From a bacterium (GTDB lineage: Bacteria; BMS3Abin14), in NCBI GenBank assembly GCA_020350725.1, contig CP070719.1, positions 927,329 through 991,328 on the forward strand: a stretch of DNA of 64,000 nucleotides, written 5' to 3'. Under the pieces are notes generated by a model, which was given only the letters and a program-made list of their open reading frames with translations, ran no database searches and was not told the origin of the DNA. The position numbers and the translations under genes were made by a program. Positions 1-64,000 of the stretch are shown one piece after another (positions within the stretch are counted from its first letter, which is position 1; each line of letters begins with the position of its first letter).

Positions 1-21
1 GTAATCTGAGCGACCCGACAT
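1..21 (-). CDS. 5' end of a further gene of the pse operon (truncated by window edge)
   Basis: An ATG at 21-19 opens a frame (MSGRSDY...) that runs off the window edge. It begins two bases after the stop of the PseF-PseG fusion and has a strong ribosome binding site (GAGGGGAG, minus strand, 34-27) five bases upstream. The spacing and strand suggest the next gene of the pseudaminic acid operon, for which PseH or PseI would be natural candidates. Seven codons are too few to identify it. Confidence 0.45.
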
Positions 22-23
22 GC

Positions 24-1868
24 CTACTCCCCTCGAAGGGCCAAGAGAACCTCGGATCCGACCGAAGACCCGTTACTTCCCGTCAAAGCCATGGATTTGA
101 CAGAAATTTCCATGAGACGGTCAGGATTGTTGAGGACCGATTTTAGAGTCCGGGTTATCAATTCAACATCGACCTTTTCACACCGACCAAGGTTGATCAC
201 TGCACCAGCCTCGTCCAAGGCCCGCGCTATTTCTAACTGGTTTTCAGCCACAACAAGAATAATGGAAGGGAGGCCCAGATAACATCTCTCCCAGGTTGTG
301 GTGCCACACGCCCCGATGGATAGATCCGACCGGGCCATCATTTGAGCCATGTTACTCACATGACGGTGGAAACGGAGGCCGGGTCTTTGGCCGTACCGTT
401 TTTGCAGATCCTCCGCATGCGGGTTCGAATATCCCAGAACGATATCGACTCTAAGATCGGCTCCGAGCTCGATGACTGCCTCCAGGGCCTTACCGGTCTC
501 GTTTGAGGAGTCTGTCCCGCCGAAGAAGATAAGCACCGTCTCTATAATGCCATCCCTCTTTTTCAGCTTAGCCCTGGCTTCTTTGAATTCAGGACGCAGC
601 AAAGCATGCCTGGGACCGAGCAGCATCCTGCAATGGGATGGCACCAGATCCCGATAAATATTCTCGTGATCATAGCGAAGATTCTGATCCAACAGGAGAT
701 CGCAATCGTGGGGCCGATTGGCCAGATCATCGATTACCATTATTCTGTCAACGAGGGAGCGCATCATCTGCTCCCACCTTCTGTCTATGCCGTAGTGGTC
801 AATTATGAGCCAGTCAACCGGCGATCCGGTTGAATTTATTTCCTCTATGGCCTGCGATGTGTCCAGGGCGTCCGTTTTCCAGTCCGTCCCCAGCCACTCT
901 TCATAACCATTGTCCTGAAATCTTCCGGATTCTGATTCCCTGTACTCGAGCTGTATGACTGGAATTTCCGCCTTATGGACGATTTCGGATAGATGACCGG
1001 GATGTTTCCGGGATATGAAAGTAACGTGATGGCCTTCGAGAAGCAGTACGTGGGCTAGAGTCAGGCATCTCATGACATGGCCGCTACCGATAAGATTTGA
1101 TGCGTCTACACGAAAAGCAACATGATAATTAATTTTTTTCTGAAGAACATGGGTGTTGATCTGGATCAGTTCAGGGCGTTTCCTGAGAAGCCTGACTACA
1201 TCATCTGTGGTAAACACTTCCCCTTCTTCAAAAAGGGATCCATAGATCTCCTTTATCAACGTGAAATCATCTTCTACGTCCAGTGTCCAACGGTGTTCAG
1301 AGAGGTCGGTGTCCGATCGGTAGTTCCTCAACCTGAATATGTCGGGGTGGTTATACATATAGGGTGTTACGTGTTCTCGTTCAAATGTTTCCTTCGCCTC
1401 CATATGGGCTTTTTCTAAAGCAGAATACGTGAAGATCTCAACATCGAGTCCGCGCGGGAAAGTTCTCTCCAAAGTATTGCTCAGGTAATCGATGGACTCC
1501 CCGTCCGATTTACGACCAGTAAAACTATTCAGCATACCGGTCAAAACCTGAGGATCCAAAAGAGGGCAATCCGAGGTGACTCGAACTATTACTTCAGCGC
1601 CTGCCTTGACCGCCGCTTCATAGTAACGTTCCAGGACATTTTCCTCGCTGCCCCGGTAGGACGCGACTCCATTCCGACAGGCCTCTTCCGCGATGACGTC
1701 ATCCTCTGGATTAATGGTGGTGGCAACGACAATGTCGTCCACCAAGGGGCAGGATCGGACTCTCTCTATGACGTGGCTCAGAACCGATCGACCGGCCAGG
1801 TCAAACATCACCTTCCCTGGAAGGCGGGTCGACCCCATGCGCGCCTGGACGATGGATACTACCCTCAA
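24..1868 (-). CDS. PseF-PseG fusion: CMP-pseudaminate synthase-type cytidylyltransferase plus UDP-sugar hydrolase
   Basis: A two-domain protein of 614 aa. Residues 1 to about 235 are a SpsF/PseF-type cytidylyltransferase with the nucleotide-binding motif QARMGSTRLPGK at 8-19. Residues from about 248 to the end match PseG, the GT-B-like hydrolase that removes UDP from UDP-2,4-diacetamido-2,4,6-trideoxy-L-altrose, with GSGHVMRCLTLA at 261-272. The two activities flank the PseI step of pseudaminic acid synthesis (hydrolysis before, CMP activation after) and are usually separate genes. The gene overlaps the stop of pseC by four bases, so it is in the same operon. Base composition is lower in GC than the LPS genes downstream, which may point to acquisition by transfer. 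The activities are inferred from family resemblance. Confidence 0.88.
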   Translation of the reverse strand: MRVVSIVQARMGSTRLPGKVMFDLAGRSVLSHVIERVRSCPLVDDIVVATTINPEDDVIAEEACRNGVASYRGSEENVLERYYEAAVKAGAEVIVRVTSDCPLLDPQVLTGMLNSFTGRKSDGESIDYLSNTLERTFPRGLDVEIFTYSALEKAHMEAKETFEREHVTPYMYNHPDIFRLRNYRSDTDLSEHRWTLDVEDDFTLIKEIYGSLFEEGEVFTTDDVVRLLRKRPELIQINTHVLQKKINYHVAFRVDASNLIGSGHVMRCLTLAHVLLLEGHHVTFISRKHPGHLSEIVHKAEIPVIQLEYRESESGRFQDNGYEEWLGTDWKTDALDTSQAIEEINSTGSPVDWLIIDHYGIDRRWEQMMRSLVDRIMVIDDLANRPHDCDLLLDQNLRYDHENIYRDLVPSHCRMLLGPRHALLRPEFKEARAKLKKRDGIIETVLIFFGGTDSSNETGKALEAVIELGADLRVDIVLGYSNPHAEDLQKRYGQRPGLRFHRHVSNMAQMMARSDLSIGACGTTTWERCYLGLPSIILVVAENQLEIARALDEAGAVINLGRCEKVDVELITRTLKSVLNNPDRLMEISVKSMALTGSNGSSVGSEVLLALRGE

Positions 1869-3031
1869 ACCATTAGCTCCTGAACAGTCTCCCGGACCAT
1901 ATCCACAACATAGCTGATGTCATCTTTCTTCATGAGAGGAAACAGCGGCAAGGTTAAGACCCTGGCGTAATATCTTTCAGCAACAGGGAAGTCACCATAG
2001 TGATGGGAAAGGCTTTTGCGGTAAAAAGGATGCCGATAAATCGGGATGTAGTGTACGTTCACGCCTAAGCCCTTCTCCCTCAGGCGGTTAAAAACATCCA
2101 AACGATCGAGGGTTCGGAACTGAATGACATATAAATGCCAGGAGGAATTCGCCCATGTGCTTTCTTGAGGCAAAATAAGTTCCTCAATGTTCTCAAAAGC
2201 CTTGTTGTAGGTTTGGGCGATCTTCCTGCGACGGGAGATAAAGGTATCAAGCCTCTTCATCTGGCTGAGTCCAAGGGCGCACTGGATGTCTGTGATGCGA
2301 TAATTAAAACCAAGTGCTTTCATCTCATAGTACCATGGTCCTTCAACGTTTCCGATAAGGTCCGGCTCTCGAGTGATCCCGTGGCTTCTAAAAAGGAGTA
2401 ATTTTTTGAAAATATATTCATCATTCGTGGTAATCATTCCGCCTTCACCGGAAGTTATATGCTTGACGGGGTGGAAACTGAACGTGGTCATGTGGCTGTG
2501 AGCACAGGAACCCACCTTGAAGGTCTGTCCTTCCCAACTGTAGGATGCCCCCAGAGCGTGGGCAGCATCCTCTATCAGGATCAGACCGTGTTCCTTGGCA
2601 ATCTCCCAGAGACGTGGCATGTCGCACGGGTGTCCGGCGAAATGAATCGGGATAACACCTCTGGTAGAAGGTGTGATTCTCTCGGCGACCCTGTCAGGAT
2701 CGATACAGATATTTTCCTCATTAATATCCGCAAGGACCGGGTTAGCTCCGGCATAAAGGATACAGTTCGCCGAAGCCACAAATGTTACTGGGGATGTAAT
2801 GACTTCATCTGTGGTATCGAATTCGGCTGCTAATGCCGCCAGATGGAGAGCCGCTGTACCGTTGGCTACCGCGACGGCATACCGTGCGCCGCAGTATTCA
2901 GCGAAGGCCCCCTCGAAACTCTCCACGGTCGGGCCCTGTGTGATCCAATCCGACCTGAGGACATCGACAACCGCCTCGATATCCTCGTCCGTGATCCACT
3001 GGCGGCCATATGGGATGAATCTTTTAGACAA
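1865..3031 (-). CDS. pseC: UDP-4-amino-4,6-dideoxy-N-acetyl-L-altrosamine transaminase
   Basis: A 388-aa fold-type I PLP aminotransferase of the DegT/DnrJ/EryC1 family. It starts with the PseC-like MSKRFIPYGRQWI and has the PLP lysine in the FSFHPVKHITSGEGG region (about residues 180-200). PseC aminates the 4-keto sugar made by PseB, using glutamate. The neighbours, a PseB-type dehydratase upstream and a PseF-PseG fusion downstream, decide the sub-family; alone it could be another sugar aminotransferase. It begins five bases after the pseB stop, as in an operon. Confidence 0.88.
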   Translation of the reverse strand: MSKRFIPYGRQWITDEDIEAVVDVLRSDWITQGPTVESFEGAFAEYCGARYAVAVANGTAALHLAALAAEFDTTDEVITSPVTFVASANCILYAGANPVLADINEENICIDPDRVAERITPSTRGVIPIHFAGHPCDMPRLWEIAKEHGLILIEDAAHALGASYSWEGQTFKVGSCAHSHMTTFSFHPVKHITSGEGGMITTNDEYIFKKLLLFRSHGITREPDLIGNVEGPWYYEMKALGFNYRITDIQCALGLSQMKRLDTFISRRRKIAQTYNKAFENIEELILPQESTWANSSWHLYVIQFRTLDRLDVFNRLREKGLGVNVHYIPIYRHPFYRKSLSHHYGDFPVAERYYARVLTLPLFPLMKKDDISYVVDMVRETVQELMV

Positions 3032-3036
3032 ACTTT

Positions 3037-4047
3037 CTAGACCTCAAAGTGAGGGTCGCAATTCTCCCTGATCAGCTCCCTGATTTGATTCACCGTAAGC
3101 CATTCGCTGTTGGTTCCACTATTGTAGCGGAAACCGTCGGGACAAAGCCTCCCACCGTTTTTCTTCATATACTCATCGGCGTCCATGAACTGAAGGGCGG
3201 GAAGGATAACATAGTGATCGTCAAACTCGAGGGAACTTAGGGCATCCGTTTCGGTGATCATCTCCTCATGTAGCTTCTCCCCCGGCCGGATACCGACCAC
3301 CTCTGTTCTGCATCCGGGACAGACGGCTTCTGCGAGATCCGTAATCCTGAAACTGGGAATCTTAGGGACAAAAATCTCCCCACCCCACATCCTCTCCAGG
3401 CACTTAAGGACAAAATCGACACCCTCTTGCAGGGTTATGTTAAATCGCGTCATCCTCTCGTCCGTAACAGGAAGGATACCCTTGTCTCTTTTTTCCAGGA
3501 AAAACGGAATGACGCTACCGCGGCTTCCCATGACGTTGCCGTACCGCACCACCGAGAATTTAAGGTCCCTTAAGCCCTTGAAACTGTTGGCCGCTATAAA
3601 GAGCTTGTCCGAGCACAGCTTTGTCGCTCCGTACAGATTTATCGGTCCGGCCGCTTTGTCTGTGCTCAGAGCCACGACCTTCTTTACATCCCTTTCCAGA
3701 CAAACTTCGATCACATTCTGCGCACCTATAATGTTGGTCTTGATCGTTTCAAAGGGATTATATTCCGCTGTGGGAACGTGCTTGAGGGCTGCGGCATGTA
3801 CGACTACGTCAATTCTCTCCATAGCCCTGTACAGCCGGTCCTTGTCCCTGACATCGCCGATAAAATACCTGAGCTGCTCATATTTCTCGACGGGGAACCT
3901 TTGGGCCATATCGAACTGTTTATGTTCGTCCCGTGAAAATACCACGACCCTTCTGACCCGTGGATACCGGTTGATGATATTCTCGATAAACTTCTGGCCG
4001 AAGGAACCGGTGCCTCCGGTTACCAAAACTGAATGTTCATTTAGCAA
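3037..4047 (-). CDS. pseB: UDP-N-acetylglucosamine 4,6-dehydratase (inverting)
   Basis: A 336-aa short-chain dehydrogenase/reductase of the PseB/FlaA1 type. The NAD(P)-binding motif VTGGTGSFGQKF is at about 9-20, and the catalytic STDKAA...YGATK stretch is at about 127-143. PseB converts UDP-GlcNAc to the UDP-4-keto-6-deoxy-L-arabino-hexulose and begins pseudaminic acid synthesis for flagellin or surface glycan modification. It is the first gene of the cluster in this window and is followed closely by pseC. Confidence 0.9.
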   Translation of the reverse strand: MLNEHSVLVTGGTGSFGQKFIENIINRYPRVRRVVVFSRDEHKQFDMAQRFPVEKYEQLRYFIGDVRDKDRLYRAMERIDVVVHAAALKHVPTAEYNPFETIKTNIIGAQNVIEVCLERDVKKVVALSTDKAAGPINLYGATKLCSDKLFIAANSFKGLRDLKFSVVRYGNVMGSRGSVIPFFLEKRDKGILPVTDERMTRFNITLQEGVDFVLKCLERMWGGEIFVPKIPSFRITDLAEAVCPGCRTEVVGIRPGEKLHEEMITETDALSSLEFDDHYVILPALQFMDADEYMKKNGGRLCPDGFRYNSGTNSEWLTVNQIRELIRENCDPHFEV

Positions 4048-4195
4048 AGAGTTCTCCTTTGGCTATCCATCGCTATTATTGGAGATGGGTTGTTGGCCGA
4101 AAGAAAGAGGTACCCGGTTATTCTTCCTCTCCACTCCGTGGGCCATGCGGACTGAAAACTAGAGAGGTTAAACATGAGCATTATTATCACATAAG

Positions 4196-5491
4196 CTATG
4201 GCTCGCCAAACTTCATTTTCAGGATTTCCAGAACGATATCTGCGTTTCTATTCGAAGCACCGGTAGAGCCTCTCAGGGCATTCATGGATGCGTGGCCCAT
4301 CGACATGCGCAGCTCTTCGTCCTGTTTTAGTCTTACGGCAGCCTCCTTAAGGGCATGGCTGTCATCAACTATCCAACAACCATTACCCTTGATGAGAATA
4401 TCCGTTACGTCTCTGAAATTATGCATATTCGGCCCGGTGAGAACGGGTTTGCCGTGCATGGCCGGCTCCAGCAGATTATGCCCTCCCACAGGCACAAGAC
4501 TGCCTCCGACAAAAGCGATGTCGGCCATAGCATAGAAACCATCCAAAACCCCCATTGCATCGACCAGCATTACATTCGAATCCATCCCGGCAGGATGGTT
4601 AAGTGCTGAGTAACGCACGAAGGATATATTCCTTCTGCTCAACAGGGTCTCCACTTCGTCAAAACGTTCCGGATGCCGCGGAACAAGAACAATCTTGGAT
4701 CCCTCCAATCCCGGTTCTCCAAGAATATCGATCAAGACCTCTTCTTCACCTCTGTGTGTACTGCCTGCTACCAGAAGGAAGGAATCTTTTGCCCAGTCAT
4801 GAACGGCATCAGGCAGAGCAAATTGTTTTGGCCTAATATCGTACTTCATGTTCCCCGTTACCTGGACCCTGTCCTCAGGGGCCCCGAGAGCTATGACCCT
4901 TCTGGCATCCTCCTCGCTCTGCATGAGGAGGACATCAAAGATTCTCATAAAAGGCCCGAAGAACCAGCGGAAGAATCTGTACCTGGTGAAGGAACGGTCG
5001 GATATCCGGCCGTTGACGAGAACGACCGGTATCCTCTGTCTATAGCAGGTGTAGAGGAAATTGGGCCATATCTCCGTCTCAGTGGTCACAAACAGAGAAG
5101 GTCTTATCCGGGAAAGGGCCCTCTTTACCGGGATGAGGAGATCGAGGGGGAAGTAAAAGATCCTGTCAGCGCTTTCAATTTCACGACGGGCGGTGCCATG
5201 CCCCGTTACCGTCACAGTGGAGAGTAAAAGGCGGCAGTTGCCTGTCAGTTTCTCTGAGAGAAGCTTTACCATGGGTGATACAGCCCGGACCTCTCCCACA
5301 GATACGGCGTGGATCCAGACGTTATTTCCACTATCCTGTGGAGCCCAGCCTAATCTCTCCTTGATGCCCGCTTTTCTCCTGGGGACGAAGATAAGCTGGA
5401 GGATGACCCAGGGCAGGAGAGCCAAGGACACGCCGTGGAGGATCAGGTTATATAGGGCAATTCTCCACCCGAGCCCCTGTACCTTACTCAC
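4196..5491 (-). CDS. waaA: 3-deoxy-D-manno-octulosonic acid transferase (Kdo transferase)
   Basis: A 431-aa GT30-family protein that transfers Kdo from CMP-Kdo to lipid IVA at the inner membrane. An N-terminal membrane anchor lies at about residues 12-36. It is followed by the family motifs WIHAVSVGEV, TETEIWPN and, near the C-terminus, GGSLVPVGGHNLLEPA. The start is a GTG at 5491 that overlaps the DUF3108 gene stop by eight bases (GTGAGTAA), so translation is probably coupled. Length is normal. One cannot tell from sequence whether it adds one or two Kdo residues. Confidence 0.93.
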   Translation of the reverse strand: MSKVQGLGWRIALYNLILHGVSLALLPWVILQLIFVPRRKAGIKERLGWAPQDSGNNVWIHAVSVGEVRAVSPMVKLLSEKLTGNCRLLLSTVTVTGHGTARREIESADRIFYFPLDLLIPVKRALSRIRPSLFVTTETEIWPNFLYTCYRQRIPVVLVNGRISDRSFTRYRFFRWFFGPFMRIFDVLLMQSEEDARRVIALGAPEDRVQVTGNMKYDIRPKQFALPDAVHDWAKDSFLLVAGSTHRGEEEVLIDILGEPGLEGSKIVLVPRHPERFDEVETLLSRRNISFVRYSALNHPAGMDSNVMLVDAMGVLDGFYAMADIAFVGGSLVPVGGHNLLEPAMHGKPVLTGPNMHNFRDVTDILIKGNGCWIVDDSHALKEAAVRLKQDEELRMSMGHASMNALRGSTGASNRNADIVLEILKMKFGEP

Positions 5492-6281
5492 TCTTATTCA
5501 TCCCTTCCGGTGAAGTATCCGCAGCATCGATGTATTGAACCAACTCGGCGTTGATGCTGCCGACGCTGACCTTGCTCCTCATCAAAACGGGTATGTGGCG
5601 TTCGTCGTCCGTCATCCACACGAACAATTCACCCTTTCTGCGGAAAATTCCTTCGAACTTCAGTTTCGGCTGGACCTTGATTGTCATAAACCGGCCCGCA
5701 GCCACCTCCACTTCTTCTCGGGCAAGGACGTCCACCTCGAGTTCATAGTTCTTTCTGTTGTCGAAGACCTTGAATGTCACACTGTCACCGACAGCGAACT
5801 GCATGTTCCTCATGGCATAGAGGGAGGACAGGGTGTCGTATGTCTGTCTTTCTATCTCGTACACAATGTTGCTTGTCCTATCATCCTCCCTCTCGATCCT
5901 CTTCACCAGCTGCCTGTTCTGGTCGAAGAGGAAGATCCTGTCACTCCTCTTACTTCCCTCCCGCATGTGATGGATGTACTTTCTCGGCAGGCCGTCCTCA
6001 GGGGATATGTGGGACTCGTAGCGGTTGCGGACCGGATAGATCATGTCGATGACCGCACGTGATTCGGCTGTATTGACAAGCTTATATATGGTTCTGCCCC
6101 TGAGGTCCTTTGCCTCTTCCACAGACATGACGGTGTCTGCGGCAGCGATACCTGCCCAGGTCAGAACGAATTCGAGACGTTCCCCGGGACCGAAGGCACT
6201 GACGGGACTGGTATCCCCTTCAATTGGAAAGCATGCCAGAAAGAACAGGATGATGGTGGCAAAAGAAATCCTGGAAATCAT
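5484..6281 (-). CDS. DUF3108 domain-containing exported protein
   Basis: A 265-aa protein with an N-terminal signal peptide (hydrophobic stretch at about residues 5-22) and a DUF3108 region beginning GERLEFVLTWAGI. DUF3108 proteins are predicted periplasmic beta-rich proteins of unknown role, often encoded near LPS or envelope genes. It overlaps the gmhB stop by four bases and the waaA start by eight, placing it inside an LPS-core operon. A role in LPS assembly is plausible only from this context. Confidence 0.8.
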   Translation of the reverse strand: MISRISFATIILFFLACFPIEGDTSPVSAFGPGERLEFVLTWAGIAAADTVMSVEEAKDLRGRTIYKLVNTAESRAVIDMIYPVRNRYESHISPEDGLPRKYIHHMREGSKRSDRIFLFDQNRQLVKRIEREDDRTSNIVYEIERQTYDTLSSLYAMRNMQFAVGDSVTFKVFDNRKNYELEVDVLAREEVEVAAGRFMTIKVQPKLKFEGIFRRKGELFVWMTDDERHIPVLMRSKVSVGSINAELVQYIDAADTSPEGMNKSE

Positions 6282-6838
6282 GATCCTTCTCCTGCGATCA
6301 TCCGGGCGGCCTCCAAAAGATCCTTCGCCCTTGCAGTACCCTCCGGAACTGTGCCCTTATCCTCCCTTCCGGTGACCACGAGGATGGACCTTGCCCCTGC
6401 CCTCTGGGCCATAATGATGTCCCTGGCTGCGTCACCGACAACCCAGGACCGCTGAATATCGAGGGAAAAATCAGCCACCGCCCGTTGGGTCATCTTTATC
6501 CCCGGCTTCCGACATGCACAGCCGTCATCCGGCGAGTGGGGACAGTGATATATCCCTTTGATGTGGATTCCCTTTTCGTCCAGAAGCGCCGAAAGACGAA
6601 GATTGACGGCAATCGCGTCCTCATCTGAAAAGTATCCCCTTCCGATTCCCGATTGATTGGTGACCACGATCAGAACGTAACCAGCCTGCTGGAGGATCCG
6701 AAGGGCCTCGATGGCGCCCGGCAGAAAATGAATGCCTTCCGGATCCCCGAGGTATCCCGTCTCGTCGATGATCGTTCCATCCCGGTCGAGAAGCACAGCG
6801 GGATGTAATTCTTTATCGTTGTCGGATCGATCACTCAT
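6278..6838 (-). CDS. gmhB: D-glycero-beta-D-manno-heptose 1,7-bisphosphate 7-phosphatase
   Basis: A HAD-superfamily phosphatase of 186 aa. It has the nucleophile motif LLDRDGTIID and the GmhB zinc-binding loop CPHSPDDGCACRKPG (Cys-x-His then Cys-x-Cys). It dephosphorylates heptose 1,7-bisphosphate during ADP-heptose synthesis for the inner core. The ATG at 6838 was chosen because conserved sequence begins shortly after it; the longer frame to 6949 adds 37 unconserved residues that run through repeat sequence. It shares an operon with waaA. Confidence 0.9.
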   Translation of the reverse strand: MSDRSDNDKELHPAVLLDRDGTIIDETGYLGDPEGIHFLPGAIEALRILQQAGYVLIVVTNQSGIGRGYFSDEDAIAVNLRLSALLDEKGIHIKGIYHCPHSPDDGCACRKPGIKMTQRAVADFSLDIQRSWVVGDAARDIIMAQRAGARSILVVTGREDKGTVPEGTARAKDLLEAARMIAGEGS

Positions 6839-6862
6839 GTGAGTTTCAGGTTCCCAACATTT

Positions 6863-7017
6863 GATCCAGAGTCCAAAATCCAAATCCCGGAATAATGATC
6901 TCAAAAGAAGTGGGCCGCACCCTGGAATACCGACTGGAGCACCACACATTGGGTGAAGGAGAACACTCCCTGATCCCGCCAGGAGTCCTGCTTTTGGATT
7001 TAGGATTTAGGATTTTG
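6863..7017. repeat. Inverted pair of degenerate 7-bp tandem arrays
   Basis: Two short arrays with 7-base period face each other. 6863-6890 reads as units such as ATCCAGA, GTCCAAA, ATCCAAA. 6992-7017 reads TTTTGGA, TTTAGGA, TTTAGGA, roughly the reverse complement. They bracket about 100 bp between gmhB and the lpxL-type gene. The second array overlaps the last codons and the TAA stop of the acyltransferase gene. Confidence 0.65.
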
Positions 7018-7908
7018 ACCGATCGATTCCCCTTCCGGCCTGGTTTTCCACCTGTTGTGTATCCACATCCACTGCTCCGGATATCTGCGCACGACCTTTT
7101 CCGTCCAAAGGGTGTAGGCTTTCGTCCTCTCCTTAACGTCCTCTTCCTTGTCCTGGAGCGGCGTCCACGTCATGACGGGTTCAATAACGATCCTGTGCTT
7201 CCTTCCTGTGCGGTGAATGTAGGCCGGCACGACCGCTGCCCCTGTTTTCCTGGCCAGGACACCCAAACTGCTCAGGGTGGAGGCCTCCCGGTTAAAGAAA
7301 GGGACGAAGATGCCGTCTTTTGCCAAGGCGTTCTGGTCCAGAACGAAACCGACGATCCCTCCATTCCTGAGGTGCTGAAGGATTTCCCTCATGTTGCCGC
7401 TGCCGGCGAAAACCGTGGCCCCGGATGATTCCCGGGCCATTATCACCGCCCTGTTAACCGCTACGTTCCTGATGTTCTTGGTTATGCTGCCCATGGGATA
7501 CCCCCGAAGGGCCAGGGCAATGCCCAGCAGATCGACGTTGTCCAGATGAACGGTAAGGAGAAGGACTCCCCGCCCTTTGTCCAGGGATGACCGGAGATGC
7601 TCCTCGCCGACAAAATCGATAATGCCGTCTATTCTGTGGCCCATAAGGGATGGAAAAGCCAGGTACTCCATGAAGGCCATGCCCAGGTTCATGAAGGACC
7701 TCCTGGCAATGGATCTTAATTCCTTTTCCGAATGGGTATCTCCCAGGGATTGCCTGAGGTTGTCCATCGCCAGCCGTCTCCTCCTGCCAGCGAGAACATA
7801 CCCGAGCAGCCCGATCGGTTTGCCAATTTCCAGCGCCCAGAACCGGGGCAAAACCCGCCCGAACGCAAACAATAACCTTAACAGGGCCGAGATGATCCGA
7901 TCAGCCAT
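7000..7908 (-). CDS. lpxL: Lipid A acyltransferase (LpxL/HtrB family)
   Basis: A 302-aa member of the lysophospholipid acyltransferase (LABLAT) superfamily that adds a secondary acyl chain to Kdo-lipid A. The catalytic HX4D motif is visible as HLDNVD, and the membrane-anchored N-terminus (LLRLLFAFGRVL) is typical. The ATG at 7908 gives an eight-base overlap with the lpxK stop; the longer frame to 8004 would overlap lpxK by about 100 bases. The C-terminal NPKS and the stop codon are encoded by units of a 7-bp repeat, so the gene's end seems to be set by the repeat. Acyl-chain specificity is unknown. Confidence 0.88.
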   Translation of the reverse strand: MADRIISALLRLLFAFGRVLPRFWALEIGKPIGLLGYVLAGRRRRLAMDNLRQSLGDTHSEKELRSIARRSFMNLGMAFMEYLAFPSLMGHRIDGIIDFVGEEHLRSSLDKGRGVLLLTVHLDNVDLLGIALALRGYPMGSITKNIRNVAVNRAVIMARESSGATVFAGSGNMREILQHLRNGGIVGFVLDQNALAKDGIFVPFFNREASTLSSLGVLARKTGAAVVPAYIHRTGRKHRIVIEPVMTWTPLQDKEEDVKERTKAYTLWTEKVVRRYPEQWMWIHNRWKTRPEGESIGQNPKS

Positions 7909-8998
7909 CTCCTGCTCCGCCGGCACGCTCTCCCACCAGGGAAATGACACGGTCGATGAGGATGTCCTCACCCGAGAGAAATACTGCGTCCATCGCCAGG
8001 GCATAGCAGGGAATCGTCGGACGACGGGACGGCCAGCGTACCAGATCCTTCTCCGTGGTCAACAGTGCCCGGGCTCCCATCTTTTCAGCCCTCTCGGAAA
8101 GGAAGTTCACCTCATGAGATGAATACCGGTGATGATCCCGAAAACGGACATGGTCGACCACGATCAGGGGCAACTCTCTCAGGGACAATTCGAAAGAACG
8201 GGGGTTGGCGATCCCGGAAAACGCCAGGAAATGTGTGGATTCGAGATCTCTCACGTTCAATACCCTGTCCTCTCCGGGATGGATGAGTCCCACAGGAACA
8301 TAGTTGGCCCAGGATATCGGAGCATCGGTCATTTCCTTTAGACTTCCGGTGAACTTTTCATCAATGGCCCCCGCTTTGGTGACCACGATGAAGTCGGCGT
8401 CCCTCAGCCTGGTTGCGGGCTCCCGCAGGATACCGGAGGGAATCAGGGTGCCATTGCCCAGCCTTCTGTGATCGTCGATAACCACAACATCAAGGTCTCG
8501 GTGAAGGGCAAAATGTTGAAATCCGTCATCCAACAGGAACAGGTCAATTTCCCTTCTGCCGATGGCGTACAACCCCGCCCGATATCTGTCGGCGCAGACA
8601 TAAATGGGCACATCCTCCAGTTTTTGGGACATGAGTGTCGGTTCGTCGCCGGCCCGCAGGGCTCCCGGTCCGATGGAATCGTGGAGTTCCGAGATCGCTC
8701 CCTTCTTTCCTTCCTTAAAACTACCGTACCCTCTTGTGAGAACAGCAACCCTGATCCCTCGTTTCCGGAGGCGGGACGCCAACCATATCACGAGGGGCGT
8801 CTTGCCGCCCCCGCCCACCGCAATGTTGCCCACACTGACAACCGGCCTGGGAAGTCGTCTGATCCTCCTGAGCCGGCGGCGAAATATCATTCGATTAAAG
8901 GCACTTACAGCGCCGTACAGAAGGGAAAGGGCAAACAGCAGGGGGATCAGCCAGAACGGGGGCCCGTCCAGAATCTTTGCCAGACCTCTACGATCCAT
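7901..8998 (-). CDS. lpxK: Tetraacyldisaccharide 4'-kinase
   Basis: A 365-aa LpxK that phosphorylates the 4' position of the tetraacyldisaccharide-1-phosphate to give lipid IVA. The N-terminus has a membrane helix (about residues 14-32). It is followed by the P-loop-like VGNIAVGGGGKTPLVIWLA, and LLDDGFQH is present at about 155-162. Length is normal. It is followed, with overlap, by the lpxL-type gene and preceded by a Trm112-like gene, forming a lipid A maturation operon with msbA. Confidence 0.93.
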   Translation of the reverse strand: MDRRGLAKILDGPPFWLIPLLFALSLLYGAVSAFNRMIFRRRLRRIRRLPRPVVSVGNIAVGGGGKTPLVIWLASRLRKRGIRVAVLTRGYGSFKEGKKGAISELHDSIGPGALRAGDEPTLMSQKLEDVPIYVCADRYRAGLYAIGRREIDLFLLDDGFQHFALHRDLDVVVIDDHRRLGNGTLIPSGILREPATRLRDADFIVVTKAGAIDEKFTGSLKEMTDAPISWANYVPVGLIHPGEDRVLNVRDLESTHFLAFSGIANPRSFELSLRELPLIVVDHVRFRDHHRYSSHEVNFLSERAEKMGARALLTTEKDLVRWPSRRPTIPCYALAMDAVFLSGEDILIDRVISLVGERAGGAGDG

Positions 8999-9004
8999 CC
9001 GAAT

Positions 9005-9172
9005 TCAAATCTCTTCTGCCTCGTCGATGAGCATAATGGGGATGTCATCCTCAATGCGGTACCTCAGTCTGCAGGTGTCACAAGTGAGGCCTTTCCCGTC
9101 CTCCTGTAGCTCGATCGGTCCCTTGCACTTGGGACAGGCCAGGATCTCTAAGAGTTCTTTATCTATCGCCAT
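9005..9172 (-). CDS. Trm112-like small zinc-ribbon protein
   Basis: A 55-aa protein (MAIDKELLEILACPKC...) of the YcaR/Trm112 family with two Cys pairs, C13/C16 and C31/C34, expected to bind zinc. Bacterial members commonly sit next to lpxK, as here, with unknown role. The ATG at 9172 matches the family start; an upstream extension to 9271 would be translated repeat sequence. It ends six bases before the lpxK start. Confidence 0.88.
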   Translation of the reverse strand: MAIDKELLEILACPKCKGPIELQEDGKGLTCDTCRLRYRIEDDIPIMLIDEAEEI

Positions 9173-9193
9173 AACGATCTCCTGAAGAATAGA

Positions 9194-9328
9194 TGAAGGT
9201 TGAAGGGTTAAGGGTTCCGTGGTCAGCACATAATCCAAAACCGAAAAATACAAATTATCCCCTGTTCGCAATCTCTTTTCTCTATCCTCTCTTAATTACC
9301 TTTCCCCTTTCCGCTTTCCACTTTCTTC
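9194..9328. repeat. Inverted pair of degenerate 7-bp tandem arrays
   Basis: 9194-9217 reads GAAGGTT, GAAGGGT, TAAGGGT. 9298-9328 reads CCTTTCC, CCTTTCC, GCTTTCC, ACTTTCT, the purine/pyrimidine complement. The second array encodes the last residues (KGKGN) and the stop of the DUF374 protein, so the array extends into coding sequence. Confidence 0.6.
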
Positions 9329-10017
9329 CTCCCCGCTATTCTGTCTGCCTCCTCCTGGAGGGAGAGCATGCGATCACTCAGGTTTGTCCGGTCCCGCTCC
9401 ATGGAATCACGATCCATGTCCGGATCGAAATGCATCGGTTCGCCGAAAAGGATAACCGCCCGCGCGAAGGGGACAGGAAGCATATACCTGTCCCAGGCTT
9501 TTTCCAAGACGACAGCCGGATTCATTGAAGCCGACACCGGAATGACCGACGCCCCGGTTTTTTTCGCCAGGTAAATGACACCCGGCTTCACCTCATGAAG
9601 CGGACCTCGGGGACCGTCCACCGCCAGGGTTGCGTGATATCCTTCCCCCATGGCCTTTTTCATCCCGATCAGACCTCTCGCGCCGCCGCGAGAGGTTGAC
9701 CCTCGGACGATGCGGTGCCCGAAACCCGCCAGAACCTGGGCCTGTAATTCCCCGTCCCGGCTCATGCTGGACATGACCGTGGTCTTTCTTCCTGCAAAAT
9801 AGGACACAAGAGGAAACTGTCTGCCGTGGAAGAAGGGGATAATGGCGCACTCACCTTTACTCTCTACGGAGTCGAGCCACCCGATTCCGAAATCAGCGAT
9901 CCTGAGGGTGCCGTAGAGCAGGCGGATAAAGGACCTCACCAAGACGACGGTCAGGTGCCCCTTCAAACCCATCGATCCCCGGTCACCGACAGGATCGGAT
10001 GTCATGCACTGATTCAA
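9292..10017 (-). CDS. DUF374 lysophospholipid acyltransferase-like protein
   Basis: A 241-aa protein with a DUF374/LPLAT-type core: the HGRQF box (H-x4-like catalytic site), VRGSTSRGGARG and AVDGPRGP motifs. Families like this sit beside Kdo transferase, lpxL or msbA genes and are thought to acylate lipid A or a related lipid; the substrate is unproven. The start is a TTG at 10017 whose TTGA overlaps the msbA stop, with an AGAGGA ribosome site nine bases upstream. An ATG at 10005 is the alternative. The C-terminal residues are encoded by a 7-bp repeat array. Confidence 0.82.
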   Translation of the reverse strand: MNQCMTSDPVGDRGSMGLKGHLTVVLVRSFIRLLYGTLRIADFGIGWLDSVESKGECAIIPFFHGRQFPLVSYFAGRKTTVMSSMSRDGELQAQVLAGFGHRIVRGSTSRGGARGLIGMKKAMGEGYHATLAVDGPRGPLHEVKPGVIYLAKKTGASVIPVSASMNPAVVLEKAWDRYMLPVPFARAVILFGEPMHFDPDMDRDSMERDRTNLSDRMLSLQEEADRIAGRKKVESGKGKGN

Positions 10018-11765
10018 TGATCATTGTCCTCTATCAGCAGGGAGTAGAGACGGGAGTACTCTCCCCCGAGTTCGACGAGTTCGTCGTGCCGCCCCGACTC
10101 CACTATGCGTCCGTCGGACAGGACGATGATCCGGTCGGCGTCCTTCACTGTGGAAATCCGGTGGGCGATGACCAAGGTCGTCCGACCCCTGACCAGATTT
10201 TCCAGGGCCCGCTGGACGAGGTACTCGGACTCGGTGTCGAGGGAGGACGTGGCCTCGTCGAGGATAAGGATCGGTGAATCCTTGATCAGGGCCCGGGCGA
10301 TGGACAACCTCTGTCTCTGGCCCCCGGAAAGACGTGTTCCCCGCTCCCCGATCACCGTATCGAGGCCATCGGGCAAGGAGGCGATGAAGTCGTGAGCGTA
10401 GGCGGCGTCGAGAACCTGTTCCAACTCTCGGTCGCCGACATGCTCCATGCCGTAGCAGATGTTGCTCTTGATGGTCTCGTTAAAGAGGATCACATCCTGG
10501 GAGACGACCGAGATCTGCTGGCGGAGGCTCTTCTGGGTGACCGAGCGCACATCGTAATCGTCGATCCATACCGCTCCCGAGGTGACATCGTAGAACCGAG
10601 GGATGAGGTTGACGAGGGTTGTCTTGCCTCCCCCGCTGGATCCGACAATGGCCAATTTCGTGCCGGCCTCGACCTCCAGGTTAATTCCCCTTAACACCCA
10701 CTCCGTATCGTACCGGAAGGAAACGTCCTCGAACCGGATTCTCCCCCTGATCCTCGGCAAGATAACGGCGTCAGGACTGTCCTCGATCTCCGGTGAGATG
10801 TCCAGAACGTCGAAGACCCGTTCGGCAGCGGCAAGGCCCTGCTGGATCAGGTTGTTTACGGAGGTCAAATGCTTGATCGGCTCATAGAGGAGCATCAGGG
10901 CCGTGAGGAAGGAGAAGAATTCTCCCACGGTCATGGACCCCCTCATGACCATCAGTCCGCCTACCCAGACGATGACCGCCACGGACCCGGCTCCGATAAG
11001 CTCCATCACGGGGCTGGACAGGGCCCTGACCTTCTGGATCTTGAGAAAGGTCTTGACCAGCTTTTCGTTGTCCGCTTGAAAACGGTCCAGCTCCGTCTCT
11101 TCTGTTCCGCAGGCCTTGACTAATCCGATGCCTGCGATGCGTTCCTGCATGAGCTTGTTGAGTTCACCCATCTGTTCCTGGCTGCGTCTGCTGGCCTTCT
11201 TCATTTTCCGCCCAAACTGAACCAGCGGATACATGGCCACCGGCAGGACGACCAGGGTAATGATCCCCAGAGTCATGTTTCTGTAAAGCACCACTCCGGA
11301 GAGGATCACGACGGTAAAGACATCACGTATCGCACCTGTCAGGGCCTCGGTGACAGCTCCCTGGATCATCGACACATCGTAGGTGACCCGGGACATGAGG
11401 GTCCCGGTGGGTGTCTCCGTAAAAAAGGACATGGAAAGTGTGTTCAGGTGCCGGTAGAGTTCGTTCCGTATATCCTTCACCATCCGGATTCCCGCAGAGT
11501 TCATGATGTACATCCTGACAAAACGGCATAGACCCTTGATGAGATAGATCAAAAGGATTGCAAGGGGGACCAGGACAAGCATCTGTCTGTCCCGTTCGAT
11601 GAACACGTCATCGAGCACGTTCTTCATGAGAAGCGCCGACAGGCCGGTGCACAACGAGACACCCACCATGGCCACCGCCGAGATAACCAGCATCCCGGTA
11701 TAAGGCTTCACATAGTGGAACAGGCGTCTGTAGAGACGCAGGGCGTGGCTGGTTTTTCCGGACAT
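10014..11765 (-). CDS. msbA: Lipid A export ABC transporter, fused permease/ATPase
   Basis: A 583-aa half-transporter of the MsbA family that flips lipid A-core across the inner membrane. Six transmembrane helices occupy about residues 20-310. The ATPase domain follows with Walker A GSSGGGKTT, signature LSGGQRQRLSIARAL and Walker B ILILDEATSSLD. Length is typical. It lies upstream of the DUF374, Trm112, lpxK and lpxL genes, so it is likely the first gene of that operon, with its promoter in the 11766-12090 region. Confidence 0.93.
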   Translation of the reverse strand: MSGKTSHALRLYRRLFHYVKPYTGMLVISAVAMVGVSLCTGLSALLMKNVLDDVFIERDRQMLVLVPLAILLIYLIKGLCRFVRMYIMNSAGIRMVKDIRNELYRHLNTLSMSFFTETPTGTLMSRVTYDVSMIQGAVTEALTGAIRDVFTVVILSGVVLYRNMTLGIITLVVLPVAMYPLVQFGRKMKKASRRSQEQMGELNKLMQERIAGIGLVKACGTEETELDRFQADNEKLVKTFLKIQKVRALSSPVMELIGAGSVAVIVWVGGLMVMRGSMTVGEFFSFLTALMLLYEPIKHLTSVNNLIQQGLAAAERVFDVLDISPEIEDSPDAVILPRIRGRIRFEDVSFRYDTEWVLRGINLEVEAGTKLAIVGSSGGGKTTLVNLIPRFYDVTSGAVWIDDYDVRSVTQKSLRQQISVVSQDVILFNETIKSNICYGMEHVGDRELEQVLDAAYAHDFIASLPDGLDTVIGERGTRLSGGQRQRLSIARALIKDSPILILDEATSSLDTESEYLVQRALENLVRGRTTLVIAHRISTVKDADRIIVLSDGRIVESGRHDELVELGGEYSRLYSLLIEDNDH

Positions 11766-12090
11766 GTCAGCTGGACACTCACCTCTCTCGGGGAAGAGCG
11801 GCCTTCCCTTTTCGATTACCTGCCCCCCGTGATTTCGGCGGGGCTTTCCGAAATGCCATGATCTACATAGAAGAACCGGGTGAAAAGGTCAATGTTTCGC
11901 TGATAATAACACGCAGGGAGTAAAAATGCCTCGTTTCACCTTTACAAAGATGTTCGAAGGGTTTATCAGAGACGGTGTCGGGTCCGGGTCACCGGAAGCA
12001 GGATCGTTCAGGCGACGAAAACCCGGGCAGAATCACTTTCCATCCTGAAATCCGGGATGTGGAATCTGGAACGGGATCCGGGGGAATTCT
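11766..12090. other. Divergent intergenic region between msbA and the gnnA-like gene
   Basis: These 325 bases must carry promoters for two outward-facing operons. A GC-rich imperfect hairpin lies at about 11820-11843 (GCCCC / GGGGC arms), and an AT-rich GATAATAA stretch at about 11902-11909 could act as a -10 element. No convincing -35 partner was found. A weak small reading frame is listed separately. Confidence 0.5.
11926..12048 (+). CDS. Possible 40-aa small protein
   Basis: An ATG at 11926 preceded by a GGGAG ribosome site five bases upstream opens a 40-codon frame ending in TGA before the gnnA-like gene. The predicted product (MPRFTFTKMFEGF...) is basic, with no recognisable domain. The only support is the ribosome site and position. 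It may be a leader peptide or a chance frame. Confidence 0.2.
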   Translation: MPRFTFTKMFEGFIRDGVGSGSPEAGSFRRRKPGQNHFPS

Positions 12091-13047
12091 ATGGATAAGC
12101 TTAAAGCGGCCGTGATCGGCGTAGGCTACCTGGGCAGGTTCCACGCTCAGAAGTATGCGGCTATGGAGGATGTGGAACTGATCGGTGTTGTGGACGCCGA
12201 TGCGGCCAGGGCGGCAGATGTCGCCGCGGAGCTCGGTACAGCCCCTTATGAGGATCACAGGGTCATTCTGGACAGTGTTGATCTCGTCTCCATAGCAGTC
12301 CCGACCACCTCCCACTTCGAGGTGGCCAGGTCCTGTCTTCGGGCAGGGGTCCATATCCTGCTGGAAAAACCCATTACCCGGACCGTGGCCGAGGCGGAAT
12401 CCCTCATCGAAGAGGCCAAGGCCCGCGATCTGGTCTTTCAGGTAGGTCACCTTGAGCGGTTCAACGAGGCCGTCATGGCCCTCGAGGGAGCCATTAAAAA
12501 CCCCATGTTCGTCGAATCCCACCGGCTGGCGCAGTTTCGTCCGAGAGGGACCGACGTCGATGTCGTCCTCGACCTGATGATCCACGACATCGACATCATC
12601 CTGAGCATCGTTCCCTCAGCGGTCTCTTCGGTGGATTCGGTCGGTGTTCCAGTGCTGTCCGACGAGGTGGACATTGCCAACGCCCGGCTGCGATTCGACA
12701 ACGGCTGTGTGGCCAACGTGACGGCAAGCCGGGTCAGCCGTGAGACCCTGAGAAAGATCAGGATCTTCCAACCGGATTCCTACATCACCATAGACTATCA
12801 GACAAAAAGGATCTCCCTCTTTCGGAAAAACGGGGACGGCGCCCCCGTTCCAGGCCTCCCCAACATCTCCATGGAGGAAAAGACATTTGAGAGCGGGGAC
12901 ACCCTCTTCGCCGAGATCAGGTCCTTTGTGGATTCCGTGAAAAACGGAACACCGCCTCTCGTCAGCGGAGAGGACGGCAAAAGAGCCCTGGAGCTGGCCC
13001 ACGTTATCACGGCAAACCTCACGGGGAAACCGATCGAAGAGGGTTGA
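12091..13047 (+). CDS. Gfo/Idh/MocA oxidoreductase, probable UDP-GlcNAc 3-dehydrogenase (GnnA-like)
   Basis: A 318-aa NAD(P)-dependent oxidoreductase. Its Rossmann motif VIGVGYLGRFHAQKY is at about 8-22 and the Gfo/Idh/MocA EKPIT motif at about residue 93. In Acidithiobacillus ferrooxidans and Leptospira, GnnA oxidises the 3-OH of UDP-GlcNAc, GnnB then transaminates it, and the genes sit beside lpxA/lpxB. Here the same order (oxidoreductase, aminotransferase, lpxB) is found in one operon, which makes GnnA the best assignment. A different 3-keto or 3-amino sugar pathway cannot be excluded without biochemistry. The start ATG has a GGGGG site upstream. Confidence 0.82.
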   Translation: MDKLKAAVIGVGYLGRFHAQKYAAMEDVELIGVVDADAARAADVAAELGTAPYEDHRVILDSVDLVSIAVPTTSHFEVARSCLRAGVHILLEKPITRTVAEAESLIEEAKARDLVFQVGHLERFNEAVMALEGAIKNPMFVESHRLAQFRPRGTDVDVVLDLMIHDIDIILSIVPSAVSSVDSVGVPVLSDEVDIANARLRFDNGCVANVTASRVSRETLRKIRIFQPDSYITIDYQTKRISLFRKNGDGAPVPGLPNISMEEKTFESGDTLFAEIRSFVDSVKNGTPPLVSGEDGKRALELAHVITANLTGKPIEEG

Positions 13048-13137
13048 ACCGGGGAGGGCGCAGACGGATCTGTCCTTTCCCCTGTCCTCTGTTTGATTAA
13101 AGCTGTTCCATCCGCACGGTAGAAAGGAACCGTTGCC

Positions 13138-14232
13138 ATGAAAATCCCCATGGTGGACCTGAAAGTCCAATACCAGGGACTTAAGGACGAGATCGAGGAG
13201 GGCATCGGAGAGGTCCTGGAGACGGCCCGGTTCATCCTGGGTCCTAACGTCCAATCCCTCGAGGAGGAGGTGGCATCCTACTGCGGGGTCAAGCACGCTG
13301 TCGGCGTCGCTTCCGGTACGGATGCACTCCATCTGGCCCTCAGGGCGTGCGGGATCGGTGCAGGTGATGAGGTGATCACATCTCCGTTCACCTTCATCGC
13401 CACGGCGGAGGCCATATCGTACACCGGCGCACGCCCCGTTTTCGTGGATATCGACCCCAGGACGTTCAATATCGATCCGGACCTCATCGAAAAGGCGATC
13501 ACAGGGCGGACAAAGGCCGTGCTGCCCGTACACCTGTTCGGGCAACCGGTGGATATGGATCCGATAAGAGACATCTGCCGGAGACATTCCCTCAGGATCA
13601 TTGAGGATTGCGCCCAGTCATTCGGGGCCGATTACGGATCGGTAAAGACCGGGGCAATAGGTGACGCCGGATGCTTCTCCTTTTTCCCGAGCAAGAACCT
13701 CGGCTGTTACGGTGACGGCGGCATGGTGATCACCGACGATGACACCGTTGCCGAAGAGGTCAGGGTCCTCCGCAACCACGGCAGCCGCATCCAGTACCAT
13801 CACTCCAGCATAGGGTATAACAGCCGTCTGGACGAGATCCAGGCTGTTGTCCTCCGGACCAAGCTGAGGCGCATCGACGCTTTCAACGGCAGGCGGCGCG
13901 CCAACGCTGCAAGGTACACCGAGATCCTGGTTGGAAGCGGGATCGTCACACCTTTCGAGGACGAAAAGGGATTGCACGTCTACCACCAGTACACCGTCAT
14001 GAGCGACCGCCGCGAAGAGCTCAGGCAGGCCCTTGCCGATCAGGGTATTGCCAGTGCAGTCTACTATCCAATCCCCCTTCACAGGCAGGAGGTCTACGGG
14101 AAGGAGTGGAAGGGTGTTTCCCTGCCGGTTTCCGAGGAAACCGCTTCAAAGGTCCTCTCCCTGCCCATGTACCCGGAGCTTTCCCGGGTGCAGATCGAAG
14201 AGGTCTGCGACACCCTGACAGAGGTCCTTTAG
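13138..14232 (+). CDS. DegT/DnrJ/EryC1 aminotransferase, probable UDP-GlcNAc3N transaminase (GnnB-like)
   Basis: A 364-aa PLP-dependent sugar aminotransferase. The Schiff-base lysine is expected in CFSFFPSKNLGCYGDGG (about residues 180-196), and GVASGTDALHLAL and EDCAQSFGA are family motifs. It lies 90 bases after the GnnA-like gene and directly abuts lpxB. The predicted reaction is conversion of the 3-keto UDP-GlcNAc to UDP-GlcNAc3N using glutamate, which lets LpxA form an amide at position 3 of lipid A. The sub-family call rests on genomic context more than on residues. Confidence 0.82.
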   Translation: MKIPMVDLKVQYQGLKDEIEEGIGEVLETARFILGPNVQSLEEEVASYCGVKHAVGVASGTDALHLALRACGIGAGDEVITSPFTFIATAEAISYTGARPVFVDIDPRTFNIDPDLIEKAITGRTKAVLPVHLFGQPVDMDPIRDICRRHSLRIIEDCAQSFGADYGSVKTGAIGDAGCFSFFPSKNLGCYGDGGMVITDDDTVAEEVRVLRNHGSRIQYHHSSIGYNSRLDEIQAVVLRTKLRRIDAFNGRRRANAARYTEILVGSGIVTPFEDEKGLHVYHQYTVMSDRREELRQALADQGIASAVYYPIPLHRQEVYGKEWKGVSLPVSEETASKVLSLPMYPELSRVQIEEVCDTLTEVL

Positions 14233-15401
14233 TGGAATTACCGATGGCGGGCCAGGCATCGGAGCGACGTGCCCTGATCGTCGCGGGGGAGGCATCCGGA
14301 GACCACCACGGCGCCAGCCTTGTCTCCGAGGCTGCGAAGATCGATCCGGACCTAACCTTTTTCGGGGTCGGCGGACCCCTGATGGTCAAGGCCGGGTGTG
14401 ACGTCCTCATTTCCTACGAGGAACTCATGGCCTCCGGTTTCGTGGAGGTCGTCAGACATTTTCCCTCCATCCTGAAGGTTTTCCGGCGTTTAAAAAGGAT
14501 GTTGACGGGGGGCGAGAGGCCGGATGTCCTCGTTCTCATTGATTATCCGGATTTTAACCTGCGCCTGGCCGAACACGCCAAACGGGCCGGGATACCTGTC
14601 CTGTTCTTCGTCAGCCCGCAGGTGTGGGCGTGGAGGAAGAGCAGGGTCAGGAGGATCGCCGGAGCGGTGGACAGGCTGGCCGTCATCTTCCCCTTCGAAC
14701 CGGAACTCTATCGGGGACTGGACATTCGGGTCGATTACGTCGGCAATCCCCTCATGGACGAGGCCTTCATCGGCATCGAGCGGGAACTCTTTCGTCGACA
14801 GCTCGGCATGGATGCGGCAGACACCGTGGTGGGCCTCTTCCCGGGGAGCCGGCCGCACGAGATCCGGTACAATCTGGACACCATCCTCAGGGCCGCAGCT
14901 ATCGTGGCGCGAAGAATTCCCTCCGCCCAGTTTCTCCTTCCCCTCGCCCCCTTTCTCCCGGAGGAGAACGTCAGAACGAGCGTGGAAAGCTCAGCCCTTC
15001 CTGTTACCATAACGTCCGAGAGGATCTACGATGTGGCCAACGCCTGTGACGCGGTGATCACGGCGGCCGGAACCGCTACCCTCCAGACAGCCCTCATGGG
15101 GACACCGATGGTGATTCTGTACAGGATGTCCCCCATCAGCCACGCCATCGCAAGGCGTTTGGTCAGACTCGAGTATATCGGCCTTGCCAACATAGTCGCC
15201 GGCCGGGGAGTCGTGCGGGAGTTCCTGCAGGAACAGGCTGACCCGGACAACATCGCCGAAGAGGTCCTCCGCATCCTTCTGGACGAGGACTACCGCCAGG
15301 GTATCAAGGAGGGGCTGGCCGACATCAGGGCAAAGATGGGAGAACCTGGATGTTCGGCCCGGGTGGCGCACATCGCCTCGGAGATGAGCAAGGGAAGGTG
15401 A
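14232..15401 (+). CDS. lpxB: Lipid-A-disaccharide synthase
   Basis: A 389-aa GT19 glycosyltransferase that joins lipid X and UDP-2,3-diacylglucosamine. The family motifs IVAGEASGDHHGA near the N-terminus, VSPQVWAWR (about 125) and LFPGSRPHEI (about 205) are present. The chosen start is GTG at 14232, overlapping the last base of the aminotransferase stop, with AGAGG eight bases upstream. ATG at 14244 is an alternative; the frame open further upstream is not conserved. It is co-transcribed with the gnnA/B-like genes. Confidence 0.92.
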   Translation: MELPMAGQASERRALIVAGEASGDHHGASLVSEAAKIDPDLTFFGVGGPLMVKAGCDVLISYEELMASGFVEVVRHFPSILKVFRRLKRMLTGGERPDVLVLIDYPDFNLRLAEHAKRAGIPVLFFVSPQVWAWRKSRVRRIAGAVDRLAVIFPFEPELYRGLDIRVDYVGNPLMDEAFIGIERELFRRQLGMDAADTVVGLFPGSRPHEIRYNLDTILRAAAIVARRIPSAQFLLPLAPFLPEENVRTSVESSALPVTITSERIYDVANACDAVITAAGTATLQTALMGTPMVILYRMSPISHAIARRLVRLEYIGLANIVAGRGVVREFLQEQADPDNIAEEVLRILLDEDYRQGIKEGLADIRAKMGEPGCSARVAHIASEMSKGR

Positions 15402-15419
15402 TCGTCCGACGCCAAGCGT

Positions 15420-15588
15420 CCGTGATTGGTGATTCGTGATTTGTGATTTGGTTGTGAATCGATTGATTCAGTGACCATTGGGGATTATTCAAGTATATTT
15501 GCAAAGAATCTTGTCCGAAATAATAGTTCTCTATAATTTGGTTCGCAAGCGGCATTGGCTAATCACGAATAACGAATCACAAATCACG
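15420..15588. repeat. Inverted pair of 7-bp tandem arrays between convergent lpxB and lpxA-like genes
   Basis: 15420-15449 consists of 7-base units of the type TGATTNG. 15560-15588 is close to its reverse complement (about 24 of 28 positions). The pair occupies almost all of the 190 bp between the two converging genes and could fold as a long interrupted hairpin acting on both transcripts. Confidence 0.7.
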
Positions 15589-15592
15589 TCCT

Positions 15593-16384
15593 TTATCTCG
15601 CAAACCCCCTCCTGCCGGACAGAAGAAACTCCATCAGGTGCTCGACCTCTGGCGTCGCGTCTCCGGAAGATCGGATTCTGGCCAGCGCGTCGTTGAGGAG
15701 AAGACCCTTTCGGAATATCGTATCGAAGGCGTCCTGAAGGCTGGATATCGACTTCCCTGAGTACCTGGCTTCTTTCAGGCCGGCCACATTCAGACCGACA
15801 AGTTCGGCTCGATCGCCTCTGGCGGCGCAGAAGGGCGGGATGTCCTTGACCACGATGCACCCCCTCTCGAGGGAAGCCAGTTTACCGATCCTGCAGAAGG
15901 GATGAACGGAACTGAAGCTTCCGAGATGGGCTCCGTCTTCTACGTCGACGTGCCCCCCGGGGTTGGCTCCACTCTCGAATCTGACACCGCAACCGACCGT
16001 GCTGTCATGAGCCACGTGCGCACAGGCCATGAAGACGTTGTTGTCCCCGATCCTCGTCAGGCCCCTTCCCGTGGTCGTTCCCCGGTGGACGGTGCAGCAC
16101 TCGCCGAATACGTTGCCATTACCGATAATGACCTCCGTGTCCTCACCCCTGTACTTGAGGTCCTGAGGGTCACCTCCCAGGGAGGAGAAGGGGAGAACCT
16201 GGTTGTCGGTTCCCATGATCGTTATTCCCATAATAACCGTGTTGGGCCCGATCCGGCTTCCTGATCCGATCCTTACGCGCGGCCCGATCACAGCGTGGCT
16301 GCCGACGACAACGCCATGGTCCAGTTCCGCGCCGGGCATGACGACGGCTCTGGGATCGATAGAGGTCTCGATGCCTGTTTTCAT
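15593..16384 (-). CDS. Second, divergent LpxA-like acyl-ACP UDP-sugar acyltransferase
   Basis: A 263-aa left-handed beta-helix acyltransferase of the LpxA family, with hexapeptide repeats over about residues 7-190. The catalytic-histidine motif AHVAHD is present (H126). Compared by eye with E. coli LpxA, the residue equivalent to Q161 is Pro162 and the hydrocarbon-ruler glycine (G173) is Arg174, preceded by Glu173. This argues for a shorter acyl chain or another nucleotide sugar. It is the last gene of the lpx/bam operon and paralogous to the canonical lpxA at 17.3-18.1 kb, separated by lpxI. With gnnA/B-like genes 1-4 kb away, it may be the enzyme for UDP-GlcNAc3N. It appears intact. Confidence 0.85.
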   Translation of the reverse strand: MKTGIETSIDPRAVVMPGAELDHGVVVGSHAVIGPRVRIGSGSRIGPNTVIMGITIMGTDNQVLPFSSLGGDPQDLKYRGEDTEVIIGNGNVFGECCTVHRGTTTGRGLTRIGDNNVFMACAHVAHDSTVGCGVRFESGANPGGHVDVEDGAHLGSFSSVHPFCRIGKLASLERGCIVVKDIPPFCAARGDRAELVGLNVAGLKEARYSGKSISSLQDAFDTIFRKGLLLNDALARIRSSGDATPEVEHLMEFLLSGRRGFAR

Positions 16385-16472
16385 GGTCCGCGTCCGATAC
16401 CGGCTTCGCCAGCCGGATGAAGAGGTTCTACTTTTGTCGCACCGGAGACCGTCACGGTGTCAACCGGGGGTG

Positions 16473-17327
16473 TCACGAATGGTCTGAAACACCTTTGTCC
16501 AGGACATCTTCATCGGAGAGCGACACGAGGGAAATGGATCGATCCCGGCATAAGGCGTTCAGCTCCCTCAGCCCGAGGAGAAAACACCGGCCCGATTCCA
16601 CGGCAATGACGCCGCCCCCTGCCCGGGCCAGGGATGAAGCGGTATGCGGTCCAACTGTGGGAACGTCGAACCGAAAATCATGGTCCGGGCTGGACACTTT
16701 GACGACGACATTACCTCCGCCCGTGATCCGGCCGGCCCTCTCAATGGCTTCGTCGGTCCCCTCCATCGCCTCCACAGCGACAACGGCGAGATCCTTGATG
16801 ATGACAGTCTGGCCAACGTCCATTTCGGCGATCCTCTTGGCGATCTTCCATCCGAAGCGGGCATCCCGCATCTGTTCGGGCGTGGGCGGGGGACCGGCGA
16901 TGTGTCCCTCAACGGCAACAAGCCCGGGGACGATATGGGTGAGCTCCCGGACGGGAAGTCCTTCAGCCGTCAGAAGGTCGACAAAACCCGCGAGGATGGT
17001 TGATCCGCGTCTGTCGGGCAGCGAATGGAGAAGAGCCAGAAGTCGTGAGTCAAAATCGTCGTTGAAGAAGAGGGAATCGTGGGGGAGTTTTCCGGCGAGG
17101 ACGATACTGGTGGATCCCGATCGTCTCAGACCTTCCAGGAGTGCTTCGAGATGACCCACCCGGAACCAGCGGACATCCCGTCCCGGTGTCTCAATGGAGG
17201 GGTCGGCTGCTCCCTCGAAGGCGGCTATGAACAGCTGCTTTCCGGAATCCTCAATGGCCTTCGCCACCTCGAGGGGGAGGTCGCTGGTCCCGGCCAGAAG
17301 GCCTATCCTCTCCTGCGATCCTGTCAC
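16473..17327 (-). CDS. lpxI: UDP-2,3-diacylglucosamine pyrophosphatase, LpxI type
   Basis: A 284-aa DUF1009-family protein that hydrolyses UDP-2,3-diacylglucosamine to lipid X and UMP, replacing the unrelated LpxH. The N-terminus IGLLAGTSDLPLEVAKAI and the C-terminal DFRFDVPTVGPHTA are typical; the conserved Asp and the TVG motif are thought to be at the active site. It starts inside the last codons of lpxA (four-base overlap) and is followed by the second lpxA. No lpxH was seen in the window. Confidence 0.9.
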   Translation of the reverse strand: MTGSQERIGLLAGTSDLPLEVAKAIEDSGKQLFIAAFEGAADPSIETPGRDVRWFRVGHLEALLEGLRRSGSTSIVLAGKLPHDSLFFNDDFDSRLLALLHSLPDRRGSTILAGFVDLLTAEGLPVRELTHIVPGLVAVEGHIAGPPPTPEQMRDARFGWKIAKRIAEMDVGQTVIIKDLAVVAVEAMEGTDEAIERAGRITGGGNVVVKVSSPDHDFRFDVPTVGPHTASSLARAGGGVIAVESGRCFLLGLRELNALCRDRSISLVSLSDEDVLDKGVSDHS

Positions 17328-18103
17328 CTGGTGATACCCCGTTCCGAGGCCTCGATGAAGTCGATCAGGTGCCGCACCTCAGGGCAGTCCGTCACACCAT
17401 TACGGACCCTTTCGACCGCGTCCTCCAGTTTCAGATCCAGCCTGAAGATCAGCCGGTAGGCGGACTTCAGAGCGTCGATAGACTCGGGAGAGAAACCCTT
17501 CCTCTTCAGGCCGATGAGGTTCAGACCGAAAAGCCTGGCCCTGTCACCCTGAGCGCTGGTGTAGGGCGGAACATCCATGACGACAACGGAACCTCCTCCC
17601 ACCATGGCAAGGGATCCGATGCGGCAGAACTGGTGGATGCCGGACAGCCCCCCGATGATGGCACCGTCGTCGATCGTTACGTGTCCACCCAGGGTAGCTG
17701 CATTCGCCATAACGACATCGTTTCCGATGATACAGTCGTGGGCGACATGGGTGTAGGCCATAAAAAGGTTCCCATCCCCCACCCGGGTAACCATCCCTCC
17801 ACCCTCGGTCCCCCGGTGGATGGTCGCGCACTCCCGGATCTGATTCCGGTCTCCTATGACGACCTCGCTGTCCTCGCTCCTGTACTTGAGGTCCTGAGGC
17901 TGTGCGCCGATGGAGGCAAAGGGGAAGATCCTGTTGTCCCTTCCGAGGGTGACCTTGCCGTCGACGAAGGCGTGGGAGAGGACCTCCGTGCCCGATCCGA
18001 TCTTCACCTCAGGCCCGATGACCGCGAACGGACCGATGCGGACTCCTTCGTCAAGGGAGGCATCGGGGTGGACGACGGCTCTGGGATCGATGGATGTTTC
18101 CAA
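17324..18103 (-). CDS. lpxA: Acyl-ACP--UDP-N-acetylglucosamine O/N-acyltransferase
   Basis: A 259-aa LpxA with all expected residues by eye comparison with E. coli: catalytic histidine in THVAHDC (H122), HQFC (H157, Q158), and glycine at the hydrocarbon-ruler position (G170), which would allow long acyl chains. The C-terminus has the family's usual GLKRKGFS helix bundle. It lies 22 bases after fabZ in the classical lpxD-fabZ-lpxA order. Because gnnA/B-like genes are near, its product could be ester- or amide-linked; sequence alone does not decide. Confidence 0.93.
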   Translation of the reverse strand: METSIDPRAVVHPDASLDEGVRIGPFAVIGPEVKIGSGTEVLSHAFVDGKVTLGRDNRIFPFASIGAQPQDLKYRSEDSEVVIGDRNQIRECATIHRGTEGGGMVTRVGDGNLFMAYTHVAHDCIIGNDVVMANAATLGGHVTIDDGAIIGGLSGIHQFCRIGSLAMVGGGSVVVMDVPPYTSAQGDRARLFGLNLIGLKRKGFSPESIDALKSAYRLIFRLDLKLEDAVERVRNGVTDCPEVRHLIDFIEASERGITR

Positions 18104-18125
18104 TTCAGCCTCCGTCTCCGCCTCA

Positions 18126-18593
18126 TCAATCCGAAGCGTCCCGTCCCTCTTCCCGGTCGACGAGAATGGCCTTCATCTCCGCCTCGCACACCAGATCATT
18201 TCCGACATAGGCTTTGCCGAGAAAACTGCCTATTTTCCTGCGCCTCTGGAGGACTACCACCTCACCCCGGAGCTGGTCCCCGGGGACGACGGGCTTGCGG
18301 AACTTGACCTTGTCGATGGACATGAAGTAGATGACCCTACCTTCCATTTCATCTTCATCGCTCGCGGCCTGGGGCTGGTACGCGAGGATCCCCGCTATCT
18401 GGGCCATGAATTCGATGATCAGCACTCCGGGCATCACCGGATGCCCTGGAAAATGCCCCTGGAAGAAGTTCTCGTTGATCGTGACGTTCTTGATGCCCAC
18501 GGCCCTCTGTTCAGGGACAATCTCCAGGATCCTGTCCACGAGCAGAAAGGGGTACCTGTGGGGCAAGATCTTCATGATACCGTTGATATCCAT
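18126..18593 (-). CDS. fabZ: 3-hydroxyacyl-ACP dehydratase
   Basis: A 155-aa hot-dog-fold dehydratase. The HRYPFLLVDR motif is at about 12-21 and the catalytic GHFPGHPVMPGVLIIEFMAQ stretch at about 46-65. It removes water from 3-hydroxyacyl-ACP in fatty acid elongation and competes with LpxA/LpxD for that intermediate, which explains its position between lpxD and lpxA. It begins two bases after the lpxD stop. Confidence 0.95.
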   Translation of the reverse strand: MDINGIMKILPHRYPFLLVDRILEIVPEQRAVGIKNVTINENFFQGHFPGHPVMPGVLIIEFMAQIAGILAYQPQAASDEDEMEGRVIYFMSIDKVKFRKPVVPGDQLRGEVVVLQRRRKIGSFLGKAYVGNDLVCEAEMKAILVDREEGRDASD

Positions 18594-18595
18594 CC

Positions 18596-19636
18596 TCAGC
18601 TCTCCTTTTTATCTGCCTCGGACAGCCTCTTTACGGCCCTCTCCAGTTCGGCGATCCTGGATCTCATGGATTCGAGGTTCCTCACGAGAACCGTCGACCG
18701 CCTCCACTGCCCGGCATCAACGGCCGGAATACCTCCAACCACAGCGCCCGCCGGGACGTCCTTAATGATGAGGGACTTCGCCAGGACCACGGATCCGTCC
18801 TCCAGATTTAGATGTCCTGCGATGCCCACCTGACCGGCCAAAGTCACCCTGTCGCCAAGGGTGGTGCTGCCTGAAATGCCCACCTGCGCCACAATGAGGG
18901 AGTTTTTCCCTATCTTTACGTTGTGGGCAACCATGATCAGGTTGTCCAGCTTGCAGCCGTCGCCGATGACCGTCTCACCCATCACGGCTCTGTCCACAGT
19001 GCAGTTCGCCCCGATCTCGACGTCGTCACCGACCCGCACGGTGCCGGCGTGGATGATCTTCCGGTAGTTCTCATCCTCCCTGGCAAAACCGAATCCGTCA
19101 CCGCCGATGACGCAGCCTGAATGAACGATGCAGCGGCGGCCGACGATGACCTCCCTCTCCAGGACGACGTGGGGATGGAGAACACTGTCGTCGCCCACCC
19201 GAGCGCCCGGCCCGAGATAAGTGCCGGCCATCAGGGTGACCCGGTCGCCGACAACAGCCCCCTTCTCGACAACGGCGAAGGGGTGGATCGAGGGGTCGGC
19301 TCCGATGGCCGCTCCGTCATGGACGTGGGCAAGGGGGCTGATGCCCGAGCCGGAATATTCCACCCCGTAGAAGACCTCCATTGCCTTTGCGTAGGCGAGG
19401 TAGGGGTCATCGGCGATCAGGAGGTTCTTGCCCTCATCGGAACAGCCCTTTGAAACAATAACAGCTTCCGCCCTGGTGGTGGCAAGGAACTCTCCGTATC
19501 TGGGGTTTGCGATGAAGGTCAGATCCCCTGGTCCGGCTTCCCTAACGGGACGGACAGCCGAGACCTTCGCGGTTCCGTCACCCACCAGCTCCGCTCCGAT
19601 CAGTTTCGCCAGGTCCTTGAGGGCAAAGCCGGTCAA
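18596..19636 (-). CDS. lpxD: UDP-3-O-(3-hydroxyacyl)glucosamine N-acyltransferase
   Basis: A 346-aa trimeric left-handed beta-helix enzyme that adds the N-linked hydroxyacyl chain at position 2. It has the N-terminal uridine-binding domain (about residues 1-100), hexapeptide repeats (about 105-310) and a C-terminal helix. The catalytic histidine is expected in the MVAHNVKIG stretch. It overlaps the skp stop by four bases. Confidence 0.94.
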   Translation of the reverse strand: MTGFALKDLAKLIGAELVGDGTAKVSAVRPVREAGPGDLTFIANPRYGEFLATTRAEAVIVSKGCSDEGKNLLIADDPYLAYAKAMEVFYGVEYSGSGISPLAHVHDGAAIGADPSIHPFAVVEKGAVVGDRVTLMAGTYLGPGARVGDDSVLHPHVVLEREVIVGRRCIVHSGCVIGGDGFGFAREDENYRKIIHAGTVRVGDDVEIGANCTVDRAVMGETVIGDGCKLDNLIMVAHNVKIGKNSLIVAQVGISGSTTLGDRVTLAGQVGIAGHLNLEDGSVVLAKSLIIKDVPAGAVVGGIPAVDAGQWRRSTVLVRNLESMRSRIAELERAVKRLSEADKKES

Positions 19637-20175
19637 TTTCCCTCTCCCCCTTTGTTCTGCTCGTTGTATATCTTGACCACACTCTCGGTCAGATCAACCA
19701 CGTCCTGGGCAAAGACCACACCGCTGCTGCTCCTCTCGAGGATGATGGTATATTCGTCCCGCTTGCCGATTTCACGGGCTATGCCGACCAGACCATCCAG
19801 GATCCTGCCGGAAAGGGCCTGGTTCTCTTTCTCCTCTTCCTCCCTTGCCTTGGCAACGAATTCGAGGAGTTCGCCCTTCTTCCTGCGGAAACGCTGCTGC
19901 AGATCGGCCTGAGCGTCTTCGCTCAATACCGGGCTTTTGAGCTTCTCTTCCATGGATGCGAGCTCAGCCTGCATGGCGTCGATCTCATCCTGTTTCACCT
20001 GGTGCTTTCTCCTCAGCGTCTCCTTTGCCGCCTGCCCTTCCGAGGTGGCATTCAGCGCCTTCTGGAGATCTATGACACCGATCTTGACCATGCTCGCCGA
20101 CTCGGCATCTCCCGGGTGGAAGACGCTCGCGACAGCAAAAAGAACAGCCCCGAAGAGAATCAAACGTTTTATCAT
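19633..20175 (-). CDS. Periplasmic chaperone of the OmpH/Skp family
   Basis: A 180-aa protein with a signal peptide (MIKRLILFGAVLFAVASVFHPGDAESA) and the OmpH core KIGVIDLQKALNATSEGQAAKETL, followed by a long coiled coil (about residues 50-120). Skp proteins form a trimeric jellyfish that carries unfolded outer-membrane proteins to BamA, whose gene lies just upstream. The ATG at 20175 has a perfect AGGAGG site; the longer frame to 20244 runs through repeat sequence. Confidence 0.9.
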   Translation of the reverse strand: MIKRLILFGAVLFAVASVFHPGDAESASMVKIGVIDLQKALNATSEGQAAKETLRRKHQVKQDEIDAMQAELASMEEKLKSPVLSEDAQADLQQRFRRKKGELLEFVAKAREEEEKENQALSGRILDGLVGIAREIGKRDEYTIILERSSSGVVFAQDVVDLTESVVKIYNEQNKGGEGN

Positions 20176-20195
20176 CCTGATATCCTCCTGAAATA

Positions 20196-20393
20196 CAGTC
20201 CAGAGTCCAGAGGCCAGAGTCCAGGGCCCGAGGCAGGACTTCATTTCACACGGAATGGTTGACCCCGTTTCCCAGTAACCTCAGGGCGCGTATCCAGATC
20301 ACCCATTTCTAATGTCCACTATCCGATCCCGAATGTCCGATCAATGGCGTCCCGTCTCCAAACTCAAGATCCTAATGTCCGATGTCCCTTGTT
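20196..20393. repeat. Two blocks of degenerate 7-bp tandem repeats
   Basis: 20196-20226 is made of units CAGTCCA, GAGTCCA, GAGGCCA, GAGTCCA. 20309-20345 and 20370-20390 use a second family (ATGTCCG, ATCCCGA, ATGTCCG). The blocks fill the bamA-skp spacer, where no gene is seen. Confidence 0.6.
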
Positions 20394-20400
20394 CTCCTGC

Positions 20401-22665
20401 TCAGAAAAGCGATCCGATGGAGAACTCCCAACCGGGCTTCTCCTCGCCAGGTTCGGGATCCAGGTTAAAACCCCACTCCAGCCTCAACAGCCCCATGGGC
20501 GAATACCAGCGGAAACCGAAGCCGGCTCCGTAACGAAGGTCCCCGACATCGACTTCCTCCCCGTCGGCCCAGACATTGCCGGCGTCGAAAAACAAAACAC
20601 CCCTGATGTTCGCGTCCTTGATGAGGGGATAAACGGACTCGAAATTCAGGAGGAATGACCTGTTTCCGCCCACTGCCTCCCCATCCTCGTCGAGAGGACC
20701 GACCTTCCTGTATTCGAATCCCCTCAGCGAGTACAGCCCTCCCATGAAGAACCGCTCGGAAACGGGGAGGCTGTCGCCGTCGTAAGCGTTCACCGCACCC
20801 ATTTCGAGGTGGGCCGAGCCGATCAGATCCCCGAAAAGCGGCCGAAAATAGCTCGCCTCGATGATGTTCCTGATAAAGTCGTTGGTGCCACCGAGTATGC
20901 CTCCCGCCACCTCCGCAGAAAGATTGAGTACCCACCCCATACGCGGGTCCAGGGGAAAATCCCTTGTATCATATCTGTAGGCAAAGGTCAGGGAGGAGGT
21001 AGCGCTCCTGCCCTCCTGCTCCTTGATCAGATTCGACGCGTCGATGTCCACATCGAAGATATTGAAATCGGTGTACCGGTAGCTGAGGGAAATGCTGGAA
21101 AAGTCGGAATAGCGGTAGCCGACCCTGAGGCCGCCCCCTTGACTGTCCTCGTCGTAAGTGGAATATTCCCTGCGCCTGTCGAAGGCATCCACTGTGAGGG
21201 AAAAATTGCCGGAAAACACCCTGGGCTCGGTAAAACTCACACTGTACGATGACTTTTCCCCGCCGAACTCCGTGTCGAGTTTCAGCCTGTGACCCCTGCC
21301 GAGGAGGTTGCTCTGGGCAAGCTGCAGGGTTCCCACCAGCCCGTCGATGGAGGAATAGGCCAATCCGGCGGTAAGGGTCCCGCTGCTGCCCTCCTCGACC
21401 ACGACCTTGATATCCGCCAGCCCCTCCTCCGTCTTCTGGACATCGATAGTGACCTTGTCGAAGAAACCGAGGGCCCTTACGAAGCGCCTTGAATCGTCCA
21501 GTTTTTTCTGGCTGAACAGATCGCCTTCAAGGAGGCGAACCTCCCTCCGGATGACATAATCCCTGGTTTTGGCGTTCCCGGAGATCTGCACCCGGCGGAT
21601 CCGGACCAGCGGGCCCCTTGTCAGCCTGAGGTCGAGGTTCATGACGGCCCTCTCCGGATCCCTCAGCGTCCCGGGATCGATCCTGGCCCAGGCGAAACCC
21701 TGATCACGGTAGGAGTTCTCCAGCATCCGGATATCTCCCATGAGCACACCGCGTTTGAACACGTCTCCCGTGCCCGCTTTCATCTCATCCCTGCGAAACT
21801 CGGGAATCCCGTCCCAATCACCGCTGAAGCGGACATCTCCTATCCTGTACTGCGTTCCCTCCTGGACTCTGATGGCCACGTAAAGCCCCTTGCCTTCGGG
21901 ATGCGGTGTGACCACCGGCTGGTCCACGGTCACATCCAGGTAACCGTGTTCCATGTACAGAAGCTTAATCCTCATAAGGTCATCGTCTATGAGATCCTGG
22001 TTGAAGACGCCTGAACTGGATATCCACGAGAGGGGCCCGACTTCGCTTACCTCCATGGCCTTTTTGACGTCACGATCATCCAGGGAACGATTGCCCAGAA
22101 TATCCACTTCTGAGATGAACTTCTTGTCGGCCTCCTTGACGGTAAAGGAGATCCGGACCCCCCGTTTCTCCTCCGCTATCTCGGCTGTCACCGTTGCGTC
22201 ATAGTACCCTTCGGCCCGATAGGCCCGGACCACAGCATCGATCTCCTTTCGCAGGTCGACGGGATCGAAGAAACCGAAGGTCTTGAAGGCCAAAACCCTC
22301 TTGAGGGCCGCCTGATCGAGGGCCTTATTCCCGGCAAAGGAGATTCCGAGGATCATGGGAAGTTCCTTGACGAGGACCCTGACCACGACACCGGCGTCCG
22401 TCATTTCCTCTTCTATGCCGACCCGACTGAATGTCTTCAGGGCATAGACAGCCTTGACGCTCTCGGTGACGAGATTCGGTTCCCATGGATCGCCGACCCG
22501 CCAGGCGAGGGCATTGACAATGCTCGCCCGGTCCACTCTCACGTTTCCCTCTACCTCGACCGCTATCACAGGCGGAGGAGCGGACCATCCGGTCCCCGGG
22601 GACCCAGCGAGAACGAGGATAACGGCAAAGATCGATAGCGGACCTGCGGACCCGATGACGCGCAC
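20401..22665 (-). CDS. bamA: Outer membrane protein assembly factor BamA
   Basis: A 754-aa Omp85 protein. It has a signal peptide (cleavage near residue 28), about five POTRA domains (about residues 30-370) and a 16-strand beta-barrel (about 400-754) ending in the usual C-terminal aromatic (SIGSLF). The barrel contains SLRGFEYRKVGP, a version of the conserved lid-loop RGF motif. It catalyses insertion of beta-barrel proteins in the outer membrane. It begins six bases after the lolD stop and precedes skp. Confidence 0.95.
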   Translation of the reverse strand: MRVIGSAGPLSIFAVILVLAGSPGTGWSAPPPVIAVEVEGNVRVDRASIVNALAWRVGDPWEPNLVTESVKAVYALKTFSRVGIEEEMTDAGVVVRVLVKELPMILGISFAGNKALDQAALKRVLAFKTFGFFDPVDLRKEIDAVVRAYRAEGYYDATVTAEIAEEKRGVRISFTVKEADKKFISEVDILGNRSLDDRDVKKAMEVSEVGPLSWISSSGVFNQDLIDDDLMRIKLLYMEHGYLDVTVDQPVVTPHPEGKGLYVAIRVQEGTQYRIGDVRFSGDWDGIPEFRRDEMKAGTGDVFKRGVLMGDIRMLENSYRDQGFAWARIDPGTLRDPERAVMNLDLRLTRGPLVRIRRVQISGNAKTRDYVIRREVRLLEGDLFSQKKLDDSRRFVRALGFFDKVTIDVQKTEEGLADIKVVVEEGSSGTLTAGLAYSSIDGLVGTLQLAQSNLLGRGHRLKLDTEFGGEKSSYSVSFTEPRVFSGNFSLTVDAFDRRREYSTYDEDSQGGGLRVGYRYSDFSSISLSYRYTDFNIFDVDIDASNLIKEQEGRSATSSLTFAYRYDTRDFPLDPRMGWVLNLSAEVAGGILGGTNDFIRNIIEASYFRPLFGDLIGSAHLEMGAVNAYDGDSLPVSERFFMGGLYSLRGFEYRKVGPLDEDGEAVGGNRSFLLNFESVYPLIKDANIRGVLFFDAGNVWADGEEVDVGDLRYGAGFGFRWYSPMGLLRLEWGFNLDPEPGEEKPGWEFSIGSLF

Positions 22666-22671
22666 TTCTTC

Positions 22672-23367
22672 TCAGACCTCCGCGTGAAGGGCGCCGTTCT
22701 TCAGCTCGAAGCGTCGATGGAATTTGGCGGCCATGTCCCTGTTATGTGTCACCACGAGGAAGGTGGTGCCCAGATCCCTGTTGAGTTCCAGGAAGAGATC
22801 CCGAACGGATCCGGCAGTTAACGCGTCCAGATTACCCGTGGGTTCATCGGCGAGAACGAGCGAGGGATTGTTCACCAGGGCCCTGGCCACCGCCGCCCGC
22901 TGCTGTTCTCCGCCGGAGAGTTCCCCCGGTCGGTGGTCCATTCGCTCGCCCAGCCCAACCCTCACCAGCAGCTCCTTCGATTTTCCCAACAGGTCATTGC
23001 GATCATGGCCGGCGATGATACCCGGCATCATGACATTCTCCAGACAGGTGAACTCGGCCAGGAGATAGTGCATCTGGAAGACGAAGCCGATCCTCCTGTT
23101 CCGGAATGAGGCAAGCTCATACTCCGACAGGCCGAATATGTCCCTCCCCTCATGCAAAACCCTCCCCGACGTCGGCTCGTCAAGACCCCCGACAATGTGC
23201 AGGAGGGTGCTCTTGCCTGCGCCCGATGCACCGAGGATACCGACGATCTCACCTCGAGGGAGGCTTATCTCCAGGTCGCGGAGCACTTCGATGGTTCGAC
23301 CGCCTTTGGAGAATCTCTTGTGGAGTCTCTCGGTGGCGAGAACAGGCTGATTCTCACCGTTACTCAT
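22672..23367 (-). CDS. lolD: Lipoprotein-releasing ABC transporter ATPase
   Basis: A 231-aa ATP-binding protein of the LolD/MacB family. Walker A is GASGAGKSTLL, the signature LSGGEQQRAAVARAL and Walker B VLADEPTGNLD. It powers extraction of outer-membrane-destined lipoproteins from the inner membrane. The ATG at 23367 overlaps the lolC/E stop by eight bases; the longer frame to 23655 lies over the permease gene and is not conserved. Confidence 0.93.
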   Translation of the reverse strand: MSNGENQPVLATERLHKRFSKGGRTIEVLRDLEISLPRGEIVGILGASGAGKSTLLHIVGGLDEPTSGRVLHEGRDIFGLSEYELASFRNRRIGFVFQMHYLLAEFTCLENVMMPGIIAGHDRNDLLGKSKELLVRVGLGERMDHRPGELSGGEQQRAAVARALVNNPSLVLADEPTGNLDALTAGSVRDLFLELNRDLGTTFLVVTHNRDMAAKFHRRFELKNGALHAEV

Positions 23368-24574
23368 ATCTGAGGATCTCCACCGGGTTGAGGGACGATG
23401 CCCTTCTCGACGGGTAGATAGTGGCGGCGAAACTGACTCCCACTGCCGCAAGGCAGATCGCGGTGATGTCCAGGAGCTTGATTTTGACCGGAATGGTTGT
23501 AACATAGTAGACGCTGCTGGGCAGCTCAATAAAATTATACCTTGCCAGCGCCCAGGAAAGGGTAAGGCCCAGGACCAAACCGAGAAGGGTGCCACCGATC
23601 CCGATGATGAGGCCCTCCAGCATGAATATCCGCCCGATGGCGTCGCGGGTGGCACCCATTGCCTTCAGAATGGCGATCTCCCGCCCTTTTTCCATGACGA
23701 CGAGGATAAGAGTGCCGATAATATTGAAAGCTGCCACCACAATGATGAGAATGAGGATGACGAACATGGTTATCTTCTCCAGCTTCAGGGCGGAAAAGAG
23801 ATTCTTGTTCATGTCCTTCCAGTCCCTCACCCAGAAGGAGAAGCCCAGGGCCTCCTGAAGGGAATCCGCAATCTGGTCGGTCCTGTAGATGTCATCCACT
23901 CGAACGGCGATCCCTGTCACCTTGTCTCCCAGGTCGAAGAAGGCACGCCCGGCTTCCATGGTGACAAGGATCAGGCCCGTATCGTATTCGTACATCCCCG
24001 TGTCGAAGATCCCCCTGACGGTGAACCTCTCCATCAAGGGGACCATTCCGAAGGGAGAGGATATCTCCGACGGCGAGACCAGGGTCACGGTGTCCCCGGG
24101 CCGCACTCCGTGCGTCCTCATCATCTCTATGCCGACGATGACGCCGTCCCTGTCCAGATCCGCGAGGGAGCCCTCAACCATGTTGGCGGCCAGATCGTTG
24201 ACCTCTCCCTCCCTGGCCGGATCGATCCCCCGGACAACCACTCCGGTGACATTCCCGTCGAGCTTGAGAAGGGACTGGCCCATCACGTAGGGAGATGCGG
24301 CCACGACTCCGTCGTGTTCCAGCACCCTGGTGAGAACCTCCGGGACATCCTCGACACCGTTCGTCCCCTGGACGACGATATGGGAGGTGGTACCCAGTAT
24401 GCGATCCTGCATGTAACTCGAGAATCCGGTCATCACCGAGATGACCGTGATCAGGGCTGCCACACCGAGCGCGACGCCGAGTATGGAGATGACCGTGATC
24501 AGGGAGACGAAGGCGTGCCGCCTGCGTGAACGCAGGTGACGGAGGGCCACCATCCATTCGAATGAGAGTCTCAA
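23360..24574 (-). CDS. Lipoprotein-releasing ABC transporter permease (LolC/E)
   Basis: A 404-aa permease with one N-terminal helix (about 22-48), a large periplasmic MacB-type domain (about 50-250) and three C-terminal helices of the FtsX family (about 265-395). A single gene sits here, so the complex may be a LolF-like homodimer rather than LolC plus LolE. It lies between lysS and lolD, an order common in Deltaproteobacteria. Confidence 0.9.
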   Translation of the reverse strand: MRLSFEWMVALRHLRSRRRHAFVSLITVISILGVALGVAALITVISVMTGFSSYMQDRILGTTSHIVVQGTNGVEDVPEVLTRVLEHDGVVAASPYVMGQSLLKLDGNVTGVVVRGIDPAREGEVNDLAANMVEGSLADLDRDGVIVGIEMMRTHGVRPGDTVTLVSPSEISSPFGMVPLMERFTVRGIFDTGMYEYDTGLILVTMEAGRAFFDLGDKVTGIAVRVDDIYRTDQIADSLQEALGFSFWVRDWKDMNKNLFSALKLEKITMFVILILIIVVAAFNIIGTLILVVMEKGREIAILKAMGATRDAIGRIFMLEGLIIGIGGTLLGLVLGLTLSWALARYNFIELPSSVYYVTTIPVKIKLLDITAICLAAVGVSFAATIYPSRRASSLNPVEILRYE

Positions 24575-24583
24575 TGGACACCC

Positions 24584-26074
24584 CTAGGACTGGACGCTGC
24601 GCTGATGGGGAAAGAGAATAACATCCCTGATCGATGCCGAATCCGTGACCAGCATGGCGAGGCGGTCGATGCCGATACCCTCTCCCGCTGTGGGAGGAAG
24701 CCCGTAATCAAGGGCGGTGATATAGTCCCGATCCATCATGTGGGCCTCCTCATCCCCGGACTCCCTCTCGGCGACCTGTTCCCGGAACCGTTCCTCCTGA
24801 TCCCGGGGATCGTTGAGTTCGGAAAAACCGTTGGCGATCTCCATACCGGCTATGAAGAGTTCGAATCTCTCGGCCGTTTCCGGTTCATCATCGCTGCGGC
24901 GGGAAAGCGGAGAGACCTCCACCGGGTAGTCGTAGACGAAGGTCGGATCCGTCAGGTCCGGCTCGAGGAGGTGCTCGAAGATCTTCAGATGGATTTTGCC
25001 CAGCGGATCCCTGTCCGAAACCTGGATATCGCGCCCCCGGGCATAATCGAGGGCGTCCTCGGGGTTTTTCAGGTGTCGGTCCTCGAAACGGTCAAGCCCT
25101 CTCAGGGACTCGGCGAAGGAGATGCGGTCGAAGGGTCTGGAGAAATCGACGGCTTTGCCCTGATAGACCAGTTGCTCGGCCCCCGTCGTCCTCCTGACGA
25201 CCTCCCGGAGCAGCTCCTCGGTGAAGTCCATCAGACCGTTGTATTCCGTGTAGGCCATATAGAATTCGAGCATGGTGAACTCGGGGTTGTGCATGGTCGA
25301 GATGCCCTCATTCCGGAAATTCCGGTTGATCTCGTAGACTCTCTCGAAACCTCCCACCACCAGCCTCTTCAGATAGAGCTCCGGGGCTACCCTAAGATAG
25401 AGATCCATTTCAAGGGTGTTGTGGTGCGTGACGAAAGGCCTGGCGGTGGCACCACCCGGAATGGGCTGCATCATGGGCGTCTCCACCTCCAGGAATCCAT
25501 GACCGTCGAGATATTCCCTGATGTTCGTTATGAGCCTGGACCGGGTCCGGAAGGTCTCTCTCACCTCCTCGTTGGCAATGAGATCGACGTATCTCTGGCG
25601 GTACCGGATCTCGATATCCTTCAATCCATGCCACTTCTCCGGGAGGGGACGAACCGATTTGGTCAGGAGGACGGCATCGCTGGCCTGGATCGTCAACTCA
25701 CCGGTCCGTGTCACGAAGGGTGTGCCGGCGATGCCGACAATATCGCCGACGTCCCAGAGTTTGAAATGCCTGTAACCCTCCTCGCCCAGCACATCCTTTT
25801 TCATGAAGACCTGGATCCTGCCGGACCCATCCTCGATGTGAATGAAGGATGCCTTGCCGAAGTCCCGTACCGCCATCAGGCGGCCGGCGAGGACGTATTC
25901 GGCCCCCGATGCCTCGATCTCCTCATGGGTCCGGTCCTCCATATCACGGTGCACATCCTGCGCCACATGCCTGCGCCTGAATCGATTGGGGTAGGGGTTG
26001 ATCCCCTGGTCACGGATCTGTTCGACCTTCTCCCTGCGGAGTCGATGGAGCCGGCCCTCGCTCTCTTGGCTCAT
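24584..26074 (-). CDS. lysS: Lysine--tRNA ligase, class II
   Basis: A 496-aa class II lysyl-tRNA synthetase. The OB-fold anticodon-binding domain is at about residues 60-150. Class II motif 2 is present as [20 protein letters not shown] (about 263-282) and motif 3 near the C-terminus as [10 protein letters not shown]. It charges tRNA-Lys in the cytoplasm. It is the first gene of the lol-bam-lpx operon. A 522-codon frame on the other strand across this gene is a shadow. Confidence 0.96.
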
Positions 26075-26271
26075 GGTTATCAGTTCATCCTTCCTTTAAA
26101 CACGGGGGGATCCACCCTAAAAACCAAGTCCATCACCGTAATAGACCACCACGGATTCGTCAAGGTATTATGAGGACAAAAGGGGATCCTGGATTCAGAG
26201 GGGCCGGAACTCTCCCATCGAACGTCCCCGCTTCTCACCCGCCGGAAACCGGCTGCTGTCCGGGTCCAGGA

Positions 26272-26484
26272 TCATTTTCTGAAAAGGTTGAAAAGGACCG
26301 TGAGGATGATGCTGATAAGGATAGAGGTGGTGATGGGAAAGTAGAAGACCGCGTTTCGTCTCCTGATAACGATGTCCCCGGGGAGCTTTCCCAGCCATGG
26401 AAGCCGCGGTGCCATGAGCAGCACGACGCCCACCGCAGCCAGGCAGATACCGGCGATGAGGAGAAACTTTCCGAGATTGTTCAT
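26272..26484 (-). CDS. DUF2905 small membrane protein
   Basis: A 70-aa protein with two predicted membrane helices (about residues 5-24 and 46-67) separated by the DUF2905 signature LPGDIVIRRRN. The function of the family is unknown. The ATG at 26484 overlaps the upstream Mut7-C gene stop by four bases (ATGA), so the two are translationally coupled. Confidence 0.85.
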   Translation of the reverse strand: MNNLGKFLLIAGICLAAVGVVLLMAPRLPWLGKLPGDIVIRRRNAVFYFPITTSILISIILTVLFNLFRK

Positions 26485-26975
26485 GGACCCCTGGCCTCTT
26501 CGAGCATGAGTTCGATCCCTTTCCGCATGCTGCCGGAGTGGGTCCCCTCCCAATAGATCTTGCCACACTTCGGGCAGCGCATAAAATCCCTGCAGGAGGC
26601 GAAAACGTATCGCGGCACGTTACCCTCGGCCTCGGCATGCTTCATAGACGTCAGTTTCTCATTGCAATCCATGCACCGGCTCAGGGGATCGAACCGGCAG
26701 GCCAGATGCCTGAGAAGAGGGACCAGCGAGGTGAACTCCTCCGCCACCTTGCTTCCGTATACGAGGTATGCATCCGAACCGAGAATTGCCGCCAACCGTC
26801 TGTCCTTCGTCAATACAAGCCTTGATTCCCGTCTCGAGGTGTACCGGATCAGATGATCATCGGCGTCCGGATCGTACAGAACGTCCAGACCGAGCATGCG
26901 GAGCCTCCTGGCCAGGCGTCCGAGCATGGCGTCGGCCAGAAACCGCGGCTGTTGTATCCTTTCCTGCACCGGCAT
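26481..26975 (-). CDS. Mut7-C RNase domain protein
   Basis: A 164-aa protein with an N-terminal PIN-like Mut7-C domain (FLADAMLGRLARRLRMLGLDV; acidic residues in DPDADD and LTKDRRL) and a C-terminal zinc ribbon (CMDC at about 101-104, CPKC at about 136-139). The family is named after the C-terminal domain of the C. elegans exonuclease Mut-7 and is a predicted RNase; the bacterial role is unknown. It is coupled to the DUF2905 gene. Confidence 0.88.
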   Translation of the reverse strand: MPVQERIQQPRFLADAMLGRLARRLRMLGLDVLYDPDADDHLIRYTSRRESRLVLTKDRRLAAILGSDAYLVYGSKVAEEFTSLVPLLRHLACRFDPLSRCMDCNEKLTSMKHAEAEGNVPRYVFASCRDFMRCPKCGKIYWEGTHSGSMRKGIELMLEEARGP

Positions 26976-27072
26976 CGGGATGGGCCACTGAGGTCACAGA
27001 TTCCAAATCCAGGATCATGAGGACGGATTGCCCCTCTGTATCCTCTGTGATCTCCGTGATCGGATGACTGCC

Positions 27073-27729
27073 CTACGGTAGTGCGGCGGGATCGAGGACC
27101 AGTGTCCCGGCGGGAAGATCCTCCGCCAAAAGGATCACCTCGGGGCCGCCCACCCTGGTCACACCCTTGCGATCGGCCAGGAAGTTGTCGACCGGTGCGA
27201 TGGGGAAATCCACACCATCCGTTTTAAAATGCATCGGGATCACGAGACGGGGCGACAGGGCGCCGATAATGTCGTCGGATTCCTCGGCTCCGATGGCGAA
27301 GAAGCCTCCCACTGGCAGGAGGAGGATATCAACGGGTTTGAGTCGAGAGGCCTCATTTTCGTCCAGGGTATGTCCCAGATCCCCCAGATGACAGATCGCC
27401 AGTTTATCCACCACCAGCCTGAAGATGACGTTGCCGCCTCGCTCGGAACCCTGCGATGTGTCATGGAAAGTGGCAACACCGATGATCTCTATTCCCTTCA
27501 CGGTCCGGGGGCTTCCGTCGCTGATTATCACCGGGTCTCCCCCCACCCCGGAAGACCAGTTGTGATCCGCGTGGTCGTGTGAGATCAGGACGATATCGGC
27601 CTCCTCCGACACCGGCCGGTATTTCATGGCCCCGTCGTAGCAGCCCGGCTCATAGGGATCCGTGATAACCCTTGTCCCGTCGGCCGCCTCGATGAGAAAG
27701 CATGAGTGTCCGATGTATTTTACCCTCAT
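27073..27729 (-). CDS. MBL-fold metal-dependent hydrolase
   Basis: A 218-aa metallo-beta-lactamase-fold protein similar to the UlaG/YtkL-type group (MRVKYIGHSCFLIE). The metal-binding motif HDHADHN is at about residues 51-57, with later ligands in LGDLGH and IPMHFKTDG. The substrate is unknown. It is followed by the Mut7-C/DUF2905 pair and preceded closely by a tiny gene. Confidence 0.87.
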   Translation of the reverse strand: MRVKYIGHSCFLIEAADGTRVITDPYEPGCYDGAMKYRPVSEEADIVLISHDHADHNWSSGVGGDPVIISDGSPRTVKGIEIIGVATFHDTSQGSERGGNVIFRLVVDKLAICHLGDLGHTLDENEASRLKPVDILLLPVGGFFAIGAEESDDIIGALSPRLVIPMHFKTDGVDFPIAPVDNFLADRKGVTRVGGPEVILLAEDLPAGTLVLDPAALP

Positions 27730-27779
27730 CTTGTCCTCCCCGGGGAAACCACCCCCACACCGAATGTACCACCCTGTCC

Positions 27780-27956
27780 CTATTCGGAGGATTCCTCGCC
27801 GGTCCCCTCCTCCGCAGGAGCCTCGGGCGAACCGACCTCCTCCTTGTTCACGAGGAGGATACTCCTCACCTCGATACCGGCCCCCTGAAGGGCTTTCCTG
27901 ACGTCCGGCAGGGACGCATCCTTGACTTTAACCATATAGTTACTGTGTACGGCCAA
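27780..27956 (-). CDS. Hypothetical 58-aa acidic-tailed protein
   Basis: A TTG at 27956 with a perfect GGAGG site six bases upstream begins a 58-codon frame ending at TAG 27780-27782. The core (VKVKDASLPDVRKALQGAGIEVRSILLV) looks folded and the tail is rich in Glu, Pro and Ser. No family was recognised. An internal ATG at 27935 is an alternative start. It lies 50 bases upstream of the MBL hydrolase gene in the same direction, so it is probably co-transcribed. Confidence 0.55.
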   Translation of the reverse strand: MAVHSNYMVKVKDASLPDVRKALQGAGIEVRSILLVNKEEVGSPEAPAEEGTGEESSE

Positions 27957-28003
27957 TGGTCACCTCCTGGTGTGGTGTTCCAGAATGATGCTTGAAGGTT
28001 CGA

Positions 28004-28113
28004 GTTTCCAGTTTGATCCCACCTGCCTCTCCACCTCGGGCGGACTTGAGCCTCTTCGGACCACCGGCAACCTCAAAGCGTAAACCGTGATCGGTGACAA
28101 TCAAACTGGAAAC
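28004..28113. repeat. Perfect 14-bp inverted repeat in heptad arrays
   Basis: GTTTCCAGTTTGAT at 28004-28017 is exactly reverse-complemented at 28100-28113, with 82 bp between. Both arms lie in short 7-bp-period arrays. They flank the spacer between the OmpA-like lipoprotein gene and the 58-aa gene and could form a stem in RNA. Confidence 0.7.
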
Positions 28114-28139
28114 TGTGCGCTTTTACCCTATCGCGCTTC

Positions 28140-29174
28140 CTATTCCGCCCCTGTGGTCTCCTGGGCCTCGGAGATCTGCTCGTACGGAGCAAGGAGAACG
28201 ATCTCGATCCTTCTGTTGGCTGCCTGGCCCTCCAGTGTCTCGTTGGACGCCGCCGGCTGATATTCCCCGTAGGCACCCGCCGAGAGATTCGCCGGATCGA
28301 TGCCGACCTTCTCCTGGAGGAAGTGGACCACCGCGATGGCCCGGCTGGCGGACAGCTCCCAGTTTGTGGCAAACCTCTCCTTCAACTTCCCTCCTATGGG
28401 GACATCGTCCGTGTGGCCCTCGATCTGGATCCTCTTGCCCTTGATCTTCGACAGCTCCTCGCCGACTTTGCTCAATACCTGGATGCCGGATGACTTCAGG
28501 TCGGCCCTGCCCGAATCGAACAGGATCTTCTCAACGAGGTTCACCGACAGCCTGTCCTTCATCCTCCTGATCTGGATCTCTCCAGCTTCGATCTCGCTCT
28601 TGAGGCCCTGGACCAGTTCGTCGTAGGTGGACTTCAGCTGCTGGAGTTCCTCCTCCTTGCGCGTTTTCACCTCCTGGAGTTCCGCCTGGGCCATATTCAG
28701 TTCCCCGACCAGTCTCTTGTTCTCGCTGTCCCTGCGGACGATCTCCTCCCGGAGCTCCACGTTGGTCGCCTGCAGCTTCTTGTTGATGTCCATGGTCTCC
28801 TGGATGATCTGCGATTGGGACACTTCCTTGCTCTTGAGGAGATCTCCGAGCCTGGCATTCTGTTCCTTGAGTTCCTCGTTGACGGCCTCCTGTGTACCCA
28901 GGCGCGCCTGGAGCTCGTCACGCTGCCCCCTCACGGCATCCAGCTGGCCGGAAAGATCCTCACCTCTCTTCTCGCTGGAGGTGAGGCTTTCCTGGGTGGA
29001 CGACAGCTCGCTCTTCAGGGTGCTGTTCTCGTCCACACATTGAGCCAGGTTCGAGGCGCACCTGTCTGCCTCGTCGGACTTCAGCACGTAATCCTTTTTG
29101 CTCACCAGGCAGCCGGTGGAGAGAAACAGGAGAAAGCATATTGCCGATAGGGAAACGGTTCTGGTCATGGACAT
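28140..29174 (-). CDS. OmpA-family peptidoglycan-binding lipoprotein with long coiled coil
   Basis: A 344-aa protein with a lipoprotein signal (LSTGC, lipidated Cys22), a long coiled coil (about residues 35-205) and a C-terminal OmpA/MotB domain (about 215-335). The last carries the peptidoglycan-binding motif RIQIEGHTDDVPIG and ANRRIEIVL. It probably tethers the outer membrane to peptidoglycan, with the coiled coil spanning part of the periplasm. Residues after Cys22 (LVSKKDY) do not include an Asp at +2, which fits outer-membrane sorting. A promoter is visible about 160 bp upstream. Confidence 0.88.
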   Translation of the reverse strand: MSMTRTVSLSAICFLLFLSTGCLVSKKDYVLKSDEADRCASNLAQCVDENSTLKSELSSTQESLTSSEKRGEDLSGQLDAVRGQRDELQARLGTQEAVNEELKEQNARLGDLLKSKEVSQSQIIQETMDINKKLQATNVELREEIVRRDSENKRLVGELNMAQAELQEVKTRKEEELQQLKSTYDELVQGLKSEIEAGEIQIRRMKDRLSVNLVEKILFDSGRADLKSSGIQVLSKVGEELSKIKGKRIQIEGHTDDVPIGGKLKERFATNWELSASRAIAVVHFLQEKVGIDPANLSAGAYGEYQPAASNETLEGQAANRRIEIVLLAPYEQISEAQETTGAE

Positions 29175-29513
29175 CTCCTCTCTTTACCCGCGGTCACGTA
29201 GGGTGCGTCAGGAAGGCAAAATTATCCCACATGGCCCGAGGGTGTCAAGGAAACGGGGTGGATCCGGACCGGATGAAGCCCACTGTCAATAGTTAAACTG
29301 ATATATTATATTATTGCCATATCTATTTATTATATAATAACTAATTTATGTAAATTTTTTCAAGAAACGGCCTTGTCAAGGGGTCCTGGTGTCCTTGCCT
29401 GAGAACAGCTCTCTCCCCCCTGGCCGTCTGTCATTAATGTCAATGATCACTGATGTTCCTTCGCAGACAAGGGCTTTCCCTTTCCCCTTTGCACCCCTGT
29501 CCGATTGCCTCCG
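29175..29513. other. AT-rich regulatory spacer upstream of the OmpA-like lipoprotein gene
   Basis: This 339-bp stretch between two minus-strand genes holds no gene. Its middle (about 29290-29362) is very AT-rich against a GC-rich background and includes a perfect 14-bp palindrome, TTATTATATAATAA, at 29327-29340, and CCTTGTCAAGG at 29371-29381. Confidence 0.6.
29334..29363 (-). promoter_or_regulatory. Sigma-70-type promoter for the OmpA-like lipoprotein gene
   Basis: On the minus strand a -35 TTGAAA (29363-29358) is followed after 18 bases by a -10 TATTAT (29339-29334). The -10 lies in a perfect AT palindrome. The leader to the lipoprotein start would be about 155 bases. Predicted by eye only. 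Confidence 0.45.
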
Positions 29514-30371
29514 CTACACCAGCCTGAACGGCGCGGGGACGAACGTGAGGACGAATATGGCCAGGGCGATGAATCCGAGTTTTCTTCGTCCGGGGTCCAG
29601 TTCGATGTGATCCATGAGGACCGGCGGATGGCCGACACCGATGAAAATAAGGACCAGGGCCCATACGAGCCACCCCTCCCAGAATATGATGCCCATGGCG
29701 ATAAGGGAGAGGTGGATGATGCGGGCCACCAGATCGAACCGGACCGGGAACATGGCCTTCGCGATATGCCCGCCGTCCAGCTGGCCCACGGGAAGGAGGT
29801 TGAGGGATGTCACGAACAGCCCGATCCAGCCGGCGAAAGCCACCGGATGGAGGACCACTGTGGCATCATGAGGCAGGTTTCCGAGGATGAGCTTCCCGGT
29901 GAGGGCCACGATAAGGCTGTCGCCGAGCACGAAACCCACGGTCTCCTCACCCGTAGCGGGGAGCACCTCGGAGAACAGGAAGCCGATGGCGAGGGCAGGG
30001 AGAGCGACCAGAAAACCGGCCAGGGGACCTGAAACCCCGATGTCCAGAAGGGTCCTCCTGTCCCAGATAACCCCCTTCATCCGGATCAGGGCACCGAAGG
30101 TACCGATGATGGAAGGGGCGGGGATAAAGTAGGGAAGGGTTGCCGGTACCCGGTGCCGATGGGACGTCAGGTAGTGTCCCATCTCGTGGACCCCGAGGAT
30201 GGTCATCAGGGTGAGGGAAAAAGGAAGGCCGGATACCAGGGACAGGGGATCGGAGAGAGGGTTGTTCCCCCTCTGAAGAGCACCGGCGGCGGTGGTCGTC
30301 AGCAGAGTCAACAGGAAGAGCGTGATGTGGACTCCGTGATTTCCTTTTACCGGACTGACGTCGCGCATCAT
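29514..30371 (-). CDS. Site-2 protease-family M50 zinc metallopeptidase
   Basis: A 285-aa membrane protease with about six hydrophobic segments. The zinc motif HEMGH is in VHEMGHYLTSH (about residue 62), and the third ligand motif NLLPVGQLDGGH is at about 192-203. Members cleave membrane-spanning substrates; many of this non-RseP type lack a PDZ domain, as here. No substrate is suggested by the neighbours. Confidence 0.88.
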   Translation of the reverse strand: MMRDVSPVKGNHGVHITLFLLTLLTTTAAGALQRGNNPLSDPLSLVSGLPFSLTLMTILGVHEMGHYLTSHRHRVPATLPYFIPAPSIIGTFGALIRMKGVIWDRRTLLDIGVSGPLAGFLVALPALAIGFLFSEVLPATGEETVGFVLGDSLIVALTGKLILGNLPHDATVVLHPVAFAGWIGLFVTSLNLLPVGQLDGGHIAKAMFPVRFDLVARIIHLSLIAMGIIFWEGWLVWALVLIFIGVGHPPVLMDHIELDPGRRKLGFIALAIFVLTFVPAPFRLV

Positions 30372-30392
30372 TAATTCAGTGTCCAGGATCCA

Positions 30393-30458
30393 GTCTTAGT
30401 CCTTAGTTCTCAGTACAGAGTTCTCAGTTCTTAGCACTTGAGTACTAAGTCCTTAGCG
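30393..30458. repeat. Degenerate 7-bp tandem array (CTTAGTY type)
   Basis: About nine heptamers such as CTTAGTC, CTTAGTT, CTCAGTT, CTTAGCA fill the spacer between the HAD hydrolase gene and the S2P protease gene. Confidence 0.65.
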
Positions 30459-30464
30459 CTATTT

Positions 30465-31181
30465 TCACCACAATCCCAGGATCCTCCCCAGCTCCTCCAG
30501 ATCCCCCCTCATGTCCGGGTCGACCCTGCCGGTTCCACGGTGGATGACGTTGCGCTCGACGAGGAAGGTCTTCATGCCCACTTCAGCGGCCGGCAGGTCC
30601 TGTTCGACGTCGTTGCCCACCATGAGACATCTCTCCGGGTCGACTCCAAGGGCGTCGGACATCTCGATGAAATACTCCCTCTGGGGCTTGCAAGATCTCA
30701 TGTGGTCCAGGACCGAGATCACGTCGAAGAGCCCCGGCGCAAGTCCTCCCCAGCGCAGTCGCTCCACCACCGATTCGGCCGGGAAAATGGGGTTGGTGGC
30801 CAGGGCGAGGCGAAGCCCCTTTTCCCTTGCTGCCCTGACAAAAGGTTCGGCTGACGGGGCCGCGGATCCCTGGTCGGAGTGTCCGGGAAAGACCTCCAGG
30901 TAGTAAGCACGGAAGACCTTTTCAGCCAGGGAGGCGTCGAGCCCGGTCATCCTCTCGAATGCGGAGTAAAAGGCCTCCCGGTTGGTCTCTCCGTCCCTTC
31001 TGGGAGCCGACAGGATGGCATCGATGGCCCCGTATAGACCGTCGCTGAAGACGGCCGGATCCAGGTGGGGGCGGAAATGATCCTGCATGGACTTGATCAT
31101 GGTGTCCAGAAAAAAAGAGACCTCGATGTCTATCAGGGTGCCATCGAGGTCGAGCAGCAAGGCCTGGATCCCCTTTAACAT
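30465..31181 (-). CDS. HAD-family hydrolase
   Basis: A 238-aa HAD-superfamily phosphatase with the nucleophile motif LLDLDGTLID (about residues 9-18), an alpha-helical cap (about 20-100), motif II in LALATN and motif IV in MVGNDVEQDL. This resembles subfamily IA enzymes such as phosphoglycolate phosphatase, but the substrate is not identifiable. It starts 28 bases after the fabF stop, at the end of the fab operon. Confidence 0.85.
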   Translation of the reverse strand: MLKGIQALLLDLDGTLIDIEVSFFLDTMIKSMQDHFRPHLDPAVFSDGLYGAIDAILSAPRRDGETNREAFYSAFERMTGLDASLAEKVFRAYYLEVFPGHSDQGSAAPSAEPFVRAAREKGLRLALATNPIFPAESVVERLRWGGLAPGLFDVISVLDHMRSCKPQREYFIEMSDALGVDPERCLMVGNDVEQDLPAAEVGMKTFLVERNVIHRGTGRVDPDMRGDLEELGRILGLW

Positions 31182-31209
31182 GTCACCTCTGGTGGAAACG
31201 GTGTCACGA

Positions 31210-32451
31210 TCAAGGTCGGAATTTCCGGAAGGCGAGGCAGGCGTTGGTTCCGCCGAACCCGAATGAGTTGGTCAATGCCACATCCACCTCACGTTCCCTG
31301 GCTTCGTTGGGGACATAGTCCAGATCGCACTCCGGATCCGGCTCTTCGTAGTTGATGGTGGGGGGGATTTTGTCCTCGGCGACTGATTTGACCGAGATCA
31401 CCGCTTCCACACCCCCGGCCGCCCCGAGCAGGTGCCCGATCATGGATTTGGTGGAGCTCACGGCGAGTCCGTAGGCCGCCTCACCGAAAACGGTCTTGAT
31501 GGCCTGGGTCTCAAAGAGGTCGTTGAACTGGGTACTGGTCCCGTGGGCATTGATGTAGCTGACGTCCCCGGGGGTGATGGCCGCGTCCCCGAGTGTGGCC
31601 CTCATGCACTGTGCCGCGCCGGTGCCACCCTCCGGGGGCGCGGTGATGTGGAAAGCGTCCCCGGACATGCCGAAGCCGACGATCTCCGCGAGAACATTGG
31701 CCCCTCTCGCAAGGGCCGATCCCATCTCCTCGAGGACCAGAATACCCGCCCCCACCCCCATTACGAAACCGTCCCTTCCCTTGTCGAAGGGGCGACTTGC
31801 CCTCTCGGGTTCGTCGTTTCTCGTCGACAGAGCCCGCATGGCGTTGAATCCGGCAAAGCCGAGGGCCGTGATCGTCGATTCCGTACCTCCGGCTATGGCT
31901 GCATCGGCATCCCCGTACTGGATCATTCGGAAGGCGTCACCGATGCAATGGGTCCCGGTGGCGCAGGCCGTCACAACGCAGCTGTTGGGGCCCTTGGCCC
32001 CGGTCTGGATGGAGACGTGTCCCGAGGCCAGATTGGCGATCACCATGGGAATGAAAAACGGGGAAACCCGTCGAGGCCCCTTGGTCAGGAGAATCTCTGC
32101 GTATTCCTCGATGTAGGGCAGACCTCCCATTCCCGTTCCCACCACCACCGCGACCCGTTCAGCGTTTGTCTCATCGATGACCAGTCCTGACTGTTCCAGA
32201 GCCTCGAAAGACGCGAAGATGGCATAGGCGATGAACAGGTCCATCTTCTTGAGTTCCTTGCGGTCAATGCGTCGCTCCGGGTCGAACCCCTTGACCTCCG
32301 CGGCGATCTTAGAGGCGTGATCTGTCGCATCGAATTTGGTAATGGGCCCGATGCCCGATCGACCCTCCAGAAGAGCATGCCAGGTCTCATCAACGTCCAG
32401 GCCGAGGGGCGTGACCGCCCCCAGGCCCGTTATGACAACCCTTCGTTTCAC
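31210..32451 (-). CDS. fabF: Beta-ketoacyl-ACP synthase II
   Basis: A 413-aa condensing enzyme. The active-site cysteine is in [16 protein letters not shown] (about residues 158-173) and the catalytic histidines in [11 protein letters not shown] and [11 protein letters not shown]. It elongates acyl-ACP with malonyl-ACP. It lies eight bases after acpP, the usual pairing. Confidence 0.96.
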
Positions 32452-32459
32452 GTCACGTC

Positions 32460-32693
32460 CTAACCCTGTTTTTCCTGGATGTAGTTAATGGCGTCCTGAA
32501 CAGTCTGGATCTTTTCGGCATCCTCATCCGGTATCTCCAGGTCGAAAGCCTCCTCGAAAGCCATGACCAGTTCGACAACATCCAGGGAGTCCGCGCCAAG
32601 ATCGTTGACGAAATGGGCATTGACGTCGATACTGTCTGCATCCTGGTTGAGCTGCTCAGCTATGATCTCATTGATTTTCCCGGCTACGTCCAT
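32460..32693 (-). CDS. acpP: Acyl carrier protein
   Basis: A 77-aa acidic protein with the phosphopantetheine attachment motif [16 protein letters not shown] (Ser at about residue 37). It carries acyl chains for the fab, lpx and pls enzymes of this window. A long 7-bp repeat region separates it from fabG, so it may also have its own promoter; a TATATATA stretch at about 32823-32830 is the only AT-rich candidate. Confidence 0.96.
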
Positions 32694-32713
32694 AGGTCCC
32701 TCCTTAAAGGCAG

Positions 32714-32915
32714 TTTCTAGCTTCCAGGGTCTGGTTTTTGGGTCTAGGTTATAGTGTCTGGTTTCCGGTGTCTAGGTTCGAATTTCCAGTGTCTGGATCC
32801 CCTTTTCTGCAGGGTCAAAATGTATATATATCCTATGTTCCGAGTTCTCGGTTCCCAGCTCTCAGTTCTTAGCTCTTAGTTCCTAGCTCTTAGCCCTTTG
32901 CCCTTTGCCCTTTAC
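32714..32915. repeat. Two long 7-bp tandem arrays between acpP and fabG
   Basis: 32714-32800 uses units such as GGTCTGG, GTCTAGG, TTCCAGT. 32839-32915 uses TCTCAGT, TCTTAGC, TCTTAGT, TCCTAGC, TCTTAGC, CCTTTGC, CCTTTGC. The period is seven throughout, but the word changes gradually along the array. Confidence 0.75.
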
Positions 32916-32922
32916 ACTGCAT

Positions 32923-33660
32923 TCACATATACATCCCGCCGTTGACGTGAATCACCTGTCCGGTGATATAGGAAGCCCCATCCGACAGCAGGAAACGAAC
33001 GGATGCGGCAACGTCCTCCGGGGTTCCGAGACGCTGAGACGGGATCAGGGCGACCAGCTCATCACGGGCCTTTTCCGGCAGGGCGTCGGTCATGGCGGTC
33101 TTGATGAATCCCGGGGCGACCGCATTGACCGTGATGTTGCGGGGAGCCACCTCCCTGGCAAGGGATTTGGTAAAGCCGATCACTCCGGCCTTGGAGGCGG
33201 CGTAGTTGGTCTGGCCTGCGTTGCCCATGGCGCCGACGACCGATGAGATATTGACGATCCTGCCCTGACGCTGCTTCATCATGGTCTTGACGACCGCCTT
33301 GGAGCAGAGATAGGTTCCTGTGAGGTTGATGTCGATGACTGTCCGCCACGCGTCATCGTCCATCCTCATGAGAAGGTTGTCCCTTGTAACACCCGCATTA
33401 TTGACGAGATGATCGATCCTGCCGAAGGTCTCCAGGGCCGAGTTGATCATCCTGTCCACGTCTCCGGCGCTTGACACGTCAACTCCCAGTCCCAGCGCCT
33501 GGACACCGCGGGATTCAGCCTCCCTGGCAGCCTCGACGGCCGCATGTTCGTTGATATCCGCCGCAACGACATCGATTCCGGTCGAAGCAAGGTCCAGGAG
33601 AACGGCCTTTCCGATGCCCTGCCCTCCCCCTGTGATTATGGCGACCCTCTTCTCAGCCAT
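32923..33660 (-). CDS. fabG: 3-oxoacyl-ACP reductase
   Basis: A 245-aa short-chain dehydrogenase. The NADPH motif TGGGQGIGKA is near the N-terminus, and the catalytic Ser-Tyr-Lys is in NISSVVGAMGNAGQTNYAASK (Tyr about 151, Lys about 155). It reduces 3-ketoacyl-ACP. The ATG at 33660 is preceded by AGGGGGAATGG; the longer frame to 33717 is not needed. It follows fabD by 61 bases. Confidence 0.95.
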   Translation of the reverse strand: MAEKRVAIITGGGQGIGKAVLLDLASTGIDVVAADINEHAAVEAAREAESRGVQALGLGVDVSSAGDVDRMINSALETFGRIDHLVNNAGVTRDNLLMRMDDDAWRTVIDINLTGTYLCSKAVVKTMMKQRQGRIVNISSVVGAMGNAGQTNYAASKAGVIGFTKSLAREVAPRNITVNAVAPGFIKTAMTDALPEKARDELVALIPSQRLGTPEDVAASVRFLLSDGASYITGQVIHVNGGMYM

Positions 33661-33721
33661 CCATTCCCCCTGTACCCTTTCCGGACCGACCAGCTCCTGC
33701 CGGCGGAGGAGCCGCACCTCC

Positions 33722-34666
33722 TCAGTCCGTCTTCTCCATCATGGCAACCACTGCGTCCAGGTCCTCCGGCCTGCCGAAGGCCTGAGCCACTGCATCCCTG
33801 CGAATTCTCCTGGTGAGACCGGTGAGCACGTTTCCCGGGCCTACCTCCAGGAAGGCCCCCACAGCCATATTGGCGATATATTGGATCGAGTCCTCCCACA
33901 GAACGGGAGACGTTACCTGTGCCACCAGGGAGGGTACGACTTCATCGGCAGACGTTAAAGGCCTCGCCTCAGCGTTGTTTATCAGAACGGTCTTCGGACT
34001 GTCAATGACGATATCGGCGAGGACCTCCTCCATGCGCCTGGCCGCCGGTTCCATGAGGCTGCAGTGGAAGGGTGCGCTCACCGGCAGCTGGACGGCCCTC
34101 TTGCCTCCCCTCTCCTTGAAAAGATCGAGGGCGCGGAGGACGTTTTCCCGGGTGCCGGCTATGACGACCTGCCCCGGGGAATTATAATTGGCCGGAGACA
34201 CCAATCCATGGTCGTCCGTCGCATCCGAGCACAGGGATTCGATCTCATTTCTCTCCATCCCCATGAGGGCCGCCATGGCGCCCCTCCCGGCAGGGACCGC
34301 CTCCTGCATGGCCTTACCCCTCTCCCTCACCGACCTTATGGCATCGGGGAAGGACAGACTCCGGGCCGCAACCAGCGCCGAGTATTCTCCCAGGCTGTGT
34401 CCGGCCACGAAGGAGGGCTCGAGGTCTACCTGGCCGGCCAGCACCCTGTGGGCGGCTACACTGACGGCCAGGATCGCCGGCTGCGTATTCTCCGTGAGCC
34501 TGAGGTCCTCTTCAGGACCTTCGAAAAGAAGCCTGGTGAGAGCGAACCGCAGCGTATCGTCGGCCTCCTCCAGGGTCTCCCTGGCAGCGGGTGACCACTG
34601 AGCCAGCTCCCTGCCCATTCCCACGTACTGGGAGCCCTGTCCCGGATAGACGAGAGCGATCTTCAC
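33722..34666 (-). CDS. fabD: Malonyl-CoA--ACP transacylase
   Basis: A 314-aa acyltransferase with FPGQGSQ-like VYPGQGSQYVGMG at the N-terminus, the nucleophile in VAGHSLGEYSAL (Ser about 92) and the catalytic His in APFHCSLM. It loads malonate on ACP. Its start overlaps the etfA stop by four bases, which couples fatty-acid synthesis to an electron-transfer gene. Confidence 0.95.
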   Translation of the reverse strand: MKIALVYPGQGSQYVGMGRELAQWSPAARETLEEADDTLRFALTRLLFEGPEEDLRLTENTQPAILAVSVAAHRVLAGQVDLEPSFVAGHSLGEYSALVAARSLSFPDAIRSVRERGKAMQEAVPAGRGAMAALMGMERNEIESLCSDATDDHGLVSPANYNSPGQVVIAGTRENVLRALDLFKERGGKRAVQLPVSAPFHCSLMEPAARRMEEVLADIVIDSPKTVLINNAEARPLTSADEVVPSLVAQVTSPVLWEDSIQYIANMAVGAFLEVGPGNVLTGLTRRIRRDAVAQAFGRPEDLDAVVAMMEKTD

Positions 34667-35868
34667 GGACCGGACCCTGCCGTCCTGAGAAGACGGGTTA
34701 TCTGCGGTATGATCTCAAAGAGATCGCCCACCAGGCCGTAGTTGGCCACGTCGAAAATCGGGGCGTCCGGGTCCTTATTGATCGCAACGATCACGTCGGA
34801 GGCCTGCATTCCGGCAAGATGCTGAACGGCACCGGAAATACCACAGGCGATGTAGAGTTTCGGCTGCACGGTCTTCCCCGTCTGACCGACCTGGTGCGAA
34901 TAGGGGATCCATCCGGCATCCACCACGGACCTTGACGCCCCTACCGCCCCGCCGAGCTCCAGGGCCAGTTCCTCGATGAGCTTGAATCCCTCCGGACTGC
35001 CCAGGCCCCTTCCGCCGGAGACGATTATGTCCGCCTCCGCCAGGTTAACCGTGTCCATGATCTCCTCGACGACCTCGATCACCTCCGTGCGCTGATCAAC
35101 GGTTTTGCCGTCCAGACCCTGGATGATGTGGACCTCCCCTTTATTGTTCTTATCCATGACGGCGGGCACCAGGACCTTGTGACGGACGGTGGCCATCTGG
35201 GGCCTGTGCCGGGGACAGATGATGGTGGCCATGATGTTTCCGCCGAAAGCGGGACGTGTCTGGAGGAGGTCGAGGGTCTCCGGATCGATGGACAGGGCGG
35301 TGCAGTCTGCGGTCAACCCCGTGTCGACCTTTGACGCCACCATGGGGATGAAGGAACGCCCCATGAAGGTCGCACCGGCAAGGACAATGGAGGGTTTCCT
35401 CTCCGTAATGAGGTCGGACAGGACGGAAGCGTAGGGACCGTCGTTGAAATGGGCGAGAAGGGGATCATCGACGTAGATCACCTCATCGGCTCCGAAGGCA
35501 ACGAGATCCCTTGCCTCGGGTTCCATACCGTGCCCGAGGAGGACGGCCGTCAGAACCTCGCCGAGGTCGTCGGCGAGCTTGCGGCCCTCGCCGAGCAATT
35601 CCATGACAACGCTTGACACCTTGCCCATGCGCTGCTCGGCGAAGACCCACACGCCGGAAAAATCCTCTTTAGCCACCCCGACCGGGACGTCTTCCCTCTC
35701 CTCGCTGATGATGGCCTCGACAGGGCAGGACTCGAGACAGGCCATGCACATGGTGCAGGCCTCATTGATGTACGCGACCCCATCGACCATCTCGATGGCC
35801 TCGTAGGGACAGGAGTCGAGACAGGCTTCACAGCCGTTACACAGATCTTTGATGACCACTACTGCCAT
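34663..35868 (-). CDS. etfA: Electron transfer flavoprotein alpha subunit with N-terminal 2x[4Fe-4S] ferredoxin domain
   Basis: A 401-aa protein. Residues 1-60 are a bacterial ferredoxin domain with two CxxCxxCxxxCP clusters (CNGCEACLDSCP and CTMCMACLESCP). Residues 70-401 are EtfA, with the FAD-binding signature SRSVVDAGW and YSHQVGQTGK near 315-335. Ferredoxin-EtfA fusions are known from anaerobes, for example in acyl-CoA or caffeyl-CoA dehydrogenase/Etf complexes. They suggest electron exchange with another iron-sulfur partner, or flavin-based bifurcation. The gene is flanked by etfB and an acyl-CoA dehydrogenase upstream and fabD downstream. Confidence 0.9.
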   Translation of the reverse strand: MAVVVIKDLCNGCEACLDSCPYEAIEMVDGVAYINEACTMCMACLESCPVEAIISEEREDVPVGVAKEDFSGVWVFAEQRMGKVSSVVMELLGEGRKLADDLGEVLTAVLLGHGMEPEARDLVAFGADEVIYVDDPLLAHFNDGPYASVLSDLITERKPSIVLAGATFMGRSFIPMVASKVDTGLTADCTALSIDPETLDLLQTRPAFGGNIMATIICPRHRPQMATVRHKVLVPAVMDKNNKGEVHIIQGLDGKTVDQRTEVIEVVEEIMDTVNLAEADIIVSGGRGLGSPEGFKLIEELALELGGAVGASRSVVDAGWIPYSHQVGQTGKTVQPKLYIACGISGAVQHLAGMQASDVIVAINKDPDAPIFDVANYGLVGDLFEIIPQITRLLRTAGSGP

Positions 35869-35884
35869 ACATATCCTCTTCGTG

Positions 35885-36036
35885 AGCTTTCAGTTTACAG
35901 TTTGCGGTACCCGGTCGACTGCGCTTTTAACTCAATTCGGAAGGGAGTTCCCGACATCGTTCAAATGTCCCGCCTACAGACCGGTTGATTGTTTATGAGA
36001 TCGTCAACTGTAAGCTTCAAACTGCAAACTGGAAAC
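35885..36036. repeat. Inverted pair of 7-bp arrays between etfA and etfB
   Basis: 35885-35912 (GCTTTCA, GTTTACA, GTTTGCG) faces 36004-36036 (AACTGTA, AGCTTCA, AACTGCA, AACTGGA). The arms are approximate reverse complements about 90 bp apart, and no gene lies between them. Confidence 0.65.
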
Positions 36037-36042
36037 CTTCGG

Positions 36043-36828
36043 TTATATGATCTTCTGATCCCTGAGGTTCGCCACCAGCTTTGCCGCCATCTCCCCCGGG
36101 TCCTCTTCCCACTTCTCGCCGGCCTTCTTGAGTTCGGGTGAGAAGATCTTCACCACCCGGGTGGGAGATCCATCCAGCCCGAGGAAGGCATCCTCGACAT
36201 CGAGAGCTGATCGGTCGATGGTGAAGATCTCGGCCTTCTTGGCCCGCATCTTCCCTTTCAGGGAGGGAAGACGGGGTTCATTGATCTCCTTGACGACCGT
36301 CATGAGACCGGGGATCGGCAGCCGGACAACTTCGTACCCCTCCTCGAACATGCGTTCGACGACCATGCTCCCGTCGGCGACCTCCCTGACCTTCCGGACG
36401 AAGGCCACGAAAGGTATATTCAGCTGATCGGCCAGTGAAGGCCCCACCTGTGCGGTATCGCCGTCTATGGCCTGTTTTCCGCACAGGATCAGATCCACCT
36501 GTCCGAGGGTCCTGATCGCCGCCGCCAGGGTATAGGCTGTCACCCACGTGTCCGCTCCGGCGAAAGCCCTGTCACTGACGAGGACAGCCTCATCAGCACC
36601 GAGTGCTATGGCCTCACGCAGGGCAGATCCGGCCTGGGGCGGACCCATTGTCACGACCTTTACGACTCCGCCGTGGGCCTCCTTGAGGCGAACGGCCTCC
36701 TCGATGGCATAGAGGTCGAAGGGATTGATGATGCTCTCCACGCCCTCCCTCATCAGGGTGTTCGTCTCGGGATTGATCTTGACCTTGGTGGTGTCGGGGA
36801 CCTGTTTTATGCACACAACGATCTGCAT
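36043..36828 (-). CDS. etfB: Electron transfer flavoprotein beta subunit
   Basis: A 261-aa EtfB. It shows CIKQVPDTTKV at the start and the nucleotide-binding GKQAIDGDTAQVGP at about residues 116-129. By eye this matches the clostridial, bifurcating-type EtfB group more closely than the respiratory mitochondrial type. The pair with ferredoxin-EtfA probably accepts electrons from the adjacent acyl-CoA dehydrogenase, or donates to it with NADH and ferredoxin as partners. That direction is inference. Confidence 0.9.
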   Translation of the reverse strand: MQIVVCIKQVPDTTKVKINPETNTLMREGVESIINPFDLYAIEEAVRLKEAHGGVVKVVTMGPPQAGSALREAIALGADEAVLVSDRAFAGADTWVTAYTLAAAIRTLGQVDLILCGKQAIDGDTAQVGPSLADQLNIPFVAFVRKVREVADGSMVVERMFEEGYEVVRLPIPGLMTVVKEINEPRLPSLKGKMRAKKAEIFTIDRSALDVEDAFLGLDGSPTRVVKIFSPELKKAGEKWEEDPGEMAAKLVANLRDQKII

Positions 36829-36880
36829 CGTAAAATTCCTTACTATATTTTTCTAACTGAAAGTTATTTTCCGAGGACAA

Positions 36881-36917
36881 AGGTTAGTTCTCAGTACTCA
36901 GTACTTTGTACTCCCAG
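36881..36917. repeat. Short 7-bp tandem array (ACTCAGT type)
   Basis: Heptamers GGTTAGT, TCTCAGT, ACTCAGT, ACTTTGT lie in the spacer between the acyl-CoA dehydrogenase and etfB genes. Confidence 0.6.
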
Positions 36918-36927
36918 AAGAAAAACA

Positions 36928-38088
36928 TCAGCTTTTCTTCTGGGCATATTCCTTGATCAGGGCCGCACCGATGACGTTTCGCTGGATCTGGTTGGTCCCT
37001 TCGTATATCTGGAGGATCTTGGCATCCCTCATCATCTTCTCCACCGGGTACTCGCGCATGTATCCGTATCCTCCCAGAACCTGGACGGCGTTCGTGGTGA
37101 CCTCCATGGCGACGTCCGCACCGAACAGTTTCGTCATGGCCGAGACCTTGGAGACCTCCTTGGCATCGCTGTCGATATACCTCGCCACCGCGTATGTCAG
37201 GGCCCTCGCCGCTTCAGTCTTCGTGGCCATGTCCGCCAGCATGTGCTGGACGGCCTGGAAACCGATGATGGGCTGCCCGAACTGCCGGCGCTCCCTGGCG
37301 TAGTTTACCGCAACATCCAGAGCACCCTGGGCGATCCCCACCCCCTGGGCGGCTATTCCGGGACGTGACATGTCCAGGGTCTTCATGGCCACCATGAATC
37401 CCATGCCCTCTTTACTGATAAGGTTCTCCGCCGGGATACGGCAGTCCTCGAAGACCAGTTCACGGGTGGCGGAGGCACGGATTCCCATTTTCTTCTCTTT
37501 TTTCCCGAAGGAAAATCCCGGTGTGTCCTTCTCCACGATGAAGGCTGAGGCGCCCCGCGGCCCCCTGGATCGATCCGTGAGGGCGATAACCGTGTAGATC
37601 TCCGCCTCTCCTCCGTTTGTTATCCACTGCTTGGTCCCGTTCAGGATGTAGGAATCTCCGTCTTTAACGGCTGTGGTCCTGATTCCCCCGGCGTCACTGC
37701 CGGCATTTGCCTCCGTCAGACCGAAAGCACCTAGCTTTTCCCCGGTGGCGATGTCGGGGAGGTATTTCGCCTTCTGATCGTCGCTGCCGAAGAGCAGGAT
37801 GGGATAGGAACCCAGGAAGGTCGCGGCATAGGTCACCGAAACTCCGAGGCAGGCCTTGGAGAGCTCCTCGACGGCGAGGGACATCTCCATCACCCCACCG
37901 CCGAGGCCACCGTACTCCTCCGGTATGGGCACCGCGAACAGGTCCGATTGGGCACAGACGTTCATGATCTCGGCCGGGAATTCCTCCTTCTCGTCCAGCT
38001 CCTCCCGGACCGGGACGATCTTCTCCTCCGCGATCTGCCTGGCTATCTCCCGTATCTCCTGCTGCTCTTCGGTTAGAAAATAATCCAT
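36928..38088 (-). CDS. Acyl-CoA dehydrogenase
   Basis: A 386-aa flavoprotein of the acyl-CoA dehydrogenase family, close to short-chain (butyryl-CoA type) enzymes. The FAD signature AFGLTEANAGSDAGG is at about 125-139. The catalytic glutamate is in QIYEGTNQIQR near residue 367, the normal position for this class. It is encoded just upstream of etfB-etfA, inside the fab gene cluster. It may recycle or desaturate acyl-CoA, or serve as an electron sink by reducing enoyl-CoA with bifurcation; the substrate is unknown. Confidence 0.9.
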   Translation of the reverse strand: MDYFLTEEQQEIREIARQIAEEKIVPVREELDEKEEFPAEIMNVCAQSDLFAVPIPEEYGGLGGGVMEMSLAVEELSKACLGVSVTYAATFLGSYPILLFGSDDQKAKYLPDIATGEKLGAFGLTEANAGSDAGGIRTTAVKDGDSYILNGTKQWITNGGEAEIYTVIALTDRSRGPRGASAFIVEKDTPGFSFGKKEKKMGIRASATRELVFEDCRIPAENLISKEGMGFMVAMKTLDMSRPGIAAQGVGIAQGALDVAVNYARERRQFGQPIIGFQAVQHMLADMATKTEAARALTYAVARYIDSDAKEVSKVSAMTKLFGADVAMEVTTNAVQVLGGYGYMREYPVEKMMRDAKILQIYEGTNQIQRNVIGAALIKEYAQKKS

Positions 38089-38128
38089 AAATCCTCCGCT
38101 ATCACAACCGTTTGGGTCGTCCCCCTCA

Positions 38129-38152
38129 CATTACAGGTTACAGACTGCAGAT
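38129..38152. repeat. Short 7-bp array (RTTACAG type)
   Basis: Units ATTACAG, GTTACAG, ACTGCAG in the 147-bp spacer between fabH and the acyl-CoA dehydrogenase gene. The rest of the spacer shows no gene. Confidence 0.5.
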
Positions 38153-38235
38153 GGGCACATCGGTGCTCAAATACCCGCTGCATCGAGCAGAATGTCCCCC
38201 AATTCGAAATGTGAGACATGAAAGAGATGTCCGCC

Positions 38236-39216
38236 CTACCAGTTGACGAGGGCCCCACCCCAGGTAAGCCCTCCGCCGAAAGCCTCGAGAAGGACCGTGT
38301 CGCCACTCCTGATCCGATTCGATCGGACCGCCTCGTCCAGAGCCAGGGGAACCGACGCTGCCGATGTGTTTCCGTGCCTGTCGACGGTAACGATCACTTT
38401 ATCCATGGGCAGCCGGAGTTTCCTTGCCGTCGCCTTGATGATCCTCAGATTGGCCTGGTGAGGGACGAGAAAATCCACGTCCTCCTCCTTGAGGCCGTTC
38501 GCGTCGAGGATCTCGTCCACAACGTCGCTGAGTTTTGTCACGGCTATTTTGAAAACCTCGTTGCCCTGCATCTTGACCGTGTAGAGTTTCTGGGCCAGGG
38601 CTTCCGCGTCGGTGGGCCGTCGCGACCCTCCGGCAGGGGCGTGGAGCAGCTCAGCCATGCGGCCGTCATTGTGCAGGTGGGTCGAAACAATGCCCCTGAT
38701 CCCGTCCTCTGAAGGGACAAGCACCGCCGCCCCTGCCCCATCACCAAAAAGGACGCACGTGTTCCTGTCCTCCCAGTCGAGAAACCTCGACAGGACCTCC
38801 GCCCCGATGACCAGGACCCTGCTGTATTTGCCGGAACTGACAAAGAGGTCGCCGATGGCCAGGGCGTAGATAAATCCCGTACAGGCGGCCTCCAGGTCGA
38901 AGGCGGCCGCCCGGTGGGCACCCAAAGCCCTCTGGACAAGGCCCGCCGTGGAAGGGAAAAGATAGTCCGGCGTCAGGGTGGCGACGATAATGAGATCGAT
39001 CTCCCCTCCCTCGAGACCGGCCATCTCCAGGGCCATTCTTCCGGCCTCGATCGCCAGGTCGGAGGTCGCCTGTTCCGGGGCCGCTATCCGCCGCTCACTG
39101 ATCCCCGTCCGGGACAGGATCCACTCATCGGTGGTATCCACCATCTTCTCGAGATCCGCATTGGTGAGGACACGGTCAGGAAGATATGACCCCGTTCCTG
39201 CGATGGAGGTCCTCAT
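38236..39216 (-). CDS. fabH: Beta-ketoacyl-ACP synthase III
   Basis: A 326-aa condensing enzyme that starts fatty-acid synthesis from acetyl-CoA (or another acyl-CoA) and malonyl-ACP. The catalytic Cys is in [12 protein letters not shown] (about residue 112), His in VPHQANLRI and Asn in [10 protein letters not shown]. Its start overlaps plsX by four bases, the usual plsX-fabH coupling. Confidence 0.95.
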
Positions 39217-40334
39217 GTCGACTCCTCTGACGTCGCTCTGCCGGCCTTTTCGCCGGCGCCCTTCAGGTCCATCTCGATCTTCTTCTCCTTCAGAGTCTCG
39301 ATGACCTGATGGACCTTATCTCCCACGCTCTGCTTCAGATCGATGGAGGACTCGACTTCCTCCCTTATCCTTCTATCGATCCTGTTGCGTGCGAACCCGT
39401 CGGCCATTTTCACCGCGTTCTTGATGGCCTTGGGATTGGATCGCCCATGGGCGATCAGCCCTATCCCGTCGATGCCGAGGAGCAGGGCCCCTCCGTGTTC
39501 ATCATAATCGAACCGGCTCTTGAATTTTTTGAGCGCCGGCCGCATGAAGATATAACCGAAGCGGCCGAGGGCGGATGATCTGATCTCGTCCTTGAGTGCC
39601 CGGGCAAGGATCTGGACGACACCTTCGCCGGTCTTCAGGGCGACATTCCCCACAAAACCGTCACAGACGACCACGTCGACGTCACCGGAGAAGACGTCGC
39701 TCCCTTCGATATTGCCGACAAAGTTCAGGTTGCTTCTCTTCAGAAGGTTGAAGGTTGTCCGAACAATCTCGTTCCCCTTCCCCGCTTCTTCCCCTATGCT
39801 GAGCAGGCCGACCTTCGGGTTGGCGATCTCAAGGGAATATTTCGCCAGCGCACTGCCCATGAAGGCAAACTGGACCAGATTGTGGGGTTTGCAGTCCACG
39901 TTGGCCCCGGCGTCGGCCATGACCGTCGGCCCCCCCTTGCCTGTGGGGAGGATGGATCCGATACACGGCCTGTCGACGTTGGGGAGGGGCCCCAGGACGT
40001 AAAGGCCCGCGAGCATGGCCGCCCCTGAATTGCCGGCTGAAAGGGCAGCATTGGCCTCTCCCGACTTGACCAGCTCGAAGGCGCGGAGAATGGAGGAGTC
40101 CCTCTTTCTGGAGAGAGCCCTCCGGGGAGCCTCGTCCATCCTGACAACCTCTGAGGCGTGTTTTACCTGGATGTAACCATCGGGGGGGGCGAGTTTGTCA
40201 AGCTGGGGTTCGACCAGCTCGCGGTCGCCGACAAGGATAACCCGGCACTCGTAGTCCACGGCGGCCTGAACCGCCCCTTCAACGATCGATTGGGGAGCAA
40301 AATCGCCCCCCATGGCATCGACGGCGATCTTCAC
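39213..40334 (-). CDS. plsX: Phosphate acyltransferase
   Basis: A 373-aa PlsX that makes acyl-phosphate from acyl-ACP for phospholipid synthesis. The N-terminus [13 protein letters not shown] and the motifs [12 protein letters not shown] and [16 protein letters not shown] are characteristic. The C-terminal 40 residues are a charged extension beyond the usual end. It lies 30 bases after rpmF. Confidence 0.95.
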
Positions 40335-40364
40335 GTCAAGAACCTGCCCGAGTGGGTCCTTTCC

Positions 40365-40547
40365 CTATACCTCTTCGACTTCGAGGACCTTCCGGCCCCT
40401 GTAGAAGCCGCAGTGAGGACATACCCTGTGGGGCATCTTGACCTCTCCGCATTTTTCGCAGGTGCTGTTCATCGGAGTCTTCAGGGCATCGTGTGCCCTT
40501 CGTCTCCTCGTTCTCGACTTGGCGGTTTTCTGTTTCGGTACAGCCAT
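40365..40547 (-). CDS. rpmF: 50S ribosomal protein L32
   Basis: A 60-aa ribosomal protein (MAVPKQKTAKSRTRRRRAHD) of the zinc-binding form, with C34xxC37 and CPHC ligands. Retention of all four cysteines indicates the zinc-dependent version. It sits in the usual yceD-rpmF-plsX order. Confidence 0.97.
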   Translation of the reverse strand: MAVPKQKTAKSRTRRRRAHDALKTPMNSTCEKCGEVKMPHRVCPHCGFYRGRKVLEVEEV

Positions 40548-40613
40548 GGTTCTCTCCTTCGCAGGGCGCCCGTCGGATATCGGTCGGACACCTCTATCTC
40601 CCCGATCGTGAGC

Positions 40614-41129
40614 CTAGATCTTGTCCTTCAGGGAACGCAACGCCTCCCACCGGGGATCGAAGCTCTCTTCATCGCATGAACAGGCCGCCTCCTTGCGTTC
40701 ACCGCCGCACAGGGGGCAGAGACCGCCGCATTCCTCCGAACACAGAGGTTTCATCGGCAGAGCGAGGCTGATCTGTTCGGCCAATATGTGATTCAGGTCC
40801 AGAGCATCGCCTCTGAAGAATTCGACATCAAGATCGTCATTGGCGAGCTCCCTCTCCTCGCTGCTCTCCATGAGGGAGACTGGGCGGAGCTGGAGGTCTA
40901 TCTCTTCCTGGATCCCGTGATGAAACTCGTTCAGGCAGCGGCTGCATTCCAGGACCAGATCGCCTCTCAGGGTTCCCCTGACGAGGACCTCTGGGCCGAG
41001 CTTCCTGATGGTGAAGGAGCCGGCGAACGGCTCCTCTATCCGAAAAGGTCCGGACGCCTCAGTTTCCGGCTCCAGACGGACTTCCATCTTCAGCCCCTCT
41101 GGGGGTATTTCATCGAGCCTGATCAGCAT
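40614..41129 (-). CDS. YceD/DUF177 family protein
   Basis: A 171-aa protein of the YceD (DUF177) family, linked to 23S rRNA processing and to rpmF expression in other bacteria. The VLECSRCLNEF motif is at about residues 58-68, and a Cys-rich C-terminus (CSEECGGLCPLCGG) probably binds zinc. It is the first gene of the rpmF-plsX-fab operon and has a good promoter 20 bases upstream. Confidence 0.9.
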   Translation of the reverse strand: MLIRLDEIPPEGLKMEVRLEPETEASGPFRIEEPFAGSFTIRKLGPEVLVRGTLRGDLVLECSRCLNEFHHGIQEEIDLQLRPVSLMESSEERELANDDLDVEFFRGDALDLNHILAEQISLALPMKPLCSEECGGLCPLCGGERKEAACSCDEESFDPRWEALRSLKDKI

Positions 41130-41156
41130 GCGAACCCCCTCGGGGTTAGTTTCCGG

Positions 41157-41185
41157 AAATTACAGGATGAACCCCTCTTTGTCAA
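41157..41185 (-). promoter_or_regulatory. Sigma-70-type promoter of the yceD-rpmF-plsX-fab operon
   Basis: On the minus strand a consensus -35 TTGACA (41185-41180) is followed after exactly 17 bases by -10 TAATTT (41162-41157), which keeps the most conserved first, second and last -10 positions. The start codon of yceD lies about 27 bases downstream. Predicted by eye. Confidence 0.55.
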
Positions 41186-41330
41186 TCTGTGGAAAAACCT
41201 TTTGTGAACAGGTTCCACCGGCGTATTTTCAGGGGATCGATCGACCCTGGAACGCCTCACCCGTACCGGCTGTCCATGCGTTCCGCACCGGATCGCTGGC
41301 ACCCTGGAAAACAAGGCCCACAAGAATGAA

Positions 41331-41359
41331 TTGCTTCCCCGTCCGATATCCGGTAACTT
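41331..41359 (+). promoter_or_regulatory. Possible promoter of the selenoprotein gene
   Basis: TTGCTT (41331-41336), 17-base spacer, TAACTT (41354-41359). It matches only part of the sigma-70 consensus but has correct spacing, and lies 32 bases before the ATG at 41392. Weak. Confidence 0.3.
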
Positions 41360-41391
41360 ACTGGGCCGGGGGAAACACAGGAGGTTGACAG

Positions 41392-42240
41392 ATGCTTAAA
41401 TTGCTCGTGCACATGTTCCTCTGCCTCGTATTCACGATATCCCTTTCCGCTTCACCCGCCCTGGCAGCCTTCGAACTCACCGGCTCTCTGAAGGTAGACC
41501 TCAAGGCCAAGACCCTGGACACGGCCGTGTCCGAGGACGGCAAGTGGACCTTCGTCCTTTCACAGGGAGGGAACATCCACGTCCTGAACTGGAAGGGAGA
41601 AAACGTCCAGACCGTGAAGACCGAGGGGAGCTACGACAGCATCGAGTTCGCCCCTCCCGGCATTCGGCTCATCCTGTCCGGCGGCGGCGAGAGCGATATT
41701 CTGGTCATCGCCCTCGATCTGGTCCTGGAGATCGACACGGCCGGTTCCCCGTCGAAGGGCCCGGACGATGCTCCGGTGGTTATCGCCTACTTCAGCGACT
41801 ACCAGTGACCCTACTGCGCGAGGCTCGTGCCTCTACTCGAGCAGGTGCTCGAGAAATACCCCAGGGACGTCCGGATCGTGGAACTGAACTTTCCCCTGAA
41901 CAACCATAAGATGGCCAGGCCCGCGGCCGCCGCGGCTCTGGCCGCCTGGAAACAGGGAAAATTCTGGGAATTTCACGACCGCCTTTTCCAGGACTACGAC
42001 AGGATCACCGAGAGTCTCATCGACGGTATCGCCGGAGAACTGAGCCTGGACCCGGCCCGGTTCCAGAGGGACCGGAACAGCCAGGCCATAAACGACCTCA
42101 TCAACCGAGACCTGCGGCAGGGCCAACAGCTCGGCGTCCGGGGAACGCCCACCATCTTCGTCAACGGCCGCCGTCTCTCGAACAGGAGCCTGACGGGGTT
42201 TTCCCAGATGATCGATCAGGAACTGGCCAAGGGGAAATAG
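41392..42240 (+). CDS. Exported DsbA-like selenoprotein with UPYC active site (in-frame TGA = selenocysteine)
   Basis: One continuous 283-codon frame interrupted only by TGA at 41806-41808 (codon 139). A signal peptide (cleavage near residue 25) is followed by a beta-rich domain (about 27-120) and a thioredoxin-fold domain of the DsbA/Thioredoxin_4 type (about 125-282). The TGA falls exactly where relatives have the first cysteine of CPYC (FSDYQ-TGA-PYCARL). After the TGA the reading frame and conserved residues (FWEFHDRLF, GVRGTPTIFVNGR with the cis-Pro) are intact, so this is not a frameshift or decayed gene. A SECIS-like hairpin follows at the right distance. The product is probably a periplasmic thiol oxidoreductase with a Sec-Cys redox pair. 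Selenocysteine machinery (selA, selB, selC) is not in the window. Confidence 0.88.
41836..41853 (+). promoter_or_regulatory. Bacterial SECIS-like hairpin
   Basis: A perfect seven-pair stem, CTCGAGC (41836-41842) with GCTCGAG (41847-41853), closes an AGGT apical loop. The guanines of the loop lie about 35 bases after the TGA. Bacterial SECIS elements sit just inside the coding region with a small apical loop containing G and U, as in the E. coli fdhF element, whose loop also begins AGGU. This supports SelB recruitment. Confidence 0.78.
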
Positions 42241-42330
42241 AGATTAGAGATTGGACATTAGAGATTGGAGATTAGACATTAGAAATTAGAGATTGGAGAT
42301 TGGACATTGGACAATAGGGATTAGAGATTG
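42241..42330. repeat. Regular 7-bp tandem array (ANATTRG)
   Basis: At least eleven consecutive heptamers (AGATTAG, AGATTGG, ACATTAG, AGATTGG, AGATTAG and variants) start at the first base after the selenoprotein gene's TAG stop. This is the cleanest of the heptad arrays. No gene is present. Confidence 0.85.
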
Positions 42331-42411
42331 ATGCGTTGGGCAGCAGAAAGAACGCTCGGATTTTGGTTTTCCGATTTTGGCTTTTAGATTTCTTTTCGTC
42401 GAGGTAATGCG

Positions 42412-43242
42412 ATGCGCAAAACTCTTGTTGTCACCGTCATTGTTGCCGTCCTCTCCACTGCCGGCCTATTTGCATCCGCCGATGACGCATCCGCCTTCGG
42501 AACCGAGGGATGCGGTGAGGGTCAGTGCAGTGACTGTCACGGCATGGAAAAGGAAACGGCGGTCCAGCTCCTCAAGGACCTTCCAGGGCTCGACAGTGTG
42601 GACAGCGTGGACTTCGCCCAAGTACCCGGCCTTTACGCTGTCGAGGTCACGAGCAAAGGCCAGAAGCACATCCTGTACATCGACTTCTCCGAGACCTATG
42701 TCATCTCGGGAAACGTGATCCACATTGCGGAGCGCGAGAACATAACCAGAAAACACCTGATGAACCTGAGGCGGGTCGACCTCACCACGGTCCCCACCGA
42801 AGCAGCGCTGGTCCTGGGGAATCCCAAGGCGAGCAAGGTCGCCTTCGTCTTCACCGATCCCCAATGCCCCTACTGTGAGAAGCTCCACCCGGAGCTGAAG
42901 AGGGCTGTGGAACTGGACCCCGACCTCGTCTTCTACATCAAGCTCCTGCCGCTGGTGAAGCTCCACCCTGACTCCTACAGGATCTCCAAGAGCATCATCT
43001 GCGAAAACTCGCTGGAGCTGCTGGAGTCCAGCTTTGCCAAACAGCCCGTTCCCGATCCGGTCTGCGACACGGACGCCATCGACAGGACCATCTCCCTCGC
43101 CCGCAGCCTGGGCATCGGTTCCACCCCGACCCTCATTCTGCCCGACGGGCGGATAGCGCCCGGCTTCAGGAAGGCCGAGGAGATCCTGAAGCTGGTCAAC
43201 GAGAAGCAGGAGACGGAAGCGGCGAGCCGGAAGGGGGATTAA
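42412..43242 (+). CDS. DsbC-like thiol:disulfide interchange protein with N-terminal CxxCH motif
   Basis: A 276-aa exported protein. Signal peptide to about residue 28; CGEGQCSDCHGM with C34, C39 and C42-H43, where CSDCH is a possible covalent heme c site; a DsbC-type N-terminal dimerisation-like domain (about 45-115); and a thioredoxin fold with CPYC at 152-155, TPTLILPDGR and two further cysteines. DsbC proteins isomerise wrong disulfides in the periplasm. Position just after the DsbA-like selenoprotein suggests joint action on secreted proteins, perhaps multiheme cytochromes. Heme attachment is inferred from the motif only. Confidence 0.87.
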   Translation: MRKTLVVTVIVAVLSTAGLFASADDASAFGTEGCGEGQCSDCHGMEKETAVQLLKDLPGLDSVDSVDFAQVPGLYAVEVTSKGQKHILYIDFSETYVISGNVIHIAERENITRKHLMNLRRVDLTTVPTEAALVLGNPKASKVAFVFTDPQCPYCEKLHPELKRAVELDPDLVFYIKLLPLVKLHPDSYRISKSIICENSLELLESSFAKQPVPDPVCDTDAIDRTISLARSLGIGSTPTLILPDGRIAPGFRKAEEILKLVNEKQETEAASRKGD

Positions 43243-43413
43243 GGTCACAGAGGGGTTGTTTCCCGTCTTCTCTATATTACCTGCAGAGAACAGGGAGGAT
43301 TTAACAGGGTCAGGCATCGAGATCCTGTGGTCTGAGATCCGGGATCCAGACTGCACACGATGCCTTTGTTCTGAATTCTGACCACTGAACCCTCGTTACT
43401 GTTCCCCCCACTG

Positions 43414-44829
43414 TCACCTCACTGCCGGGGCCGCTTCCTGCTGCAGGCTGTAGTACCCTTTGACGTCGTCCCAGAGGACCGCCTGGTCGGGTGACACATC
43501 TCCTGACAGATCGATGCTGTTCAGGGTAAAACCCCGTCCGGATGGATCCTCCGCCGGGCGGATCGTCCAGCCGGAACTTCCCGCCATGGTGACGGTCAGC
43601 CCCGTCGCGTCGGAGGCCCTGTCAGCCCGGACAACGACCTGCTCCACGATTTTCCCGGAGATCTCCTGGAGGACGACCCCCTCCCGGAAGGCCACCAGTC
43701 CGGAAAAGACCCTCTGATAGAAAGCATCGGCGATCACGTCCACCGCCCTGCCCCCATCCGCCGGGAGCACGGCCACAATCTCGGTGATCCCGTCCCGGTT
43801 GAGGTCCTCATTGTAGAGGACGGCGTAGGGCTCCTTCCCGAACCTGCTGTCCAGATAGGCCCTGACATCCTTCGAGAGAATCCCGGATCCGGCGGCGTTC
43901 TCGTTCAACGTGGCCACCTGTGACGGAGTACGGGCTTCCGGTCCGGTTCGATAGGCATCTTCCCCCGGCGTCTCAAAGTAGGCTTCGGGCCTGACAACCA
44001 TCCGGTGGGCTTCAGGAGCCGGTGGCGGGGAGGACCTCCTTTCCTCAGCTGCTTCAAAAGCCATGTCCACGGATTCCCTCTCACGCAGCCCGGCGCCGGG
44101 CATCACCCCTCCCTCCCTGTCGATCGGCGGCGAATAGTCCCTCTCTCCGGGAGGGATAGCCCTGACGCCCGGACTTTCCTGGCCCTCGGCGGCAGCCAAT
44201 GGGCCCGTTTTTTTGATTTCCTCCCCCGGCAGCGTTTTGCGGACGACTCTCTCCTCCCCTCGCCCGGCACCGGTCGGCATCTGCTCACGGGGGGGCAGCA
44301 TCCGGCCGCGGAGGGCCCTGTCGTCCTCTGTCCGGACGCTTCGGGCATCCGCGTCCTTTTCGGACATTTCCCGGGTGAGGGCCTCTCCCGCAGACCTCTC
44401 CTTCGGGACCGCCCCACCATCTGTCTTGCCGATATGCGCCTCGGGTGCCATAACCCGGGACGGAGGGACCGACCGGCGCATCTCGAAGAGGATCCCGATC
44501 GCGACCACGGCCACGAAGACGACGGTGACCGCAGGGGCCACTCTCCACAGGGGCCGCCAGGGATGGATCCCCCTCCCGGAGGCGTCGGTCCCGGCGGCGA
44601 CCCTCTCCTCCGATCGAACCCTGTCCATGACCCTTTCCGTGAAGGAACTCCAGTATTCGGGCGTCGGCTCGGTGACGCTGACGGCCCGGTCGGCCCTCTC
44701 CAGTCCCTCCAGGGCGGCTGCACATGATTCGCACGAGGAGAGATGTTCCCTGATCCTCGCCTCGCGGAAAGCCGACAGCTCACCGTCGTGGTAGGACATC
44801 ATGAATTTCCTCGCTTTACGGCACCTCAT
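43414..44829 (-). CDS. Anti-sigma factor with zinc-finger domain, one membrane helix and large extracytoplasmic region
   Basis: A 471-aa protein whose first 45 residues are an anti-sigma ZAS/zf-HC2 domain (H29-x3-C33-x2-C36). A single transmembrane helix (about 96-116) is followed by a long low-complexity periplasmic linker (about 120-310) and a C-terminal domain (about 320-465) of unknown fold containing NEDLNRDGITEIVAVLP. It overlaps the ECF sigma gene by four bases and probably binds that sigma factor until an envelope signal triggers release. Most ZAS anti-sigma factors are about half this length, so the sensory part is unusual. Confidence 0.85.
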   Translation of the reverse strand: MRCRKARKFMMSYHDGELSAFREARIREHLSSCESCAAALEGLERADRAVSVTEPTPEYWSSFTERVMDRVRSEERVAAGTDASGRGIHPWRPLWRVAPAVTVVFVAVVAIGILFEMRRSVPPSRVMAPEAHIGKTDGGAVPKERSAGEALTREMSEKDADARSVRTEDDRALRGRMLPPREQMPTGAGRGEERVVRKTLPGEEIKKTGPLAAAEGQESPGVRAIPPGERDYSPPIDREGGVMPGAGLRERESVDMAFEAAEERRSSPPPAPEAHRMVVRPEAYFETPGEDAYRTGPEARTPSQVATLNENAAGSGILSKDVRAYLDSRFGKEPYAVLYNEDLNRDGITEIVAVLPADGGRAVDVIADAFYQRVFSGLVAFREGVVLQEISGKIVEQVVVRADRASDATGLTVTMAGSSGWTIRPAEDPSGRGFTLNSIDLSGDVSPDQAVLWDDVKGYYSLQQEAAPAVR

Positions 44830-45401
44830 GATCCATTGCCTCTCTGGGTTACGGCACCGGCGGATTGGACATGCTGGAGGATCCTCTCCCGGGCCCTGGA
44901 CAGTCTGGACATCACCGTCCCGATCCTGACCCCCGTCGTCCGGGCGATGTCCCTGTAGGACATCCCCTCCGAGGCCCTCAGGATGAATGTCCCCCGGAGC
45001 TCCGCGGAGAGTCCTTTCAGGGCTTCGTGGAAATGGTGCTCCATATCCCTGGTTTCCATCATCTCATGGGGGTTAGGGGCCGGGTCCCGGATATCGGGCA
45101 CCTCATTCACGGTGACGGCCCCCACCCTGCTTTTGGCCTTCCGGACGGTATTCAGGCTCGTGTTGTAGGCGATCCGCCTCAGATAGGGCCGGAAGGGTCT
45201 CTTCGGGTCGTAGGATGAAAGAGACCGGTAGAGACGCAGAAAGGTCTCCTGCGCCGCGTCATCGGCGTCATCGTGTGTTCCGGTAATGGATCTGGCCAGC
45301 CGGTACACGGACATCCGGTGCCGGTTGACCAGGTCCTCGAACGCCGCGAGGTCCCCCGCGGCTGCCCTTGCCGCCAATGTCTCGTCGCTGGATCCGGTCA
45401 A
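44826..45401 (-). CDS. ECF-type RNA polymerase sigma factor
   Basis: A 191-aa sigma-70 family protein with region 2 (DDADDAAQETFLRLYRSLSSYDPKRPFRPYLRRIAYN, about 45-85) and region 4 (GMSYRDIARTTGVRIGTVMSRLSRARERI, about 145-173), lacking regions 1 and 3. The start is a TTG at 45401 with GGAGG five bases upstream. It overlaps its anti-sigma gene, and the promoter motif on its 5' side recurs upstream of the divergent VWA gene, suggesting autoregulation. Confidence 0.92.
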   Translation of the reverse strand: MTGSSDETLAARAAAGDLAAFEDLVNRHRMSVYRLARSITGTHDDADDAAQETFLRLYRSLSSYDPKRPFRPYLRRIAYNTSLNTVRKAKSRVGAVTVNEVPDIRDPAPNPHEMMETRDMEHHFHEALKGLSAELRGTFILRASEGMSYRDIARTTGVRIGTVMSRLSRARERILQHVQSAGAVTQRGNGS

Positions 45402-45420
45402 ATCGCCTCCTGTCGTGTTT

Positions 45421-45449
45421 TATACCACAGGCAGCCCCGATTTATTCCC
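45421..45449 (-). promoter_or_regulatory. Candidate ECF-sigma promoter of the sigma/anti-sigma operon
   Basis: On the minus strand GGGAATAAA (45449-45441), a 15-base spacer, and GTATA (45425-45421). The same two boxes with identical spacing occur on the other strand before the VWA gene. The -10 lies 20 bases before the TTG start, so the leader is short but includes the ribosome site. Confidence 0.55.
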
Positions 45450-45493
45450 GTCGGATTGCCGGAAACCGGAAATTGGCGATCGGCAACGGATGC

Positions 45494-45589
45494 CAAAGTC
45501 CAAAACCTAAGATCCAAAAACAATGCATGAAAGACTGAACATATCCAAAGAATCCAGTTTTGGACCCTGGATTTTGGACTCTGGACTGA
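45494..45589. repeat. Inverted pair of 7-bp arrays between the divergent ECF sigma and VWA genes
   Basis: 45494-45520 (GCCAAAG, TCCAAAA, CCTAAGA, TCCAAAA) faces 45553-45589 (TTTGGAC, CCTGGAT, TTTGGAC, TCTGGAC). The arms are near reverse complements and lie between the two candidate ECF promoters. Confidence 0.65.
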
Positions 45590-45595
45590 TTCCCC

Positions 45596-45624
45596 GGGAA
45601 TAAACCCCTCCCCCACCGTGTATA
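45596..45624 (+). promoter_or_regulatory. Candidate ECF-sigma promoter of the VWA gene
   Basis: GGGAATAAA (45596-45604), a 15-base spacer and GTATA (45620-45624), identical in boxes and spacing to the motif before the sigma gene. The VWA start codon is 52 bases downstream of the -10 box. Confidence 0.55.
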
Positions 45625-45675
45625 CCGGGCAAACAGGGGTACTTTGACGCCCCATGGAACGCCAGGAGGTACGAC

Positions 45676-47040
45676 ATGAATAGAGCAGATCCCAGAACAG
45701 CATCATCCATTCCCCCCTTTCCGACATTTGTCCTTCTGACGGTGCTGGTGACATGCTTCGCGGTCCCGTCCGTGAGAGGGTCAGCCCTTGACCTGGAAGT
45801 AAGGCCTGGCAACCGGACGGTCCTCATTCCCGGACCCGGAACAGGAGACCTTCAGATCAGGATCATCGCACCGGACGGGGAGCCCGTCAACGACCGCCCC
45901 CCCCTGAACCTGTCCCTCGTCATCGACAAGAGCGGTTCCATGGCAGACGAGGGCAAGATCGACCATGTCAGGATGGCTGCCCACCGCCTGGTCGAGCGGA
46001 TGGGCGGGGACGATTATCTGTCCCTCGTCACCTACGACAACGATGTTCGGGTGCTTACCAGACCGCGTCCGGTGGCGGATCGCCACTATTTCCACCATCT
46101 CATCGACGGCATCCACCCCGGTGGACGGACCTATCTGTCGGGGGGGCTCGAGGAGGGCTACCGTCAGGCAAAAAAAGCCAGGCGGAGAGGTTACATCAAC
46201 AGGGTGCTTCTCCTTTCCGACGGCCTGGCCAACGTGGGCGTAACCGATCGTCGACAGCTCACCAGGCGTGCCGGGGGTATGTATGAAGACGGGATCTCGA
46301 TCTCGACCTTCGGTGTCGGATACCAGTTCGACGAGGACCTGATGACGAGGGTTGCCCGGGGCGGCGGGGGATCCTATTATTACATTTCCGATCCCGGCGA
46401 CATCCTCGCCGCCCTCAACAGGGAGTTCACCCTGGCCGCGAGGACAGTGGCGACGGAAGTGGAGATCGTCATCAGGCTGCTCGGCGGCTGCCGTTTCGAT
46501 TCCGTCATCGGTCACTCCTTCGACCGCGAGGGCGACTCCGTGATCATCCGTCTGGGCGATCTCTCCGCCGGTGAGCGCCGGACACTCATGGCCAAACTGC
46601 GGGTCTCCGCAGAGCAGACGGGCGAAATTCCGGTGGCCGACGTCTCCCTCCGATACCGGGATCCGGCATCCGGCGGCATCAGGTCGAACCGCACCACCCC
46701 TGTCCTCCTCGAGGTCGTCCGTGACGCCGACGAGTACAGCCGGGGCTTCGACAGGGACGTCGTGGAGACCAGGACCGTCATGGAATCAAGCGTAAGGGCT
46801 GAGGAGGCGGCCGAAAAGGTCGATTCCGGCGATCGGGAGGGCGCCCTGGGCATCCTGAGAAAGGTCGCCGACACCCTGAGAAAAGCCGCACCTTCCAGCC
46901 CCGCCGCCAGACAGGAACTGGAGCGCAACGAGGCCTATCAGGACCAGATCATGGGGATGGACGGGATGGACGACCGGCGGATCAACGAGGTCCAGAAGGG
47001 CGTCAAATACAGATCGTACCAGGAACTCCATCAGAAATAG
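45676..47040 (+). CDS. Secreted von Willebrand factor A domain protein
   Basis: A 454-aa protein with a signal peptide or signal anchor (hydrophobic 17-35), a VWA domain (about 78-250) with an intact MIDAS DKSGSM (D84, S86, S88), then a beta-rich region and a helical C-terminus (about 370-454). It resembles the YfbK-type exported VWA proteins. VWA domains bind ligands through a metal ion. Divergence from an ECF sigma/anti-sigma pair with a shared promoter motif suggests it is the main target of that sigma factor. AGGAGG precedes the ATG. Confidence 0.88.
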   Translation: MNRADPRTASSIPPFPTFVLLTVLVTCFAVPSVRGSALDLEVRPGNRTVLIPGPGTGDLQIRIIAPDGEPVNDRPPLNLSLVIDKSGSMADEGKIDHVRMAAHRLVERMGGDDYLSLVTYDNDVRVLTRPRPVADRHYFHHLIDGIHPGGRTYLSGGLEEGYRQAKKARRRGYINRVLLLSDGLANVGVTDRRQLTRRAGGMYEDGISISTFGVGYQFDEDLMTRVARGGGGSYYYISDPGDILAALNREFTLAARTVATEVEIVIRLLGGCRFDSVIGHSFDREGDSVIIRLGDLSAGERRTLMAKLRVSAEQTGEIPVADVSLRYRDPASGGIRSNRTTPVLLEVVRDADEYSRGFDRDVVETRTVMESSVRAEEAAEKVDSGDREGALGILRKVADTLRKAAPSSPAARQELERNEAYQDQIMGMDGMDDRRINEVQKGVKYRSYQELHQK

Positions 47041-47065
47041 GCCCTTCCAGGTGATTTTCAAGGCG

Positions 47066-47087
47066 AAGGGGGAGGAAACTCCCCCTT
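47066..47087 (+). terminator. Rho-independent terminator after the VWA gene
   Basis: A perfect nine-pair stem, AAGGGGGAG with CTCCCCCTT, closed by a GAAA tetraloop, 26 bases after the VWA stop and followed by a short pyrimidine tract (TCTCG). The U-run is short, but the stem is very stable. Confidence 0.75.
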
Positions 47088-47308
47088 TCTCGTCCCTGCA
47101 GGGTTTCCGGTGGTCGGAAATCGGGAGCGAGGAGGGACGATCAAGTCCCACATCTAGAGCTGCGCATTTTCAGACCCAGAACCGAGCATCCGGGTTCCCC
47201 ATGGTATCCGCACCTTTTTCTTCCCCCAACCTCCCCCCTCCGGTTTCGCTGGTTCAGACTCCCCGGTTCCCCCGACCGTCTAATCCTCTTAACGGGTCAA
47301 TGAAGATG

Positions 47309-47334
47309 TGATATTCATGTACATTGATATTCAT
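47309..47334. promoter_or_regulatory. Direct-repeat operator upstream of mlaE
   Basis: TGATATTCAT occurs at 47309-47318 and again at 47325-47334, with GTACAT between, a 16-bp period. Such spacing suggests cooperative binding of a regulator. It lies 60 bases before the mlaE start. No regulator is identified. Confidence 0.4.
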
Positions 47335-47392
47335 CTGACAAACGGGATTTAGAAAGCCGAACCGCTGCACGGGTTCGGGAGCGGGCAATTCG

Positions 47393-48184
47393 ATGTTGGC
47401 GAGATTCTTCGGAAAGCTGGGGCACGAGATCCTCTACTTCCTCGAGACGACGGGAAGGATGGGCGTATTCCTCTTCACCTGTCTCCTGTGTCTCGTCACC
47501 CCTCCCTACAGGATACGGGCCATCATCAGACAGACGTACTTCATCGGGGCGCGGTCATCCTTCGTCATCATCTTCACCGGCCTCTTCACGGGCATGGTCC
47601 TCGGTCTCCAGGGGTACTATACCCTCAGGAAGTTCGGCGCCGAAGGCCTGCTGGGTTCGGCGGTGGCGGTCAGCCTCCTCAGGGAGCTGGGCCCCGTTCT
47701 GACGGCCCTGATGGTCATAGGGAGGGCGGGATCGGCCATGTGCGCCGAGATCGGTATCATGAGGAACTCGGAGCAGATCGATGCTCTGGAGACCATGGCT
47801 ATCGATCCCTACCGGTTCGTCATGGTCCCCAAGTTCGGAGCCACGATCCTCTCCCTGCCCTTTCTGACCTTCATCTTCAACATGGTGGGCATCATGGGCG
47901 GGTACCTGGTGGGCGTTTCCCTTCTCGGCCTCACCAGCGGGGCCTATTTTCAGGGTATGTACCAGAATGTCGTCTGGGACGACATCGAGATGGGTCTGGT
48001 CAAATCCTTCGTCTTCGCCCTCATCGTCGTCTGGGTCGCCGCGTCCAAGGGTTACCACCTCCATCTGGAGAGATCGGGAGGCTTCGGTGCGGAGGGCGTG
48101 AGCAGAACGACGACCAGCGCGGTCGTGATGTCCTCGGTCCTGGTCCTGGTCTGGGACTATCTGATCAGCGCCATGATGCTCTGA
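47393..48184 (+). CDS. mlaE: Phospholipid-transport ABC permease
   Basis: A 263-aa MlaE-family permease with about five to six membrane helices. The family motif LLRELGPVLTALMVIGRAGSAMCAEIG is at about residues 98-124. With MlaF and MlaD it moves phospholipids between inner membrane and periplasm to maintain outer-membrane asymmetry. It is the first gene of the mla operon here. Confidence 0.94.
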   Translation: MLARFFGKLGHEILYFLETTGRMGVFLFTCLLCLVTPPYRIRAIIRQTYFIGARSSFVIIFTGLFTGMVLGLQGYYTLRKFGAEGLLGSAVAVSLLRELGPVLTALMVIGRAGSAMCAEIGIMRNSEQIDALETMAIDPYRFVMVPKFGATILSLPFLTFIFNMVGIMGGYLVGVSLLGLTSGAYFQGMYQNVVWDDIEMGLVKSFVFALIVVWVAASKGYHLHLERSGGFGAEGVSRTTTSAVVMSSVLVLVWDYLISAMML

Positions 48185-48237
48185 GGGCGAGGCAAAATCC
48201 TTGGACGGGTGTCCTGAACAACCGGCGAGAGAACGGT

Positions 48238-49038
48238 ATGAGCGAAGAGAGCAGAGAACCGATCATCCAGCTCATCGACGTCTGCAAATCCTTCGGTGAC
48301 CAGAGTGTCCTGGAGAACGTGAACCTGGACATCTTCGAGGGAACGACCACGGTCATCATCGGACCGAGCGGTACGGGCAAGAGCGTTATCCTCAAGCAGA
48401 TGATGGGACTGTTAAAACCCACGTCCGGCAGAGTCCTCGTCTTCGGACAGGACCTGTCCAGGATCAGCAAGCGGGAACTCCAAGCAATTCGAATGAATTT
48501 CGGGGTGCTGTTCCAGAACGTGGCTCTTTTCGACTCGATGAATGTTTTCGACAATGTAGCCCTCCCCCTGAGGGAGAGGACCAAAGCATCCGAGAAGGAA
48601 ATAAGGCAGAACGTCGAGGAGAAACTGGCCCTGATGGATCTGGATGGGGTCAACGAAAAATACCCGGCCCAGCTCAGCGGGGGGATGCTCAAAAGGGTCG
48701 GGCTGGCAAGAGCCCTCGTTCTGAATCCGAAGGTTATCTTCTTCGACGAACCGACCACGGGCCTGGACATCAACAAGAGCAACGAGATATACAGGGTCTT
48801 CTACCGGTCCCAGTTGAGGTTTAAATACACCTCCGTGATCGTCAGCCACGACGTGCCGAGGATCTTCAAACTGACCGACTACGTTGCCCTCCTGGCGGAC
48901 AGGACCATCGTCAATTCCATCTCCCCGGAGGACTTTCAGCTCTCGAAGCATCCTGCCATTAAATCCTTTGTCGAGACGACCATGGGACCCATCTACATTA
49001 GCGAGGAGGAGGAGGCCGATTATTATGAAAAAATTTAA
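48238..49038 (+). CDS. mlaF: Phospholipid-transport ABC ATPase
   Basis: A 266-aa ATPase. Walker A is IGPSGTGKSVIL, the signature LSGGMLKRVGLARAL and Walker B VIFFDEPTTGLD. It drives the MlaFEDB-type transporter. The ATG at 48238 begins the conserved sequence; an upstream open frame that overlaps mlaE is not real coding sequence. mlaD begins inside its last codons. Confidence 0.94.
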   Translation: MSEESREPIIQLIDVCKSFGDQSVLENVNLDIFEGTTTVIIGPSGTGKSVILKQMMGLLKPTSGRVLVFGQDLSRISKRELQAIRMNFGVLFQNVALFDSMNVFDNVALPLRERTKASEKEIRQNVEEKLALMDLDGVNEKYPAQLSGGMLKRVGLARALVLNPKVIFFDEPTTGLDINKSNEIYRVFYRSQLRFKYTSVIVSHDVPRIFKLTDYVALLADRTIVNSISPEDFQLSKHPAIKSFVETTMGPIYISEEEEADYYEKI

Positions 49039-49471
49039 TCTGGAGATCGCAGTCGGCATCTTCATGGTCGCGGGATTTCTCTGCTTCGCCTACATCTCCA
49101 TCAAGCTCGGTGACATCAACCTCTTCGGGAAGGACACCTACACGGTCAAGGCCCGCTTCAGCTCCATCTCCGGACTCAAGGAGGGGGCCAATATCGAGAT
49201 CGCCGGGGTCAGGGTGGGCAAGGTGGACAGGATCTCCCTCGATCAGGAATTCTACGAAGCTGTCGTTTACATGTCCCTGGACAAGGGGATCGTGCTCCAG
49301 GAGGACAGCATCGCGTCCATCCGGACGGCGGGTATCATCGGGGACAAATTCGTCAAGATCTCCCCCGGGGGCCTGGATGACCGCATCAAGGACGGCGGGG
49401 AGCTGGAGGAAACGGAGTCGGCCATCAACCTCGAGGAGCTCATCAGCAAATATATCTTCCAGGGGAAATAG
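49025..49471 (+). CDS. mlaD: MCE-domain substrate-binding protein
   Basis: A 148-aa protein with one N-terminal membrane anchor (about 7-27) and one MCE domain (SSISGLKEGANIEIAGVRVGKV, about 46-67), the usual size for MlaD. It forms the hexameric periplasmic ring of the Mla transporter. It overlaps mlaF by 14 bases. Confidence 0.93.
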   Translation: MKKFNLEIAVGIFMVAGFLCFAYISIKLGDINLFGKDTYTVKARFSSISGLKEGANIEIAGVRVGKVDRISLDQEFYEAVVYMSLDKGIVLQEDSIASIRTAGIIGDKFVKISPGGLDDRIKDGGELEETESAINLEELISKYIFQGK

Positions 49472-49484
49472 GGACCGGTCGTCC

Positions 49485-50303
49485 ATGCACCGCCTCCTGC
49501 CCACCTTTATCGGAGCAGCGATCCTCCTCTCGATGCTGGCCGGACCCTCCCGGGCCCAGGATCCGGTCCCTGCCGACGCGCCGTCCCGGTCGGGAGGGAC
49601 CGCCGTCGAGGAAGGCGACGATTTCGACAGGGAATTCGAGGACGATTTCAGCGATGACGCGGGAGAGGATGGGGAGGCCGTCACCGTCGCCGATCCCCTG
49701 GAACCCATCAACAGGGGGTTTTTCTGGTTCAACGACAAACTCTACTTCTACGTCCTGAAACCGGCGGTCAAGGTTTTCCGGATCGTACCGGAGCCGGCCA
49801 GAAAGTCCCTTCGCAACTTCTTCTCCAACCTCCTTACCCCCATCAGGCTCGGCAGTGCCCTCCTCCAGTTCAAGTTCAAGGATGCGGGGACCGAGCTGGG
49901 AAGGCTGGTCATCAACACCACCATCGGTGTCGGAGGACTCTTCGATCCGGCGAAGAAGCACTTCGGCATGGAGAAGAAGGAGGAGGACTTCGGGCAGGTG
50001 CTGGGTTACTACGGTATGGGACCGGTCTTTTACATCGTCCTGCCCTTCCTCGGACCCTCGAATCTCAGGGATGCCGCGGGAAATGCCGGAGATTCCTACA
50101 TGAATCCCCTGTCTTACCGGTACATCAAGACCAGGCACGAACTCACGACAACGGAACGCATGGTCGTAACGGCCGTCAACCAGGTCAACTCCCTGTCCCT
50201 GGACAGGGAGACCTACGAGATGATCAAGAGGGAATCCCTCGATCCCTACGTCACGATCCGGAACGCCTACATCCAGAACAGGGAGGGGAAGATCAGGGAA
50301 TGA
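49485..50303 (+). CDS. mlaA: MlaA/VacJ outer membrane lipid-asymmetry protein lacking a lipobox
   Basis: A 272-aa protein with the MlaA core (DPLEPINRGFFWFNDKLYFYVLKP, then GVGGLFDPA and GQVLGYYGMGPVFYIVLPFLGPSNLRD). E. coli MlaA is a lipoprotein; here the signal peptide (MHRLLPTFIGAAILLSMLAGPSRAQ) has no cysteine, so it is probably processed by signal peptidase I. A low-complexity acidic segment follows at about 38-65. The partner MlaC and transporter genes surround it. Confidence 0.92.
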   Translation: MHRLLPTFIGAAILLSMLAGPSRAQDPVPADAPSRSGGTAVEEGDDFDREFEDDFSDDAGEDGEAVTVADPLEPINRGFFWFNDKLYFYVLKPAVKVFRIVPEPARKSLRNFFSNLLTPIRLGSALLQFKFKDAGTELGRLVINTTIGVGGLFDPAKKHFGMEKKEEDFGQVLGYYGMGPVFYIVLPFLGPSNLRDAAGNAGDSYMNPLSYRYIKTRHELTTTERMVVTAVNQVNSLSLDRETYEMIKRESLDPYVTIRNAYIQNREGKIRE

Positions 50304-50307
50304 AAAG

Positions 50308-50377
50308 AAGTTGAAAGGTTAAAGGATAAAGGAGAAAGTAGAGATCGGACAATTGAAATCGGAAACCGGAGATTACA
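50308..50377. repeat. 7-bp tandem array between mlaA and mlaC
   Basis: Ten contiguous heptamers (AAGTTGA, AAGGTTA, AAGGATA, AAGGAGA, AAGTAGA, GATCGGA and so on) begin just after the mlaA stop. A further short heptad stretch is at 50466-50493. The period is exact although the word changes. Confidence 0.75.
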
Positions 50378-50564
50378 TATGGGAGAGTCAATATGGGACC
50401 CTGTCCTTGACTATTTCAGGGACTCCGATCAGGACCGGGTCAGGGGCTTACCCTCCTCAAATTCCCTTTTGGACTCTGGATCCCGGATTGGAGTCATTTT
50501 ATTGGACCTGGATTGAAACCGCCGGCGCATAATCAACGCCGTGCCAACAGCAATGGAGATCACG

Positions 50565-51176
50565 TTGAACAGAAAACTGATCGCAACTTTATCCCTTTTC
50601 CTTTTCACTTTCCCCTTGACCGCCGCCACTGCGGCGGCGACCGGGCCCCAGCAGACGGTGGAGCACATGGTGAACACGGCCATCGACATCCTCACCGATG
50701 AGGGCCTCGACGATCGGGCGCGACAGGATCGGGTCCGGTCCCTCGTCCTGGAGAGCGTCGATTTCAGATCCATGTCGCAGCGGATCCTGGCCCAGAACTG
50801 GAAACAGGCCAGTCCCGAGGAACGGGATCGGTTCGTTCAGCTGTTCATCGATCTCCTGGAGGCCACCTATATCGGCAGGATCGACGAATACTCCAATGAA
50901 AAAGTGGAGTTCGCCCGGGAAAGGGTCAAGGACGACAGGGCTATTGTGGACACCTTCTTCGTCACCGGTGACGCAAAGATCCCCATCGATTACAAACTCC
51001 TCAATAGCGGCGGCAAGTGGATGATCTTCGATGTCTCCATAGAGGAGGTCAGCCTGGTGAGTAATTTCCGGGAGACCTACTCTGAGATCATCCGAAAGGA
51101 TGGCCTGCAGGGCCTCCTGGAGCAGATGGAAACCAAGATCGAGGAACTCAGAACCGAAGGGAGCGCCGAAAAATGA
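50565..51176 (+). CDS. mlaC: MlaC-family periplasmic phospholipid-binding protein
   Basis: A 203-aa protein with a signal peptide (MNRKLIATLSLFLFTFPLTAATA) and the MlaC (Ttg2D) fold, including SQRILAQNWKQASPEERDRFVQLF and the C-terminal NFRETYSEIIRKDGLQGLLEQM. It shuttles phospholipid between MlaA and MlaD. The TTG at 50565 has GGAG at the correct distance; ATG 50553 and GTG 50541 are in-frame alternatives. The signal-peptide codons also follow the 7-bp rhythm of nearby repeats. Confidence 0.9.
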   Translation: MNRKLIATLSLFLFTFPLTAATAAATGPQQTVEHMVNTAIDILTDEGLDDRARQDRVRSLVLESVDFRSMSQRILAQNWKQASPEERDRFVQLFIDLLEATYIGRIDEYSNEKVEFARERVKDDRAIVDTFFVTGDAKIPIDYKLLNSGGKWMIFDVSIEEVSLVSNFRETYSEIIRKDGLQGLLEQMETKIEELRTEGSAEK

Positions 51177-51694
51177 GCGACCACGGACCGACCGTGGCGG
51201 AATGCACCGGCGGTGAAACCTGCGAAAACGCCGACTGCATCCAGAGCCTTTGCACCAATATGCAGGAAATAGCGGGATGCTTCAGCTACCTCGCCACGGA
51301 TGATCTGGCCACGATTGCCCGCTATTTCGCCACCCGCCATATGGAAGCGGGTCAGATCCTCTGGGAGGAGGGCGATCCATGCAGCTCCGTTGCCTTCGTC
51401 GTGCACGGCCATCTCGAGATCAAGAAGGAAACGGAGTTTCCCGGCAAGCAGGTTATCGTGGGCATCTACGGACGGGGAGCCGTCGTCGGTGAACTCTGTG
51501 TCCTGGACGACAGCCCGACGGCGGTCAGCGCGGTGGCCATGGACGATGTGGACCTCCTGATCCTGTCCAGGCAGGATTTTCAGCGACTTCTGGTCGAGGA
51601 CACCGCTCTCGGCCTCAAACTCCTCAAGGGGATGCTGTTCGCCGTATCCACCCGCCTGAAGAAATCCCTCGGCCGCCTGGCGGCGATCTTCTGA
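51173..51694 (+). CDS. Cyclic nucleotide-binding domain protein with Cys-rich N-terminus
   Basis: A 173-aa protein. The first 28 residues hold four cysteines (C11, C17, C22, C27); a cNMP-binding beta-roll follows (about 35-150) with GAVVGELCVLDDSPTAVSAVA in place of the phosphate-binding cassette. There is no C-terminal helix-turn-helix, so it is not a CRP-type DNA-binding regulator. It overlaps the mlaC stop (ATGA) and ends the mla operon, so it may modulate the transporter. The N-terminal cysteines may bind metal. Confidence 0.82.
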   Translation: MSDHGPTVAECTGGETCENADCIQSLCTNMQEIAGCFSYLATDDLATIARYFATRHMEAGQILWEEGDPCSSVAFVVHGHLEIKKETEFPGKQVIVGIYGRGAVVGELCVLDDSPTAVSAVAMDDVDLLILSRQDFQRLLVEDTALGLKLLKGMLFAVSTRLKKSLGRLAAIF

Positions 51695-51739
51695 TGCGGG
51701 ATCGGAGCGCCAAATCCGAGGTCCGAGACCCCGAGCCGA

Positions 51740-51812
51740 TTCCCCGATCTCCGATCCCTAAGTCTCTCATCTTCAATCTCTAATCCCTGATTTCTTATCT
51801 CCAATCTCAAAT
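51740..51812. repeat. 7-bp tandem array, reverse orientation of the ANATTRG family
   Basis: Read on the minus strand it gives AGATTGG, AGATAAG, AAATCAG, GGATTAG, AGATTGA, AGATGAG, close to the 42.2 kb array. It fills the spacer between the cNMP-binding gene and the convergent zinc-ribbon gene. Confidence 0.7.
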
Positions 51813-51849
51813 TTCTCTCCGGTTTCGCACTTCCCCTCTCCCCCCTACC

Positions 51850-52728
51850 CTAGCCCCTGGAGATCCTCCTGAACGTCTTCTCCACGGGGATATATTCCCG
51901 GACGAAGACGTTTGCGTGGTAGATCGTCACGAGCTTCTCCAGGAGGAGGACAGCCGACAGGATGGCCGCCACGGGCCAGCCTCCCTGGAACCTGGGATCC
52001 CCCGAAAAATGGCCCAGGAGAAAGAGGAGCAGGAAGACGATCAGGGATATTTCCACGATGGCGTCGGCGAGGCCGAGGAAGATATGCCGGGTGTAGAAAT
52101 AGCCGCCGCCGGGAAAAAGGATCGAGAGGAACCTCGCGGTGCGGGGATTCTTGAACTCCAGACGGCACCTGGGGCACTGGTAACGGGCCTCGACAAGGGC
52201 CGAATTGCACTTGGGGCAGACCGCATGACGGCCGCGGTACTGGGTTGAGGCGGAACTGCCCGTCATGTGGGCGGACAGGATCCTGCCCAATTTCTTGCCG
52301 TTGAGCACCCTGTGGAAGGTCTCGCCCCGTCCGCTCTTGTACCTGAACTTGATCTTCCGGCCCCCTTTGAGGCTCTCGATGTCCGTGAACCGGATCTGGG
52401 ACATGGAATTCCTGGGGGTGAACCCGGGAGTGGTGGGAAAATGGAGGATCCTCCTGTTCGTGACGACGAGAACGCATCTCCTGATGAAAAAGATCAGCCA
52501 CCCCGTGGTCAGTTCCTCGAGAACCGTGACGGGCGAGATGGCCCGCGCGGACAGGAGGATCTCCTCGTCGGGCTCGAGAACGTGTTTGAGAACGGGGACA
52601 AAGGACCTGAGGATGTTCAATTGCCTTCTCTTGATTCTTTCCCGGAACTTCCCGCCCAGGGTGGTAAAGGCCTCCCTGCCCCTGATGGGCAGATGGCGGA
52701 GAACATCCTCTCTCGGTACCTTTGACAT
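51850..52728 (-). CDS. Membrane protein with PH-like domain and zinc ribbon
   Basis: A 292-aa protein of no recognised named family. Residues about 45-150 look like a bacterial PH-type domain (LVVTNRRILHFPTTPGF, then IRFTDIESLKGG). A zinc ribbon follows (CPKC at about 170, CPRC at about 185), and two or more membrane helices occupy the C-terminal third (about 205-270). The ATG at 52728 has GGAGGGG upstream; the longer frame to 52836 is not supported. Zinc-ribbon and membrane architecture suggests an envelope or quality-control role, but this is a guess. Confidence 0.78.
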   Translation of the reverse strand: MSKVPREDVLRHLPIRGREAFTTLGGKFRERIKRRQLNILRSFVPVLKHVLEPDEEILLSARAISPVTVLEELTTGWLIFFIRRCVLVVTNRRILHFPTTPGFTPRNSMSQIRFTDIESLKGGRKIKFRYKSGRGETFHRVLNGKKLGRILSAHMTGSSASTQYRGRHAVCPKCNSALVEARYQCPRCRLEFKNPRTARFLSILFPGGGYFYTRHIFLGLADAIVEISLIVFLLLFLLGHFSGDPRFQGGWPVAAILSAVLLLEKLVTIYHANVFVREYIPVEKTFRRISRG

Positions 52729-52868
52729 CGTCCCCTCCCGTCCATCTCCGGCCTGGCATCCGGCCGGCGATGCTTGATCATATAATGTTTTCCGATGTTT
52801 TCCCATCACGATGCCACAGACAATCCTCTGCGGCATGGAACCCGAATGTCTGATAAGATGCTCGCACC

Positions 52869-53639
52869 ATGTGCAACATCGTCTTCGCTTACGGAGCCCA
52901 GCCCGGATACAGGCTTATCCTGGCCGGCAACCGGGATGAATTCTATGACAGGCCGACTGAACCTGCCGGCTTCTGGCCGGAGCATCCCCGCCTTCTGGCC
53001 GGACGGGACGTGCGCTACGGAGGCACCTGGCTCGGCATCACTCTGGAGGGCCGTTTCGGCGCGGTCACCAATTTCCGCGATCCCGGCTCCCAGAGGGACC
53101 ATCTCCTTTCCCGAGGCCTCATGCTGACGGATTATCTCCTGGGGGTGAAGGACCCGGAGACCTTCCTGGCCGATCTCGATCGGGCCGGGGACAGATACAA
53201 CGGCTTCAACGTCCTGCTGGACGACAGCAGCGGCCTCTTTTACTATTCCAACAGAAACCGACGGTGGAGAGAACTCGACAAGGGGATCTACGGCCTGAGC
53301 AACCACCTCCTGGACACGCCATGGCCCAAGGTCATGCGGATCAAGGCGCTGTTCAGAGACATCCTGGACCGTGAGACACATCCCTCCGTGGACTCTCTCA
53401 TGACGGTGCTGGCCGACAGGGTACGACCGGCCGACCAAACCCTGCCCGACACAGGGGTGGGAGTGGATTGGGAGCGGGTCCTGTCCCCCGTTTTCATCAC
53501 CAGCCCGAACTACGGGACACGTTCATCGACGGTCCTGACCATCCGTGATACCGGAGAGGTCCGCTTCACCGAGAGGTCCTTCACGTCGCCGGACGATCCC
53601 GGCACGGATGTGGAATGGGCGTTCACGCTGGGCCGGTGA
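52869..53639 (+). CDS. NRDE (TANGO2-like) family protein
   Basis: A 256-aa protein beginning MCNIVFAYGAQPGYRLILAGNRDEFYDRP, which contains the family's NRDE motif and the N-terminal Cys2 expected to become the nucleophile after Met removal. The eukaryotic relative TANGO2 is implicated in lipid and heme homeostasis; bacterial function is unknown. It is a single gene. Confidence 0.9.
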   Translation: MCNIVFAYGAQPGYRLILAGNRDEFYDRPTEPAGFWPEHPRLLAGRDVRYGGTWLGITLEGRFGAVTNFRDPGSQRDHLLSRGLMLTDYLLGVKDPETFLADLDRAGDRYNGFNVLLDDSSGLFYYSNRNRRWRELDKGIYGLSNHLLDTPWPKVMRIKALFRDILDRETHPSVDSLMTVLADRVRPADQTLPDTGVGVDWERVLSPVFITSPNYGTRSSTVLTIRDTGEVRFTERSFTSPDDPGTDVEWAFTLGR

Positions 53640-53726
53640 TCGGCCAAACCGGGATCCGGGGAGATCGCGTCCGGACATCGCGTGGGTCGGTAACGGAAAT
53701 TGCCCCTCATAATTTTATCTGTCCTG

Positions 53727-53735
53727 TGGTACACT
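53727..53735 (+). promoter_or_regulatory. Possible extended -10 promoter of the 20-aa peptide gene
   Basis: TGGTACACT matches the extended -10 form (TGnTAnnnT) and lies about 40 bases before the peptide's ATG. No -35 box is visible. Confidence 0.3.
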
Positions 53736-53775
53736 GGCAGAGCGATACCGAGACTTTTGAAAGGGGGTGACAGAT

Positions 53776-53838
53776 ATGAAGCTGGTCAAGGTCAGGAAAG
53801 AAAGCAGGGGCCTGTGCAAATGCGCCTCCAAATGCTGA
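53776..53838 (+). CDS. Possible 20-aa basic, cysteine-rich peptide
   Basis: ATG at 53776, TGA at 53836-53838, with an excellent GGGGGTGA ribosome site. The peptide is MKLVKVRKESRGLCKCASKC: highly basic, with CxCxxxC at the end. Such peptides can be metal-binding, regulatory or leader peptides. A promoter-like box precedes it and an inverted repeat follows. There is no homology evidence. Confidence 0.4.
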   Translation: MKLVKVRKESRGLCKCASKC

Positions 53839-53870
53839 TCGGGCACCGAATGCCAGGTATTATACGCCAA

Positions 53871-53913
53871 TTCAGGACCCTGGTTCTTCAGTGTTACGGA
53901 CCTGGGTCCTGAA
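53871..53913. terminator. Hairpin at convergent gene ends
   Basis: TTCAGGACCC (53871-53880) is exactly reverse-complemented by GGGTCCTGAA (53904-53913) around a 23-base loop. It lies after the 20-aa peptide and overlaps the last codons of the C_GCAxxG_C_C gene on the other strand. There is no clear U-tract, so a bidirectional terminator is only likely. Confidence 0.45.
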
Positions 53914-54343
53914 TCATTTCCTCTATTATCTCCACCGCATCCCCCACCACCCTCTCGCACACCTTCTCCATGAGGTTCGCCTCCTTCGCCTCCTCGAAAC
54001 CGGCCGGCGTGCTGATGTCGCATCCCAGCAGATCCCGGCAGAGAAGAGACGGATTCCTCTCGCGGAAGCGGTCGCAGAACCGACGGACGAGCTCGTATGT
54101 TTTCTCCTTGTCCTCCTGCCGCTCCGGGTCCGTCATACCGAACTTCAGGCCGAGGACCATGAACGCCGCGGTAACGGCACCGCACGTCTCGGCCATCCTG
54201 CCCATTCCGGCCCCGAGCCCGCACGCCATCCTCAGGGCCGTTTCCGGGTCCAGCCCGAAGTCGTCCGCGAAGACCGACAGGACCGACTGGGCGCAGTTGA
54301 ATTCGCTCCGGTAGCATTGAACGGCCCTCTGACGGCGATCCAT
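53894..54343 (-). CDS. C_GCAxxG_C_C family protein
   Basis: A 149-aa protein with the family cysteine pattern FNCAQSV ... CGLGAGMGRMAETCGAVTAA and later cysteines near the C-terminus. Such proteins (a probable redox family of unknown substrate) are common in anaerobes. The ATG at 54343 has AAGGAG nine bases upstream; the longer frame to 54415 lacks conservation. The stop lies in the inverted repeat at 53871-53913. Confidence 0.88.
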   Translation of the reverse strand: MDRRQRAVQCYRSEFNCAQSVLSVFADDFGLDPETALRMACGLGAGMGRMAETCGAVTAAFMVLGLKFGMTDPERQEDKEKTYELVRRFCDRFRERNPSLLCRDLLGCDISTPAGFEEAKEANLMEKVCERVVGDAVEIIEEMIQDPGP

Positions 54344-54544
54344 GATGGTTATCTCCTTATCGTTTGGCATCCAACGTTCAGGCAGCGGTACGGGAAAATG
54401 GCCTTGAAGTTTCACATATCAGTATAGAATAATTATGAAAAGGACTTATTTAGGATCGCCCCTGCCTCGAAATCCCTGGGGAACCCTTCCGTCGGGAGGT
54501 CCGGCAGGGAGGCCGTCCGGAAAGAAACCAGGTGCTGAACCCAG

Positions 54545-55477
54545 ATGAGAGTCACGGGCCGCGAATCGATGAAATCCCTCCGAGGAGACCGCTTCTACAG
54601 GGAGCTCCTGGACAACCTCTACGACGGCGTCTATTTCGTCGATCGCGACAGGAAGATCGTCTACTGGAACAGGGGGGCCGAGAGGCTCACGGGATACGCG
54701 GCGGATGAGGCTGTCGGCAGAAGCTGCTGGGACAATTTCCTGGCCCACATGGACGACCGGGGCGAAAAACTCTGTCAAACCGGCTGCCCCCTGACCGACA
54801 CCCTGGAGGACGGCAAGACCAGGGAAACGGACGTCTACCTCTATCACAAGCAGGGCCACAGGGTGCCGGTCCTGGTCAGGGTTTCGCCCATCTGGAATAA
54901 GAAGGGGGATATTATCGGGGCCGTCGAGGTCTTCAGCGACAATTCGGCCAAGATCCAGTCGGCGACGAAGATAGAGGAGCTCCAGGAGCTTGCCCTTCTG
55001 GATGAGCTGACGAAACTGGGCAACCGTCGATACATGGAGATGGGCCTGAAGACGAAACTGGAGGAAATGGAGCGGTATCGATCCCACGTCGGGGTGCTGT
55101 TCATGGATCTGGATCACTTCAAGGATATCAACGACAAGTACGGCCACGACGTGGGGGACAGGGTCCTTCAGACCACGGCCGCAACCCTCAAGGGAGCTGT
55201 CCGCCCCCACGATCTTCTCTGCCGGTGGGGCGGTGAGGAATTTGTCGCCGCGGTCACCACCGTCGACCGGAGGATCCTGACCGTGATCGCTCAACGGTTC
55301 CGATCCCTCATCGAGCAGTCCAGCGTGATGGTAGCGGACAAGACCGTCAGGTTCACCATCTCCATCGGCGCCACGCTGGCCCACTCGGACGAGTCCATGG
55401 CCGATGTCGTCCGCCGGTCGGACGAGCTTATGTACCAGAGCAAGGAAGCGGGGAGGAACCGGGTCACGATCGGCTGA
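54545..55477 (+). CDS. PAS-GGDEF diguanylate cyclase
   Basis: A 310-aa protein with a PAS domain (about 17-135; NLYDGVYFVDRDRKIVYWNRGAERLTGY) and a GGDEF domain (about 150-308). The catalytic GGEEF is near residue 231, and an intact RxxD inhibitory site (RPHD) ends five residues before it. It should make cyclic di-GMP with product feedback. The PAS ligand is unknown. An in-frame ATG at 54569 is an alternative start. Confidence 0.9.
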   Translation: MRVTGRESMKSLRGDRFYRELLDNLYDGVYFVDRDRKIVYWNRGAERLTGYAADEAVGRSCWDNFLAHMDDRGEKLCQTGCPLTDTLEDGKTRETDVYLYHKQGHRVPVLVRVSPIWNKKGDIIGAVEVFSDNSAKIQSATKIEELQELALLDELTKLGNRRYMEMGLKTKLEEMERYRSHVGVLFMDLDHFKDINDKYGHDVGDRVLQTTAATLKGAVRPHDLLCRWGGEEFVAAVTTVDRRILTVIAQRFRSLIEQSSVMVADKTVRFTISIGATLAHSDESMADVVRRSDELMYQSKEAGRNRVTIG

Positions 55478-55779
55478 CCGTTGGACGGTCAACCGAAGCG
55501 CTAGGTGCCAAGAGACAGGTGCTAAGTGAATGGGGGGCAACCACCCCTCGACCCCGGTCGGGACCGGCAGGGAGAGGAATGAGAGGACAGGAAAAGGATT
55601 ACACCGGCAGGAACATTCCAGCCTGAACAAAAAAATTAAATTTTTATTTTATTTATAATAACATGCAAAGCTTTCTTAAACCGTTACATTAGAAACATTT
55701 CATCGCTTTTGCTTTAAAGAATACTTTGATGTTCCTGCTGAATCCTGAATACCTTTCCCATCTATTCCCAATTGCCGAC
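55478..55779. other. AT-rich island with terminal inverted repeats
   Basis: This 302-bp spacer holds no gene. The core 55617-55728 is AT-rich and flanked by GCAGGAACAT (55607-55616) and its exact reverse complement ATGTTCCTGC (55729-55738). A second matching pair, GGATT, lies just outside each arm. The layout resembles a small MITE or a structured RNA; no transposase is near. Confidence 0.5.
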
Positions 55780-56520
55780 TCACTCCTCCCCCATCTCCAT
55801 CCTGGCCAGGATGTCCACGATCCTCAGGGACAGATCGACGCACTGTTTGGTCTGCCGGACAAGGCGATCCCCGCCCGGTGAGTCCGGTTTCCCCTGCAGT
55901 CGCCTGTAGGCGTCGCTCTGGGTGATCCCCACGATCAGGGCACGACCGTCCTTGATCATGTTCCTGCCGTGCATCTGCAGGTACTGGTCCACCTGGGGAA
56001 TGGAACTGAGCAGGGTGGCCATGATCATGTTGGACCCGCTGGCCACGTCCTTCAGACCCTTGTTAAGGAGGAGGTGCATGTGGTGGAGGTCCATGTGCTT
56101 GGAGACGAATTGATCCATCTCCATGTCCTCGAGGAGATAGACCAGCTCGAGCATGGTCCGGCCCATATCCTTGGCCGCCTTCATCAGGGGATGGTCTTCG
56201 AAACCCTGTTCGACGAGGATCTCCATATGGTCTCCCGCCAGGGCCTGCTCGATGTCCTTCTTGCCCTTGGCCATGTTCCGTTTGGCGTAATCGGCGGTCA
56301 TCTCGTCGAAAGCGGGCGACATCTTCATATCCGCGACCATGAGCAGGTTGATTCCGTCCAGGAACATGATGAGGCCGTGGTTCATGAGCACGTGGAGACG
56401 GTGGATCCGGGAGCTGTCATCGTCCTGCAGACGGATGTCCGCATGCGCCGCCCCTGAAAGGACCACGGTAAACACCAACATTAAAAGTGTGATACAGGTC
56501 GTTCTGCCTGACGTCCTCAT
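55780..56520 (-). CDS. Exported His/Met-rich helical protein with an internal duplication
   Basis: A 246-aa protein with a signal peptide (about residues 1-27). Two similar helical units of roughly 95 aa follow, starting HRLHVLMNHGLIMFLDGIN and HHMHLLLNKGLKDVASGSN. Both have the pattern H-x-L-x-N-x-G-L-...-G-x-N, and a later NMAKGKK/NMIKDGR match. No family is recognised. The histidine and methionine content suggests possible metal binding. It is alone on this strand, next to the AT-rich island. Confidence 0.75.
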   Translation of the reverse strand: MRTSGRTTCITLLMLVFTVVLSGAAHADIRLQDDDSSRIHRLHVLMNHGLIMFLDGINLLMVADMKMSPAFDEMTADYAKRNMAKGKKDIEQALAGDHMEILVEQGFEDHPLMKAAKDMGRTMLELVYLLEDMEMDQFVSKHMDLHHMHLLLNKGLKDVASGSNMIMATLLSSIPQVDQYLQMHGRNMIKDGRALIVGITQSDAYRRLQGKPDSPGGDRLVRQTKQCVDLSLRIVDILARMEMGEE

Positions 56521-56614
56521 TGGCTCATCTCCCGTTCCGGCGCATTTCGTTTGCTTAAAAGCTCATGGCCATAAATATACCGTATCGAGAGGCTGTTTGC
56601 ATAGAATGGCAAGG

Positions 56615-57334
56615 TCAGTATTGCCCCAGACTGTAAACCAGCAGAACCAGAAGGGTAAACCCAGCGGCGCCGGCGAGAAAGGGCCAGAACCTCACGCTAC
56701 GCTCGTCCGGGACCTCCTCCCACAGGGTGTTGATGATGATCGCCCCGGACAGGAAGGCCATCCAGGCGGCCACGGACGCATGTCCCAATAGATGCGCTGA
56801 TCCCAGGCCCCAGCCCAGCAAAATGGAGCCGGCCAGGGACCAGCGCATGGTCCGGTCGTAGAACTGTCGGTCGTGGCCCCTGAACCCTTGGTCGGTACCG
56901 ATGAAATGAAGGGACATGCCAGCGGTGACGAGGACCAGGAATCCGATGCCGGGGTCATCCGTCTCACCCAGAAGGTACCCCAGAAGCATGCTATATAGGG
57001 AAAAGCCCACCAGCAGCGACCAGTTGCGCGTCTTCCTGCCGAAACCCGGCAGGGTGGTCAATCTCCTGATGCCGTAATAGACCAGGAAACCGCCCAGGCA
57101 CAGCAGGTAGGCCCGGTACCGGGCAAAGAACTCGAAATAGGCTGTCTTTTCTAAAACGATCTGCTTTCTGGCCAGGCTGGGCAGGATGTAGACGAAAACG
57201 TAGCTCACGGCGGCGCCGCCGGCGATCGACTGCCAGATATATCCCTTAGGGCCATCCAGAAACCGAACATGGCTCACGGAGATGTGGGCCAAAGCCAATG
57301 CGAGCACAGCGAGGAAAGTTGGGAAGTGATCCAA
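56615..57334 (-). CDS. Hypothetical multi-pass membrane protein
   Basis: A 239-aa protein with about seven predicted membrane helices. Charged loops include GTDQGFRGHDRQFYDRTMRW, and histidines occur within helices (LALAHISVSH, SLHFIG, LLGHA), reminiscent of ZIP-like transporters, but I cannot assign it. It begins on the minus strand after a spacer without gene content. Confidence 0.7.
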   Translation of the reverse strand: MDHFPTFLAVLALALAHISVSHVRFLDGPKGYIWQSIAGGAAVSYVFVYILPSLARKQIVLEKTAYFEFFARYRAYLLCLGGFLVYYGIRRLTTLPGFGRKTRNWSLLVGFSLYSMLLGYLLGETDDPGIGFLVLVTAGMSLHFIGTDQGFRGHDRQFYDRTMRWSLAGSILLGWGLGSAHLLGHASVAAWMAFLSGAIIINTLWEEVPDERSVRFWPFLAGAAGFTLLVLLVYSLGQY

Positions 57335-57446
57335 GGGTTATGCCTTCTTGTTGCCGAGGACAGTGGGGTCAGGTCCTTCCTATTGACATTTACCCATGAT
57401 TGAACAGTTTATGCCGGAAGGCAGGGCTTGACCCCGGAGTGCTTAA

Positions 57447-58190
57447 TTAGAAGCGAAAAACGACCCCTAACCCGAATCCGCTCATGGCGATGTCGTAGAG
57501 GAACCCGTCGTCGTCGAAATCCGTGTCCAGGACCCTGTAGGCCGCAGCCAAGGAGACCGTATTCGACACATCCCACCCCAGTGCGGCAAGGGCGTTCCAG
57601 GTGAGATCGGAACCGACCCCGAAGCCGCCGATATCGCCCCGCAGCTGGAGGTTCCAGTCCACGCCGAGGGGGATCCTGATCCTTCCGCCCAGGAACGGGT
57701 CCACCCAGTCATCTTTACTGTCCAGATCCGGCCCGGGGGTCAGATCAAAATCGGTGGACAGATCCATGTACCGCGCCCCTCCCAGCACCTCTAAGGATCC
57801 CGGCTCACCGTACCGGTAGGCCACCGCCACCTCCAGGATGGTCGTCTCCACCTCGACGTCGACGGTGAGTGTTCCCTTCTCCCGGATCTCGGCCAGCCTG
57901 ATGAAGAACGCGTCGACCATGTAGGACCACCGGTCGGCCCTGGCCTCGAAGACACCCGCCCCCCCGATATCGACGAACTCGGCCAGGTCGCTGAAGCTGA
58001 GGTCCACCGGAACGGCGGTGGTGCCGATCCCTATATCGCCGTCCAGACCGGCGGTCCACAGGTAGGGGATGAACAGATACTCGACCTCCTCGGCCGCCTG
58101 GGCCAGAGTCGGTGACAGGATCATTGCCAATGTCAGGAAAACGATAACAGCGACTGAAAGCCTTGTTATGCTGCAGCACCTTGTTTTCAT
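57447..58190 (-). CDS. Putative outer-membrane beta-barrel protein
   Basis: A 247-aa protein with a signal peptide (cleavage near residue 32, AQA|A). Its alternating-residue strands and C-terminal GVVFRF, ending in Phe, are typical BamA substrate signals. It resembles small eight-strand barrels in size, but no family is certain. The ATG at 58190 follows GGAGG; four residues upstream are an alternative. Confidence 0.72.
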   Translation of the reverse strand: MKTRCCSITRLSVAVIVFLTLAMILSPTLAQAAEEVEYLFIPYLWTAGLDGDIGIGTTAVPVDLSFSDLAEFVDIGGAGVFEARADRWSYMVDAFFIRLAEIREKGTLTVDVEVETTILEVAVAYRYGEPGSLEVLGGARYMDLSTDFDLTPGPDLDSKDDWVDPFLGGRIRIPLGVDWNLQLRGDIGGFGVGSDLTWNALAALGWDVSNTVSLAAAYRVLDTDFDDDGFLYDIAMSGFGLGVVFRF

Positions 58191-58204
58191 GGAAGCCTCC
58201 ATTT

Positions 58205-58321
58205 GTCAGTGGTTGGTGGCCAGCTTGAATCCAGTGCCTGGCTTCAAGTGACTTGTTGCCAGAAAGATCGCGGTAATAGAATTTTTTTGCCACTAACCAC
58301 GGGTCACTGGCCACTAGTAAC
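58205..58321. repeat. Inverted 7-bp-rhythm arrays
   Basis: 58205-58262 (GTCAGTG, GTTGGTG, GCCAGCT type) faces 58291-58320 (CCACTAA, CCACGGG, TCACTGG, CCACTAG), approximate reverse complements around a T-tract. They fill the spacer between two exported-protein genes. Confidence 0.55.
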
Positions 58322-58325
58322 TTCT

Positions 58326-59099
58326 TTACTTCACCTCCACCGAATTCTGCAGCCTGAACTCGAGGAGCATGCCCGGCGGGATCCTGATCTGGTTGCCGGG
58401 GGTCATGGCCGCTGCCACGCCGCCGTAGGCGGCACCATCCTCCGCCCCCTCGGAACCGTCATCGATGGAACCGATGGCGGCCCCGATGGCCACCTTGCGG
58501 AGGGTCCCCTGCCTCTCGCCCTCGAAACCCTGCTGGTCCGTCCGGATGGGGATCCTGCCGCTCCTGCCCTCGATATCGTTCAGTTCGACGACCAGCCTGG
58601 CGATGCGGGCCAGCCTTCCTCCCTTCACAGCGTCCGAAACCCGGCCGAACACCCTTGTCCCCTTGGGCAGAAGAACCTGGCCGTTGACCGTCACCGCCGT
58701 TTCCAGGGTGGTGATAAAAGGGTCCCCCTTGCTGACCCTGCCGGTGATCAGTTCGGTGTTGGTCTTGACCAGCAGGACGGTCCCGGCCGGCACGGTCCCG
58801 CCCATGGCCTGGGCTATTGCCGGGGCCGGCGGCTGAGCGGGCGCCTGAGCCGGTCGAGGGGCAGACGTCGGGGCTGGTGCTGCTTTGTCTAGGGTCAGGT
58901 ATTGGACATCGCCGGCGTCGAACTCCATGGCATTTCCGAAGGCCTCGAACCGGACCCTGCCCTCTGAGATGCCCTGAAAGGTCCCCTTGAGAGTCTGCCC
59001 GTCGCTAAGGGTGATGGTGTCGGCCAGGGCAAGGGAGGGCGGAGCGATCAGGATGATAAGGATTAGTACAATGATAATGTGAAACGGTATGCTTTTCAT
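58326..59099 (-). CDS. Exported protein of unknown function with a Pro/Ala linker
   Basis: A 257-aa protein with a signal peptide (about 1-26), a small SH3-like N-terminal domain (ITLSDGQTLKGTF), a Pro/Ala/Gln-rich linker (about 70-95) and a C-terminal domain (about 100-255) that contains GTVLLVKTNTELITGRV and IPPGMLLEFRLQ, reminiscent of TrbI/VirB10-like beta domains. No other conjugation genes are near, so the resemblance may be structural only. ATG 59099 follows GAGG. Confidence 0.65.
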   Translation of the reverse strand: MKSIPFHIIIVLILIILIAPPSLALADTITLSDGQTLKGTFQGISEGRVRFEAFGNAMEFDAGDVQYLTLDKAAPAPTSAPRPAQAPAQPPAPAIAQAMGGTVPAGTVLLVKTNTELITGRVSKGDPFITTLETAVTVNGQVLLPKGTRVFGRVSDAVKGGRLARIARLVVELNDIEGRSGRIPIRTDQQGFEGERQGTLRKVAIGAAIGSIDDGSEGAEDGAAYGGVAAAMTPGNQIRIPPGMLLEFRLQNSVEVK

Positions 59100-59135
59100 G
59101 GGGTACCTCACTTAATATGTATTTGTACGATTTTT

Positions 59136-59199
59136 CCCGCGCCCGGATTTTAGATCAAGTACCGGGTTCGGACTCGGGCTCGGGTTCGGGCTCGGAAAT
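59136..59199. repeat. GC-rich hexanucleotide hairpin element, copy 1
   Basis: CCCGCGCCCGG (59136-59146), then ATTTTAGATCAAGTA, then a hexamer array of the type GGGTTC, GGACTC, GGGCTC, GGGTTC, GGGCTC (59161-59195). Left and right parts can pair through CCCGG/CCGGG. Related copies follow at 59.9 and 60.9-61.1 kb. Confidence 0.65.
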
Positions 59200-59234
59200 C
59201 ATTATATTTTATCAACAAAATTATAACTGCTTAA

Positions 59235-59864
59235 TCAAAACCTGAAACTCACCCCCGCGCCCACCTCGAACTGCCAGAGCACGTCGCTGGCGATGAAAAC
59301 CTCGCAACCGCTGGACGTTCCGCAGAAGATCGCCCCGCTGGAATCGAGAAATGTGGCAAAACCCTTCCCCTCAAGGCGTATGGCGACCTTTTCACCGGCC
59401 CTCACCTCGACGCCTCCCCCAAGACCTAGGGAAAAACGGGTTTCCGAGCTCAGGTTGGACGATTGGGGATCGAAATGGGTGGCACCTACTGATCCCCCTA
59501 CGAAAGTCCTGGCTGTACCCTTGTCCCAGTAATTCCTGCCCCCGATGTGGAAATATTCCACGTCGACGTCCACCAGAACCCCGGGGGTGACCAGGCCCCC
59601 TGCGGTGAGGCGTGAGGGCTGGAAGCTGTAGAAAAACTCGTACTGCTTCCCCGGTGCGATATCTTTTCCGAGGATAATCCCCCAGCTCTCTTCTTCATCA
59701 AGATCCAATGTCAGCCCCGTGCCCGCGTCCTCGAAATACCCGCCCATCCGGTAGCCGAGGAAGGGTGTCACCTGGAAACCCTCAGCGAGGGCAAATGTGG
59801 GGGTGAGGAGGAGAAAAGAAAGTAAGACAGCTGGCAGAAAGACAAAGATAAGTGAATATCGCAT
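59235..59864 (-). CDS. Putative outer-membrane beta-barrel protein
   Basis: A 209-aa protein with a signal peptide (cleavage near residue 27, ALA|EGF), GFQVTPFLGYRMGGYFE at the mature N-terminus and C-terminal GAGVSFRF, ending in Phe. Size and pattern are those of an OmpW-like or OmpX-like eight-strand barrel. Two cysteines (CGTSSGC) could form a disulfide. It is separated from the next genes by hexamer repeat elements. Confidence 0.72.
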   Translation of the reverse strand: MRYSLIFVFLPAVLLSFLLLTPTFALAEGFQVTPFLGYRMGGYFEDAGTGLTLDLDEEESWGIILGKDIAPGKQYEFFYSFQPSRLTAGGLVTPGVLVDVDVEYFHIGGRNYWDKGTARTFVGGSVGATHFDPQSSNLSSETRFSLGLGGGVEVRAGEKVAIRLEGKGFATFLDSSGAIFCGTSSGCEVFIASDVLWQFEVGAGVSFRF

Positions 59865-59905
59865 TGCTCTAACTTTACAGAGAAGTAAGTGGAAATGATG
59901 ATTAT

Positions 59906-59967
59906 CCCGCGCCCGCTTCCGCGCCCGTGCCCGCGCCCGGATTTTATGTACCGGGTTCGGGCTCGGA
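59906..59967. repeat. GC-rich hexanucleotide hairpin element, copy 2
   Basis: A C-rich array (CCCGCG, CCCGCT, TCCGCG, CCCGTG, CCCGCG), then CCCGGATTTTATGTA and CCGGGTTCGGGCTCGG. It has the same core as copy 1 at 59.14 kb but a longer left array. Confidence 0.65.
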
Positions 59968-59968
59968 G

Positions 59969-60373
59969 TTAACCTTCCTTTTTCCCCATTCTATACTCCT
60001 TCAAACGATCGAACAGCTGATCCCACTCATTGTCGGTGAGAAGGTTGTTCACCTCGATGTGGGACTTCGCCACCTCGAACTCGAAATCGAGCCATTCCTT
60101 TTCCAGTGCTTGAAGGGCTTTCATGTAGTCATCGGATCCTGAGCTGTACTCAGCGTCTACTCTCTCCAGGACCTTCGACGCCTCTACGCGCTGTTCCCTG
60201 TAGTCAGTGACGGACTTTTCGAGATCCTCGATGACGTTGACGACGCGCTGCTCACGGTCCACATCCTCGACGATCTGGATGACCGCTGTTTTGGTCTCGG
60301 CAAGGAACATGTCCACGGTTACAGCCGGACCTGCGCCCCCACCGAACAGAACCAGGTAAAGTGCGATAAGCAT
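59969..60373 (-). CDS. Small helical protein, paralogue of the neighbouring lipoprotein
   Basis: A 134-aa protein with a short hydrophobic N-terminus (MLIALYLVLFGGGAG) and a helical, charged remainder (VVNVIEDLEKSVTDY ... NNLLTDNEWDQLFDRL). The order and the C-terminal LLTDNEWDQLFDRL resemble the adjacent protein's LVSEEEWRRIAEGL, suggesting tandem duplication. Its signal lacks a lipobox. Function unknown. Confidence 0.68.
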   Translation of the reverse strand: MLIALYLVLFGGGAGPAVTVDMFLAETKTAVIQIVEDVDREQRVVNVIEDLEKSVTDYREQRVEASKVLERVDAEYSSGSDDYMKALQALEKEWLDFEFEVAKSHIEVNNLLTDNEWDQLFDRLKEYRMGKKEG

Positions 60374-60413
60374 CTTGTTTCTCCTTTATTCAGACTTTTT
60401 TGAACTGATTCTC

Positions 60414-60830
60414 TTACCTGACGAATTCCAGCCCTTCAGCGATCCGTCTCCACTCCTCCTCCGAAACCAGCTGCTTCATTTCCATGCGCAGGGCGACCAG
60501 CTCGTTGACAGTCTTAATCCTCTTCTTACTGTGTTTATTTAAGATCTTTTCGAAATCCTCCGGGGCCGAATCTTTCTTGCTGTAGGTTTTGAAGAGCTTG
60601 TTTCGAGTCGACCCGGTGAGGCTCTCGAGCTTTTGCACCTGCTTTTCCATCCTGTCGGCCAGTTTCAGCACCTGGGCCTGGCGCTCCTCGTCGTTGACGA
60701 CCTCTGCGATCCTTGCTTTTAACGCCAGTACCTTGGTCACCGCCGGTGACGGCGCAGGCGGCTCGCCGCCGCAGGCGAAGATGGGGAGGAGGGAAAAAAT
60801 GAGGATGACGATCAATGGATAGCGGTGCAT
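60414..60830 (-). CDS. Small lipoprotein with helical domain
   Basis: A 138-aa protein with a lipoprotein signal (PIFAC, lipidated Cys20) and a helical, charged domain (ARIAEVVNDEERQAQVLKLADRMEKQVQKL ... LVSEEEWRRIAEGL in two stretches). It precedes the 134-aa paralogue by 40 bases. Function unknown. Confidence 0.7.
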   Translation of the reverse strand: MHRYPLIVILIFSLLPIFACGGEPPAPSPAVTKVLALKARIAEVVNDEERQAQVLKLADRMEKQVQKLESLTGSTRNKLFKTYSKKDSAPEDFEKILNKHSKKRIKTVNELVALRMEMKQLVSEEEWRRIAEGLEFVR

Positions 60831-61212
60831 GGAGAACTCCAGGTGGCTAGGGGCTAGGGGCTAACACAAATAATACTATATTTTGGGGTGCCGGTTGTCG
60901 GGGGATTTTGATTTACCCGCGCTCGCTTCCGCCTGCCCTGCCTGTCCCGAGCTTGTCTGCCCTGAGTCTGTCGAAGGGTCGAGGGAAGCTCAGTCGAAGG
61001 GCACCCGTGCACGCGCTTGAGTTTTATAATTCGGAATCCGGGCTCGGGCTCGGTCTCGGGCTCGGAGAGAACCGTGACCGAAATTCTTGAAATCCTGTAG
61101 GTCTTATCCTTTATCCTCTGCGTCCCTTCCGCCGTCGTTAACGCCAGATTTTCAGCTATGGCGGACAAGCCGCGCACTCCGCGGTTAGATTTATGAAACA
61201 ACTTTCCAGAGG
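60831..61212. other. Repeat-rich spacer upstream of the sulfatase 3' end
   Basis: The 382-bp spacer holds a 7-bp array (60841-60862, GGGCTAG type), the third GC-hexamer element (about 60915-61066) and, inside it, a hairpin-like TGCCCT...AGGGCA unit (60958-61003). CCGCG/CGGCG-type and CCGCG...CGCGG arms occur at about 61168-61185. A reading frame across it is a product of the repeats, not a gene. Confidence 0.65.
60915..61066. repeat. GC-rich hexanucleotide hairpin element, copy 3, with nested repeat
   Basis: CCCGCG-type left arm (60916-60930), a nested 46-bp unit (60958-61003) with CTGTCGAAGGG and CTCAGTCGAAGGG words, and a right array of GGGCTC, GGGCTC, GGTCTC, GGGCTC (about 61036-61060). 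The nested unit interrupts the element that is compact in copies 1 and 2. Confidence 0.55.
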
Positions 61213-62679
61213 CTAAAATTTCGTCACATTCGGTACAGGCGGATTCGGATGATCTTTCAGCGTACCCAGATACTCCGTGACCGTTTGCATGTACGGTCCC
61301 ATGACCCAGCCGCCTCCGGTGGGGCCGATATCCACCATCTCCTTTGGATCTGCCTCAATATTGTATACCTGGGGAAAGCCTGCAGTTTCGGTAGTTGTGC
61401 CCAGATAACCACCAACCCTGGGGTTGTTGCCGGTCGGGTTGATTTTCATCGGGTATATCCGGAACTGGTTCCAGCGCACCGCGGCAATGCGTGCGCCAAT
61501 AAAGGTGATCAGGCTGTTACGATTGGATCTGTCCTGTTTTCCAAGCAGGAAATCAGCCTGATCAACTCCGTCAAAGTATCGGTTTGAGGGCAGCTCTACA
61601 TCGAGAATACGTGCGAACGTCGGCAGAAAATCGTGAATGGAGATCATTTCATTGGAAACCGACGGTTTGATCTTACCCGGCCACTTGATCATCCCGGCAG
61701 TACGGATAGAACCTTCAAAAGCATCACCAAGCTCACCTCTGAACGGACCATTGTCGCCCTGATGAATTTCATCTATGGCAGTTCCCGTTACTGTCGCCCC
61801 GTTGTCGGAGATCCAGACAACGATGGTATTGTTTTCAACGCCTGCATCACTGATCGCCTGGAGAACTTCACCCGTTCGATAGTCCAGCTCGAGTATGCTG
61901 TCGCCATATTTGCCTGCCCCGGATTTCCCGAAAAAATCCTGCCCCACGTCGTTGGGAAAGTGAGGACGGGTAAATCCAATCATCAAAAAGAACGGTTTCT
62001 CATCCTTCGCAGCTTTCTTTATGTAGGCAACCGATTTTTCGGTGATAACCGCTTCTACCTTCTCCTTGCGATACTCAAAATCATAATCGCCTATCACTTT
62101 CGGCTCTCCCGGTCCATCGGCCACCAGGAGTTTGGGGATCAATCCCTCCCGCAATTTTTCAGGGACGCCGGATACCTTCATGTGCTCGGCATAAACGACC
62201 TGGTCCGTTGTTCCTCTAAAGCCGATCAACCACTGGTCAAAACCCTGGTTTTGCGGCTGGCTCTTTGCCGCCGGCCCCAGATGCCATTTGCCCGCGTAGG
62301 CCGTGTTATAGCCTGCATCCTTGAACAACTTCCCCAGAGTGAAGTCTCCCTCATCCAGGCCTCCCCCCATGCCGGGGACGATCACCAGCGACATGCCGTT
62401 ACGGATCGAATACTGCCCGGTCATTAAACCCGCGCGTGAAGGAGTGCAGCCCGGCTCCACAAGGAACTGTGTAAACCTCATTCCCTCGTTTGCGAGTTTG
62501 TCGATATTCGGAGTCCGTATCCCACCCCGAGTGCCACCGTTATAGACAGACAGGTCTCCAAATCCGAGGTTGTCGGCCAGCATGAGGACGACGTTGGGCT
62601 TTTCGGCAGCGAAAACCGGTTGAACCACAAGCACCGCCGCGATTACCAACATAATGAGTAATACCGATTTTTCACCCAT
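61213..62679 (-). CDS. Type I arylsulfatase-like sulfatase
   Basis: A 488-aa exported sulfatase with a signal peptide (about 1-25). The metal site begins in LMLADNLGFGDLS (D36 and N37, where many relatives have two Asp). The formylglycine motif CTPSR at 78-82 means Cys78 must be oxidised by a maturase not found here. The substrate is unknown. Lower GC content than the flanking genes suggests horizontal acquisition. It may be controlled by the divergent or adjacent PAS-LuxR gene. Confidence 0.9.
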   Translation of the reverse strand: MGEKSVLLIMLVIAAVLVVQPVFAAEKPNVVLMLADNLGFGDLSVYNGGTRGGIRTPNIDKLANEGMRFTQFLVEPGCTPSRAGLMTGQYSIRNGMSLVIVPGMGGGLDEGDFTLGKLFKDAGYNTAYAGKWHLGPAAKSQPQNQGFDQWLIGFRGTTDQVVYAEHMKVSGVPEKLREGLIPKLLVADGPGEPKVIGDYDFEYRKEKVEAVITEKSVAYIKKAAKDEKPFFLMIGFTRPHFPNDVGQDFFGKSGAGKYGDSILELDYRTGEVLQAISDAGVENNTIVVWISDNGATVTGTAIDEIHQGDNGPFRGELGDAFEGSIRTAGMIKWPGKIKPSVSNEMISIHDFLPTFARILDVELPSNRYFDGVDQADFLLGKQDRSNRNSLITFIGARIAAVRWNQFRIYPMKINPTGNNPRVGGYLGTTTETAGFPQVYNIEADPKEMVDIGPTGGGWVMGPYMQTVTEYLGTLKDHPNPPVPNVTKF

Positions 62680-62746
62680 ACTTAACTCCTTTAGGTTCCT
62701 GTTTAATTTTATCCAGAATTTTGAGTGTCGTGCTGAGCGTTATTTG

Positions 62747-62759
62747 GTTGGTAACCAAC
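62747..62759. promoter_or_regulatory. Odd-length palindromic operator upstream of the sulfatase gene
   Basis: GTTGGT-A-ACCAAC, six-base arms around one base, lies 68 bases before the sulfatase start. Another CCAACC half-site is at about 62786-62791. It is a plausible regulator site for the sulfatase; no regulator has been shown to bind it. Confidence 0.4.
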
Positions 62760-62870
62760 ATATTTAGTCCGATATTATACCAGACCAACCTGAGGTAGTT
62801 CTATACACCTAAAGTATTATAAGCACTGGTTCCGGAACGAGCGATTGAGAAGAAACGAAGGGGGTGCTGG

Positions 62871-63689
62871 TTATCGCCTGGAGACTTTTACTGGCCTGAT
62901 ATTGGCACTTTCACACATGCGGACCAGTTCTGCGACGGAGTCAAGTTCCATCTTTTCCATGACGCGGCGGCGGTGGATCTTTACAGTACTCTCCGCGATC
63001 CCAAGGGTGCCGGCGATCTCCTTGTTTATCATGCCTGCTATGACGTAGGTCATCACCTCATGCTCGCGGGGAGTCAGGTGTTTTAATCTCCTGATAAAGT
63101 CCTGTGACTCTTCAGTTTCCTTTAAGCCCTTACCATCCCCTGTTTTTTCATCCCGGACAGGGCCGCCCGATGACTCCACAAACGATCTGAAATCGGATTC
63201 CAGCTTCCTGAGCCTTTCCTCCAGATCCTTCCTGTCGGTAAAGTCGATGGCTGTTCCCCACACACCCGTGACCCTTTCCTCCTTCACAACCCAGACGGTG
63301 TTGTTGTGGAAATAACGCTTTTCCCCGCTATCATAAAGTTCTACCGTCTCAAAATTCTCCAAGGTAAAACGTGACCGTACGATCATTTTCGCGGTTTGCA
63401 GGTTCTCCGTGATGGACGGCGGCGTAAGGTTCCTCACTTTAATTCCCATGAGATCCTCGGCACTTTCTAAACCAGCCATTCTGGCCCAGGCTTCGTTGGC
63501 GTCTGTGATATATCCGTTCTCGAAGATAAGATCGACCTGCTCATCTTCCGGCAGGTTGAGATCGATAGGTGGGTCGAAGGCGGCACAGAAGATCGCTATG
63601 GCGGTTCGTTCCATCAGATGGTGAAGACGCTCGTTCCACTCCGGGAAAGAGAGGGTGGGTTGGTTCCTGCTGTCTTTGGCGTGGGACAT
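62871..63689 (-). CDS. PAS-LuxR transcriptional regulator
   Basis: A 272-aa protein with a PAS-type sensor domain (about 45-165; [23 protein letters not shown], then a C-terminal PAC-like [17 protein letters not shown]), a short coiled linker and a LuxR-type helix-turn-helix (about 205-262; [33 protein letters not shown]). It is encoded upstream of the sulfatase on the same strand and is a candidate regulator of it. The start is ATG 63689; the frame open further upstream (TTG at 63725) is less likely. Confidence 0.88.
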
Positions 63690-63727
63690 AAATCCTATTT
63701 TAGGCCAGGGGAAGGGAAGAAACAACC

Positions 63728-63856
63728 AGGGGCTAGGGGCTGAGTTTTAGTGGCTGGTGGCTAGTGACTTGTGATTAGAAAGACCAAAACCAATGATCTT
63801 TCTAGCCACTTGATTTTCCAGTCACTAGTCACGAGTCACTAGCTACTAGCCACTAC
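63728..63856. repeat. Inverted pair of 7-bp tandem arrays
   Basis: 63728-63779 (GGGCTAG, GGGCTGA, TGGCTGG, TGGCTAG, TGATTAG) faces 63801-63856 (CACTAGT, CACGAGT, CACTAGC, TACTAGC, CACTACC). The arms are approximate reverse complements around a 20-base loop, one of the clearest paired heptad arrays in the window. Confidence 0.75.
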
Positions 63857-64000
63857 CCTCCCCCCTTGACCGCCCACCCCAAGAGCAGTATCCCCATGGC
63901 GGCGATCCAGCTGCCGGCTACGCGCACGGCGATCCGCGTCCATTGGGTTTTCAGGGATACGACGAACCCGGCCACCAGGGCGATGAGCACAAAAACCGTG
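63853..64000 (-). CDS. C-terminal part of a membrane protein (5' truncated by window end)
   Basis: Minus-strand frame open from the window end to TAG at 63853-63855, 48 codons: a hydrophobic stretch (FVLIALVAGFVVSL), then TRIAVRVAGSWIAAMGILLLGW. The VRVAGSWIAA element resembles the last helix of HupE/UreJ-type proteins, but the sequence is too short to be sure. The paired 7-bp array overlaps its stop. Confidence 0.45.
   Translation of the reverse strand, partial: TVFVLIALVAGFVVSLKTQWTRIAVRVAGSWIAAMGILLLGWAVKGGG

Follow-up and report, generated by a model that had tools for sequence, protein, structure and literature searches.

Is a DsbA-like gene with a single TGA at its active site a broken gene, or is the TGA read as selenocysteine (Sec)? 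The question is raised by a locus in the window, that is, the whole stretch of 64,000 nucleotides analyzed here, which corresponds to C1:927329-991328 of a single-contig, 2.78-Mb genome (G000) listed as 100% complete. The gene and its immediate surroundings comprise the following features:

41379..41384, + strand: Shine-Dalgarno-like AGGAGG, 7 nt upstream of the ATG, identified from the sequence
41392..42240, + strand: DsbA-like gene, predicted to contain Sec, 282 aa with TGA 139 as selenocysteine
41806..41808, + strand: in-frame TGA, codon 139, the putative Sec codon
42238-42329: tandem repeat of low complexity, with TAGAGAT as its 7-bp unit and a higher period of 28 bp

Translation of the frame 41392-42240(+) into 282 residues confirmed the original prediction that it is open save for one internal stop, TGA 41806-41808 (codon 139), which stands at the head of a DsbA-type UPYC motif, in the place of the first Cys in CPYC-type motifs. 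The read-through product starts with MLKLLVHMFLCLVF..., continues as ...YFSDYQ-U-PYCARLVPLLEQ...GTPTIFVNG... (the residues directly flanking codon 139 being ...YFSDYQ-U-PYCARLVPLLEQVLEKYP...), and ends at a TAG/TAA-type stop at 42238-42240. Codon usage is coding-like on both sides of the TGA, the rest of the frame is intact, and the alignment shows, as had been claimed, that homology runs on past the TGA in the same frame, taking in the Q-G-K-F-W-E-F-H-D block and the cis-Pro loop. A standard ORF caller indeed splits the gene into two pieces, of 138 aa and 137 aa, and loses the active site. The TAGAGAT repeat falls between this gene and the dsbC-like gene downstream. A readthrough scan of the window yielded 35 candidates, all of which, except the one at 41806, looked by eye like antisense or out-of-frame shadows. 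Neither tRNA genes nor Rfam matches were found in the window.

A search of GTDB genomes for homologues produced 80 tblastn-confirmed loci, with 34-49% identity. The raw codon counts at the TGA position (TGA/TGC/TGT, 72/20/12) are inflated by 8 paralogues and 4 DsbC hits; after removal of these, the family consists of 92 members, in which codon 139 is TGA in 64 and a Cys codon in 28 (TGC in 17, TGT in 11), with no other codon represented, and conservation of the protein extends to either side of this position. Thus, the in-frame UGA aligns with the Cys of homologues, the pattern by which bacterial selenoproteins are recognized. A homologue (L043) is also carried by Desulforhopalus singaporensis, which is in culture. 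No relatives of the gene were found in viral contigs. One member (L102, G009:C301:1272-2102) has UHYT, that is, Sec is kept and the resolving Cys is replaced by Thr, and its genome also carries a second, normal UPYC copy (L113); the UxxV type "DsbA 3" of PMC2398784 offers a comparison.

The genome encodes all four components of the Sec machinery for which the original prediction had proposed a search, the combination taken here to accompany a genuine selenoprotein gene: selA (599.7 bits), selB (367 bits), which lies on the strand of selA, ~200 bp past it, tRNA-Sec with the anticodon TCA, and a Sec-type selD with an in-frame TGA of its own (active site GUAAK). The selD sequence (G000:C1:1315718-1316350) runs into N after about residue 212 and is seen in part. 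SelB was found in 6 of the 6 relatives with a completeness of at least 90%, and the 4 relatives without a detected SelB are represented by genomes only 71-80% complete. Selenoprotein-rich deltaproteobacteria are well known.

On comparative grounds, it is nearly certain that UGA-139 is decoded as Sec. SelB and tRNA-Sec would carry out this decoding, guided by a SECIS just downstream; failing that, translation would stop, leaving a 138-residue N-terminal piece devoid of the active site. The view that the UGA is a true stop between two proteins, one of 138 aa and another reinitiated at GTG 41827, agrees with the output of the ORF caller but is very improbable: the second piece would begin past the active-site motif, without the first thioredoxin strand, and 28 relatives encode a single protein with Cys. 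A sequencing error or a decaying pseudogene, either of which typically shows itself as one internal stop, has virtually no probability, given that the same codon is TGA in 64 of the 92 members and always Sec or Cys, that 11 of the 12 copies found in 11 genomes of the taxonomic family have TGA, that a ribosome-binding site precedes the frame, which has no other interruption and looks coding in its codon usage before and after the TGA, and that the downstream RNA structure is under selection (see below); error, in particular, is excluded in general, since 63 further loci, most of them from Thermodesulfobacteriota, share this TGA. Genome-wide reassignment of UGA to Trp or Gly would also keep the frame open but is comparably negligible, considering that homologues have Cys and never Trp or Gly in this column, that few open frames in the window cross a TGA with a coding signal on both sides, and that the Cys-or-TGA exclusivity next to a full Sec system would be left unexplained.

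Two tandem hairpins follow the TGA:

41820..41833, + strand: hairpin 1, GAGGC-UCGU-GCCUC, kept by Sec members in either of two registers
41836..41853, + strand: hairpin 2, the probable SECIS core, CUCGAGC-AGGU-GCUCGAG

The RNA after the TGA in the window folds into these two hairpins with an energy of -20.9 kcal/mol (z -3.0). Among the homologues, the mean folding energy of the 48 nt from codon 139 is -17.2 kcal/mol where this codon is TGA and -9.5 where it is Cys (p 1e-11; the sets compared include paralogues and DsbC hits). In hairpin 2, a 7-bp stem carries the apical loop AGGU (41843-41846), 34 nt past the TGA. In the 64 Sec members, 96.9% of the cells of this stem are paired, with compensatory changes in 4 of the 7 pairs, and RNAalifold recovers the same stem; pairing drops to 19-52% in controls with slid partners. 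In the Cys members, pairing amounts to 54% and is indistinguishable from shuffles, so that at least 6 of the 7 pairs are present in 64 of the 64 Sec members versus 1 of the 28 Cys members (Fisher p 2e-22). The wobble positions of the six codons in hairpin 2, which contain 1.2-2.0 bits in Sec members versus 0.06-0.9 in Cys members, are fixed or nearly fixed in the former only. The RNA structure downstream of the TGA is under selection. A search of the genome with a covariance model of the element detected no second strong copy, the next best match scoring 13.9 bits.

The E. coli-type SECIS, exemplified by fdhF, is a hairpin downstream of the UGA with a small loop that carries GGU. The bSECIS model, as presented in PMC13188914, specifies a loop of 3-9 nt, a stem of 4-16 bp, a G within the first two loop positions, and a UGA-to-loop distance of 16-37 nt. 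With 7 bp, the loop AGGU and 34 nt, hairpin 2 fits this model and likewise presents GGU in a small loop, although it lies close to the far end of the distance range, and the window gene differs from the fdhF-type arrangement in having an extra conserved hairpin before the SECIS. Most likely, hairpin 2 is the SECIS hairpin that is recognized.

A maximum-likelihood tree of the 92 family proteins shows no fewer than 7 changes between Sec and Cys where branches are well supported, and 13 on the best tree, counts that do not tell gain from loss. Hairpin 2 follows the Sec/Cys state in a mean of 6.7 of 7 independent contrasts and is opposed to it in none, compared with 4.4 of 7, usually not significant, for hairpin 1. 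An instructive pair is L105 (G002), which has TGC, and its sister L104, which has TGA: hairpin 1 of L105 is intact whereas hairpin 2 is down to 5 of 7 pairs, and the genome still has selB. L105 probably represents a recent change, the direction of which we infer to be from Sec to Cys.

The loop of hairpin 1 lies 16 nt past the UGA, and its 3' arm is constant but pairs with a different 5' arm in each of two groups of sequences. Pairing in the two registers reaches 83% and 90% of the cells, compared with 70% and 86% in shuffles, and each register beats the shuffles in its own group only, a test that is partly circular because the groups were set by the residue encoded in the 5' arm; the pairs 14-27 and 15-26 (T of TGA = 0) show two-sided changes inside one group. 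Probably, hairpin 1 plays an accessory part: it would sit near the ribosome entry channel and shorten the path to hairpin 2. The roles could be reversed in the same selenoprotein, with SelB binding hairpin 1 and hairpin 2 being accessory. The excess of pairing over shuffles and the location of the loop, close to where selD and the DsbA paralogue in this genome's family have their single hairpins (~18-20 nt past the UGA), are compatible with such a reversal, but we regard it as unlikely: the register and the loop of hairpin 1 differ between the groups, it tracks the Sec/Cys state less well, and the window loop UCGU has no G in its first two positions, which AGGU does (PMC13188914). A narrow literature search, in which most subscription papers were missing, turned up no description of a two-hairpin bacterial SECIS. 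We consider it highly probable that the gene encodes a selenoprotein, in line with the original prediction, and that hairpin 2 belongs to its SECIS; at the sequence level, the prediction is supported by gene structure, codon conservation, the Sec machinery and RNA structure.

The protein consists of three parts:

41392..41466, + strand: probable export signal peptide, residues 1-25, ending in ...SPALA before AF, as judged by eye; residues 2-18 are modeled as a helix
41512..41712, + strand: N-terminal beta domain, residues ~41-107, seven strands in the AlphaFold model
41746..42219, + strand: DsbA/thioredoxin-fold domain, residues 119-276

In Pfam, residues 119-275 of the read-through protein match DSBA/Thioredoxin_4 (9.5e-23), and the landmarks of this domain are UPYC at 139-142 and the GTP cis-Pro loop at 251-253. 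The AlphaFold model (mean pLDDT 92) consists of an N-terminal helix, the seven strands at 41-107 and a DsbA fold, for which the best Foldseek matches are a thioredoxin-like oxidoreductase (3gyk), BdbD, ScsC and DsbAs, and a profile search concurs. The structures of BdbD, ScsC and DsbA (3eu3, 4gxz, 1bed) share the DsbA-type fold, with E-values down to 1e-11, but, to our knowledge, carry Cys at both motif positions and have no counterpart of the N-terminal beta domain. The sequence of this domain resembles beta-propeller blades, with weak profile matches to beta-propeller structures. No NCBIfam model scores above its cut-off for the read-through protein; the best match, the Rcas_1661/DsbG-like (seleno)lipoprotein NF041057, is a Sec-accepting thioredoxin-like family, but at 63.2 bits against a cut-off of 190, the protein is not a member by the NCBI criterion. 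The product is probably an exported thioredoxin-fold oxidoreductase of the DsbA/BdbD/ScsC type with an N-terminal beta domain.

The premise that DsbA-like families have Sec members was borne out: UxxC selenoproteins of this type are recorded in PMC1794560 ("DsbA-like"), in the GOS survey, PMC2398784 ("DsbA 1"), and in PMC13188914, as DsbA-like protein form 1 (PF01323, UxxC; representative, NIP15863.1). With a DSBA (PF01323) score of 75.7 bits against a cut-off of 25.6 and the UxxC motif, the protein falls into form 1, a match by domain and motif, and shares with it the DSBA Pfam domain, Sec as the first residue of CxxC, and Cys homologues; the accessible descriptions of form 1 mention neither an N-terminal beta domain nor a two-hairpin element like those of the window gene. 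The gene almost certainly encodes a further DsbA-like selenoprotein of an already known kind. Less ordinary are the conserved hairpin before the SECIS, the lack of recognized Dsb membrane partners, and a DsbA-peroxiredoxin fusion with two TGAs, encoded outside the window:

G000:C1:1453500-1457500 (locus L122, 1366-2565): fusion of a DsbA-like with an AhpC/TSA peroxiredoxin domain, ~399 aa

In the fusion, each of the two active sites, DFMUPFC and AFTPTUSGQ, contains an in-frame TGA, and both TGAs are kept, at near-equal spacing, in 8 of the 8 family genomes from which a copy was retrieved. No NCBIfam model scores above its cut-off for this protein, and such a double selenoprotein is absent from the 119 families in the table of a 2026 review.

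What would an exported Sec-Cys protein of this kind do? An envelope role is suggested by the fold, the export signal and the gene next door:

42412..43242, + strand: dsbC-like disulfide isomerase gene, Cys-type CPYC

The dsbC-like gene adjoins the DsbA-like gene in 11 of the 11 informative loci of the taxonomic family, and no such neighbor was found beside homologues outside it. In all family members examined, the DsbC-like protein has a CxxCH (heme-c-like) motif soon after a signal-like sequence. The protein would be an exported thiol-disulfide oxidoreductase with a Sec-Cys (UPYC) active site, whose selenolate would make it a fast disulfide-exchange catalyst in the cell envelope, working with the adjacent DsbC-like protein; we would put this redox role at roughly an even chance.

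Searches of the genome gave no match to DsbB (PF02600) or VKOR (PF07884), the hallmarks of a classical DsbA-DsbB relay, nor to DsbD/CcdA (PF02683) or DsbD_2 (PF13386), those of a reductive relay, while the controls matched; the membrane partners of BdbD, ScsC and DsbA are thus not found in this genome. Therefore, a standard Dsb relay cannot be assumed. Likely, the membrane redox partner lies outside the DsbB, VKOR, DsbD/CcdA and DsbD_2 families. The same genome has DsbA, DsbC and the DsbA-peroxiredoxin fusion.

Selenols favor fast reduction and exchange. This chemistry, the ScsC among the Foldseek matches, the failure to find DsbB or VKOR, and the consistently adjoining dsbC-like gene would all suit a protein of the ScsC/DsbG-like sort, chiefly a reductase or an isomerase partner that would maintain the DsbC-like neighbor or other envelope thiols in the reduced state rather than serve as a disulfide-forming oxidase. 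However, the reductive partners DsbD, CcdA and DsbD_2 are likewise not found, and VKOR is present in 3 relatives of the same taxonomic family that have the same gene pair. This reductase function is a serious possibility that falls a little short of an even chance, and disulfide formation is slightly more likely than reduction.

More speculatively, and with considerable doubt, we propose that the SECIS is bipartite, with a proximal hairpin that would position the distant SelB-binding one and that has been kept through a change of register, and that the Sec-Cys DsbA and the DsbC-like protein might form a pair acting via a membrane partner of an unrecognized type. Standard annotation would cut this gene in two at the cost of its active site, and the whole protein is not covered by any NCBIfam model. 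The absence of the known Dsb membrane partners from a complete genome poses a testable question on envelope redox chemistry. With its 64 natural Sec variants, 28 Cys variants and no fewer than 7 independent switches between the two states, the family makes a good set for testing which RNA features a bacterial SECIS needs and for asking how these features decay after the loss of Sec.
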